This document shows positions 1 to 37,950 of a DNA stretch of 37,950 nucleotides, one piece after another (the first letter of the stretch is position 1; the number at the start of each line of letters is the position of its first letter). The stretch comes from Gemmatimonadaceae bacterium. GTDB lineage: Bacteria; Gemmatimonadota; Gemmatimonadetes; Gemmatimonadales; Gemmatimonadaceae. The stretch is from contig JAICOJ010000023.1 of the NCBI GenBank assembly GCA_025930755.1, forward strand, positions 1-37,950, written 5' to 3'. The notes below the pieces were generated by a model. It saw only the letters and a program-made list of their open reading frames with translations, had not been told where the DNA came from and did not search any database. The position numbers and the translations under genes were made by a program.

Positions 1-96
1 GCCGTCGGGCTGCGAGGGATAGCCGAGCTCTCCGAGGAGTGACGCGATGACGCCGGCGTCCTCGATGATGGCGTCGCGGATCGCGATGCCCGGCAT
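1..96 (-). CDS. GNAT family N-acetyltransferase, N-terminal fragment
   Basis: Only the first 32 codons are in the window; the gene runs off the left edge. The translation begins MPGIAIRDAIIEDAG and continues through ASLLGELGYP. This is the usual opening of GNAT acetyltransferases: a first beta strand with an IR-x-A motif, then a helix that starts at a D-A pair. The start is supported by a GGAGG Shine-Dalgarno sequence seven bases upstream of the ATG. The family transfers an acetyl group from acetyl-CoA to an amine; the substrate cannot be told from this fragment. A tandem-repeat hairpin lies between this start and the end of the upstream rhomboid gene. Confidence 0.6.
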   Translation of the reverse strand, partial: MPGIAIRDAIIEDAGVIASLLGELGYPSQPDG

Positions 97-117
97 GCTT
101 GTGCCTCCAGAGTGGGA

Positions 118-231
118 AGAGGTGATCGAGGCGATCGACGGACCCTCGCTGCCTTTTCCTCGATTACCTCGACGACGTCGACACCCTCGATCGCCTCGTG
201 TCAATCACCTCGCCAGCCTCGCCATCCTCGA
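118..231. repeat. Inverted repeat with 9-nt tandem arms (family B)
   Basis: The left arm GGTGATCGAGGCGATCGA (121-138) pairs with TCGATCGCCTCG (188-199) and the following ATCACC. More CTCGAnnAC units fill the right half. The right edge abuts the rhomboid TAG (232-234), and the GNAT gene starts 22 bases beyond the left edge. The position fits a 3'-end hairpin of the rhomboid transcript. The right half is more degenerate than in other copies. Confidence 0.7.
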
Positions 232-996
232 CTACCTCAGTTGCATTCGGTGCAGGAACGCCCGCTCGTCAGGCGTCAGTGCGTCCGCACCCTGCGCGGT
301 GACTTTCGCGCGCAGGCGGTCGAGCTCTTCGAGCGTGAGGGCGTGCAGCCCGTCGCGCTTGATCGCGTCGAAGTCCGGAGCGCCCGCGCTCACGATCGGA
401 GAGCGCTTGCCGAACGTGGCGTCCTCCATGCGCTTCCTGAACTTCTGTCGGTCGGAGCGTGCGTCGACCCACCGAAGGTAGAGATACGCCGCCGCGTACC
501 CACCCAAATGGGCCCAGTGCGCGACCGAACCGCCGACACTGCCCGTGCCTCCCCAGAGCGAGTAGAGCGTCGTCAACAGGACGAGCACGCGCGCCTCGAC
601 GGGCAGAATTCCCCAGATCAGGATGCGGTCGTGCGGCCAGAACATCGCGTAGGCGAGAAAGACGCCGAACGTCGCGCCGGACGCGCCCACGATGATGACA
701 TTGGGCGTCAGGAACGACAGGAGGGCGCCGCCGAGCCCGCTCAGCATGTACAGCACGATGAAGCGCGGACTGCCGAGACGCTCCTCGACGCGCGGACCAA
801 AGAAGTACAGGCTCAGCATGTTGAAAAAGAGATGCCAGGGCCCGGCGTGCAGGAACATGTACGTGAACGCCGTCCACGGCTGCTGGAGGACATAGCGCGG
901 GCGGAAGGCCAGGAGCGCCGGGATCTCCGGCATCGCATAGCCTAACGCAAACATCACGATATTGGCGGCGAGCAGCCGCGCGACCCACCGCGTCAT
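232..996 (-). CDS. Rhomboid family intramembrane serine protease
   Basis: A 254-residue polytopic membrane protein. Rhomboids cleave transmembrane segments of substrates inside the bilayer with a Ser-His dyad. Visible motifs are the H-x3-N pair (GPWHLFFN, His55 and Asn59), the catalytic serine in GASG (Ser106) and the catalytic histidine in AHLGG (His163). A cytosolic tail of about 75 residues follows the last membrane segment; it contains LTLEELDRLRAKV and may be a helical hairpin. The start is placed at MTRWVARLLAANIV because the longer reading upstream is arginine-rich and overlaps the preceding gene. The start lies 10 bases after the stop of the small membrane protein gene, so the two probably form an operon. 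The substrate is unknown. Confidence 0.9.
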   Translation of the reverse strand: MTRWVARLLAANIVMFALGYAMPEIPALLAFRPRYVLQQPWTAFTYMFLHAGPWHLFFNMLSLYFFGPRVEERLGSPRFIVLYMLSGLGGALLSFLTPNVIIVGASGATFGVFLAYAMFWPHDRILIWGILPVEARVLVLLTTLYSLWGGTGSVGGSVAHWAHLGGYAAAYLYLRWVDARSDRQKFRKRMEDATFGKRSPIVSAGAPDFDAIKRDGLHALTLEELDRLRAKVTAQGADALTPDERAFLHRMQLR

Positions 997-1006
997 GCCG
1001 AGCGCG

Positions 1007-1300
1007 TCAGCGACTACCGCCGGGCGGCACCGTCGATCCGGCGACGCGCTCGGCCAACAGCTTCGCGGTAAAGCGCTGCCCCTCCGAGATCCGCTCGACC
1101 TCGACCGCGATCGCATCGACGCCGGCCTCGAGACGGCCGAGACGCTCCTCGATGCGCGAGAGGTTCGGTGGACCGGCCGCATCGCGTCGGTCGAGCCGTC
1201 GCGCCAGGACCCGAACCAGCGGAAGGCCGAGGACGGTGATCACAATGGCGGGCAGCAGCATTTCCATCGTGTTGAGAAAGACGATCTCGAGTGGCATCAA
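1007..1300 (-). CDS. Small membrane protein with coiled-coil domain
   Basis: A 97-residue protein with one transmembrane helix (about residues 8-30, EIVFLNTMEMLLPAIVITVL) and a basic stop-transfer stretch (RRLDRRD). A heptad-like cytoplasmic helix follows (LSRIEERLGRLEAGVDAIAVEVERI). No catalytic motif is visible. The gene directly precedes the rhomboid protease gene with a 10-base gap, so co-expression is likely. The protein could be a membrane scaffold or simply a conserved hypothetical protein. It starts with two adjacent methionines, and either may be the true start. Confidence 0.65.
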   Translation of the reverse strand: MMPLEIVFLNTMEMLLPAIVITVLGLPLVRVLARRLDRRDAAGPPNLSRIEERLGRLEAGVDAIAVEVERISEGQRFTAKLLAERVAGSTVPPGGSR

Positions 1301-1476
1301 CGGCTCCGGAATGCGCAGGAGGGGTCATCGGCGCGTAGCGTACATCGCAGATGGACGAGATGCAACGTCAATAACACTACTGCCGCTGAGGGTGGAAGTT
1401 TCCGGTGGGACCCGGTCTCGACGAGATCGCGATGCGATTCCCGCGAGACGGATTACGAGGCTAGATTCCGCACCAC

Positions 1477-2553
1477 ATGGCCTGGAACGAACTCCTCGCG
1501 TATCGGTGGCTCGGAAATCCGGTCGAGCGATGGTTGCTCGCCGCCGTATTCATCCTCGTCTCCACGGGTGTGTTGTGGGCGCTGAAGCAGCTCGCGGTGA
1601 AGCGCCTGTCGAAGTTCACCACCCGGACACGCACCGACTTCGACGATCTCCTCGTCGAGCTGCTGCGGCGCACGCGTGTGCTTCTCATCTTCATCGCGAC
1701 GATCTCCCCCGCCACAGCCATCCTCACGTTTCGCGACGACGCGCACACCGCGCTGCGGGTCGCCTCGGTCGCCGCCCTGCTCGTGCAGATTGGCATTTGG
1801 GGAAACGCCTTTATCACCTTCTGGATCGAGCGGTATTCGAGACGCGGAGAAGGGGGGAGTGCCGGGACGACGGCTCTCTCAACGCTGGCGGTCCTCGCGC
1901 GCCTGGCGCTGGGCGCGGTGCTCGTCCTCTTCCTGCTCGACAATCTCGGCGTCGATGTCACCGCGCTCATTGCCGGCCTCGGGATCGGCGGCATCATTGT
2001 GGCGCTCGCCCTGCAGAACGTCGTGGCCGACATGCTCGGTGCGCTCACGATTCTCGTCGAGAAGCCTTTCGTCGTCGGGAATTTCATCGAGGCGCAGGGG
2101 TTGATGGGCACGGTGGAAGGCGTTGGCCTCCGGGCGACGCGCCTGCGCACGCTGACGGGCGACGAGCTGATCTTTCCGAACAGAAAGCTGCTGGAAGGCA
2201 CGATCAGGAACTACACGCGCATGAGCGAGCGGCGGGTGGATGTCCGCATCGGCGTGACGTATGACACGCCCCCGGCGAAGCTCGAGCGCATTCCGGCGAT
2301 CGCGCGGGACGCCGTGCAGCGGCAGGCCCTCGTCCGCTTCGATCGGGCCCACTTCCGGACACTGCGCGATTGGTCTCTCGAATTCGACCTGATCTACTTC
2401 GTCGCGTCGTCCGACTTCGCGGTGTATGCGGAGATCCAGCAGCAGATCAACCTCGAGCTCATTCGGGCCTTCCAGGCCGAGGGGATCAGCTTCGCGTTCC
2501 CGACTCAGGTGGTCGAGCTGAAGGGGAACGAGGGAGGAGGAACGAGGGAGTAG
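1477..2553 (+). CDS. MscS-family mechanosensitive ion channel
   Basis: A 358-residue protein with predicted membrane helices near residues 18-38, 66-84, 92-115 and 137-155. The pore-lining TM3 region (about 160-182) ends LGIGGIIVALALQN. It is followed by the MscS beta domain (MLGALTILVEKPFVVGNFI, then TLTGDELIFPNRKLLEGTIRNYTR). Such channels open under membrane tension to release solutes during osmotic downshift. The last ten codons (ending GNEGGGTRE) are encoded by the left arm of the repeat at 2524-2628, so this tail is probably a late addition and not part of the fold. No clear ribosome-binding site precedes the ATG. It converges with the osmC-family gene. Confidence 0.92.
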   Translation: MAWNELLAYRWLGNPVERWLLAAVFILVSTGVLWALKQLAVKRLSKFTTRTRTDFDDLLVELLRRTRVLLIFIATISPATAILTFRDDAHTALRVASVAALLVQIGIWGNAFITFWIERYSRRGEGGSAGTTALSTLAVLARLALGAVLVLFLLDNLGVDVTALIAGLGIGGIIVALALQNVVADMLGALTILVEKPFVVGNFIEAQGLMGTVEGVGLRATRLRTLTGDELIFPNRKLLEGTIRNYTRMSERRVDVRIGVTYDTPPAKLERIPAIARDAVQRQALVRFDRAHFRTLRDWSLEFDLIYFVASSDFAVYAEIQQQINLELIRAFQAEGISFAFPTQVVELKGNEGGGTRE

Positions 2554-2628
2554 CCGTTAGGATCGGCGCGCCTCGCCGTCCAGGCGTTCCGGGTTCCTCG
2601 CTCCTCGTTCTTCCTACTCCGCGTTCAA
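2524..2628. repeat. Inverted repeat with 7-nt tandem arms (family A)
   Basis: The left arm carries two GGAACGAGGGAG-type units (about 2525-2552). The right arm (about 2593-2628) carries the complement TTCCTCGCTCCTCGTTC. The left arm contains the last codons and stop of the MscS gene, and the right arm reaches the stop region of the convergent OsmC-family gene. It therefore forms a shared 3' hairpin for both. Confidence 0.75.
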
Positions 2629-3081
2629 TTCGACCTTCCACTCAATGGGAATCCCGGGATCGAGCGAGTCCCTCACCGAGCAGTACTTCGTCACCGACAG
2701 CTCGACCGCGCGCTCCGCGTGCTCGCGCTCGATGCCGGCGCCGGTAATGCGGAAGGTGAGCAGGATCCGACGCACCTTGCGCGGGACGCGGTCATCGGCA
2801 CGCTCGCCAACGACGTCGATTTCGAGCGATTTCACCGGCGTGCGGCGCTTCGCGAGAATACCGACGACATCGATCGACGAGCAGGAGGCGAGCGCCGTGA
2901 GCAGCACATCCACCGGGCTCTGGGCGGCCTTGCCATGTCCGTCGATGCGCAGCGTCGGTCCGCCGGGACGACCGCTCTCGAACTCCTCGTCGCCGCGCCA
3001 GCGAACGACGACGTGATTCGGCGGTCGCACCACGACCGCCGGCGCCTGTGCCGACTTCGCGGCTGCCGTCTTGTCGGGCAT
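2614..3081 (-). CDS. OsmC-like peroxiredoxin/redox protein
   Basis: A 155-residue protein starting [11 protein letters not shown]. The OsmC fold is recognisable from the central helix segment [19 protein letters not shown] and a late cysteine in [10 protein letters not shown]. Cys67 and Cys134 match the peroxidatic/resolving pair that OsmC/Ohr proteins use to reduce organic hydroperoxides. YhfA-like members of this superfamily have uncertain substrates, so peroxidase activity is inferred. The ATG overlaps the upstream sulfurtransferase TGA by one base (TGATG), which implies translational coupling. A longer in-frame reading to 3126 lies inside the sulfurtransferase gene and is unlikely. Pairing with a sulfurtransferase suggests a role in thiol or persulfide redox chemistry. 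Confidence 0.85.
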
Positions 3082-3977
3082 CACTTCTCGATCGGTGCTC
3101 GCACCGAGTTTCCCCACTCCGTCCACGAGCCATCGTAGTTGCGCACGCGGTCGTAGCCGAGGAGGTACGACAGCACGAACCAGGTGTGTGACGAGCGCTC
3201 GCCGATGCGGCAGTACGCGACGACGTCATCGGTCTTCTGGAGTCCCGCATCTCGCTCGTACAGCTGGCGAAGCTCCTCCGCGCTCTTGAACGAGCCGTCC
3301 GGATTCGCCGCGCGCGCCCAGGGGACGTTCCTGGCGCCCGGAATGTGCCCGCCGCGCAACACACCTTCCTGCGGATACTCCGCCATGTGCGTGCGCTGCC
3401 CGCTGAACTCCTCCGGCGACCGGACGTCGATGAGCGGGCGCCCGGCACGCATGTGCTCGAGCACCTCTTCCCGGAATGCGCGAATGCGTGAGTCCTCCCG
3501 CCTGGGTGCACGGTAGCCCGTCGGCGGAAAGGTCCTCACGTCCGTCACCATCGGCCGTCCTTCCTTCTCCCACTTCGTGCGCCCACCGTCGAGGATGCGC
3601 GCGTTCGTAAAGCCGAAGAGCTGGAACACCCAGAACGCGTACGTCGCCCACCAGTTGTTCTTGTCGCCGTAGAAGACGACCGTCGTGCTCTCGTCGATCC
3701 CCTTGGAGCGCAGCAGCTCCTCGAATTTCTCCGAGGCGATGTAGTCGCGCACCACCGGGTCGTTCAGGTCGGCGTGCCAATCGACCTTTTGCGCGTTCGG
3801 GATGTGGCCCGTGTCGAAGAGGAGCACGTCCTCATCGCTTTCCAGAATACGGATGCTCGGGTCATCGAGATGCGCGGCGAGCCAGTCCGTGGTCACCAGC
3901 ACCTCGGGTCGCGCATAGCCCTTTCGCATCGTTTCGGCGTCGAGGCTCATGGAGGGCTCGGCGGTCGTGGAGGTCAT
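3081..3977 (-). CDS. Thiosulfate/3-mercaptopyruvate sulfurtransferase (tandem rhodanese)
   Basis: A 298-residue protein with two rhodanese domains. The N-terminal domain (about 24-150) has lost the catalytic cysteine; VFYGDKNN lies at the loop position. The C-terminal domain (about 165-295) keeps Cys256 in the loop [12 protein letters not shown]. The CRIGERS loop is typical of thiosulfate sulfurtransferases of the CysA2/SseA type, which transfer sulfane sulfur to cyanide or thiol acceptors. The start has a GGGAGG ribosome-binding site five bases upstream. It is the first gene of a two-gene operon with the OsmC-like gene and is divergent from the Ser/Thr kinase gene. Confidence 0.93.
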
Positions 3978-4088
3978 CGTTCCCTCCCATCAATGGGGGT
4001 CGGCGTAGTGGTATGGAGCGGAGTCAGGCGTGTCAAGCTGGCGAGGGTTTTCCAGGCGTCCTATGTTCCCTCAACCGAAAAGAAAACA

Positions 4089-4181
4089 GGAACGAGGAGC
4101 GGTGACCGAGGAGTTCATCTGGGGAAAGACTCCAGTGATCCTATGGTTCAAACGCCTTCACTCTCGTTCCGCGTTCCCTCC
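4089..4181. repeat. Degenerate family A inverted repeat upstream of kinase gene
   Basis: GGAACGAGGAGCG (from 4089) is partly complementary to CTCGTTCCGCGTTCCCT (about 4163-4179). This looks like an eroded GGAACGA-type element inside the 213-base divergent region between the sulfurtransferase and kinase genes. It overlaps the possible upstream start codon of the kinase (4143). The spacing between arms is long, so hairpin formation is doubtful. Confidence 0.35.
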
Positions 4182-4190
4182 AGCCCTCGC

Positions 4191-5411
4191 ATGGCGACAG
4201 ACCTGCGCGACCAACTCCAGGCCTCGCTTGGTGACGCCTATCGGCTCGATCGTGAGCTGGGCGGCGGCGGCATGTCGCGGGTGTTCGTCGCGCAGGAGGG
4301 CGCGCTCGACCGGCGCGTGGTGGTGAAGGTCCTGCCTCCGGAGCTCACGGGGACGCTCAGCATCGAGCGCTTTCGCCGCGAGATTCAGCTCGCCGCGCGG
4401 GTGCACCATCCGCACATCGTGCCCGTTCTCCTCGTCGGCCAGGCGGACGGACTGCTGTACTACACCATGCCGTACATCGAGGGCGAGTCGCTCCGCGAGC
4501 GGCTGGAGCGCGAGGGGCGGCTGCCGATCGACGACGTGATCCGCATCATGCGCGACGTTGCCGACGCCCTCAGCCACGCGCACGCGCTGGGCGTCATTCA
4601 CCGCGATGTGAAGCCGGACAACATCCTTCTCGTCAGACACCACGCCCTGGTCACCGACTTCGGCGTCGCGAAAGCGCTGCGGCAGTCGCGTCAGCCGGAG
4701 GAGCGGCGCACCCACGGACGTACCCCGTCCCATGGCATGGCGCTGGGCACGCCGGCGTACATGGCGCCGGAGCAGGCGGCCGCCGATCCGACCATCGACC
4801 ACCGCGCCGACATCTACGCGCTCGGGTGCGTCGCGTATGAGATGCTGACCGGGAAGCCGCCGTTCTCGGGGCGTCCCGCGCAGAAGATTCTCGCGGCGCA
4901 GGTTGCGGAACGGCCGGCCCCGATCTCGAAGGAGCGTCCCGATGTGAGCCGGGCTCTCGAGGCGATCGTCATGCGATGCCTCGAGAAGAACCCGGCTCAG
5001 CGATGGGGCGACACCGACGACCTCACCGACGAGCTGAATACGCTCATGGCGCACAGTATCTCGCTGGCGCGGACCGGCGGCCAACCCGTCATCCCGCGGC
5101 GCGTGCGGAGTCGGCGCGCGGTCGTGGCGTATCTGGGATCCTCGATCGTCGTCGCCGCGGGCGCGCGCCTCGTGCGCGACATGTTCGGCCTTCCCGACTG
5201 GGTGCCCACCGGCGCCGTGTTGATCATGGCCCTGGGGCTCCCGATCGTCCTGTTCACGGCGTTTCTCCACAGCTCCGCCCCCACGGGCGGGCCGTTTCGC
5301 CTGCGGGCGCGCCGGATTCTCACCTGGCGAACGACGGCGTTAGGCGTGTGGGTGGCGATCGGCCTGTTCGCGCTGGCGGTGGCGATCTACGCGATCGCGA
5401 GCAAGGGTTGA
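4191..5411 (+). CDS. Membrane-anchored Hanks-type serine/threonine protein kinase
   Basis: A 406-residue protein. Residues 1-290 form a eukaryotic-like kinase domain. It has the glycine-rich loop LGGGGMSRVF, the ATP-binding Lys46 (VVVKVL), the catalytic loop HRDVKPDN (137-144), DFG (156-158) and the activation-loop end GTPAYMAPE (186-194), so it should be active. The C-terminal third has three hydrophobic helices (about 311-327, 341-360 and 382-402) with no sensor domain of PASTA or NHL type. The start is placed at the ATG of MATDLRDQLQ, which matches the usual start of related kinases; an in-frame ATG at 4143 would add 16 residues. Neither has a clear ribosome-binding site. It converges with csaA across a strong repeat hairpin. 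Confidence 0.9.
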   Translation: MATDLRDQLQASLGDAYRLDRELGGGGMSRVFVAQEGALDRRVVVKVLPPELTGTLSIERFRREIQLAARVHHPHIVPVLLVGQADGLLYYTMPYIEGESLRERLEREGRLPIDDVIRIMRDVADALSHAHALGVIHRDVKPDNILLVRHHALVTDFGVAKALRQSRQPEERRTHGRTPSHGMALGTPAYMAPEQAAADPTIDHRADIYALGCVAYEMLTGKPPFSGRPAQKILAAQVAERPAPISKERPDVSRALEAIVMRCLEKNPAQRWGDTDDLTDELNTLMAHSISLARTGGQPVIPRRVRSRRAVVAYLGSSIVVAAGARLVRDMFGLPDWVPTGAVLIMALGLPIVLFTAFLHSSAPTGGPFRLRARRILTWRTTALGVWVAIGLFALAVAIYAIASKG

Positions 5412-5498
5412 ACGAACAGGAACGAGGAACGAGGAACGAGGAACGAGGAAGCGCCGAGGCGAGCTTTCCGCCTTGCTTCCTCGTTCCTCGTTCTCCCG
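5412..5498. repeat. Inverted repeat of GGAACGA heptamers (family A), likely bidirectional terminator
   Basis: The left arm (5418-5452) is four-plus copies of the heptamer GGAACGA ending GGAAGC. The right arm (5475-5496) is GCTTCC followed by TCGTTCC units. About 19 bases at the inner end match perfectly, around a loop of about 22 bases. The element fills the whole space between the kinase TGA (5409-5411) and the csaA TAG (5499-5501 on the minus strand), so it is bracketed by two stop codons. Confidence 0.85.
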
Positions 5499-5831
5499 CT
5501 AGGCGATACGCACCCCGTTCGATACCGGGCCGTCGACGCGCAGCAGCACCACGTCACCCTCCGCCGGGCACGCGCCCAACACGAGAACCTCGCTCGCGAA
5601 GCCCGCGATGCGGCGCGGGGGGAAGTTGACGACCGCGACCACCTGCCGGCCGACGAGCGCCTCTGGCGTGTAGTGTCGCGTGATCTGCGCGCTCGATCGC
5701 TTCACCCCGACCTCGGGGCCGAAGTCGATGGCGAGCTTGATCGACGGCTTCCGCGCTTCCGGAAACGGCTCGGCGCTCAGCACCGTGCCAACGCGAATGT
5801 CGAGCTTCTGGAAATCGTCGAGCGTAGCCAT
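5499..5831 (-). CDS. csaA: CsaA-type tRNA-binding domain chaperone
   Basis: A 110-residue protein that is one OB-fold tRNA-binding domain. It matches CsaA along its length: [20 protein letters not shown], then [17 protein letters not shown] near residue 50, [20 protein letters not shown] and a closing [12 protein letters not shown]. CsaA is a dimeric cytosolic protein with export-related chaperone and tRNA-binding activity in Bacillus. Its role outside that genus is poorly defined. The start ATG has no obvious ribosome-binding site, and the bases upstream belong to the family A repeat. The longer open frame through that repeat is not credible coding sequence. Confidence 0.92.
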
Positions 5832-5838
5832 AAGACGA

Positions 5839-5936
5839 ACACGGAATGAGGAGCGAGGAAGTTCCGGCGGGCTCTGCCGCATGTACCTGGCCAGCGCGCT
5901 TCCTCGTTCCATGTTCCTCATTGTTCCTCGTTCGTC
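5839..5936. repeat. Family A inverted repeat between tandem genes
   Basis: The left arm GGAATGAGGAGCGAGGAAG (5843-5861) pairs with CTTCCTCGTTCC (5899-5910). The right side continues with further TTCCTCATTGTTCCTCGTTCG units to about 5934. On the minus strand it begins at the TGA of the upstream DUF4926-like gene (TGACGAACGAGG) and ends 12 bases before the csaA start. It therefore covers nearly the whole spacer and any csaA promoter must overlap it. Confidence 0.75.
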
Positions 5937-6168
5937 ATTCGGCTCTCTCCAGCTCACTGCCAAGAAACTCGGCCATCCAGAGCACGCGCCCGTCATCGGT
6001 GCACCGCTCCACCAGATAGATCCCCTCGGCAACCTCGTCCACGACGGTTCCGATCTCGCCGACGCGTGGCCGCTGGGGCGGGTCGACGGAGCTGTCAACG
6101 GCGCGATCGTCCTCCTCGAGGTTGGCGATTCGCACCAGGTCCCGCGGAAAGAAGGACGGGGATGGCAT
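5935..6168 (-). CDS. Small DUF4926-like protein
   Basis: A 77-residue protein starting [20 protein letters not shown]. The core [41 protein letters not shown] resembles the small SH3-like DUF4926 domain (G-x-G-T-V-V then E-V-E-F). DUF4926 proteins are short, of unknown function and often found near toxin-antitoxin or mobile genes; nothing of that kind is adjacent here. An alternative start at 6246 has a GGAGG eight bases upstream, but it would add a 26-residue N-terminus without family-like sequence, and that Shine-Dalgarno lies in a half-copy of the family A repeat. The function is unknown. Confidence 0.6.
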
Positions 6169-6236
6169 CACCGCGAACAATGGAAGCGATTTCGCGCACC
6201 GGCCAGTGGCTCGACTGGCAGGGTGAAGTACATTCC

Positions 6237-6264
6237 ACTTCCTCATTCCTTCTTCCTCCTTCGA
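6237..6264. repeat. Half-copy of family A repeat (right arm only)
   Basis: CTTCCTCATTCCTTCTTCCTCC is a pyrimidine-rich run like the right arms of family A. I found no matching purine arm within 60 bases on the left. It lies in the divergent spacer between the DUF4926-like gene and the ferredoxin gene, immediately upstream of the latter's ATG. Confidence 0.4.
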
Positions 6265-6268
6265 GTTC

Positions 6269-6592
6269 ATGGGCCAATACAAGTACCACGTCTTCGTATG
6301 CACGTCGGGGAAGGAGTGCCCGAAGCAAGGCTCGGAGGATGTGCACAAGGCGCTCAAGAAGTGCGTCGGTGCGTCGGGACTGAAGGGGCTCGTGCGTGTG
6401 AACCATGCGGGATGCATGAATCAGTGCGGCCACGGTCCCATGGTGGTGGTCTATCCCGAAGACATCTGGTACGCCGGTGTCGACGTTGCGGGGGCGAACC
6501 GCATCGTGCTCGAGCATCTCATGCGGGGAACGCCGGTCGAGGACTATCGTTATGTCGCTCCCCCGGGAGACAACAAGCTCACGGATGATTGA
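6269..6592 (+). CDS. Thioredoxin-like (2Fe-2S) ferredoxin
   Basis: A 107-residue protein of the thioredoxin-fold [2Fe-2S] ferredoxin family. The cluster ligands are probably Cys11 and Cys17 (VFVCTSGKEC) and Cys49 and Cys53 (HAGCMNQC). The closing signature GPMVVVYPEDIWYAGV is typical of this family. An extra Cys32 is present. The protein should carry single electrons in the cytosol; the redox partner is unknown. Its end overlaps the next gene by eight bases (ATGATTGA), so the two are translationally coupled. A shorter paralogue is encoded at 9309-9614. No Shine-Dalgarno is visible; the bases before the ATG are pyrimidine-rich. Confidence 0.9.
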   Translation: MGQYKYHVFVCTSGKECPKQGSEDVHKALKKCVGASGLKGLVRVNHAGCMNQCGHGPMVVVYPEDIWYAGVDVAGANRIVLEHLMRGTPVEDYRYVAPPGDNKLTDD

Positions 6593-7715
6593 TCGCGCGT
6601 CGACCGCGGCCGACCTTCGGGTCACGGGCGGCGCCATGGTCTACCGGCTGTTCGACGTTGGGTACGAGATCCAGCTCGATCGGGCGCTCGCCCTGCTCGA
6701 GGGACAAGCGCCGGTCCGCGAGCGTCCGCTGCGCGGCGAAGCGCAAGCGATGCAGATCGCCAATCCGCCGGTCAGCGTCACGCTTGGCGACGATCGAGTC
6801 GTCATCGATGGGCGTCCGTACGACGCCACCATGTCGGCGCGGATCTTCGACTTCGGGGTCGTATCGCTGCGGCTCCGTGTCGACGCCGGCGCCGCGATTG
6901 GGTGGGAGCAGTACTCCCGGTTCGGCAACGCCGTGGACGTCGGCACCGACCTCACGCCGCTCTTTCAACGCCATCTGCAGGCATTGTTCGAGCGCATCGC
7001 GACGGCGATCGAGCGGCCGGCGATCGCTCCCGTCTCCGAGGACTACGTCGTGTTTCGCATTCGCCGTCTGGAAGATGCCAGCGGCAGAGTCGCCTCGGCG
7101 GACGCGCTTGGCGACGACGACATCATCCCGCTCCTGCTCAACGAGTCGCGACAGCTGTCGGTCGCGGCGCGACGCGAGCTGCTCCCGCATCGCTTTTCAT
7201 ATTACGGAGACGACCTCACGATCCTGACGTGGGACAACGCCCTCGTGCTCGAGCCGGTAGCCGAGGATACCGACGTGCAATACATCCTGGAGTTCGCGAA
7301 CGCGCAGCTGCTGGAGCTTCGCTTCTACGATGCCGTGCTCGACACCGAGCTCACGCGCATGTACGACCGCATCTCCGAGGCGCGCGCCAAGCCCGCCAGA
7401 TTCTTCCGTCGGCGATTCACCAACCTGCTGACGCGGCTGCTGTCGATCGTCGCCGACTCCACGGAGCTGGTGGAGCGCGCGGAGAACTCGCTCAAGGTGA
7501 CCGACGACGTCTATCTCGCGCGGATCTATTCTGCGGCGCTCGAGATCTTCCGCGGTCGCGCCTGGCGGGCCGGCATCGACCGCAAGCTCACGATCATCCG
7601 CGAGACATACGCGATGCTCAACGCCGAGGGCCAGGCCGCGCGCGGCGAGGCATTGGAGCTCGCGATCGTGCTGCTCTTTGTCCTCGAGATCGTGTTGGCC
7701 TCGTTCGTGAGGTGA
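6585..7715 (+). CDS. Membrane-tethered protein, possible RMD1/DUF155 relative
   Basis: A 376-residue protein beginning MIDRASTAAD. A mixed alpha/beta first half contains SARIFDFGVVSLRLRV. A helical second half runs through LKVTDDVYLARIYSAAL and ends in one C-terminal membrane helix (about 356-374). The order is like the RMD1/YagE (DUF155) family: a beta region with F-x-F-G-V-V, then a long helical part, then a tail of the E-L-A-I-V-L-L-F-V-L-E-I type. I see no single motif that proves it, so the family call is tentative. The ATG overlaps the stop of the ferredoxin gene, so a functional link with that electron carrier is plausible. The 3' end is bounded by the nonamer hairpin at 7716. Confidence 0.7.
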   Translation: MIDRASTAADLRVTGGAMVYRLFDVGYEIQLDRALALLEGQAPVRERPLRGEAQAMQIANPPVSVTLGDDRVVIDGRPYDATMSARIFDFGVVSLRLRVDAGAAIGWEQYSRFGNAVDVGTDLTPLFQRHLQALFERIATAIERPAIAPVSEDYVVFRIRRLEDASGRVASADALGDDDIIPLLLNESRQLSVAARRELLPHRFSYYGDDLTILTWDNALVLEPVAEDTDVQYILEFANAQLLELRFYDAVLDTELTRMYDRISEARAKPARFFRRRFTNLLTRLLSIVADSTELVERAENSLKVTDDVYLARIYSAALEIFRGRAWRAGIDRKLTIIRETYAMLNAEGQAARGEALELAIVLLFVLEIVLASFVR

Positions 7716-7807
7716 AGAGGCGCTGGAGGCGCTGAAAAAAGCGCTGGGGGCGCTGAACCGATAGCAGTTCAGCGCCCCCAGCGCCTTCAGCGCCTTCAGC
7801 GCCTTTT
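7716..7807. terminator. Bidirectional terminator hairpin built from GGCGCTGAA nonamers (family E)
   Basis: The left arm is four GGCGCTGNN units (from 7718) ending GGGGGCGCTGAAC. The right arm is GTTCAGCGCCCCC followed by three CAGCGCCTT units, ending near 7804. Only a few mismatches occur over arms of about 37 bases, with an eight-base loop (CGATAGCA). A TTTT tract follows the right arm, so on the plus strand it has the form of an intrinsic terminator. The stop codons of both convergent genes (TGA ending 7715 and TAA at 7808-7806) flank it directly. Confidence 0.85.
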
Positions 7808-8267
7808 AGTCGTCGAGATCCCCACACGCCACGATGGTCTGCAGGTTCGTCGGCGAGGCGTGCACGTTGATGATGTAATCCTTCGCCTCATCGAGCGTGT
7901 AGTTCAGAACCGTGTTCACCGACGCGGTTCCGTCGTTCGCAACGACGATCGGCGGATACCACGAGGCATCGCCGAAGATGCCCATGTCGTTGTCGCAGGT
8001 TCCTAGATGCACGTGCCACGGAAGCCGCTGGCCCGCCATCGCATTGGCGAGGTTGACGGACACCGTCGTCTTGCCGTCGGCCACGATTGCCTTGAACGAT
8101 CCTGTGATCGCCGAGCCGCCCCGTGGGCTGAGCGTCCCACTCCAGTCTTCGCCCTGCTTCGTCGGGGACTCGATGTCCACGTCGACTTCACCCGTCGCCT
8201 CGTTCGCGTGCGTACGCACGCAACCGACAACCGCGAAGGCCGCCATCGTGAGAATCATGCGACGCAT
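7806..8267 (-). CDS. CHRD/superoxide-dismutase-like lipoprotein
   Basis: A 153-residue exported lipoprotein. A short signal peptide ends at a lipobox with Cys16 (FAVVGC). The mature part is a beta-rich domain with histidine motifs LPWHVHLGTCDND and INVHASPTN and a closing VACGDL. The two cysteines in GTCDN and VACGD could form a disulfide. The pattern recalls CHRD and Cu/Zn-superoxide-dismutase-like folds, where H-V-H sits near a metal site, but I cannot show full metal ligands. A GAGGAG ribosome-binding site lies five bases upstream of the first ATG. It converges with the DUF155-like gene. Confidence 0.7.
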   Translation of the reverse strand: MRRMILTMAAFAVVGCVRTHANEATGEVDVDIESPTKQGEDWSGTLSPRGGSAITGSFKAIVADGKTTVSVNLANAMAGQRLPWHVHLGTCDNDMGIFGDASWYPPIVVANDGTASVNTVLNYTLDEAKDYIINVHASPTNLQTIVACGDLDD

Positions 8268-8424
8268 AAACGCTCCTCGTGTTTCTGGTCGAACGTCCTG
8301 CGTGTATGCAGGCCGCCGGAGCGGGAATAGGCAGTTTGTGCGCCAATTCCTACCGCGTTCGTCGGGTTTTATGGTGTTGCCGGGCGCCTACGACGTGATG
8401 GCCGTCACCAAGCGGGCGTCGGAG

Positions 8425-9255
8425 CTAGGCTGACCGGGCGCTGGGCTGGGAGAGGGTCTGATCGAGCCAGGCAGCGACATCGGCGGCGATCCGATCCCAC
8501 CCCGCTTCCCAGATGAGGAAGTGCGCATTGCCCGCGTATACTCGAAACGGCGCGTCGTACTTTCGCGCGACTCGGCGCTGGATGCGGGGCGGGATCGCGA
8601 CGTCGTCAGCACCGGCCACCACCAGCACGGGGCTGGTCACACGTTTCTCCTCGATCGCAATGCGACCGAAGGTGATTTCTCGGCCCACGCGACCGCTGGC
8701 GGGGGCCCAGAGCGGCACGAACGACGCGACCTCGGTGGGATCCACTCGGTTGAGGAAGAGATCAGCCGCATCTCGTGGATTGACGGTAATCGCGCGCGAG
8801 GTGAGCATCGCCGAGACGTGCTTGAGCTCCCGTCGGAACAATGGCCAACTGAGCAGGGGGATTCCGCGCGGTGGCACCGAGCTCAGCAGAATCACCGCCG
8901 CCGGAGACGCCGATTCCGCCGCCTTTTGCGCGACGAGACCCCCCATCGAATGCCCAACGAGTACGAGCGGTGCTCCAGGATGCCTCGCGCGTATGCCCGC
9001 CGTCGCATCGCGAACGTCGACGACGTAGTCCATCACCGAGACCTGCCCGAAATTCTCGATCGGCCGGCTTCCATGATGCCCCCGCAGGTTGAGCGCGTAC
9101 GCGGGGTGCCCCCGCGCGCTGAAGTACTGGAGCCATTTCGCGAAATACCACGCGCCGCCCATGATCCCGTGCACCATGAGCACTGGGGGCCGCGAGACGC
9201 GCGCGGGCAGCGAGACGTCGAGCAGTAGATCGCCGATGCTGGTGCTAGGAGCCAT
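8425..9255 (-). CDS. Alpha/beta hydrolase
   Basis: A 276-residue cytosolic alpha/beta-hydrolase. Visible elements are the oxyanion HG pair ([10 protein letters not shown], 26-34), the nucleophile elbow GHSMGG with Ser103, the acid in [12 protein letters not shown] (Asp217 or Asp218) and the catalytic His245 in [11 protein letters not shown]. Proteins of this shape act as esterases, lipases or thioesterases; the substrate is not evident. There is no signal peptide. The gene is divergent from the second ferredoxin gene with a 53-base spacer. Downstream, 157 bases with no repeat hairpin separate it from the CHRD-like lipoprotein gene in the same direction; I see nothing definite in that stretch. 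Confidence 0.88.
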
Positions 9256-9308
9256 CGCGCCACCTCACGTATCTTCCCATTCTCCCTCACGCAGATCGCG
9301 TTCTCGGC

Positions 9309-9614
9309 ATGGAGCCTTACGCTCGACACGTGTTGGTGTGCACTGGCGCCTTCTGCTCTCCCGAGCGCCGCGGCCGATCGCTCTACGCCTTGCTGCCGAC
9401 GTTGCTCGAGCGGGAAGGCTTACTGTTCGGCCCCACCCGGGTGAAGCGGGGCGAAACCCCCTGCCTCGGCGTCTGCACCGGCGGGCCGATCGTGGTCGTC
9501 TACCCGGAAGGTATATGGTACGGAGAGGTGACGCCGGCGCTCCTCGAGCGAATCGTGAGAGAGCACCTTCGCGATGGCCGGGTCATCGAGGAGGCCGTCA
9601 TTCACAGACTTTAA
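9309..9614 (+). CDS. Thioredoxin-like (2Fe-2S) ferredoxin, second copy
   Basis: A 101-residue paralogue of the protein encoded at 6269-6592. The ligands are probably Cys11, Cys16, Cys52 and Cys56 (VLVCTGAFC and [10 protein letters not shown]), followed by the shared signature [15 protein letters not shown]. The first cysteine pair has a four-residue spacing, against five in the other copy, and the C-terminus is shorter. It should be a soluble one-electron carrier. It stands alone, divergent from an alpha/beta hydrolase gene, and its TAA stop is the first part of a family C repeat. Confidence 0.88.
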
Positions 9615-9672
9615 CGGCAAAGGACGTCAGAAGTCAGAATTCTGTATTCTGACCTCTGACGGCTTTGCCGTT
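9613..9672. repeat. Inverted repeat, family C (ACGGCAAAG-capped)
   Basis: The left arm starts AACGGCAAAGGACGTCAGAA and the right arm ends TCTGACGGCTTTGCCGTT. The arms are about 28 bases with three or so mismatches around a short TCTGT-like loop. The left edge overlaps the ferredoxin TAA (TAACGGCAAAG). The right edge is five bases from the convergent htpX stop. It forms a shared 3' hairpin. Confidence 0.85.
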
Positions 9673-9677
9673 CCCTG

Positions 9678-10511
9678 TCACGCCGGAACGAGTGCGCGCA
9701 GCCGAGCCACGCGCTCGTCCGTCGACGGGTGCGTCGAAAACAGTCTCGTGAATCCGGAGCCGGTCGCCGCCAGTGGATTGACCTGCGCCAGCGGCGCGGC
9801 CGCCGGGGCGACGTGCATCGGGATCCGGCGCGAGTAGGCATCGAGCTTCTGGAGCGCGCTCGCGAGCGGCATTGGGCGCCCGGTGATCTGCGCCCCGACG
9901 GCATCCGCCTTGAACTCGCGCTGACGACTGATCGCGAACTGGATCATCATCGCCGCGAGCGGGGCGACCACGATCATGATGATGGTCGCCAGCGGATTCG
10001 AGTTCTCATCATCGCGTCCGCCGAAGAACATGGCCATGTAGGCGAGATTCGAGATCGCGCCGGCCATGGTTGCGGCGATCGTCTGCAGCAGCATGTCGCG
10101 GTTCTTGATGTGCGCCAGCTCGTGCGCGATGACGCCTTCCAGCTCATCGTTGCCAATGAGCTTCATGAGCCCGGCCGTGACGCACACGACCGACTTTTCC
10201 GGGGATCGCCCCGTCGCGAAGGCGTTCGGCTGCTCGTGCGGCGCGATGGCGACGAGCGGCATCGGCAGACCCGCGCGTTGGCGGAGCCGGTCCACCATCG
10301 CGTACAGCGCGGGCGCCTGTGACGCGTCGACGACCTGCGCGCGATACATCCGCAGCACCATCTTCGTGGACGCGAAGTACATGACGAAATTCATCAGGGC
10401 GGAGACGATGAGCATCGTCACCATTCCGCTCTGCCCGCCGAAATAGCTGCCCAGCGCGGCCAGCAGGCCGGTCAGCGCCGCCATCAGCGTGAAGACTTTC
10501 ACGTTGTTCAT
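9678..10511 (-). CDS. htpX: HtpX membrane zinc metalloprotease
   Basis: A 277-residue M48 family protease. Two N-terminal membrane helices (about 6-24 and 29-48) precede the zinc site H130-E-L-A-H134, and the third ligand Glu199 lies in SRQREFKADA. A central hydrophobic pair (about 143-165 and 174-193) completes the membrane topology. The C-terminus carries the usual FSTHPSTDERVARL. HtpX degrades damaged or misassembled membrane proteins from the cytoplasmic side, with or parallel to FtsH. An AGGAGG sits five bases before the ATG, which rejects the longer reading upstream. It is monocistronic and converges with the ferredoxin gene. Confidence 0.95.
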   Translation of the reverse strand: MNNVKVFTLMAALTGLLAALGSYFGGQSGMVTMLIVSALMNFVMYFASTKMVLRMYRAQVVDASQAPALYAMVDRLRQRAGLPMPLVAIAPHEQPNAFATGRSPEKSVVCVTAGLMKLIGNDELEGVIAHELAHIKNRDMLLQTIAATMAGAISNLAYMAMFFGGRDDENSNPLATIIMIVVAPLAAMMIQFAISRQREFKADAVGAQITGRPMPLASALQKLDAYSRRIPMHVAPAAAPLAQVNPLAATGSGFTRLFSTHPSTDERVARLRALVPA

Positions 10512-10748
10512 CGCAGCCTCCTGGACCCTGGATGTGCGAAAGGCGAGCCCTCGCGCATCCGGATGTGTATCCGACTGTGCAAAGGTCTCGCCTTGTCCCC
10601 GAGGGACCCGCGTGAGCCGTGCGCCCGTGATGTGAGCGCAGTCCTGACGACTCGCGCGCGCGGACACCGTCCGCGTAGCTACTCCCCTTCGACGTGAAAT
10701 CTAACCACGGGGGCGCAACCGCGAAATGTGCGCACCGCCGCTCGTGCG

Positions 10749-12221
10749 CTACGGGTCCTCCCGCTCCTTGCCCTTCTTCGGCTTCGGCAGCTTCGGAAGC
10801 GCTGGCTCCATCTTCGTCCACAGGACGATCGCTCCACAGCTTCCGCTCCAGTATTCGACCGGCGCCTGCGTCGCACTGGTGTAGACCTCGATCGCTTCCA
10901 GCGAGTTCACCGTCGCGAGAAAATCGATGTCCTCGCTCGAGCCGAGTCGATGGCCATCCATGTACACGGTTGGACGGCACGGCCCCGACATGTTCTCGCC
11001 GCGCGCGAAGGTGACCACGTCGCTTCCCTGCGTCGTGTAGACGCGAACGCCGGGCACTCGCCGGAGCACATCGGTCACGCGCGAGGCGGCGCTCCGCTCG
11101 AGCTCGTCGCGCATGATGAAGTGTCCCCACCCGCGCCGGCGCCGCTGCTCGATCTCCGACTGGCGACGGGAGTACAGAGTCCGCGCCGTCACGCGGACCG
11201 CGTCGAGCATCCGCACCGGCTTCTCGAGGACGACGTCCACGGACGTTGGCGCCCGCGAGGCGAGATGCACTGGAATCTGCTGCGGCGCGAAGCCAATGCG
11301 GCGGACCTCCAGCGCATGCGTTCCCACCGGCAGGCTCGCGATCTCGAATCGGCCCGACGCGTCGGTTCGCGTCGTCAGTCCGGTATGCCACACCTCGACG
11401 ATGGCGTCGGTCACCGGCCGGCCGGCCTCGTTGAGCACGGTGCCGCTGAGCCGCCCGGGCCCGCGCAGCAGCGTATCCATGCGTGCGCGGCCCTCAGTGA
11501 CCTCGCCCGCGAGCGTCAGGAACGTAGAGCCCTCGGCGACGGCGAGGTCGCGTCGTACGATCGAGCGTGCGGCGAGGCCCACCTCGAGGCGCCCCGTCGT
11601 GCGCTGATCCAGCCGTGCCTCGAGCGATACCTCACCCCCCGACGGCAGTCCGCAGAGGGCATATGACCCGCCCGCCCCCGTGTTCGTTCGCGCGCCTTGC
11701 CGCTCCACGGTGAAGCGCTCGGCAATGACGAGGTCGACCCAATGCGCCGTCACGGTCACGTTCGGGAGCGGCGCGCCCGTATCCGGGTCGCGAACCTCGC
11801 CCACGATGACGGCCGAGGAATCGAACGGAGGTAACCCGGGACACAGGGCCGCGATGACTCGCTCGGTAGCCGGGAGGCCGAGCTCCACGCGCTCGGGATC
11901 ACGCGCGCCGAGGGTAACGCGGCGCACCGGTGCCTGGACGGCAAGCGAATCCACGGCGGGATGGAAGAAGCTCGCGAAGTACTCCCCAGGGACCACCGAG
12001 TCGATGCGGTAGCGGCCGCGCGAGTCGGTGACGCCCGATCGCGCCTCGTGCACGGCATTGGTGCGAACGAACTGCACGAGGGCGTCGACAAGCGGCCGCT
12101 TGGCGATGCTGTCGTAGACCTCGCCCACGACCGAAATGTGGGGACCGGCGGCGCGCTCCTGCGCCAGGAGAATGGCCGGCGCGGCCAACAGCGCGCAGGC
12201 GAGCGGGAGACGAGCAATCAT
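10749..12221 (-). CDS. Secreted carboxypeptidase-regulatory / TonB-plug domain protein
   Basis: A 490-residue exported protein with a signal peptide (1-20, cleavage after ILLAQ). Three carboxypeptidase-regulatory-like beta-sandwich domains follow (about 28-105, 138-215 and 270-345; the openings VVGEVYDS, IVGEVRDP and LSGTVLNE mark them). A TonB-receptor plug-like domain (about 375-480) comes next, with VTDVLRRVPGVRV and a cysteine pair in GPCRPTVYMDG and GSCGAIVLW. The chain ends soon after with a lysine-rich tail and no beta barrel, so it cannot be a transporter by itself. It may be a periplasmic or surface binding module. The 237 bases between it and htpX contain only a small CGCGGAC/GTCCGCG hairpin (10659-10675). 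Confidence 0.8.
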   Translation of the reverse strand: MIARLPLACALLAAPAILLAQERAAGPHISVVGEVYDSIAKRPLVDALVQFVRTNAVHEARSGVTDSRGRYRIDSVVPGEYFASFFHPAVDSLAVQAPVRRVTLGARDPERVELGLPATERVIAALCPGLPPFDSSAVIVGEVRDPDTGAPLPNVTVTAHWVDLVIAERFTVERQGARTNTGAGGSYALCGLPSGGEVSLEARLDQRTTGRLEVGLAARSIVRRDLAVAEGSTFLTLAGEVTEGRARMDTLLRGPGRLSGTVLNEAGRPVTDAIVEVWHTGLTTRTDASGRFEIASLPVGTHALEVRRIGFAPQQIPVHLASRAPTSVDVVLEKPVRMLDAVRVTARTLYSRRQSEIEQRRRRGWGHFIMRDELERSAASRVTDVLRRVPGVRVYTTQGSDVVTFARGENMSGPCRPTVYMDGHRLGSSEDIDFLATVNSLEAIEVYTSATQAPVEYWSGSCGAIVLWTKMEPALPKLPKPKKGKEREDP

Positions 12222-12290
12222 AGAGGCACCGCAAATCGGCAGGAATACCTAACAGCAGTATCCCATTTATTGGCCGGGCGACGGACGCCG

Positions 12291-12599
12291 TCAAGGGCCG
12301 CGGCGCCCTCGCTTCTCGAGCTCCTGTCTCACCGCCCGAAGATGTCGAGGCCACACATGTGCGGCGTATCGAAAGAAGTTTTCGCGCGCCACCTCGTCAT
12401 CCGCGAGATATTCGGCGAGTGTGCGGTGCCCCTTGAGTACGTTGCAGGGCGCACATGCCGTCACTATGTTGCCCGCCGTGCGGTCTCCTCCGCGTAGGCG
12501 CGGCTGCACGTGATCGAGCGTCAGCGCCGCCGGCGGATGCACCCGCCCGCAGTACACGCACCTGAACTCGTCCCGCGCGAAAATCTCCTCACGCGTCAT
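12291..12599 (-). CDS. HNH endonuclease
   Basis: A 102-residue protein with a compact HNH nuclease fold. It has Cys14-x2-Cys17 (FRCVYCGR), the LDH motif with His30 (ALTLDHVQPRLRGGD), Asn44 (AGNIV) and Cys49-x2-Cys52 (ACAPCN) followed by KGHRT. This is the typical zinc-stabilised HNH arrangement; the enzyme should nick or cut DNA with one metal ion. Its biological role is unknown. The start is fixed by GGAGG seven bases upstream. The start codon shares bases with a gene on the other strand (CATG). A similar protein is encoded at 23818-24219. Confidence 0.85.
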   Translation of the reverse strand: MTREEIFARDEFRCVYCGRVHPPAALTLDHVQPRLRGGDRTAGNIVTACAPCNVLKGHRTLAEYLADDEVARENFFRYAAHVWPRHLRAVRQELEKRGRRGP

Positions 12600-12921
12600 G
12601 GTTGAACCTCCGGAGTCGCGTCGCTCGATCGTGCGAGTCGCGCGCCGATTTCTTCTCGATCCCTCGACGGACGGCGTGCCTCCGACCCCGGAGGACGTGC
12701 CGCCCCGTCTCACCCCTGCCGCCCTCGACGAGGTCCGACGCATGTCCCGCTCCCGCGAACGCATCCTCGCCAACCTCGATGACATGTACCGCGAGGCCTT
12801 CGAGCGCGCGAAGGCGACGAACGATCAATCGCAGATGACCGCGCTCGATTTCGCGTACCGCCGTGAGCAGCTCTACTTCGAGATTCTGCTGGACATTCGG
12901 GATGGACTGGAGAGGAAGTAG
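12598..12921 (+). CDS. Hypothetical helical protein, divergent from HNH gene
   Basis: A 107-residue protein of unknown family. The N-terminal 45 residues are basic then proline-rich (VPPTPEDVPPRLTP). The C-terminal 60 residues look like two amphipathic helices (RERILANLDDMYREAFERAK and YRREQLYFEILLDIRDGLE). The first ATG overlaps the HNH start by two bases and has no ribosome-binding site. A second ATG at 12742 has a GAGG upstream and would give a 59-residue helical protein. Third-position GC is moderate before 12742, so the longer form is possible but less certain. The stop is directly followed by the amidohydrolase region. Confidence 0.5.
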   Translation: MVEPPESRRSIVRVARRFLLDPSTDGVPPTPEDVPPRLTPAALDEVRRMSRSRERILANLDDMYREAFERAKATNDQSQMTALDFAYRREQLYFEILLDIRDGLERK

Positions 12922-12925
12922 GTGT

Positions 12926-13000
12926 TCGGGGTCCTCGAGGTCCTCAGGATGTTAGATGCTCTGGGGTTTCGGACCCTGAGGACCCTGAGGACCCTGGCCA
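12926..13000. repeat. Nonamer inverted repeat (family F) read into a signal peptide
   Basis: GGGGTCCTCGAGGTCCTCAGG (about 12927-12947 with one junction base) opposes CGGACCCTGAGGACCCTGAGG (from 12970). The right side consists of three ACCCTGAGG-type 9-nt units. The left edge is five bases after the stop of the preceding gene. The right arm is inside the reading frame of the amidohydrolase lipoprotein and encodes its RTLRTLRTL segment. Confidence 0.65.
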
Positions 13001-14661
13001 CCCTCACCACCCTTCTCCTCACGACCAGCTGCGCCAGCGCGCCCATGACTACCCCTGCCGTGACGCCCGCCGTCGTCAACGCACGGGCGTGGACCGGGGA
13101 TCCCCGGCGTCCGTGGGCCGACGCGATCGCGGTGGAGGGGGAGCGGATCGCGGCGGTCGGCTCGAGCGCGGAAATTCGGAAGCTCGCCGGGGCGAGCGCG
13201 AGAATCATCGATGCGCGCGGCATGATGATCGTTCCCGGCTTCATCGATTCGCACATCCACTTCATCGACGGTGGATTTGGTCTCGCGTCGGTGCAGCTGC
13301 GCGATGCCAGGACGCCATCGGAGTTCATCGCCCGCATCAAGGCGTTCGCCGCCTCGGCGCCGCCCGGGACGTGGATCACCGAAGGCAACTGGGACCACGA
13401 GCTCTGGGGTGGTGAGCTGCCGCGGCGTGACTGGATCGACTCCATCACGCCGAACATTCCGGTGTGGGTGCAGCGGCTGGATGGACACATGGGGCTGGCC
13501 AATGGCGCAGCCCTTCGCGCCGCGGGGGTGACGCGCGCGACCCCGGACGTCGATGGCGGGACCATCGTGCGCGACGTTAATGGCGAGCCGACCGGGATCT
13601 TCAAGGACAACGCGACCGGATTGATCGGTCGCGTCATCCCGCCTCCGACGAACGAACAGATGCAGCGCGCACTCGATGCCGCCATGCGCTTCGTGGCGGA
13701 GCAGGGCGTCACGTCCGTGCACCACATGGGGACCTGGAGCGAGCTGGCCGCCTTCGAGCGCGCCCACGATTCGGGACGCTTGCGCACGCGCATCTACGCG
13801 GCGGTCCCGCTCTCGTCGTGGGAGCGGCTGCGTGACACCGTTGCTGCACGCGGTCGAGGCGATGCCTGGCTCAAGCGCGGCGTTCTCAAAGCGTACGTCG
13901 ATGGGTCGCTCGGGTCGCACACGGCGGCATTCTTCGAGCCGTTCACCGATGCACCGAACGACCGAGGCCTGCTGGTGAGCGCGCCTGACGACCTGTACGC
14001 CTGGGTGTCAGGGGCCGATCGCGCCGGCCTTCACGTCGCCGTGCACGCCATCGGCGACCGCGCGATCAATCTGATTCTCGGCATCTTCGAGCGCGTCGCG
14101 AAGGAAAATGGCGGTCGCGATCGGCGATTTCGCGTCGAGCACGCCCAGCACATCGCGCCGGCGGACATCCCACGGTTCGCGACGCTCGGCGTGGTCCCGA
14201 GCATGCAACCCTATCACGCGATCGATGACGGGCGCTGGGCCGACCGGGTCATCGGCGCGGAGCGTTCTCGCACGACGTACGCGTTTCGCTCTCTGCTCGA
14301 CGCGCGAGCGCGTCTCGCGTTCGGGAGCGACTGGTACGTCGCCCCGCCGACGCCGCTCGAAGGCATCTATGCAGCAGTGACGCGCCGGACCATCGACGAA
14401 AAACAGCCGGGCGGCTGGGTGCCCGAGCAGAAGATCACGGTCGATGAAGCGCTTCGCGCGTACACACTCGGCGCGGCCTACGCGGAGTTCGCCGAGGCGG
14501 AGAAGGGATCACTGGAGCGCGGCAAGCTCGCCGACTTTGTCGTCATCGACCGCGATCTCACCCGGATTCCGCCGGAAACCATTCGGGATGCGCGGGTCAT
14601 GATGACCCTGGTAGGGGGTCAGGTGGTCTTCAACCGACTGGACACGGGAGAGACGCCATGA
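12949..14661 (+). CDS. YtcJ-like metal-dependent amidohydrolase, lipoprotein
   Basis: A 570-residue Amidohydro_3 family enzyme. The lipoprotein signal ends at Cys28 (LLLTTSC). The metal site is visible as DSHIHF (His102 and His104), then VHAIGDRA, EHAQHI and GSDWYVAPP, in the family order. These TIM-barrel enzymes hydrolyse C-N bonds of diverse substrates; the substrate is not predictable. A GTG at 12922, directly after the previous stop and with AGAGG upstream, would add nine residues. Either start places repeat-encoded residues (RTLRTLRTL) in the signal peptide. The stop overlaps the next gene as ATGA. Confidence 0.88.
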   Translation: MLDALGFRTLRTLRTLATLTTLLLTTSCASAPMTTPAVTPAVVNARAWTGDPRRPWADAIAVEGERIAAVGSSAEIRKLAGASARIIDARGMMIVPGFIDSHIHFIDGGFGLASVQLRDARTPSEFIARIKAFAASAPPGTWITEGNWDHELWGGELPRRDWIDSITPNIPVWVQRLDGHMGLANGAALRAAGVTRATPDVDGGTIVRDVNGEPTGIFKDNATGLIGRVIPPPTNEQMQRALDAAMRFVAEQGVTSVHHMGTWSELAAFERAHDSGRLRTRIYAAVPLSSWERLRDTVAARGRGDAWLKRGVLKAYVDGSLGSHTAAFFEPFTDAPNDRGLLVSAPDDLYAWVSGADRAGLHVAVHAIGDRAINLILGIFERVAKENGGRDRRFRVEHAQHIAPADIPRFATLGVVPSMQPYHAIDDGRWADRVIGAERSRTTYAFRSLLDARARLAFGSDWYVAPPTPLEGIYAAVTRRTIDEKQPGGWVPEQKITVDEALRAYTLGAAYAEFAEAEKGSLERGKLADFVVIDRDLTRIPPETIRDARVMMTLVGGQVVFNRLDTGETP

Positions 14662-15064
14662 GACTGACTCACGCCTGGGCATTTGCGGCGGTACTCGTTG
14701 CGGGGTGCGCCCGGCAGGAGGAGCCGCCCGCAGTCGAGACACCCTCGACCAGCCAGGAGGGAAGCGAAGCTCGCGTTCGCGAGCTCGAGCAACAGGCGCG
14801 GGCGCTGGCGAAGACGGAGGGGTGCGATCAGGCGAATCAATGCGCAACCGCCCCGGTGGGCGCCAAGGCATGCGGGGGCCTCGCACCTATCTCGTCTATT
14901 GCAAGACCACGACTGACGAGGCCGCCCTGTTGCGCGCACTCGATGAGCTGAAGCGCGCCGAGGAAGCGTACAACCAGTCGGCTGGAATGGTGTCGGACTG
15001 CATGTTCGTGACACCGCCCGCGGTGCGTGTTGACGGCGGGGTCTGTCGGGCGGCGACACCCTGA
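14658..15064 (+). pseudogene. Small cysteine-containing lipoprotein with a -1 base frameshift
   Basis: Frame 1 gives a lipoprotein signal (MRLTHAWAFAAVLVAGC, lipobox Cys17), then EQQARALAKTEGCDQANQCATAPVG-like sequence up to AKACGG. It then turns into unlikely sequence and stops near 14951. Another frame continues from the same point as PRTYLVYCKTTTDEAALLRALDELKRAEEAYNQ-type helical sequence to a stop at 15064. The switch lies at a run of five G (14874-14878); one added G restores a continuous 135-residue protein with evenly spaced cysteines. This may be a sequencing or assembly error, a true mutation or a phase-variable tract. The function is unknown. It is translationally coupled (ATGA) to the amidohydrolase gene. 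Confidence 0.7.
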
Positions 15065-15089
15065 CGAGCCGCACCGGCCGTACAGGCGA

Positions 15090-15121
15090 AGTCACCTCGA
15101 CACCCTCGACGACCTGGGCGA
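15090..15121. repeat. Half-copy of family B repeat
   Basis: GTCACCTCGACACCCTCGACGACCTGGGCGAC-like sequence repeats the CTCGACGAC nonamer of family B. No complementary purine arm precedes it within the 59-base gap. It lies directly before the SARP regulator stop (15124), between two convergent genes, where full copies occur elsewhere. Confidence 0.5.
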
Positions 15122-15123
15122 CG

Positions 15124-17457
15124 TCAGCCCTTTCGCGCGGCGTCCACCCGCCTGACGAGCGCCTCGAACCGGGCCTCGCCGTGAAGCGATTTCAGCTGCG
15201 GATCGACGCCGAGAAAGACCATCGAGTGGGAGCGCTCCTCGTACGCGCGCTCGAGCATCTGCAGCGCCCGCTCACGCGCCCCGAGCGCGAGGTGAACCTT
15301 CGCGAGCTCGTACGTGGGGACATACGATCGTGAGGCACGATCCTCCAGCTCGTGCAGCAGCCCGCGCGCGCGCGCGGTATCCCCGGCGATCGCGCGGGTG
15401 CGCGCGAGCGACGCCACGAACAACGAGCTGCGATGCGTCAGCGCGACCGCGCGCTCGAGCAGCGTGAGTGCCTCCGGCACACGTCCAAGCTCCTCGAGCG
15501 ACCATCCACGCCAGAGCAGGGCGACGGCATACTCCGGATCGAGCTCGAGCGTGAGACGACACTGCTCCGCGGCCCGCTCGAAGTCGCCAGCATAGTACAA
15601 GACCCAGCCGTGCGCCGCGCTCGCGATGAGCGAGAGCGGATCGATCTCCTGAGCTCGGCCCATCGCGCGCTCCGCTTCATCGAAGCGCGCGCGCGCGGTC
15701 AGGAAGTTCGCGTACCACTGATGCGCGGTCGAATACCTCGGCCCGACGTCGGTCGCCCGCGTGAACCATTCCTCGGCGCGCCGCCAGTTCCAGTTGTAGT
15801 ACAGCGCGACGTAGCCGAGCGTCGCATACGGCTGCACGAGCGTCGAGTCGAGCCCCATCGCCCGCTGCGCTGCCCGCTCCGCGGGCGGGAACGCCTCACG
15901 AGGCGGCAGGTAGTCGTAAAACCCGAGCACGGCGAGAGCGTCGGCGAGCCCAGCGTGGGCGAGCGCATACGTCGAGTCTTTCTCGATGGCCTGCGTGAAG
16001 TACGCCGCCGCCGATCTGAGACCCTCCTCGGTGCGGCGATACCACGAATAGCGACCCTTCATGTACAGTGCGTGGCGACCGCGCAGGTACAGATTGTACG
16101 CCTCGAGATCGGTATCCCGTCGCGCCGTCGCGGCGGAGTCGGCACTGCCCACGAGCGTGCCCTTGAGCGTCTCGACAATGGAGCGGGAGATCTCCTCCTG
16201 AATCGCGAACACGTCCTGGAGCTCTCGCTCGTAGGTCCGCGACCAGAGCTGATATCCATCGCGCGCGTTCGAGAGACGCGCCGTAATGCGGAGTCTGCCC
16301 TCGTCGGCCCGGACACTGCCATCGAGCACGGTCGCCACGCCGAGCTGCGTGCCGACGTCGCGGACATCCGGCGTCTTTCCCTTGAATGAGAAGGACGACG
16401 TGCGCGATGCGACGCGCACGCCCTGAACGCGACCGAGTGTGTTGATCAGCTCCTCCGTCATCCCGTCGCTGAAGTACTCGTGATCGTGTGCGGGGCTGAG
16501 ATCGACGAATGGGAGCACCGCGACACTGGTGCTCTCCGCTCTGTTTCCCGCCGACGTGCGTCCGCGCGCCACGGCGGCGACGGCGATCGCCAGGGCGATG
16601 ACCGCTGCTGCGAGAGGCCACCGGCGTCGTCGCGTCGTGACTGCCGCCGGGGGCGCCACCACAGCCGGCGCGTCCACCCGCCGCTGTTCGGAGTCAGGCT
16701 CCTCGGGCACGCGCTCCGATGTCGGCGCCGGCGGGGCCGGTGCGATGGGCTGTGCGCGGATGGACGCGGCGAGCTCGGCGACGGCCGCGTCCGGCTCCGT
16801 GCCGAATTCGTCGGCGAGGAGGGTTGCGTGCACACGAGCATGCTGGAGGGCCGCGGCGCGGTCGCCCGAGCGATCGAGCGCGCGCATGAGCCGAACGGCG
16901 ACGCGCGAGCTGTAGGGATCGTGCGCGGCGAGCGCCCGCCACCACCGCACTGCGTCGACCGTGTCGCCCCGTCGCTCGGCGCTTTCACTCAGTGCTTCGA
17001 GCGCGCGTGCGTACGACCGTGCGAGACGATCGCGCTCCGCGCTGGCCCAGCGCTCGAACTCCTCCGCATCGGCGAGAAAGAATCCGTCGAGAAACGGCCC
17101 ACCATACAGATCCGTGGCACGCTGCCAGTCGCCGCCATCGATCGCGTCCTCGAACCCGGCCACATCGCTCGGCAGCACCTGTGTCGAGAGGCGGAGGTCG
17201 TCCGCGGTGCTGATAATCGCCTCGGCGCCGAGCGCCTGGTTCACCCGGTAGATCGAGTCGGAAAGCAGAGGGCGGGCGTGCTCGGTGTCCTGGTCGGGCC
17301 ACAGGTAGGCGATGAGCTTGTCCCGGCTCACCCCCCGCGCGCGCGCGACAGCGAGCATCGCGAGGAGCGCGATGCGGCGCCGCTGACTGGCGCGGCCGGC
17401 GAGGGGACCCGACGGTGCGTGGATGGACGCGCCGCCGAGGAGCTTGAGTGAGAACAC
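15124..17457 (-). CDS. SARP/BTAD transcriptional regulator with transmembrane segment, FlgO-like domain and TPRs
   Basis: A 777-residue protein. Residues 1-90 form an OmpR-like winged helix (LLGGASIHAPSGPLAGRASQRRRIALLA). Residues 91-235 form a bacterial transcriptional activator (BTAD) helical domain. One membrane helix is at 280-299 after RRRR. Residues 309-430 are a TolB-N/FlgO-like region (SVAVLPFVDLSP then YFSDGMTEELI), and TPRs fill 450-770. DNA binding on the cytoplasmic side and TPRs outside suggests a one-component membrane regulator; the signal is unknown. The start is uncertain: GTG at 17457 matches the family N-terminus, and a TTG at 17544 would extend it. It is divergent from the lipoprotein/DUF4242 pair, its likely target. 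Confidence 0.85.
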   Translation of the reverse strand: MFSLKLLGGASIHAPSGPLAGRASQRRRIALLAMLAVARARGVSRDKLIAYLWPDQDTEHARPLLSDSIYRVNQALGAEAIISTADDLRLSTQVLPSDVAGFEDAIDGGDWQRATDLYGGPFLDGFFLADAEEFERWASAERDRLARSYARALEALSESAERRGDTVDAVRWWRALAAHDPYSSRVAVRLMRALDRSGDRAAALQHARVHATLLADEFGTEPDAAVAELAASIRAQPIAPAPPAPTSERVPEEPDSEQRRVDAPAVVAPPAAVTTRRRRWPLAAAVIALAIAVAAVARGRTSAGNRAESTSVAVLPFVDLSPAHDHEYFSDGMTEELINTLGRVQGVRVASRTSSFSFKGKTPDVRDVGTQLGVATVLDGSVRADEGRLRITARLSNARDGYQLWSRTYERELQDVFAIQEEISRSIVETLKGTLVGSADSAATARRDTDLEAYNLYLRGRHALYMKGRYSWYRRTEEGLRSAAAYFTQAIEKDSTYALAHAGLADALAVLGFYDYLPPREAFPPAERAAQRAMGLDSTLVQPYATLGYVALYYNWNWRRAEEWFTRATDVGPRYSTAHQWYANFLTARARFDEAERAMGRAQEIDPLSLIASAAHGWVLYYAGDFERAAEQCRLTLELDPEYAVALLWRGWSLEELGRVPEALTLLERAVALTHRSSLFVASLARTRAIAGDTARARGLLHELEDRASRSYVPTYELAKVHLALGARERALQMLERAYEERSHSMVFLGVDPQLKSLHGEARFEALVRRVDAARKG

Positions 17458-17572
17458 GTTACGCGTGGCGAGAGCGGGGCGAGAGGCAGGCGAGAGTGCG
17501 CCGATGCCGCTCCGACATGATACGCGCGCCCGGAGTTCGGGCAAGCCATCTCACTGCTCTCCAGGAGGGTCT

Positions 17573-18148
17573 ATGCATTCCCCGATCAGCCCCAACGCCG
17601 CGATACCACTCCTTGCCGCAGGCATCGTCGCGATCGTCGTGTCGTGCACCGGCGGTTCAGAACCGATGAGTCCCAGTGCCGCGCACGTTCACGTCGCCGC
17701 GACGCAGCCAGGCGTGCCCATTCCCGACCTCGGCCGCAAGCTGGCGGAGCTCAAGGCCTCGACCGCGCGGTATCACGATTTCGCGGCGGCGCAGGCCGAT
17801 GGCTATACCGTTCAGGTCACCGGCTGCATGGAAGACGCGGTCCGCGGAGGAATGGGCTATCACTATGCGAAGGGCGAGCTCATCGATGGGCAGGTCATCG
17901 AAGCGCGTCCCGAGGTGTTGCTGTACGAGCCTCAAGGGAAGGGGAAGCCGCGACTGGTCGGTGTGGAGTTCATCATCCCGTTCACGGAATGGACCGGCGC
18001 AGAGCCCCCGGTGCTGTATGGTCAGACGTTCGCCCGCAACGAGACCTTTCAAGTATGGGCGCTTCACGTCTGGTCGTGGCGCGACAATCGGAGCGGGGTG
18101 TTCGCCGACTGGAATCCGGCGGTCGGGTGCGACCGCGACAACGCCTGA
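17573..18148 (+). CDS. Conserved hypothetical lipoprotein
   Basis: A 191-residue exported lipoprotein with lipobox Cys25 (AIVVSC). The mature domain begins with an amphipathic helix (LGRKLAELKASTARYHDF). It continues with GGMGYHYAKGELIDG, LLYEPQGKGKPRLVGVEFIIPF and ALHVWSWRDNRSGVFADWNPAVGC. Cys84 (GCMED) and the C-terminal cysteine (VGC) may form a disulfide. I recognise the layout as a bacterial hypothetical family but not a function. AGGAGG lies a few bases before the ATG. The gene precedes the DUF4242 gene by 14 bases and is divergent from the SARP regulator. Confidence 0.8.
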   Translation: MHSPISPNAAIPLLAAGIVAIVVSCTGGSEPMSPSAAHVHVAATQPGVPIPDLGRKLAELKASTARYHDFAAAQADGYTVQVTGCMEDAVRGGMGYHYAKGELIDGQVIEARPEVLLYEPQGKGKPRLVGVEFIIPFTEWTGAEPPVLYGQTFARNETFQVWALHVWSWRDNRSGVFADWNPAVGCDRDNA

Positions 18149-18162
18149 CAGGAGCTTCGACA

Positions 18163-18444
18163 ATGCCCAGGTATTTGATCGAGCGCGATCTCGCCGGCGC
18201 TGGTCAACTCAGTGACGATGAGCTGCGCGGCATCTCCACGAAGTCATGTCAGGTGCTTCACGACCTCGGGACGGACATCCAGTGGGTGCAGAGCTACGTC
18301 ACCGACGACAAGATCTATTGCGTGTACATCGCCGCGAACGAGCGTCTCATTCGTGAACACGCGAAGCGCGGCGGATTCCCGTGCAACCGCGTGAGCGAGG
18401 TGCGGGCGGGGATCGATCCGACGACTGCCGAGATGAAGATGTGA
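18163..18444 (+). CDS. DUF4242 (SCO4226-like) small protein
   Basis: A 93-residue protein: MPRYLIERDLAGAG, ISTKSCQVLHDLG, then IQWVQSYVTDDKIYCVYIA and FPCNRVSEVRAGIDPTTAE. These are the conserved blocks of DUF4242, a ferredoxin-like beta-alpha-beta domain. The Streptomyces member SCO4226 was reported as a nickel-binding protein, so metal binding is possible here. Cysteines at SCQ, YCV and PCN are available. The ATG has AGGAG eight bases upstream and the gene forms an operon with the lipoprotein gene before it. A family B hairpin begins at its TGA. Confidence 0.88.
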   Translation: MPRYLIERDLAGAGQLSDDELRGISTKSCQVLHDLGTDIQWVQSYVTDDKIYCVYIAANERLIREHAKRGGFPCNRVSEVRAGIDPTTAEMKM

Positions 18445-18514
18445 TCGACGTCGTCGAGGATGTCGAGGTGATCGAGGGAAGCCCACCTCGATCACCTCGA
18501 CGACCTCGATCACC
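18443..18514. repeat. Inverted repeat of 9-nt units (family B) between convergent genes
   Basis: The left arm runs from the DUF4242 stop as GATCGACGTCGTCGAGG, then GTCGAGGTGATCGAGG. The right arm is CCTCGATCACCTCGACG, then CCTCGATCACC, made of alternating CTCGATCAC and CTCGACGAC nonamers. The loop is about eight bases. The stop codon of the plug/TonB protein (18510-18512) lies in the right arm. Confidence 0.85.
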
Positions 18515-19658
18515 TCGGCTGTTGCTGGCTCGTCTCGACCGGCATCTCGAACTTCACCGGGAGCTGCACCAGTTGGCGCACGCGCTGGCCACCGAGCAAC
18601 GCCGGATGGAACCGTGCGCTCTGCAGGGCGCGACGTACGGCGTCGGTGAACAAGGGGTGGCTCGTGGAGATCGCGGAGATGCTCTCGGGCAGAACGAAGC
18701 CACTGGTATCGACCACGAACTCGACGAGCACCTGCCCCGTGACGCGCTCGCGGAAGAGTGAGTCGGGGTACGCCGGGCGCGCGATCGAGCCGCTGTCGGT
18801 GCGCGCGACCTGGTCGACCTGATCCGCGGTGAAGAGTTGGCGCTCTTCGACCTGTTTGGCGAGCTCCGAGGGAGGATTGGCCGCCTGGCGAGCCTTGCGC
18901 CGCCGCTCCTCGAAGCCGGTCCAGATGACGATGGCCCCACAGGAGCCACCCCCACGCACCCACCGAAATTCCGGAGGCACCGTCGCGACACCGAGGTAGA
19001 CCTCGATGCCCTCGATGATGTACGGATCGAGCGCATCGAGGTCGTATTCACCCGCGGTCGCGGGGAAGCCATCCAGCCAGACGAGTGGCGCGCAGCGCAT
19101 CCCGCGGAAGCGCACGACGTTGTTGAACGTAGACGAATAGATCCGCGCGCCGGGGACGCTGCGGAACAGATCCGTGAGCTGCGCCGGGTTCCGCTGGTCG
19201 ATCTGGTCGCGCGTGATGTAGTGTCCGCCGGACGAGCGCGACCGCCGCTGATAGAACCCCGCGAGCCTGCCGTGCTCCTCGAACCGGCGGTCGCCGCGCA
19301 CGATGACGGCGGCGAGTGACTGCGCGAGCGGTGCGACGACGATCGTCATCGTCGCCGCTTCGTTTGGTCCGATGTCGATGCTGCCGACGGTCGGGACGAA
19401 CCCCAGCCGGCGTACGCCGACGCTCACGGTGCCGGCGGGAACGTTCGTCAGGCGGAACTCGCCCTGGGGATTGGTGTGCGCCCGCAGGCCCGTGCCCACG
19501 ATGGTGATCTCGGCCCCGGCGATCCCGCCCCCTGAGGAGTCGCGCACGACGCCGGCCACGGTTCCGCGATTCGCGGGCTCCTGGGCGCGAAGCGACGCAG
19601 GCGCGAACGCGAGCGCTCCCCCTGCCAGGCCAATGACGGCCACGCGGCATAGACGCAT
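18510..19658 (-). CDS. Secreted regulatory-domain / TonB-plug / TonB C-terminal fusion protein
   Basis: A 382-residue protein with a signal peptide (1-26, ending LRAQE). A carboxypeptidase-regulatory-like domain (31-110; TVAGVVRDSSGGGIAGAEITIVG) comes first. A TonB-receptor plug-like domain (115-248) follows, with LTDLFRSVPGARIY and a cysteine pair in RCAPLVWLDG and GSCGAIVIW. Last is a TonB C-terminal-like domain (294-371; PAYPDSLFRERVTGQVLVEF and RFHPALLGG). There is no barrel and no TonB N-terminal anchor. Plug and TonB C-terminal domains normally sit in two different partner proteins, so this arrangement is unusual. GGAGG eight bases upstream fixes the start. Transport is unlikely; a binding or assembly role is an inference. 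Confidence 0.82.
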   Translation of the reverse strand: MRLCRVAVIGLAGGALAFAPASLRAQEPANRGTVAGVVRDSSGGGIAGAEITIVGTGLRAHTNPQGEFRLTNVPAGTVSVGVRRLGFVPTVGSIDIGPNEAATMTIVVAPLAQSLAAVIVRGDRRFEEHGRLAGFYQRRSRSSGGHYITRDQIDQRNPAQLTDLFRSVPGARIYSSTFNNVVRFRGMRCAPLVWLDGFPATAGEYDLDALDPYIIEGIEVYLGVATVPPEFRWVRGGGSCGAIVIWTGFEERRRKARQAANPPSELAKQVEERQLFTADQVDQVARTDSGSIARPAYPDSLFRERVTGQVLVEFVVDTSGFVLPESISAISTSHPLFTDAVRRALQSARFHPALLGGQRVRQLVQLPVKFEMPVETSQQQPR

Positions 19659-19740
19659 GGGACCACCTCCGCTTGCGACGCTAGGGTCGGGGATGAGGGG
19701 GCGCAAGGGGCAAGCCGTCAAGGCAGTGTAAACTGAGGTC

Positions 19741-19868
19741 AACGGCAAAGACGGCAGATGTCAGAACTCAGAAATCCAATTCAGACGGGATCAACGGAGA
19801 GTCCCTCGCGGCTCCCCGGTCATTTCTGAAATGAATTCTGGATTCCGACAGCTGACGTCTTTGCCGTC
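19741..19868. repeat. Inverted repeat, family C (ACGGCAAAG-capped), long loop
   Basis: The left arm begins AACGGCAAAGACGGCAGATG and extends to about 19787. The right arm (19822-19867) ends CAGCTGACGTCTTTGCCGT. The arms match over about 45 bases with gaps, and the loop is about 35 bases. The right edge touches the stop of the FGase-like gene (TGACGGCAAAG on the minus strand). The left edge is about 80 bases before the plug/TonB gene start, so a promoter for that gene could overlap. Confidence 0.8.
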
Positions 19869-19871
19869 AGG

Positions 19872-20801
19872 TCAGGGCGTGATGTCCAGCGTGTAATGAA
19901 GCTCCAGATATCGCGCGATCACCTGCGCCAGGGCGGAACCGAACCTCCTCCTGTTCTCTTCCGTATCCCTTACCCCTATCCGGTTCGACTCGATCTGCAC
20001 CCCGCAGATCACCCCACCAACACGGCAGCCGTGCACGAACGTGTTGAAGCCCCCCGCGAAGTACTCGTCGGTGCCCGGATCGGGTGTCGTGTGACTCGGC
20101 ACGGCGGGATAGCCCTCCGCTTCGAGCAGGGCGCCCAGGCTCGACGGTCCCCGCAACAGCTCCGAGAACGAGAGCGGCGAGCGCACCGACAGCGTCCGGA
20201 TGCTGCTGAGCACCTCGTATGCGGGCTGGGTGTCGAGGGAGTCGTCCGGATGCCCAAGATCATCAGCGTCAAGGAGGTAGCCAAGCTCCAGCCGCTGGAT
20301 CGTGTGACCATGCCCGTGCAGGTCGATGTAGAGTCCCCCGGTGTAGCGGCGGTTCACGGCCTCCTTGGCGTCGTTCAGGAAGCCGTGGAACTCCCGCCAG
20401 GCCTGCTCCGCCTCCGCATCCCCCTGCGCGCCCTCGGTGATCTCGCGGTTGGCGTCGAGCTTCGTGCGGTGCAGCCGGACCATCACCACGTGCGCGTGCT
20501 TCCCGGTGAGCCTCACGAGCGCCGAGTCGACCGCACGCGCGAGCTCGGCGGTGTTCAGGTCGGTGACGGTCGTCCCGTACGTGCGATCGGGAATCTCATC
20601 GGGGCGGAGCGAGCCGCCGTGCGGTGCCGAGAGGATGACCGGCAGGTCGCCGGCGATGTACTCGATGTACTGGTTGCGGCCGAAGTACGACACGCCGGGC
20701 GTGTAGCGGGCGGTGTCGTTCGGGTTGACGTCGCGCGGCGATGACGGCGATGCGCACGCCGCGAGCAGCGCGACCAATACGAGCGACGCGCGTGCGCTCA
20801 G
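19872..20801 (-). CDS. N-formylglutamate amidohydrolase-like lipoprotein
   Basis: A 309-residue protein. The predicted signal [15 protein letters not shown] ends in a lipobox (Cys16). The body has [12 protein letters not shown] (His61 region), [22 protein letters not shown] and [10 protein letters not shown], the pattern of the FGase zinc-hydrolase superfamily. Typical members release formate from N-formyl-glutamate in the cytosol; this exported version probably acts on another amide or peptide. No ATG, GTG or usable TTG lies before the signal peptide. The best start is a CTG overlapping the E1 dehydrogenase TGA (CTGA), which is an unusual codon. It follows the E1 gene with four-base coupling. 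Confidence 0.75.
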
Positions 20802-22909
20802 AACGCGGCGATCTCCTGGAACACGCGCTTGAAGTCGTCGACCTGCGGGAGGATGGCGTCTTCCAGTGACGGCGCGTAGCCGACGAACGTGTCGGTGGAC
20901 GCAATGCGCATCACCGGCGCATCGAGCCACGCGAAGCATTCCTGCGCGATCGCGGCCGCGATCTCGGCGCCGTAGCCCCACGAGAGCGAGTCCTCGTAGG
21001 CGACGACGACGCGATTGGTCTTCTTCGTCGAGCTGAAGACCGCCTCACGATCCCAGGGCGACAGCGTGCGCAGGTCGATCACCTCGACATCCGGCCCGCC
21101 GCTGTCGGCGACCTGGTTGGCGGCCACGAGCGCGCGCTGCACCGTCGCCCCGTACGTGACGACGGTGACGTCCTTGCCCTCACGAACCACCTTCGCCTTG
21201 CCGAAGGGGATCATGAAGTTGGGTCCCGGATACCGCGACTTGTTGTACGTCTGGCGGTAGAGATGCTTGTGCTCGAGGAAGATCACGGGGTCGTCGCAGC
21301 GAATCGCCGTGCGCAGGAGCCCATTCGCATCGAGCGCCGTGGCGGGGCAGACGACGCGAAGCCCGGGGGTGTGCGTGAAGAGGGACGCACCCGTTTGCGA
21401 GTGGTAGACCGCACCGCGGATGTAGCCGCCGTACGTCGTGCGAACCACGACGGGCGCGGCGAACGCGTTGTTCGAGCGCCACCGCATCGTCGCGAGCTCA
21501 TCGCGAAGCTGCATGTATGCCGGCCAGATGTAGTCGAAGAACTGGATCTCGACCACGGGCTTGAGTCCGCGAATCGCCAACCCGACCGCCCGGCCGACGA
21601 TGTTCGCCTCGGCCAGCGGCGAGTTGTAGACGCGCGTGCCGCCGAATTCCTTCTGCAGCCCCCACGTCACTTTGAAGACGCCGCCCTTTCCCTTCACCTT
21701 GCCCATGTGCTGCTCGCGGGAGAGGTCGGCGACGTCCTCGCCGAAGACGACGATCCGCTCATCGCGGCGCATCTCATCCTTCATGCAGGCGTTGAGCAGG
21801 TCGACCATCGTCGTCGGCTCGCCGGCGAACTGCGGATCATCCTCGGTATCGAACGCATCGCCGGTCGGATCGACGTCGGGCGAATAAACGGCGAAGTGCA
21901 CCGTGTCGGCGCCCGGCTGCGGCTGCGCGAGGGCGTCGTCCGTCGCGGCCTGGATTTCGGCATCCGCCTGCTCGCGAATGCGCTCCAGCTCCTCATCGGT
22001 CGTGACCCCTTCCGCGACCAGCCAGCGGGGGAAGGTGATAATGGGATCGCGCTGCGCTTCCGCCTCACGCTCCTCGGGTGGCTTGTAGAGGACCTCGTCG
22101 TCGGAGAGCGAATGCGAGTACGGCCGGATCACGCGGGCGTGCACGAATGCCGGACCCTTGCGTCTCCGCGCGTGTTCGACCGCCTTCGTCATCACGTCAT
22201 AGGAGGCGATGAAATCGCATCCGTCGACTTCCTGGATGAACAGATTCGGAAACCCGCTGACGAGCTTCGAGATCGAGCCGCCCGCCGTGTTCACCTCGAC
22301 CGGGACCGAGATCGCGTAACCATTGTCCTCGACGAGGTAGACAACGGGAAGCGACAGGTTGCAGGCGGTGTTCAGGGATTCCCAGAACTCGCCCTCGCTG
22401 GTGGTACCGTCGCCGGTGGTGACGAGGACGATCTCGTCCTTCTGGAAACCTTCGGTGATCCCCAGCGCCTTCGCGCGCACGATCGCCTCCGCCGATCCGA
22501 CGGCCTGCAGGAACTGCGTCCCGGTCGGCGATGATGTCGAGACGATGTTGAGCTCTTTCTTCCCCCAGTGGCTCGGCATCTGGCGTCCGCCGGAATTCGG
22601 ATCGATGGCGGCGCCGACGGCGGAGTAGAGCATTTCCGCGGGCGTCATGCCGAGCTGCAGGCAGAGCGCGCGGTCGCGGTAGTACATGTAGAACCAGTCG
22701 TGCGCCGGCCGCGTGACCATCCCCGCGGCGGTCAGTATCGCCTCGTGCCCCGCGCCCGAGATCTGAAAGAAGATCCTGTTCTGCCGCTTGAGCTGGATCT
22801 CCTTGTCGTCGATCCGGCGCGAGAGAAACATGACGCGATACGCCGCCAGCAGTTGCTCGGGACTGAGTTCGGAGCCCGCCTTGCGCTCCGAGCGCGTTTG
22901 GGTTGCCAT
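20798..22909 (-). CDS. Fused alpha-beta E1 subunit of a 2-oxoacid dehydrogenase (branched-chain/pyruvate type)
   Basis: A 703-residue protein. Residues 15-330 form the thiamine-diphosphate alpha subunit. It has the motif [20 protein letters not shown] (from Gly166) and Asn196 ([11 protein letters not shown]), and the phosphorylation-loop-like SHSLSDDE at 265-272. Residues 365-700 form the beta subunit ([26 protein letters not shown], then [17 protein letters not shown]). Fused E1 proteins usually act on branched-chain 2-oxoacids or pyruvate with E2 and E3 partners; neither is in this window. The start is at [10 protein letters not shown], since the longer reading goes through a family A repeat. 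It is divergent from the HIT gene. Confidence 0.92.
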
Positions 22910-22927
22910 GTCAACGAAGATAGTGGC

Positions 22928-23006
22928 GGAACGAGGAACGAGGAACGAGGAAGTGTCGGTCTGGATCTTGTTCGCCACTTCCTCGTTCCTCGTTCCTCGT
23001 TCCTCT
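22928..23006. repeat. Inverted repeat of GGAACGA heptamers (family A) between divergent starts
   Basis: The left arm GCGGAACGAGGAACGAGG continues to GGAAGTG at 22954. The right arm (22977-23006) is its near-perfect complement, CACTTCC then TCGTTCC units. The arms are about 27 bases around a 23-base loop. It lies 19 bases upstream of the E1 dehydrogenase start and 43 upstream of the HIT start, with no gene end nearby. It is therefore in both 5' regions rather than a 3' region. Confidence 0.85.
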
Positions 23007-23048
23007 TGGCACCCTCCGTGCTTCTTTGCGACCCACCAGGAGGCTCTC

Positions 23049-23531
23049 ATGGGTACGCAGCCAGGGCACTGCATCTTCTGCGACATAGTCAAAGGGGCCG
23101 CCGAGGTCTCGGTGTGCTACGAGGACACCGAGTCGATCGCGTTCATGGATATCCAGCCCGTGAATGCCGGCCACGTTCTTGTCGTGTCGCGGCAACACTT
23201 CGAGTCCTTCCTCGATCTGCCGAAGAGTCTGGGGACGCATCTGTTCGAGGTGGCGATGGAGCTGGCCCCGGCCATTCGCAAGGTGTCGGGGGCGGACGGG
23301 ATGAACGTCATCGTCTCCAGCGGAGCCGCGGCGGGGCAGGATGTGTATCATTTCCACATCCACCTGATTCCGCGTCGCCAGGGCGACGGGTTCGATGTCC
23401 GGCTGCCGTTCGCGGAAGCCGACGTGCCCGACCGCACGGTGCTGGACATGACGGCGGCGAGGATCATCGGCGCGTTACGGGACCCCACGCGCACGCGTCC
23501 GACCCCGCGCCAGTCGGCCGCGGTTCCGTGA
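23049..23531 (+). CDS. HIT family nucleotide-binding/hydrolase protein
   Basis: A 160-residue HIT domain protein with the catalytic triad motif [10 protein letters not shown] (His101, His103 and His105). A zinc site is likely from Cys8, Cys11 (HCIFCDIV), His50 and His101. [20 protein letters not shown] is the conserved beta-hairpin before it. HIT proteins cleave AMP-linked nucleotides or dinucleoside polyphosphates, with many HinT-like members in bacteria. AGGAGG five bases upstream fixes the ATG. It is divergent from the E1 dehydrogenase gene. The C-terminal 25 residues ([13 protein letters not shown]) look disordered. Confidence 0.92.
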
Positions 23532-23817
23532 CCTTTTTCGGGATGCCACCGTCGAAAATATGAAAGGCGGACGCGCCGCGCCCTTGCGCCCCGACGTTCC
23601 GCTCCGCATTCGTAAGGCGCGCGGGCAGCCCTAGTGGGCACCCGCGGCCGATCAACGACTGGAGGCTCATGAGCGTCGATCGACGACCCTCTTCCGACCC
23701 GGAACACCGTCGGCCAACCGTCGTCGCCACACGCTGGTGCGCCCCACCCACCACGACACATCGCCCCGCCCGGGTTCCCCATCCGGCGCGGGGCGACGTG
23801 CATTTCGGCGAGGTGCA

Positions 23818-24219
23818 ATGTCTCGGCACGGCATTCATCGCATCTGCCTCCCCCGCGCGCCGCGTGGACTTCTCCGGCGGCGTCGTTCCCACCTGCGCCA
23901 CGTCGATTTCAAGCGAGCGCTCAAGCGCGCCGTAATGCGCGACTGCGGCCGGCGCTGCGTGTACTGCGGCGCCTGGCTCGAGCATGATCATGCGACCATC
24001 GATCACGTACACCCGCGGGCGCGGGGCGGCATTACCGCGTACGGCAACCTCGTCGCCGCCTGCGCTCCGTGCAACCGGCTGAAGGGTGACATGCTGCCGC
24101 ACGACTTCTTCGTGCGGTACCCGCTGGCGGGCATGAACTTCCTGCTCTACGCCCGAGTCGTGCATCGCGCCTTGAAGAGAGGCGCGAGGCGAGCGGTGAG
24201 TCTCGCCTTGGCGGCCTGA
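23818..24219 (+). CDS. HNH endonuclease, second copy
   Basis: A 133-residue HNH protein: a basic N-terminus (RGLLRRRRSHLRHVDFKRALKRAV), Cys47-x2-Cys50 (RRCVYCGA), IDHVHPRARGG with His63, Asn77 (YGNLV) and Cys82-x2-Cys85 (ACAPCN) with RLKGD. It matches the HNH at 12291-12599 in the core, so the two are paralogous. The start is doubtful. The chosen ATG has GAGGTG upstream. An ATG at 23669 with a perfect GGAGG is in a different frame, so a frameshift in the N-terminus cannot be excluded. The 286 bases before it (23532-23817) show no other gene I can support; the first part is a structured-looking GC-rich stretch. Confidence 0.75.
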   Translation: MSRHGIHRICLPRAPRGLLRRRRSHLRHVDFKRALKRAVMRDCGRRCVYCGAWLEHDHATIDHVHPRARGGITAYGNLVAACAPCNRLKGDMLPHDFFVRYPLAGMNFLLYARVVHRALKRGARRAVSLALAA

Positions 24220-24222
24220 CGT

Positions 24223-24333
24223 CAACTGCGAACTGCGACCTACGAACTGCGAACTAACGGCTTTTCTTCGCAGTTCGCAGTTCGCAGTTCGCAGCCCGCA
24301 GTTCGCAGTTCGCAGTTCGCAGTTGGCAGTTGG
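24223..24333. repeat. Inverted repeat of CGCAGTT heptamers (family D)
   Basis: The right side (24269-24331) is nine consecutive heptamers, CGCAGTT with one CGCAGCC and one GGCAGTT variant. The left side (24224-24258) is five heptamers of the complement AACTGCG, two of them variant. The loop CGGCTTTTCTT contains a T-rich stretch. The left edge is four bases after the HNH TGA and the right edge abuts the convergent nadE TAG. It is the largest and most regular tandem array here. Confidence 0.9.
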
Positions 24334-26175
24334 CTAATAGTCCACCGGCCGCAGATAGCTTTCCCCGATCGCATTCGCACTCACCATCGCGACCGTGGGC
24401 AAACGGCGCTTCCAGTGGGTCCCCTCCAGGCGCTGCCTCACGAGCTCCACCTCCTTCGCCTCGAACCCGCGCGACACGAGCTCGGCGGGGGCGTAGCCGC
24501 TCAGGAGCCACTGCAGGATTCGGTCGGCCTTCTCGTAGCTGATCCCGAGGTCGCCCTCGTCGGTCTGGCCGTGCACGAGGTCGGCGGTGGCCGGCTTCTC
24601 GACGATCGCCCGGGGGACGCCGAGGTGTCGCGCGAGCTGCCACACCTGCGTCTTGAAGAGGTCACCGAGCGGGTTCACCGGGGGCGAGTCATCGGCATGC
24701 CAGGTGAAATAGCCGAACAGCCGCTCGGTCTTGTTGCCGGTGCCTAACGGGATGGCCTGGTACTTCGACGACAGGTCGAACAGCGCGATCATGCGCACCC
24801 GCGCCATGACGTTCCCGCGGCGCCCGGGAGATGCGTCCGCCTCGGCGCTCAGGTAGCCGTCCACCGCGGGCGAGATGTCGAGCGTTCGCCCCGTGATCCC
24901 GAGCGCGTCGATGACGAGCTGGGCGTGCTCGAGACTCTCCGTGCTCGACGTGCGGTACGGCAGGCGCACGCCGATCACATTCTCGGGGCCGAGCGCGCGC
25001 GCGGCGAGATACGCGGTGACGGCCGAGTCCACGCCGCCGGACACACCGATGATGCCCTTCGCGAAGCCGCGCCGGTGCACTTCTTCCTGAATGAAGTGCA
25101 CGAGCCACTTCTCGGTGAGCTCGCCGTCGATGTCGAGGGGCGGCGGTCCCCCCGCGCCTTCGAGCGGCGCCACCGGCACCACGCGCAGCGGCCCGCGCGC
25201 AGGCGGCTCCGCGTCGGGGTGCACCAACGCGTGATCCCCATTCTCGCTCGGCGGGTCGAAGGCGAGGGGCGGCGCCTCACGAGGATCCTGGGCCGTGAGG
25301 CGCTCCATGAGGTGCGGCATCGCCGTGCGCAGATCGGCGAGCAGCGGCATGTCGGCGCGCGCGCGCGTGAGATCGGCGAGGTCGAGAGGCAGCGTGATCA
25401 GCGCCTCCTCCCACAAGGGGGCGCGCGTGCGGATGTCCCCTTTCGGCCCGGCGATGAGCGAGGCGCCGGAGAAGATCTTTCCTCCCTCGCTGCCGGCGAG
25501 GTTCGCGAACGACACGAACACGCCATGCTCCTCGGCGATATCGCGAATGAGCCGCTCCCATCGTGCGACGCTGGCGGGGCCGGGGATGGCGTCGTCGCGG
25601 GGCCAGGCGCCGCGCGCCGGTGCCGCGCTGGACACGAAGATCACCTGCGCGCCGTCGAGCGCCAGGAGCGTGCCCGACAGCGAATGCCAGGCGTCCTCGC
25701 ACACGAGAATCGATGCGCGTCCCCACGACGTGTCGAACGCGTGGAACTCGTGACCGCGCTCGACGAACCGCTCCTCATCGAACAGCCCGTAGGTTGGCAG
25801 GAACACCTTGCGGTGCACGTGCAGCACATCGGGTCCCTCCGGACCGAGCGTGACGTACAGGGCGCTGTTGAAGAGCGTGTTCTGAAAGATTTCGTAGAAG
25901 CCGACGACGACATCCAGCGTCGACAGCCCGTTCGTCGCGCCACGCCACGCGTCCTGGAGATCGCGCGCGAGTGTACCCGCGGTCACCGCGAGATCGCGCA
26001 CTCCACCCTCGACGAAGTATCCGGTGAGCGCGGTCTCGGGGAGGTGGAGCACCTGCGGTCGCGGCCGCATGCCGTTCACCTGCGCGAACACCTCGCCGAG
26101 CCGCGCAAGGTTCGCGGCGTAGTCGCCCTTGGTGGGCTTGATCTGAGCAAGGGCTAAATGAACGAGGGGCGGCAT
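24334..26175 (-). CDS. nadE: Glutamine-dependent NAD+ synthetase
   Basis: A 613-residue two-domain enzyme. The N-terminal nitrilase-type glutaminase (1-290) has the Glu-Lys-Cys triad: Glu47 (LPETALTGY), Lys123 (HRKVFLP) and Cys159 (VCEDAWHS). The C-terminal NAD synthetase domain (about 350-613) has the PP-loop SGGVDSA (379-385), then LPYRTSSTES, PLGTGNKTERLFGYFTW and VNPLGDLFKTQVW. It amidates deamido-NAD using ammonia from glutamine, the last step of NAD biosynthesis. The start MPPLVHLALAQIKPT is the usual N-terminus. The only upstream gene in the same direction is 139 bases away, across a family C repeat. Confidence 0.96.
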   Translation of the reverse strand: MPPLVHLALAQIKPTKGDYAANLARLGEVFAQVNGMRPRPQVLHLPETALTGYFVEGGVRDLAVTAGTLARDLQDAWRGATNGLSTLDVVVGFYEIFQNTLFNSALYVTLGPEGPDVLHVHRKVFLPTYGLFDEERFVERGHEFHAFDTSWGRASILVCEDAWHSLSGTLLALDGAQVIFVSSAAPARGAWPRDDAIPGPASVARWERLIRDIAEEHGVFVSFANLAGSEGGKIFSGASLIAGPKGDIRTRAPLWEEALITLPLDLADLTRARADMPLLADLRTAMPHLMERLTAQDPREAPPLAFDPPSENGDHALVHPDAEPPARGPLRVVPVAPLEGAGGPPPLDIDGELTEKWLVHFIQEEVHRRGFAKGIIGVSGGVDSAVTAYLAARALGPENVIGVRLPYRTSSTESLEHAQLVIDALGITGRTLDISPAVDGYLSAEADASPGRRGNVMARVRMIALFDLSSKYQAIPLGTGNKTERLFGYFTWHADDSPPVNPLGDLFKTQVWQLARHLGVPRAIVEKPATADLVHGQTDEGDLGISYEKADRILQWLLSGYAPAELVSRGFEAKEVELVRQRLEGTHWKRRLPTVAMVSANAIGESYLRPVDY

Positions 26176-26225
26176 CGCTCTAAAGATGGTGGAGATCGCC
26201 GTGAGGGGCCAGCGTTCGGGGGTCT

Positions 26226-26316
26226 GGAACGGCAAAGATGACAGACTTCAGAATACGGAATTCAGCAGTTACGGAATTCTGATTCTGTACTCTGAATTCC
26301 GTCATCCTTGCCGTTC
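26226..26316. repeat. Inverted repeat, family C (ACGGCAAAG-capped)
   Basis: The left arm begins GAACGGCAAAGATGACAGAC and the right arm ends CGTCATCCTTGCCGTTC. The arms are about 38 bases, with mismatches, around an inner GAATTC-rich segment that can fold by itself. On the minus strand it begins at the stop codon of the alpha/beta hydrolase gene (TGAACGGCAAGG) and ends about 50 bases before the nadE start. Confidence 0.85.
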
Positions 26317-27739
26317 ACCTGGTAACGAAGGCCGGAGCCTTGATGGTGGTGACGCAGCCCGTGTCTACCCCCTGAAGTGAGCCAAGCCGGATGAACCGCG
26401 AGACGATCTCTTCGACGCATCGCTCCGCCCCGGCGTGCGCCATCCCCGGCACGACGACCACTCGGGCGTTAGGCATCCCGCGCGCGACCGCCTCGGCGAA
26501 TCGCGGCGGGGTCACCGGATCGAGCGCGCCGGCGATGAGCAGCACCGGTACGCTCGATGTCACGGCGCCTCCGGGGTCCGCCGCCCGCGCATGTGGCCAC
26601 GCCGCGCACGCGGCCCGATACATCCGCAGCCGGTAGTCGCCGAGGAACGTGCCGCGCGTGTCGGGGGAGGGGGTCATGTCCTCGACGCATGCGGCGCTCA
26701 AGTGCGCCCCAGCGTCGAGCTGGTCGAAGACCACGCGGCTCAGCTCGTAGGCGAGCGCCACGAACGGCGTCCAGTCGCCTTCGTGCGCGCGGTGCAGAAC
26801 GATCGGGATCCGTCGCGACAGCCGCGTCGAGTAGAGCATGATGCGGAGGCGGTCGGCGAAGACGTCGCGCGTCACCGCCACCGTGACCGTGTCCTTCGAG
26901 CGAGGATGCTCCACGCGCACGGTCAGCGGCCCCCGGTCGAGACGCGCCAAGAGGGTGCTCAGCTCGCGCCGCAATCCGGGGAAGGACGTGCGACAGAACG
27001 GGTCGGCCGCGCAGTCCGTCAACACGCGGTCGAGGGCGCTCTGCGCATCCCGCGCTGCCGTCCGGGCGAGCGAAACGTCGAAGGGAATCGCTCCCTGCAG
27101 CACGACGGAGCGCAGTCGCGGTCCGTACCGGGCGAGGTACTCGAGCGCGACGCGCGTGCCGTAAGCGCTGGCGTCGAGATCGATGCGTGGAATGTCGAGC
27201 CAGGCGCGTACCGCCTCGAGATCGTCGGCGGCATTCGCGGTCGTGTACTGGGTCAGGTCGGCCCCGCCCGCGAGACGCGCGGCGCACGCACGCAGGGAAT
27301 CCACCGGAAACTGGTGGCTCAGATAAGTCGCGACGTCGCCGGCATCTCCATACAGGCTGCAGCGAAGGGCGTTGGAGCCACCGGTGCCGCGCTGATCGAC
27401 GAGCACGATGTCATGCGTCGCTCGAGTGGCCGCGTGTGTGGTCGCTACGAGGTCGGCGAGCGTGGTCGCACCCAATCCCGGCCCACCGACGAGATAGAAG
27501 AGAGCGTGGCGGGGGGCACCGGTCGCGGCGCGGGCGGGCAGGATGACGACGCGAAGCGAGATCGTACGGCCGTCGCGCGCGGCGCGATTTTCCGGAACGG
27601 CGACCGTTCCACACCGTACCTGTTCGTCGAGGCCCGCGACCCGACATGGCGCCCCCTGGGCCAAAGCGGGGCTTCCCGCAGAAGCCCCGATGGCGAAGAG
27701 CGCCGCGAGCCCACGAGCGTGACGTCTGAGCATGGTCAT
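26315..27739 (-). CDS. Exported alpha/beta hydrolase of the tripeptidyl-aminopeptidase type, altered nucleophile
   Basis: A 474-residue protein with a signal peptide (ending SPALAQ). Family features are VRCGTVAVPENR, the oxyanion region LVGGPGLG, DIVLVDQRGTGGS, and the C-terminal VLLIAGALDPVTPP (acid) and VVVPGMAHAGAERC (histidine). The nucleophile elbow, normally GGSYGT, reads ASAYGT (190-195 from this start), so alanine occupies the serine position and the first glycine is lost. The neighbouring Ser191 is one residue off. The protein may be catalytically dead or may use a shifted serine. Several cysteines probably form disulfides. GAGGA precedes the ATG. It is divergent from the penicillin-binding protein gene. 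Confidence 0.85.
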   Translation of the reverse strand: MTMLRRHARGLAALFAIGASAGSPALAQGAPCRVAGLDEQVRCGTVAVPENRAARDGRTISLRVVILPARAATGAPRHALFYLVGGPGLGATTLADLVATTHAATRATHDIVLVDQRGTGGSNALRCSLYGDAGDVATYLSHQFPVDSLRACAARLAGGADLTQYTTANAADDLEAVRAWLDIPRIDLDASAYGTRVALEYLARYGPRLRSVVLQGAIPFDVSLARTAARDAQSALDRVLTDCAADPFCRTSFPGLRRELSTLLARLDRGPLTVRVEHPRSKDTVTVAVTRDVFADRLRIMLYSTRLSRRIPIVLHRAHEGDWTPFVALAYELSRVVFDQLDAGAHLSAACVEDMTPSPDTRGTFLGDYRLRMYRAACAAWPHARAADPGGAVTSSVPVLLIAGALDPVTPPRFAEAVARGMPNARVVVVPGMAHAGAERCVEEIVSRFIRLGSLQGVDTGCVTTIKAPAFVTR

Positions 27740-27966
27740 CACTCAATCCTCACCGGGCGTGTCGATCGTCACAAGGCATCAGTTCGGGCGCCAGGGTAAG
27801 GGAAGCGCAGATGGCCCAGAAGCTTCCGTGCTCCTGGGGTGGCTCGGCGCGACATTCAAGCTCCCAAAGGTTCTTGTTACACCTTCGCGGAATCCCGTTC
27901 GCACCGGGCGCACTACGTTCATTGCGTGTCTGCGGCCATCTGCGGTTCCTGACCCCGGGCGCGCTG

Positions 27967-27996
27967 ATACCATTCGGGTCCCTTCGGGGTATTTTT
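27967..27996 (+). promoter_or_regulatory. Possible hairpin plus T-tract in the PBP leader
   Basis: ATACC (27967-27971) pairs with GGTAT (27988-27992), with an internal CCCTTCGGG mini-stem, and TTTTT follows immediately. The ATG of the penicillin-binding protein gene begins at 28004. The form is that of a weak intrinsic terminator or attenuator in a leader. The inner stem is interrupted and I cannot fold it, so this is a low-confidence site. The rest of the 264-base divergent spacer (27740-28003) shows no gene. Confidence 0.25.
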
Positions 27997-28003
27997 CCAG
28001 ACG

Positions 28004-30016
28004 ATGAGCTGCATGATCAATCCTCGCGTATTCCTGCTGGCAGCGCTTTTCGCGCCTGCGCTGTCGGCCCAAGAAGCCGAGAGCACCGAGCCGTGGCGGC
28101 TCATCCAGCCGCCACAATCGTCGCTCGTCGTTGCGCGCGACGGCTCGCTCATCGGAGAGATCGGCAAGGAATGGCGCACGTCGGTCTCGATCAAATCGCT
28201 GCCGAGGTACGTGCCGCAGGCGTTCGTGGCGATCGAGGACCATCGCTTCTACGAGCATGGCGGCGTCGACGTGATCGGCATCGCCGGCGCGATCAAGGAT
28301 GCCGTCACCGGGTCACCGCGTGGCGCGAGCACCATCACGCAGCAGCTGGTCGGCAACATGCATCCGGAGGAGATCGACCGCCGGGATCGGTCGCTCAGCC
28401 GGAAGGTGCGCGAGCAGCGGGCCGCGATCGAGATGGAGAAGCGGTATACCAAGGACGAGATCCTGGAGGCGTACCTCAATCAGATCTCGTTCGGCCACGG
28501 GTGGTACGGCATCGAAGCCGCCGCGCGTCACTACTTCGGCAAGACCGCCTCGCGCCTGACGCTCGAGGAAGCAGCGACGCTCGCGGCGCTTCCAAAGGGG
28601 CCGGCGATCTACGATCCGATTCGCCACCCCGATCGCGCGAAGCGTCGCCGCGATGAAGTCCTCGGCCGGATGGCGGCGAATGGCTTCATCACGCGCGCAC
28701 AGGCGGATGCGGCGAGGAAGCGCCCGCTGGTCGTCGCGCCGAACATGGGGATGTCGGCGCCGTCGCCCTACTTCGTGGATGTCGTTCGCTCACACGCGGA
28801 GCGCGCGGGCGTGCCCGTCATGAACGGCGGATACCGAATCGTGACCACCCTCGACGCCGCACTGCAGAGCGCTGCGGTCGAGGCCCTGACCGACGGCACG
28901 CGGCGCGTCGAAGGCCTGCCTGGGTACGGGCAGCCCACGTACGAGAAGCGCAGTCGCGGACAGACCGATTACCTGCAGGGCATGGTGGTGTCGCTCGACG
29001 CGCTCACCGGCGAGGTCCGTGCGCTCGTCGGCGGGCGAGACTATGCGGAGTCGCCATTCAATCGGGCCGTCAACGGCGTGCGACAGCCGGGCTCGGCGTT
29101 CAAGCCGATCGTCTATGCGGCGGCGGTGACCGACAGCATCCCGGCGAACGCGATCGTGCCCGATACGGCGCTCGCGATTCCGCTCCCCGATGGCACGATG
29201 TACGAGCCGGGCAATGCGGACGACGAGTTCCTCGGCCCCATAACCGTGCGTGAAGCGCTGGTTCGCTCGCGCAATCCGGTCGCCGTGCAGCTCGGACAGC
29301 TGGTCGGAATGGATTCCGTGGCGTCGTTCGCGCGGCGCATGGGAATCGAGTCCTCGGTCGTGCCGGTGCCTTCCTCGGCGATTGGGGCATCGTCCCTGCG
29401 TCCGATCGAGCTCGTTGCCGCGTATTCGGCGTTTGCGACGTTAGGCGTGGCGGTGGAGCCTCGGTACATCACGCGCATCGAGGACCGCACCGGTCGCACC
29501 GTTTGGGCGCCGGAGCCCAGTCCGCCATCGCTGGCCATCGACCCGCGGGTCGCGTTCATCGTCCGCGACATGATGCGCGAGGCGGTGGAGCGGGGAACGG
29601 GCTCGTGGGTGCGCCGGCTGGTGGATCCCCGCGTTCCGGTTGCGGGAAAGACGGGGACGACCAACGACAACACCGACGTCTGGTTCGTGGGAATGACGCC
29701 CGAGCTCGTCGCGGGCGTCTGGCTCGGCTTCGATCGGCCGCGTCCGATCGCGCGCGGCGCCGGCGGCGGTACGTACGCGGCGCCCATCTTCGGCCAAATG
29801 ATCGCCAAGTACTACGAGGGCAGGGCGGTCGGGACGTGGACGCCCCCCGCGGGGCTCGTGTCGGCCGAGCTGGACCGCGCGACCGGCCTGCTCGCCGACG
29901 CGTTCACGCCGGAGGAGCGTCGGTATGTCGAGTACTTTCTGGAGGGCACGGAGCCGATCGAGCTGCGGCCGACTCCGTGGATGGTTTTTCAGTACGGACC
30001 GCTGGGTGGCGACTGA
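28004..30016 (+). CDS. Class A penicillin-binding protein (PBP1A-type)
   Basis: A 670-residue bifunctional peptidoglycan synthase. The glycosyltransferase GT51 domain (about 65-235) has EDHRFYEHGGVD with catalytic Glu78, GASTITQQL, and LNQISFGHGWYGIEAAARHYFGK. The transpeptidase domain (about 325-600) has the SxxK Ser364-Lys367 (PGSAFKP), SRN (422-424) and KTGTT (549). The N-terminus is short: a hydrophobic stretch ending ALFAPALSAQ looks like a cleavable signal peptide, not the cytoplasmic tail plus anchor that is usual. A second in-frame ATG at 28013 is possible. It polymerises and crosslinks glycan strands in the periplasm. A lipoprotein gene follows after 48 bases. Confidence 0.93.
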   Translation: MSCMINPRVFLLAALFAPALSAQEAESTEPWRLIQPPQSSLVVARDGSLIGEIGKEWRTSVSIKSLPRYVPQAFVAIEDHRFYEHGGVDVIGIAGAIKDAVTGSPRGASTITQQLVGNMHPEEIDRRDRSLSRKVREQRAAIEMEKRYTKDEILEAYLNQISFGHGWYGIEAAARHYFGKTASRLTLEEAATLAALPKGPAIYDPIRHPDRAKRRRDEVLGRMAANGFITRAQADAARKRPLVVAPNMGMSAPSPYFVDVVRSHAERAGVPVMNGGYRIVTTLDAALQSAAVEALTDGTRRVEGLPGYGQPTYEKRSRGQTDYLQGMVVSLDALTGEVRALVGGRDYAESPFNRAVNGVRQPGSAFKPIVYAAAVTDSIPANAIVPDTALAIPLPDGTMYEPGNADDEFLGPITVREALVRSRNPVAVQLGQLVGMDSVASFARRMGIESSVVPVPSSAIGASSLRPIELVAAYSAFATLGVAVEPRYITRIEDRTGRTVWAPEPSPPSLAIDPRVAFIVRDMMREAVERGTGSWVRRLVDPRVPVAGKTGTTNDNTDVWFVGMTPELVAGVWLGFDRPRPIARGAGGGTYAAPIFGQMIAKYYEGRAVGTWTPPAGLVSAELDRATGLLADAFTPEERRYVEYFLEGTEPIELRPTPWMVFQYGPLGGD

Positions 30017-30064
30017 GATTTGTCTCTCTGCGACGGCTTGGCTTTCCTTCACGAACGACACTTC

Positions 30065-30817
30065 ATGCGCACTCTCCTGTTCGCCGCCCTCGTCACTGCC
30101 GCGTGCGCCCCGCAGCCCGCCCCCGCGCCATCACCCGCCGCGCCCTCGATCACCACTGCCGAGCAGCTCGTGGCGGCGATGCACGATCGGTATGCGGGCA
30201 AATGGTATCCGACGCTCGCGTTCGTGCAGAAGAACACGCGCTATCTGGGCGAGGGGCGCACCGACACGTCGACGTGGAGCGAGGTGCTGAGCTTCCCCGG
30301 CAGGCTGCGCATCGACGTGGAGCCGCGCGCGAACGGGAATGGCAACATCTATCGCAACGATACCGTCTACGTCTTCAGCAATGGCCGGCTCGTCAGGCAG
30401 GCCCGCTCGCCGCACCCCCTGCTCCTCCTCGGATTCGACGTCTACTTCATCCCCGTCGAGCGCACGATCGCCGGACTCCGCGAGATCGGCTTCGATCTCT
30501 CGCGCATGCACGAGGCGACTTGGCAGGGCCGGGCCGCGTATGTCGTCGGGGCCGCCGCCGGTGATGTTCGCCGCCGCCAGTTCTGGATCGATCGTGACCG
30601 TCTGGTCTTCGTGCGAATGATCGAGCCCTCCCGGCGCGACACCACGAAGACCGCCGAGATCCGCTTCAACCGCTACTACCAGGTGGGCGAGGCGTGGCTG
30701 TCGCCCGAGGTGGAATTTCTGATCGACGGCGCGCGCGATTTCCTCGAGGAGTACACCGAGATCAGGACGGGAATGGCCGTGGCGGATTCCGTCTTTGATC
30801 CGACGCGATGGAGATGA
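30065..30817 (+). CDS. Exported lipoprotein of unknown function (LolA-like shape)
   Basis: A 250-residue lipoprotein with lipobox Cys14 (LVTAAC) and a proline/alanine linker. The mature part begins with an amphipathic helix (TTAEQLVAAMHDRY). It continues as a beta-rich domain: YVFSNGRLVRQARSPHPLLLL, AAYVVGAAAGDVRRRQFWIDRDRLVFVRMIEP and AEIRFNRYYQVGEAWLSPEVEF. Successive beta strands that report on a substrate conversion are reminiscent of LolA/LppX-type outer-membrane lipoprotein carriers, but no family motif proves this. It follows the penicillin-binding protein gene and could be co-transcribed. A family B hairpin starts at its TGA. Confidence 0.8.
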   Translation: MRTLLFAALVTAACAPQPAPAPSPAAPSITTAEQLVAAMHDRYAGKWYPTLAFVQKNTRYLGEGRTDTSTWSEVLSFPGRLRIDVEPRANGNGNIYRNDTVYVFSNGRLVRQARSPHPLLLLGFDVYFIPVERTIAGLREIGFDLSRMHEATWQGRAAYVVGAAAGDVRRRQFWIDRDRLVFVRMIEPSRRDTTKTAEIRFNRYYQVGEAWLSPEVEFLIDGARDFLEEYTEIRTGMAVADSVFDPTRWR

Positions 30818-30881
30818 GGTCGTCGAGGTGATCGAGGAACGTCCTTGCTCTCCTCGATCGCCTCGATCATCTCGACGACCG
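30817..30881. repeat. Inverted repeat of 9-nt units (family B) between convergent genes
   Basis: The left arm GGTCGTCGAGGTGATCGAGG (30818-30837) is complementary to CCTCGATCATCTCGACGACC (30861-30880) except for one base, with an extra CCTCGATCG unit before it. The left edge is the lipoprotein TGA. The right arm contains the last codons and stop of the convergent regulatory-domain protein. Confidence 0.85.
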
Positions 30882-31916
30882 CGGGTCGTCACCCGGTCTC
30901 GCACCCACGAACCGGAATCCGACCAGCCGATGATGCTCGTACCCAGCGACGAACGCGCTCCGCCTGGCGCGCGGATCGAATCGTTGGACGGCGAGCACCT
31001 GGGTCACGATCGGGATGGAGGCCAGCGCCTCCTGGAAGACGGTCGACACCTCCAGGTCCAGCAGCCCCTTCACCTTTGGGCTTCGTGAGAGCCGCAACAC
31101 CGAACGCCGAATCTGAAACGTCTCCGGGTCCAGGAAAATCGACCCGTTGACGTCCGGCGTCTTGATCTCTCTCCACGCGATGAGGTCGATGCGGAGGAGA
31201 TCGGTTCCGTCAACGGTATCGAGTCCGCCGTCGACGAAGCAGTGATTGTCGAGGAAGAGCCGATCGGCGAAATCCAGCAGTGTGGGAATGTTGAAGATGA
31301 GCTCACCGCGCTGGCGCCGGCCGGGGCGGGTCAGGATATGCCCGGGCCGATACCGCCATGGTGGCTTGCTCGCGACCACAACGGTGTCGATGGTGTCGAT
31401 GCGCGTTTCGCCGTTCGTGAGCTCGCTGCTGATGATCCGCTCCTGCGAGTAGACGAAGGGATATCGCTCGGCGAGCAGCCGATATTGCTCGCCGTTCATT
31501 CGCAGCTGCGTGAGAAGGGTCGTGAGAACGGAGTCCTTCACCGCGCCCAGCCCCGGCGTCGTGCACGTCGGATCCGCATGCACGTGCACCGGCGCGAGCT
31601 TCATCGCGACGCGCGTGAGCTCGACCCGCAGGGAATCCTGCACGCCCGCGCGCACCGTGAGCATCAGGTCCTTCGGGGCATAACCCAACCGCCGGACGTG
31701 AAGCACGAACGACCCTGGCGGCAGCTGCCGCAGCACGAACGTACCGCTGTCGTCGGAGAAGTGGTGAATGTCGAGCGACGGCACGGCAATGACGCTATGC
31801 GCGAGGCGCTCGCCACTCTCCTGCGCCACGACGAGGCCGACGACGGTATTCGTTGTTCCCTGCGCCGCGAGCGGAGCGGCCGCGAGGGCGCCTGCGAGAA
31901 GAATCCAGTGCCGCAT
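30867..31916 (-). CDS. Secreted carboxypeptidase-regulatory-like domain protein
   Basis: A 349-residue exported protein with a signal peptide (1-19, ending APLAAQ). One carboxypeptidase-regulatory-like beta-sandwich follows (about 24-105; VVGLVVAQESGERLAHSVI and VLHVRRLGYAP). The remaining 240 residues are a second domain with no family I recognise. It contains two cysteines (PTCTTPG and NHCFVDGG) and strands such as GTDLLRIDLIAWREIK. The end (RPGDDPRSSR) runs into the family B repeat. No plug or barrel is present. No clear ribosome-binding site is seen. It is one of three proteins here with the same N-terminal domain type. Confidence 0.78.
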   Translation of the reverse strand: MRHWILLAGALAAAPLAAQGTTNTVVGLVVAQESGERLAHSVIAVPSLDIHHFSDDSGTFVLRQLPPGSFVLHVRRLGYAPKDLMLTVRAGVQDSLRVELTRVAMKLAPVHVHADPTCTTPGLGAVKDSVLTTLLTQLRMNGEQYRLLAERYPFVYSQERIISSELTNGETRIDTIDTVVVASKPPWRYRPGHILTRPGRRQRGELIFNIPTLLDFADRLFLDNHCFVDGGLDTVDGTDLLRIDLIAWREIKTPDVNGSIFLDPETFQIRRSVLRLSRSPKVKGLLDLEVSTVFQEALASIPIVTQVLAVQRFDPRARRSAFVAGYEHHRLVGFRFVGARPGDDPRSSR

Positions 31917-31940
31917 GCTTAGAGGTAGTCGCGGGTGTCC

Positions 31941-32009
31941 ATGTCGTCGAGGTGGTCGAGGGGAGGCGGCGACGTTCCCTCGATCTCCTCGACATCCCTG
32001 ACCACCTCC
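31941..32009. repeat. Inverted repeat of 9-nt units (family B) between tandem genes
   Basis: The left arm ATGTCGTCGAGGTGGTCGAG (31941-31960) is complementary, with gaps, to CCTCGATCTCCTCGACATCC and GACCACCTCCA on the right. On the minus strand it follows the cupin stop (32022) by about 12 bases and ends 24 bases before the start of the regulatory-domain gene. Confidence 0.7.
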
Positions 32010-32021
32010 ATACCCTTCTGC

Positions 32022-32378
32022 CTACTTCGCGTACGTCCCGGCCCCGAGAAAATGCAATGACACGTAGAGCTCATCCCCCACGACCCAGCTGTCGTGCGGA
32101 TCGGGAGGCACGTGGAAGAGCGTCCCCGGCAGGAGGTCGTGCACCTTGCCATCGGCGAACTCGACGGTGGCATGACCGGCGATGACGAGGCCTACGTGCT
32201 CGACATGGCAGCGGCTGGCTCCGACCGTCGGTCCCACGTGTACCGACCAGCGCCAGCCCGGCTCGTAGGTCGCCCGGCCGAGGGTCATTCCACCCAGCGA
32301 GACGAGCTCGAACCGCCCCTTCTCGAAGTGGCGGACCTCGTCCGGGGTCTCGAAGCGCTTGAGGATAAGGTCGTACAT
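32022..32378 (-). CDS. Small cupin domain protein
   Basis: A 118-residue single-domain cupin. Motif 1 is around HVGPTVGASRCHVEHVGLVIAGHATVEF and motif 2 around LLPGTLFHVPPDPHDSWVVG. Histidines 59 and 61 with nearby acidic residues could bind a metal. The N-terminal 35 residues (LKRFETPDEVRHFEKGRFELVSLGG) are the kind seen in cupins that sense or bind small ligands. The function is unknown. The long reading frame extending to 33434 is antisense to the next gene and is not real. It is divergent from the PKD-like lipoprotein gene. Confidence 0.85.
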   Translation of the reverse strand: MYDLILKRFETPDEVRHFEKGRFELVSLGGMTLGRATYEPGWRWSVHVGPTVGASRCHVEHVGLVIAGHATVEFADGKVHDLLPGTLFHVPPDPHDSWVVGDELYVSLHFLGAGTYAK

Positions 32379-32489
32379 GGCTGCGCGAAGGGGTGAGTGG
32401 TCAGCGATTGCATCCGGCGTCCCACAGCACGGGATTTGCCTTCTCTGACGGTAGAAATCGGAATCTGCCGCCAGAGAGAGGATGTGAAG

Positions 32490-33254
32490 ATGCGCCGGTC
32501 TTCGTTCGTTGGACTGCTGTCTGTCGCACTTGTCGCCGCCCTCCCACTCGGCTGCGCCGACGACGGCCCCGCTGCCCTCGATGAGACCACGGAAGGCCCG
32601 ACGAGCCCGCAGGGCCCGCAGGCAACACCTCCGAATGTGGCCCCCACCGCCGTGGCGGGACCAGACCAGGCCGCGGAGTGCGCGTCCCACGCCGGGTCGA
32701 GCGTCACGCTGACGAGCGTCGGCTCCGGCGACAGCGACGGACAGATCACGCTGTACGAGTGGTTCGAGAACGGGACGCGCATCGCGACCGGTCCGACGCC
32801 GACGGTGACACTGGCGTACGGGGCGCACACGATTCTGCTCCGAACGACCGACGATGATGGCGGGACGAACGACGACGTCGTCATGGTGACTATCCGCGAC
32901 ACGCGGGCCCCGACGGTCGCCATGGTGGTGAGCCCCACGAGCCTCTGGCCGCCTAACCACACGATGCACGTCGTCGCCCGCGGGGCCTCGGCGAGCGATG
33001 TCTGCGATCCGGCACCGGCGCTGCACTTCGCCATCACGAGCGACGAGCCGGAAAACGGGCTTGGCGACGGCGACACCGCCCCCGATTGGGCGGTTCAGGC
33101 GGCCGGCGCCTCCGTCGCCGACGTACTCGTGCGCGCGGAGCGGAGCGGGCTCGGCGATGGGCGCGTCTACACCATCAGCGCGACCGCGACCGATCGTGCG
33201 GGCAATGGCTCCAGTGCGGCGACCGGGACGGTGACCGTGCCTCACAACCAGTAG
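32490..33254 (+). CDS. PKD/Ig-like domain lipoprotein
   Basis: A 254-residue lipoprotein with lipobox Cys22 (ALPLGC) and an acidic, proline-rich linker. A PKD-type beta-sandwich (about 47-140) has AGPDQAAEC, LTSVGSGDSDGQITLYEWFENG and ILLRTTDDDGGTNDD. A second domain begins with SLWPPNHTMHVV, a motif common in secreted repeat proteins, and ends as an Ig-like strand set (YTISATATDRAGNGSSAATGT). It is a surface or periplasmic adhesion-type module without an enzyme motif. AGAGG is eight bases before the ATG. It converges with the PIG-L gene, leaving only two bases between stops and no hairpin. Confidence 0.85.
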   Translation: MRRSSFVGLLSVALVAALPLGCADDGPAALDETTEGPTSPQGPQATPPNVAPTAVAGPDQAAECASHAGSSVTLTSVGSGDSDGQITLYEWFENGTRIATGPTPTVTLAYGAHTILLRTTDDDGGTNDDVVMVTIRDTRAPTVAMVVSPTSLWPPNHTMHVVARGASASDVCDPAPALHFAITSDEPENGLGDGDTAPDWAVQAAGASVADVLVRAERSGLGDGRVYTISATATDRAGNGSSAATGTVTVPHNQ

Positions 33255-33256
33255 CC

Positions 33257-34075
33257 TTACGGCACCGAGTCGAGCACGCGCCGCTTTCCCATCGGATCGA
33301 TGTCGAACGCGACGGCCTGGCGCCGTCGCGCTTCGGCACCGCGCACCGTCGCCAGTGCCGTGTAGTAGTCGAGGTAGGCGAATGACGAGATCCCGCCTCG
33401 CACGAACGCGTAGCTCGAGACCAGCTCGCGCCACTTCGCCATCTGGTCGCTGACGTCGACGTAAAGGTACGGCCGGAAGCCGTCGGTATCCTCCCAGTTC
33501 TCCGCGTACCAGAGTCGCGTGCCGCGATGCGCCGGCTCCCCTTTCGACCCCGCCTGGATCGCGGCGAGAAGCACCGCGTCGACGACGATGGCGTGCGTGG
33601 CCGCGTGATCCCGGTGGATGCTCTCGCGCCAGTGCGTGATGACGAGCGTCGGCTTCAGGTGACGGATGACGTCGGCCACGTAGCCCCGGGCGTCCTCATC
33701 GTTGGGCACTTCGCCATCGTGAAACGGCCCGAACAACGCCTCGCCACCGAGAACCCGCGCCGCCGCCTCGGCTTCCCGCCGCTTCTGCGCTCCGTACTCC
33801 GCCGCCGCGACCTTCGGATTCCCCCGCTCGCCCAGGCTCAGGTGCAGAACCACGACACGATCGCCTAACTGGCGCTGCTTGAGCAGCACCGCGCCAGCGG
33901 TGAGCTCCATGTCCCCCGCGTGCGCCCCGACCGCGAGGATGGTGCGCGGTGGCTGCTGAGCGTCGGCCGGCGCGGCGACGAGGATGAAAAGCGGAACGAG
34001 GAACGAGGAGGCCGATACCAGCTTCCTCGTTCCTCGTTCCTCGTTCCGAGAGAGTCTCAGAACAGCGTCCCGCAT
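33257..34075 (-). CDS. Exported PIG-L/LmbE deacetylase
   Basis: A 272-residue PIG-L family N-acetyl hydrolase. The metal motif, normally AHPDDE, reads AHAGDME (His52, Asp55 and Glu57), and the second ligand segment is HRDHAATH (154-161). Family members remove N-acetyl groups from amino sugars. The signal peptide is unusual: its positive n-region (RNEERGTRK) and the start of its hydrophobic core (SSFLVP) are the translation of a family A repeat. No start codon lies beyond the repeat, so this N-terminus appears real. The ATG is inside the end of the SpoIID gene, an overlap of 19 bases. A GTG at 34093 is another option. Confidence 0.82.
   Translation of the reverse strand: MRDAVLRLSRNEERGTRKLVSASSFLVPLFILVAAPADAQQPPRTILAVGAHAGDMELTAGAVLLKQRQLGDRVVVLHLSLGERGNPKVAAAEYGAQKRREAEAAARVLGGEALFGPFHDGEVPNDEDARGYVADVIRHLKPTLVITHWRESIHRDHAATHAIVVDAVLLAAIQAGSKGEPAHRGTRLWYAENWEDTDGFRPYLYVDVSDQMAKWRELVSSYAFVRGGISSFAYLDYYTALATVRGAEARRRQAVAFDIDPMGKRRVLDSVP
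33991..34050. repeat. Family A inverted repeat inside the PIG-L signal peptide
   Basis: GCGGAACGAGGAACGAGGAG (33991-34010) is complementary to CTTCC followed by TCGTTCC units ending TTCCG at 34048. The loop is GCCGATACCAG-like, about 11 bases. On the minus strand it starts seven bases after the SpoIID-domain gene stop, as a 3' hairpin would. It lies in the first 40 codons of the PIG-L gene. Confidence 0.85.
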
Positions 34076-35754
34076 CCCGCGGGATTCGTGCACATCGACA
34101 CCAGCTCGATCCCGCGATAGTAGTGCTTCAGGATCCCGATGAAGCTCGCCTTCTTCTCCGCCATCCCGACAGCGCCCGTCTGCGACATGCCGACGCCGTG
34201 GCCGAAGCCGCCGCCCCAGGCGATGAATCCCGTCAGCTCCTTCGTGTGCTTGTCATGTACCGGCTCGACGTACACGAGCGTGCTCGGCAGGTTGACCTTG
34301 GCGCCACTTTCGTCGATGAAGCGGAGCGAGGAGCGGATGCGATCCTTCGTGTCGGTGAACGTTCCCAGCTCGGTCACGTATTCGATCGTTTTCACGCGAC
34401 CCGAGCCGCTGCGCTCCAGCACGTTGATGGCGAGCACTGCGCCGACGTCCTGGCCCACCCACGATGAGATCACGTCGCGAATCTCGGCATTGCTCCACTC
34501 GAACGTCCACCGATGGAAGCGGCTCCAGTCGGACTCGAAGTCGCCATTCTTCGTCGCGCGGAGCTGCCGAGCGTTCGCATTGTTCTGAACGCCGTCCTCG
34601 TGATTCTCGAGCGAGTTGCCGCGCTGATGATCCGGGATGCCACGCAGATACGCGACGGGATTGGAGTTGAAGACGTCCTCGTTGTTGGCGGTGAATCCAC
34701 CACTCGTCGAGAAGTACAGCGCCTCGATGGGACGGATGCCGTCGGCCGTCGCGATCACGCCCTCCGTCTCGTTCACCGCCTGATTCGACAGCGGATGCTC
34801 GTCCTGGAATCCGCCGTACACCTGGTCGGCGGTCGTCGGCAACAGATTGTAGCCGTCGGACAGTCGCTTGTTGAAGTTGGCGATCGCGTACGTGCGCGCC
34901 GCCACCGACTGCGCCTTCAGCGCTTCCAGCTCCGGAAACGCGATCGGCCCGAGCTCGCGCGGCACGACACCCCAGAGATAGTGCTCGAGCGGCAGCTCGT
35001 TGACCCCTGCCAGTGCGCCACCCCCCGCCGCGAGATGGACCTCCGCGACGCCGCGGTAGAGTCGCGTGCCGATGCGAACGATGCCGTCGGGCGACGACAG
35101 CACGATGTTGTTCGGAGTCGTGGCAAGCGACGTCGCCCCGCGCCGGAGATCGATCTGCGCGATGCCGTCGGAGCGTGTAACCGTGAACGGTCCGCCAGGC
35201 GCCGTGGGCGGAAAGGTCAGTCCCGCGGCCGTGAAGCTGGCGACGAACGCGGTGCGCTGGGCAGCGGTCGCATTGGTCGGCAACGAGCCGATCCGAAGCC
35301 GCCAGCAGTTTGCCCCCGCGACGAACTCGGTATACCACTCGAATCCGGCCGTCGTCACCCGTGCGGTCCAGTTGTCGCGCGTGGCGACGCTTCCGGTGCA
35401 GGCGACCTGCCACCACAGCCGAGTGCGCGAGGTCCCGCCCGGAATCAGCACCGCCGTCAGGTTCTCGGCGGTGCCGGTCGCGACCGTAGCGCCCGTCCGC
35501 TTGTCGACCACCGTGAACGACGTCGGGCTCCCGATCGTCACGCTCGTCGTGGGCGTCGAGCCGTTGATCGCGGCGATGACACCGATGCGGATCATTCCCG
35601 CGAAGCCGGCAGGCGCGTCGATCGCCTCGCCGATCGTGTCATCCCGCCCATTCTCGAACCGAGGGGAGTGCGGGCCGGTCAGCAGATCCGTGCAGCCGGA
35701 AAACATAACGAGCGTGCCCGAGGCGAGACTCGTCGCGAGACGACCGAGACGCAT
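34057..35754 (-). CDS. SpoIID/LytB domain lipoprotein
   Basis: A 565-residue lipoprotein with lipobox Cys21 (VMFSGC). Residues 55-200 include two beta-rich segments, and one (WRLRIGSLPTNATAAQRTAF) is like an SPOR repeat. Residues 200-560 are the SpoIID domain: LPLEHYLWGVVPRELG with catalytic Glu277, LKAQSVAARTYAI, TSGGFTANNED and GGGFGHGVGMSQTGAVGMA. SpoIID proteins are lytic transglycosylases for denuded glycan; SpoIID-like proteins are also found in non-spore-formers, probably in wall remodelling. GGAG precedes the ATG. It overlaps the PIG-L gene and is likely co-transcribed with it. The 242-base upstream spacer (35755-35996) has GC-rich potential hairpins but no gene I can support. Confidence 0.9.
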   Translation of the reverse strand: MRLGRLATSLASGTLVMFSGCTDLLTGPHSPRFENGRDDTIGEAIDAPAGFAGMIRIGVIAAINGSTPTTSVTIGSPTSFTVVDKRTGATVATGTAENLTAVLIPGGTSRTRLWWQVACTGSVATRDNWTARVTTAGFEWYTEFVAGANCWRLRIGSLPTNATAAQRTAFVASFTAAGLTFPPTAPGGPFTVTRSDGIAQIDLRRGATSLATTPNNIVLSSPDGIVRIGTRLYRGVAEVHLAAGGGALAGVNELPLEHYLWGVVPRELGPIAFPELEALKAQSVAARTYAIANFNKRLSDGYNLLPTTADQVYGGFQDEHPLSNQAVNETEGVIATADGIRPIEALYFSTSGGFTANNEDVFNSNPVAYLRGIPDHQRGNSLENHEDGVQNNANARQLRATKNGDFESDWSRFHRWTFEWSNAEIRDVISSWVGQDVGAVLAINVLERSGSGRVKTIEYVTELGTFTDTKDRIRSSLRFIDESGAKVNLPSTLVYVEPVHDKHTKELTGFIAWGGGFGHGVGMSQTGAVGMAEKKASFIGILKHYYRGIELVSMCTNPAGCGTLF

Positions 35755-35996
35755 GGAATCTCCATCAGATGGGGGGAGCCCTAACTTAGTCGCGTAAGGC
35801 GGTCTCGGAAGTCCCGAATGGTTCCCGGCCACCGGGCGTGCCCGGCCGCCGGGAGTCCGCGTGCGGGCGTCGGCGGGCTCGCTCCGCCCGCATGGTCGCC
35901 GCTCATGCGGGGGTCTGGCCGCGGGCGATGAGCCATCCAACGACCGCGACGGCCGGAAATCGCTAACAGCGAGCGGATGCCCTACCAGCGGCGGAT

Positions 35997-37385
35997 CTAC
36001 CGCACCCAGTCATTGACACGCTGGTCGGGCATCGTCGCCACGGACGCGCGAATGGCGTCGAGATCCTTGCGCTGAAACAGCGCCCCACGCAACACCACGG
36101 CGGCGATCCGCCGGGTGTTGGTGATGTCGTCGAGAGGATTCGCGTCCAGCAGCACGAGGTCCGCGACCTTGCCCATCTCGATCGTCCCCACTGAATCGGC
36201 AAGGCCGAGCCACTCGGCCGGTTTTCGCGTCGCGCTGGCGAGGGCTTCCATGGGAGTCATGCCTACCGAGTCGACGAACAGGCGCAACTCCTCGTGCAGC
36301 GAGGCGCCGGGAAAGATGTTCAGGACGGCGACGTCCGATCCAGCCATGATCCGGACGCCGGCGTCGCGGATTTCCCGCAAATGCTGGAGCGCGATGGGCC
36401 AGGCGCGCTGGAAGTACTCGCGTCGCTGCGGCGTCGCTTCCTCGACCTGCTCGCGCCAGTCGAGGATCATGAACCGAGAGAGATAGGGCCGCAGCGGATG
36501 CGTTGTGCCGGCGGTGTCGGACACGAGCGCGCGAAAGTATTCCAGTGGACGAAACACGGACTCGGTGACGACGACCATGGTTGGTACCACGCCGACGTCG
36601 CGCGCGGCGAGCTGGCGCCAGAAGGCCATCCGCTCCTCGCGGGGAAGGGAGTCGAGCGCGATCGGAAAGCCATGCTCCGCGCCGTCCTGGCCGGCCTGGA
36701 GGAAGTCCGCGGGGGATGCGGTCACGACGTGTCCGACCAGCCGCTTCCCGTGAGCGTGCGCGGCCGCCGCCAGCGCGAAATACGTCTCCCGGTCCTGCAC
36801 CGTCCGGACCTTGAAGTGGTCGAGCTCCAGTCCGGCCAGCGAGTCGATCACGCGTCGTGCGTCGTTAGGTGATCCCACCGGGACGCGGGCGCGCTCGAAT
36901 GGCTCCACCCGCTCTTCGGGTGGGTCGCGACGCATGCGCTCGATGTTCCGGAGGGATTCGAGGTATGGTCCCGCGATCAGCATCCGCGGCCCCACGCGCG
37001 CGCCGGTCCGGATCTCCTGACGCCAGCGCAGTACCTCGGCGTGCTCGCTTCCCTGGTCGCGAATGGTCGTGACGCCGTGCTCGACGTACAGTCCCAGCGC
37101 CGAGGCGCGGGTCTTCGAGGTGTGGGCGTGCATCTCGAAGAGTCCCGGGATCAGGAACTTCCCGGTGCCGTCCACCGCGATCGCGTCGGCAGGGGCGCCC
37201 ACTTCCGCGGCCGGGCCGATCTCGGCGATTCGTCCGTCGCGCACGAGCACGGTCTGTCCGGCAGATGCGCCTGCTCCCGTCATGGGGATGACGGTCACGT
37301 TCCGGATGGCGATGGACGTCTGCCGAGTGGCGCACGCTGCCAGGCAGCCGAGCGCAACGGTGAAGAGCGCAAAGCGTCGGATCAT
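35997..37385 (-). CDS. Amidohydrolase family lipoprotein
   Basis: A 462-residue metal-dependent hydrolase with lipobox Cys18 (CLAAC). The TIM-barrel metal site is present: HxH (His86 and His88, FEMHAHT), a lysine in LDHFKVRT, GHVVTAS, AEHGFPIAL and GSDVAVLN. The C-terminal beta-sandwich closes the N-terminal one (IRNVTVIPM and GKVADLVLLDANPLDD). It resembles imidazolonepropionase-like and Xaa-Pro-type amidohydrolases common in this phylum; the substrate is unknown. It lies 25 bases downstream of the NTF2-like gene in the same direction, so they probably form an operon. Confidence 0.9.
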   Translation of the reverse strand: MIRRFALFTVALGCLAACATRQTSIAIRNVTVIPMTGAGASAGQTVLVRDGRIAEIGPAAEVGAPADAIAVDGTGKFLIPGLFEMHAHTSKTRASALGLYVEHGVTTIRDQGSEHAEVLRWRQEIRTGARVGPRMLIAGPYLESLRNIERMRRDPPEERVEPFERARVPVGSPNDARRVIDSLAGLELDHFKVRTVQDRETYFALAAAAHAHGKRLVGHVVTASPADFLQAGQDGAEHGFPIALDSLPREERMAFWRQLAARDVGVVPTMVVVTESVFRPLEYFRALVSDTAGTTHPLRPYLSRFMILDWREQVEEATPQRREYFQRAWPIALQHLREIRDAGVRIMAGSDVAVLNIFPGASLHEELRLFVDSVGMTPMEALASATRKPAEWLGLADSVGTIEMGKVADLVLLDANPLDDITNTRRIAAVVLRGALFQRKDLDAIRASVATMPDQRVNDWVR

Positions 37386-37410
37386 GGCCTCGCATCATCG
37401 AGGTGGGATG

Positions 37411-37950
37411 TCAGTAGCGATAATAATCTACCGCCATCCTCAGGCCGCCGTCGGCGTTACGACGCCAGATCACGAGAAACTCCACCACCGATGTGCGATC
37501 GCCGTTCGGGCCGGCCATGACGAGCGTCGAGCGCCCGATCTGGTACGGAGTGTCGGGGTGCCCCCCGACGTCGATCACGTCGAGCTTCCAGGATTTTGCG
37601 TTGCGGATGCCCGTCCAATACTTGTCGACCGCGGCGCGGCCCTGCACGAGCTCGCCTCGTTCGCCGTCGATGCGCGCGTCATCGGTGTAGAAGCGGGCCA
37701 CCGCGAGCATGTCGCCCGAGTTGAACGCAGCGACCATCGAGTCGTTGACCGCCTGAATCTCGGCGCGCAGCGCCGGATTCTGCGTTGGCGCACGCAACAC
37801 GGGTGAGGTCGCCGTTGCCGGACGCTCGCCTCGCTCCGCGTGCGAGAACTCCCAAAGCACGTTCACGATCTTCCATTCTCCGTTCACGCGCGCGAGGTGC
37901 ATGAGGTCGATCCAGTCCGTCATCCGCGCGCGGGCACTTGCGGCGTTGCC
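37411..37950 (-). CDS. Tandem NTF2-like (DUF4440/SnoaL) protein, 5' truncated by window edge
   Basis: The open frame continues past the right edge (GNAASARARMTDWIDLMHLA), so the first residues are missing. The visible start, MHLARVNGEWKIVNVLWEF, is the closing strand pair of one NTF2-like domain. A second complete domain follows a linker: LRAEIQAVNDSMVAAFNSGDMLAVARFYTDDARIDGERG to VVEFLVIWRRNADGGLRMAVDYYRY. This second part matches DUF4440/SnoaL-like domains (about 120 residues) that often bind small hydrophobic ligands or act as scaffolds. A shorter start at the internal ATG (37923) would split the first domain and is less likely. No function is assigned. Confidence 0.8.
   Translation of the reverse strand, partial: GNAASARARMTDWIDLMHLARVNGEWKIVNVLWEFSHAERGERPATATSPVLRAPTQNPALRAEIQAVNDSMVAAFNSGDMLAVARFYTDDARIDGERGELVQGRAAVDKYWTGIRNAKSWKLDVIDVGGHPDTPYQIGRSTLVMAGPNGDRTSVVEFLVIWRRNADGGLRMAVDYYRY

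Follow-up and report, generated by a model that had tools for sequence, protein, structure and literature searches.

An HNH endonuclease gene and nadE converge on a 114-nt spacer (24220–24333), which is filled nearly whole, from stop codon to stop codon, by an inverted pair of heptamer arrays, with the units read in register. We think it likely that this element is a bidirectional gene-end hairpin that acts on both converging transcripts, by termination or by protection of the 3′ end. Elements of this kind have the potential to form hairpins, share a position and a polarity, and are conserved in their sites. We infer an effect of the hairpins on RNA; they probably mark where genes end, as terminators or as the 3′ ends of mRNAs. 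A preliminary description had treated the arrays as tandem repeats and missed the main point, which is that they are the arms of a gene-end hairpin. What is conserved is the hairpin, neither the unit nor its count.

The spacer between the HNH gene and nadE

The window is the whole stretch of 37,950 nt that was analysed. It belongs to a soil Gemmatimonadaceae MAG (G000; 4.27 Mb, 275 contigs). The spacer and its neighbours are as follows.

23737–24219, + strand: HNH endonuclease gene, convergent neighbour (Pfam HNH, 2.5e-11)
24224–24258, + strand: HNH-side (left) arm, AACTGCG, AACTGCG, ACCTACG, AACTGCG and remnant AACTAAC (units in register, TRF)
24259–24268, no strand: loop GGCTTTTCTT
24269–24333, − strand: nadE-side (right) arm, nine CGCAGTT units (seven perfect) and a partial GG (units in register, TRF)
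24334–26235, − strand: nadE, glutamine-dependent NAD+ synthetase, convergent neighbour (Pfam NAD_synthase and CN_hydrolase domains)

The HNH gene stops with TGA at 24217–24219, and the left arm begins 5 nt past the final base of that codon. The right arm directly adjoins the stop codon of nadE (TAG, 24334–24336, minus strand). Perfect AACTGCG units of the left arm start at 24224, 24231, and 24245; ACCTACG at 24238 has two mismatches, and the remnant at 24252 has three mismatches to AACTGCG. The nine in-phase units of the right arm (24269–24331) read CGCAGTT three times, CGCAGCC, CGCAGTT four times, and GGCAGTT. The copy numbers given by TRF are 9.3 and 4.6 for the two arrays. The preliminary description had counted nine perfect-phase heptamers opposite five. 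The nine are in phase, but seven of them are perfect, and the five are four units and a remnant, three being perfect. Eight period-7 runs with at least 10 matches were observed in the whole window, against a mean of 0.16 in order-1 Markov shuffles, an excess well beyond chance. Both strands of the element fold far more stably than shuffled sequence (z = −6.2 and −7.6).

Bidirectional intrinsic terminators provide a hairpin common to convergent genes. A stable hairpin between convergent stop codons is also what this spacer holds, and some sister elements contain a core of A-tract, GC stem, and T-tract. However, the stems here are tandem units, and the T-tract is missing in most families. The loop at 24259–24268 is eroded relative to AACTGCG-family sisters, several of which hold a AAAACCCTCGGGA..TCCCGAGGGTTTT core there; the A-tract/GC-stem/T-tract core enclosed by several of these sisters is eroded in the nadE/HNH copy. 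No U-tract directly follows the stem, and a simple terminator scan, which covers only loops of 3–8 nt followed by a T-run, calls nothing at 24220–24333. The terminator reading is weakened by this empty scan and by the missing T-tract core at the site.

As a gene-end hairpin, the element would act in the same way from either side. A transcript of either gene would carry purine-rich heptamers just past its stop and then their complement, and would fold into the same long hairpin. This hairpin could define or protect the mRNA 3′ end, halt transcription before the opposing gene, or both.

Other origins were considered for the sequence itself. A coding origin is ruled out by the location of the element between stop codons and by the intergenic location of about 80% of the sampled arrays. 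A G-quadruplex is ruled out for AACTGCG/CGCAGTT, as the tandem unit has no GG on either strand. Rfam gave nothing above the gathering score at the nadE/HNH element, with only two microRNA models far below the cut-off.

Distribution, position, and polarity of the elements

Stretches totalling 438 kb of this genome and 815 kb of a congener (G001) were sampled, with one genome per species. Genome-wide, three successive AACTGCG units have 166 exact matches and GGAACGAGGAACGAGGAA has 124, with none for either reversed control; both counts include overlapping matches inside one array. In the 438 kb there are 67 runs of period 7 and 15 of period 9, and 1–3 runs each of periods 4, 5, 6, 8, 10, 11, and 13. 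Periods 7 and 9 also dominate among the inverted pairs, where period 8 is rare and periods 10–13 are nearly absent.

The unit families of this genome are AACTGCG, GGAACGA, CAGGAGT, GAATTCA, and nonamers. On inspection, 62 clusters fell into several unit families, in which two arms usually face each other across a core. Inverted heptamer pairs of all families number 36 in the 438 kb. Scored elements, defined as a tandem arm with a strong inverted repeat at thresholds that we set ourselves, number 45, which extrapolates to some 400 in this genome. The stem arms, made of tandem units, have a median of about 36–41 nt. The sister elements in the window are listed below.

2525–2613: degenerate GGAACGA-family hairpin, convergent spacer
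5418–5493: GGAACGA family, convergent spacer
7715–7807: nonamer (GGCGCTGAA-type) hairpin filling a convergent spacer
18446–18517: nonamer (GATCGAGGT-type) hairpin, convergent spacer
22928–23005: GGAACGA family, divergent spacer (an exception to the gene-end rule)
30818–30880: nonamer-type hairpin, convergent spacer
33993–34047: GGAACGA family, just before the end of the 34057–35940 (−) gene

Elements occupy 19 of 28 convergent spacers (about 68%), 24 of 113 co-directional spacers (21%), and 2 of 40 divergent spacers (5%) in this genome, with orientations taken from an approximate home-made gene caller that missed the HNH gene. The congener has them in 26 of 51 convergent, 50 of 190 co-directional, and 4 of 52 divergent spacers. 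Shuffled controls gave 1/181 and 0/293 spacers with an element for the two genomes, respectively. The enrichment in convergent over other spacers is significant (p = 2e-8). Elements mostly have their outer edge within a few nucleotides of a stop codon and lie at widely varying distances from the downstream start.

The GGAACGA hairpin at 22928–23005 lies between the divergent starts of an E1/transketolase-type dehydrogenase gene and a downstream + strand gene. Placed between two start codons, it can end neither gene and is a true exception; a 5′-end role at this site would be at odds with the terminator reading. A hairpin is retained there in the congener, with arms of the GGATTGC type. The few elements between divergent starts weaken the gene-end reading, as do AACTGCG arrays that have a single arm.

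The polarity of the pairs is uniform. The purine-rich arm comes first in all heptamer pairs (36/36 in this genome, 42/42 in the congener, and 7/7 in a third set) and in nearly all nonamer pairs (4/5, and 27/28 in the congener). Strong hairpins without tandem arms are few, and among these the purine-rich arm is first in 6/6 here, 5/8 in the congener, and 9/15 elsewhere. Such universal polarity is also what would be seen if a purine-rich sense-strand signal followed each stop, read by protein binding or as a quadruplex, with the inverted layout reflecting merely two converging genes; a similar strand preference exists in Xanthomonas, where G-quadruplexes were proposed. We regard this as most improbable, given that both arms are present in co-directional spacers too and that AACTGCG has no G-tract, which makes the proposed quadruplex impossible.

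A loose grammar on the purine-rich strand, G-R-R-N-Y-S-M, covers the main heptamer families, though not every one; drawn up post hoc, it carries no evidential weight.

The cores are partly family-specific, yet AACTGCG arms surround quite different cores. Constant arms with varied cores indicate that arms and core are modular. Four CAGGAGT-family elements (L091 14175–14330, L095 12334–12489, L104 11621–11773, and L254 about 15470–15748) have a common two-hairpin core around CTCATCAGATGAG, in which the central palindrome hardly changes but the hairpin stems vary. The congener has a CTCATCTGACGAG version of this core, flanked by arms of a different, 9-nt unit. Upstream of nadE, at 26235–26314, a GAATTC-rich palindrome is flanked by CGGCAAAGATGAC and GTCATCCTTGCCG, the sequences that mark the outer ends of GAATTCA-family elements.

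The same sites in related genomes

The comparisons rest on MAG assemblies, whose contigs break at repeats. The congener has about 81% nucleotide identity to this genome and lacks the AACTGCG unit. Its nadE/HNH spacer carries a nonamer hairpin, GGTGCTCGA five times facing TGAGCACCC-type units, and its assembly breaks inside this spacer. A member of another genus (G003) has GGTGCTC-type heptamers between nadE and the HNH gene. Other members of the family have further units there, such as GGGCGTG or AGCCGTG, or none.

The site is kept more generally. The congener has an element in 14 of the 16 orthologous spacers that hold one here and in 7 of the 41 that do not (odds ratio 34, p = 1.3e-6; the congener tandem threshold was 7 instead of 9 in both rows). 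At 23 element sites and nadE, compared by eye, the congener has the same unit in about 2, a closely related unit in about 6, and a different unit in about 13; an unrelated palindrome is present in 2, and the element is lost in 1. This provides a natural case in which structure and place are conserved while the sequence is replaced by another repeat in a moderately diverged relative. In the gene-end hairpin reading, such family replacement at one site could proceed through non-allelic conversion or templated repair, and selection would retain only the hairpin and its polarity.

At two orthologous sites (L224 14465–14869 and L226 4471–5045) the congener has unrelated palindromes of more than 300 nt that are alike; these are possibly another dispersed element.

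G000, G001, and G003 carry the elements densely; in the rest of the family they are sparse. Of 118 family genomes, 6 have the AACTGCG family, which is abundant in just two of them, G000 and G003, from different genera. Patchy spread of this kind, with a congener that has none, together with dispersed families and partly common cores (GAAGTGGC..GCCACTTC; hairpin-CTCATCAGATGAG-hairpin), would suit non-autonomous mobile palindromes, REP- or MITE-like, that insert at gene ends and replace one another. REP/BIME elements with RAYT transposases are dispersed intergenic palindromes, often near gene ends. They have no tandem heptamer stems, however, and their transposase family, Y1_Tnp, was matched once in G000 and not at all in G001 or G003, which disfavours RAYT-driven REP. 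Constant AACTGCG arms around widely differing cores are the reverse of whole-element copying, and independent insertion into the same spacers would be needed in both congeners. Because the transposase is nearly absent and the cores are variable, we consider transposition quite unlikely.

The lengths of the arms bear on their growth. As the preliminary description had proposed from the nadE spacer, the arms are indeed unequal: among nine AACTGCG-family pairs the left arm has 2.0–4.6 units and the right arm 3.6–10.7. Its view that one arm changes without the other is borne out by 36 pairs of all heptamer families, in which arm lengths are uncorrelated (Spearman 0.09, p 0.6). Unequal and uncorrelated arms imply that the length of one arm evolves independently of the other. 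The preliminary description had also taken the arms for live repeats, probably of variable length. Arms of the commonest family, GGAACGA, are mostly near-constant at about 3.4–3.9 units on both sides, and variable length is therefore not general to these elements. For the nadE spacer, unit counts in this genome and the congener are not comparable, since the congener unit is a nonamer. The two congener contig ends that reach into this spacer differ in their outermost unit, which hints weakly at variation within a population, as a phase-variable (contingency) repeat would show.

Uncorrelated arm lengths and the occurrence of single-arm arrays are also in keeping with neutral microsatellites, in which intergenic heptamers would expand by polymerase slippage, inverted pairs would arise by palindrome correction, and the siting at gene ends would come only from selection purging them elsewhere. 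Period 7 is over-represented in many bacteria, as stated with reference to Mrazek in Rehm 2015 (PMC4692102). Neutrality does not predict one polarity in 85 of 85 heptamer pairs, a few units recurring at dozens of loci per genome, or a hairpin kept at one spacer with another unit. We judge it unlikely. In the gene-end hairpin reading, the arms would likewise grow and shrink by slippage at the unit length, and the two arms of one element could become matched to each other. In the CAGGAGT family, the two arms of an element do carry matching variants (p = 0.002). Units of the GGAACGA and AACTGCG families hardly vary, and matching is not significant there; significance in one family only weakens the gene-end reading. 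Slippage with palindrome correction explains growth and arm matching, but not the sharing of units between loci.

An active sequence-templated process, either telomere-like addition or templated break repair, might instead write the units. At a gene-end break, each of the two 3′ strands would receive the same purine-rich 7- or 9-mer. The inverted orientation of the arms would follow from this, and so would their constant polarity, the presence of one unit at dozens of loci whose cores differ, and the complete switch of unit from one congener to the other. We rate it as very unlikely. Two questions are now testable: how a 7-nt unit is kept uniform over dozens of separate loci within one bacterium, and whether gene 3′ ends in GC-rich soil phyla depend on such hairpins.

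Comparison with known repeats and further arrays

In the literature on Gemmatimonadota repeats, we found nothing on point. The cyanobacterial STRR heptamers form dispersed tandem intergenic arrays in direct orientation. In these, and in the TAACTGA repeats of Beggiatoaceae, the arrays are direct and inverted pairs are rare, whereas here the pairs are inverted. The Beggiatoaceae heptamers are dispersed, tandem, and intergenic, and lie mostly upstream of start codons (PMC4679880). Paired DNA uptake sequences of Neisseria, as cited in PMC2397512, are close inverted pairs of a short dispersed word that make a terminator hairpin. They have one copy per arm of a conserved word tied to competence, without tandem arrays; the elements here are tandem-armed.

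The nearest precedent is the inverted GGGAATC heptamers of Xanthomonas, with which most of the anatomy is common. As in that system, many intergenic arrays of one heptamer are found here, often as inverted pairs near stop codons. Xanthomonas has hundreds of intergenic arrays, 70–75 cases being closely spaced inverted pairs (Rehm et al. 2015, PMC4692102). The G-rich strand lies near stop codons in sense, arrays are rare between divergent genes, and in two species they mostly occupy the same intergenic sites, with varying length and sequence (PMC4692102). They form one G-tract family, mostly in co-directional spacers with 16% convergent, for which a G-quadruplex was argued, and they had no assigned function (PMC4692102). 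In contrast, the present genome has several unit families, AACTGCG has no G-tracts, most convergent spacers are occupied, and the unit is swapped at the same site between congeners.

Such spacers may break short-read assemblies, as suggested by the congener break in the nadE/HNH spacer and by arrays at contig starts in G003. Arrays of GGATTGC lie at or beside several contig starts of G003 (C64, C114, C115, C122, C149, and C252), with about 16 units in C122; the long arrays probably break this assembly. In G132 (L275, around 1500), a short CGCAGTT array was seen by eye between apparent tRNA genes.
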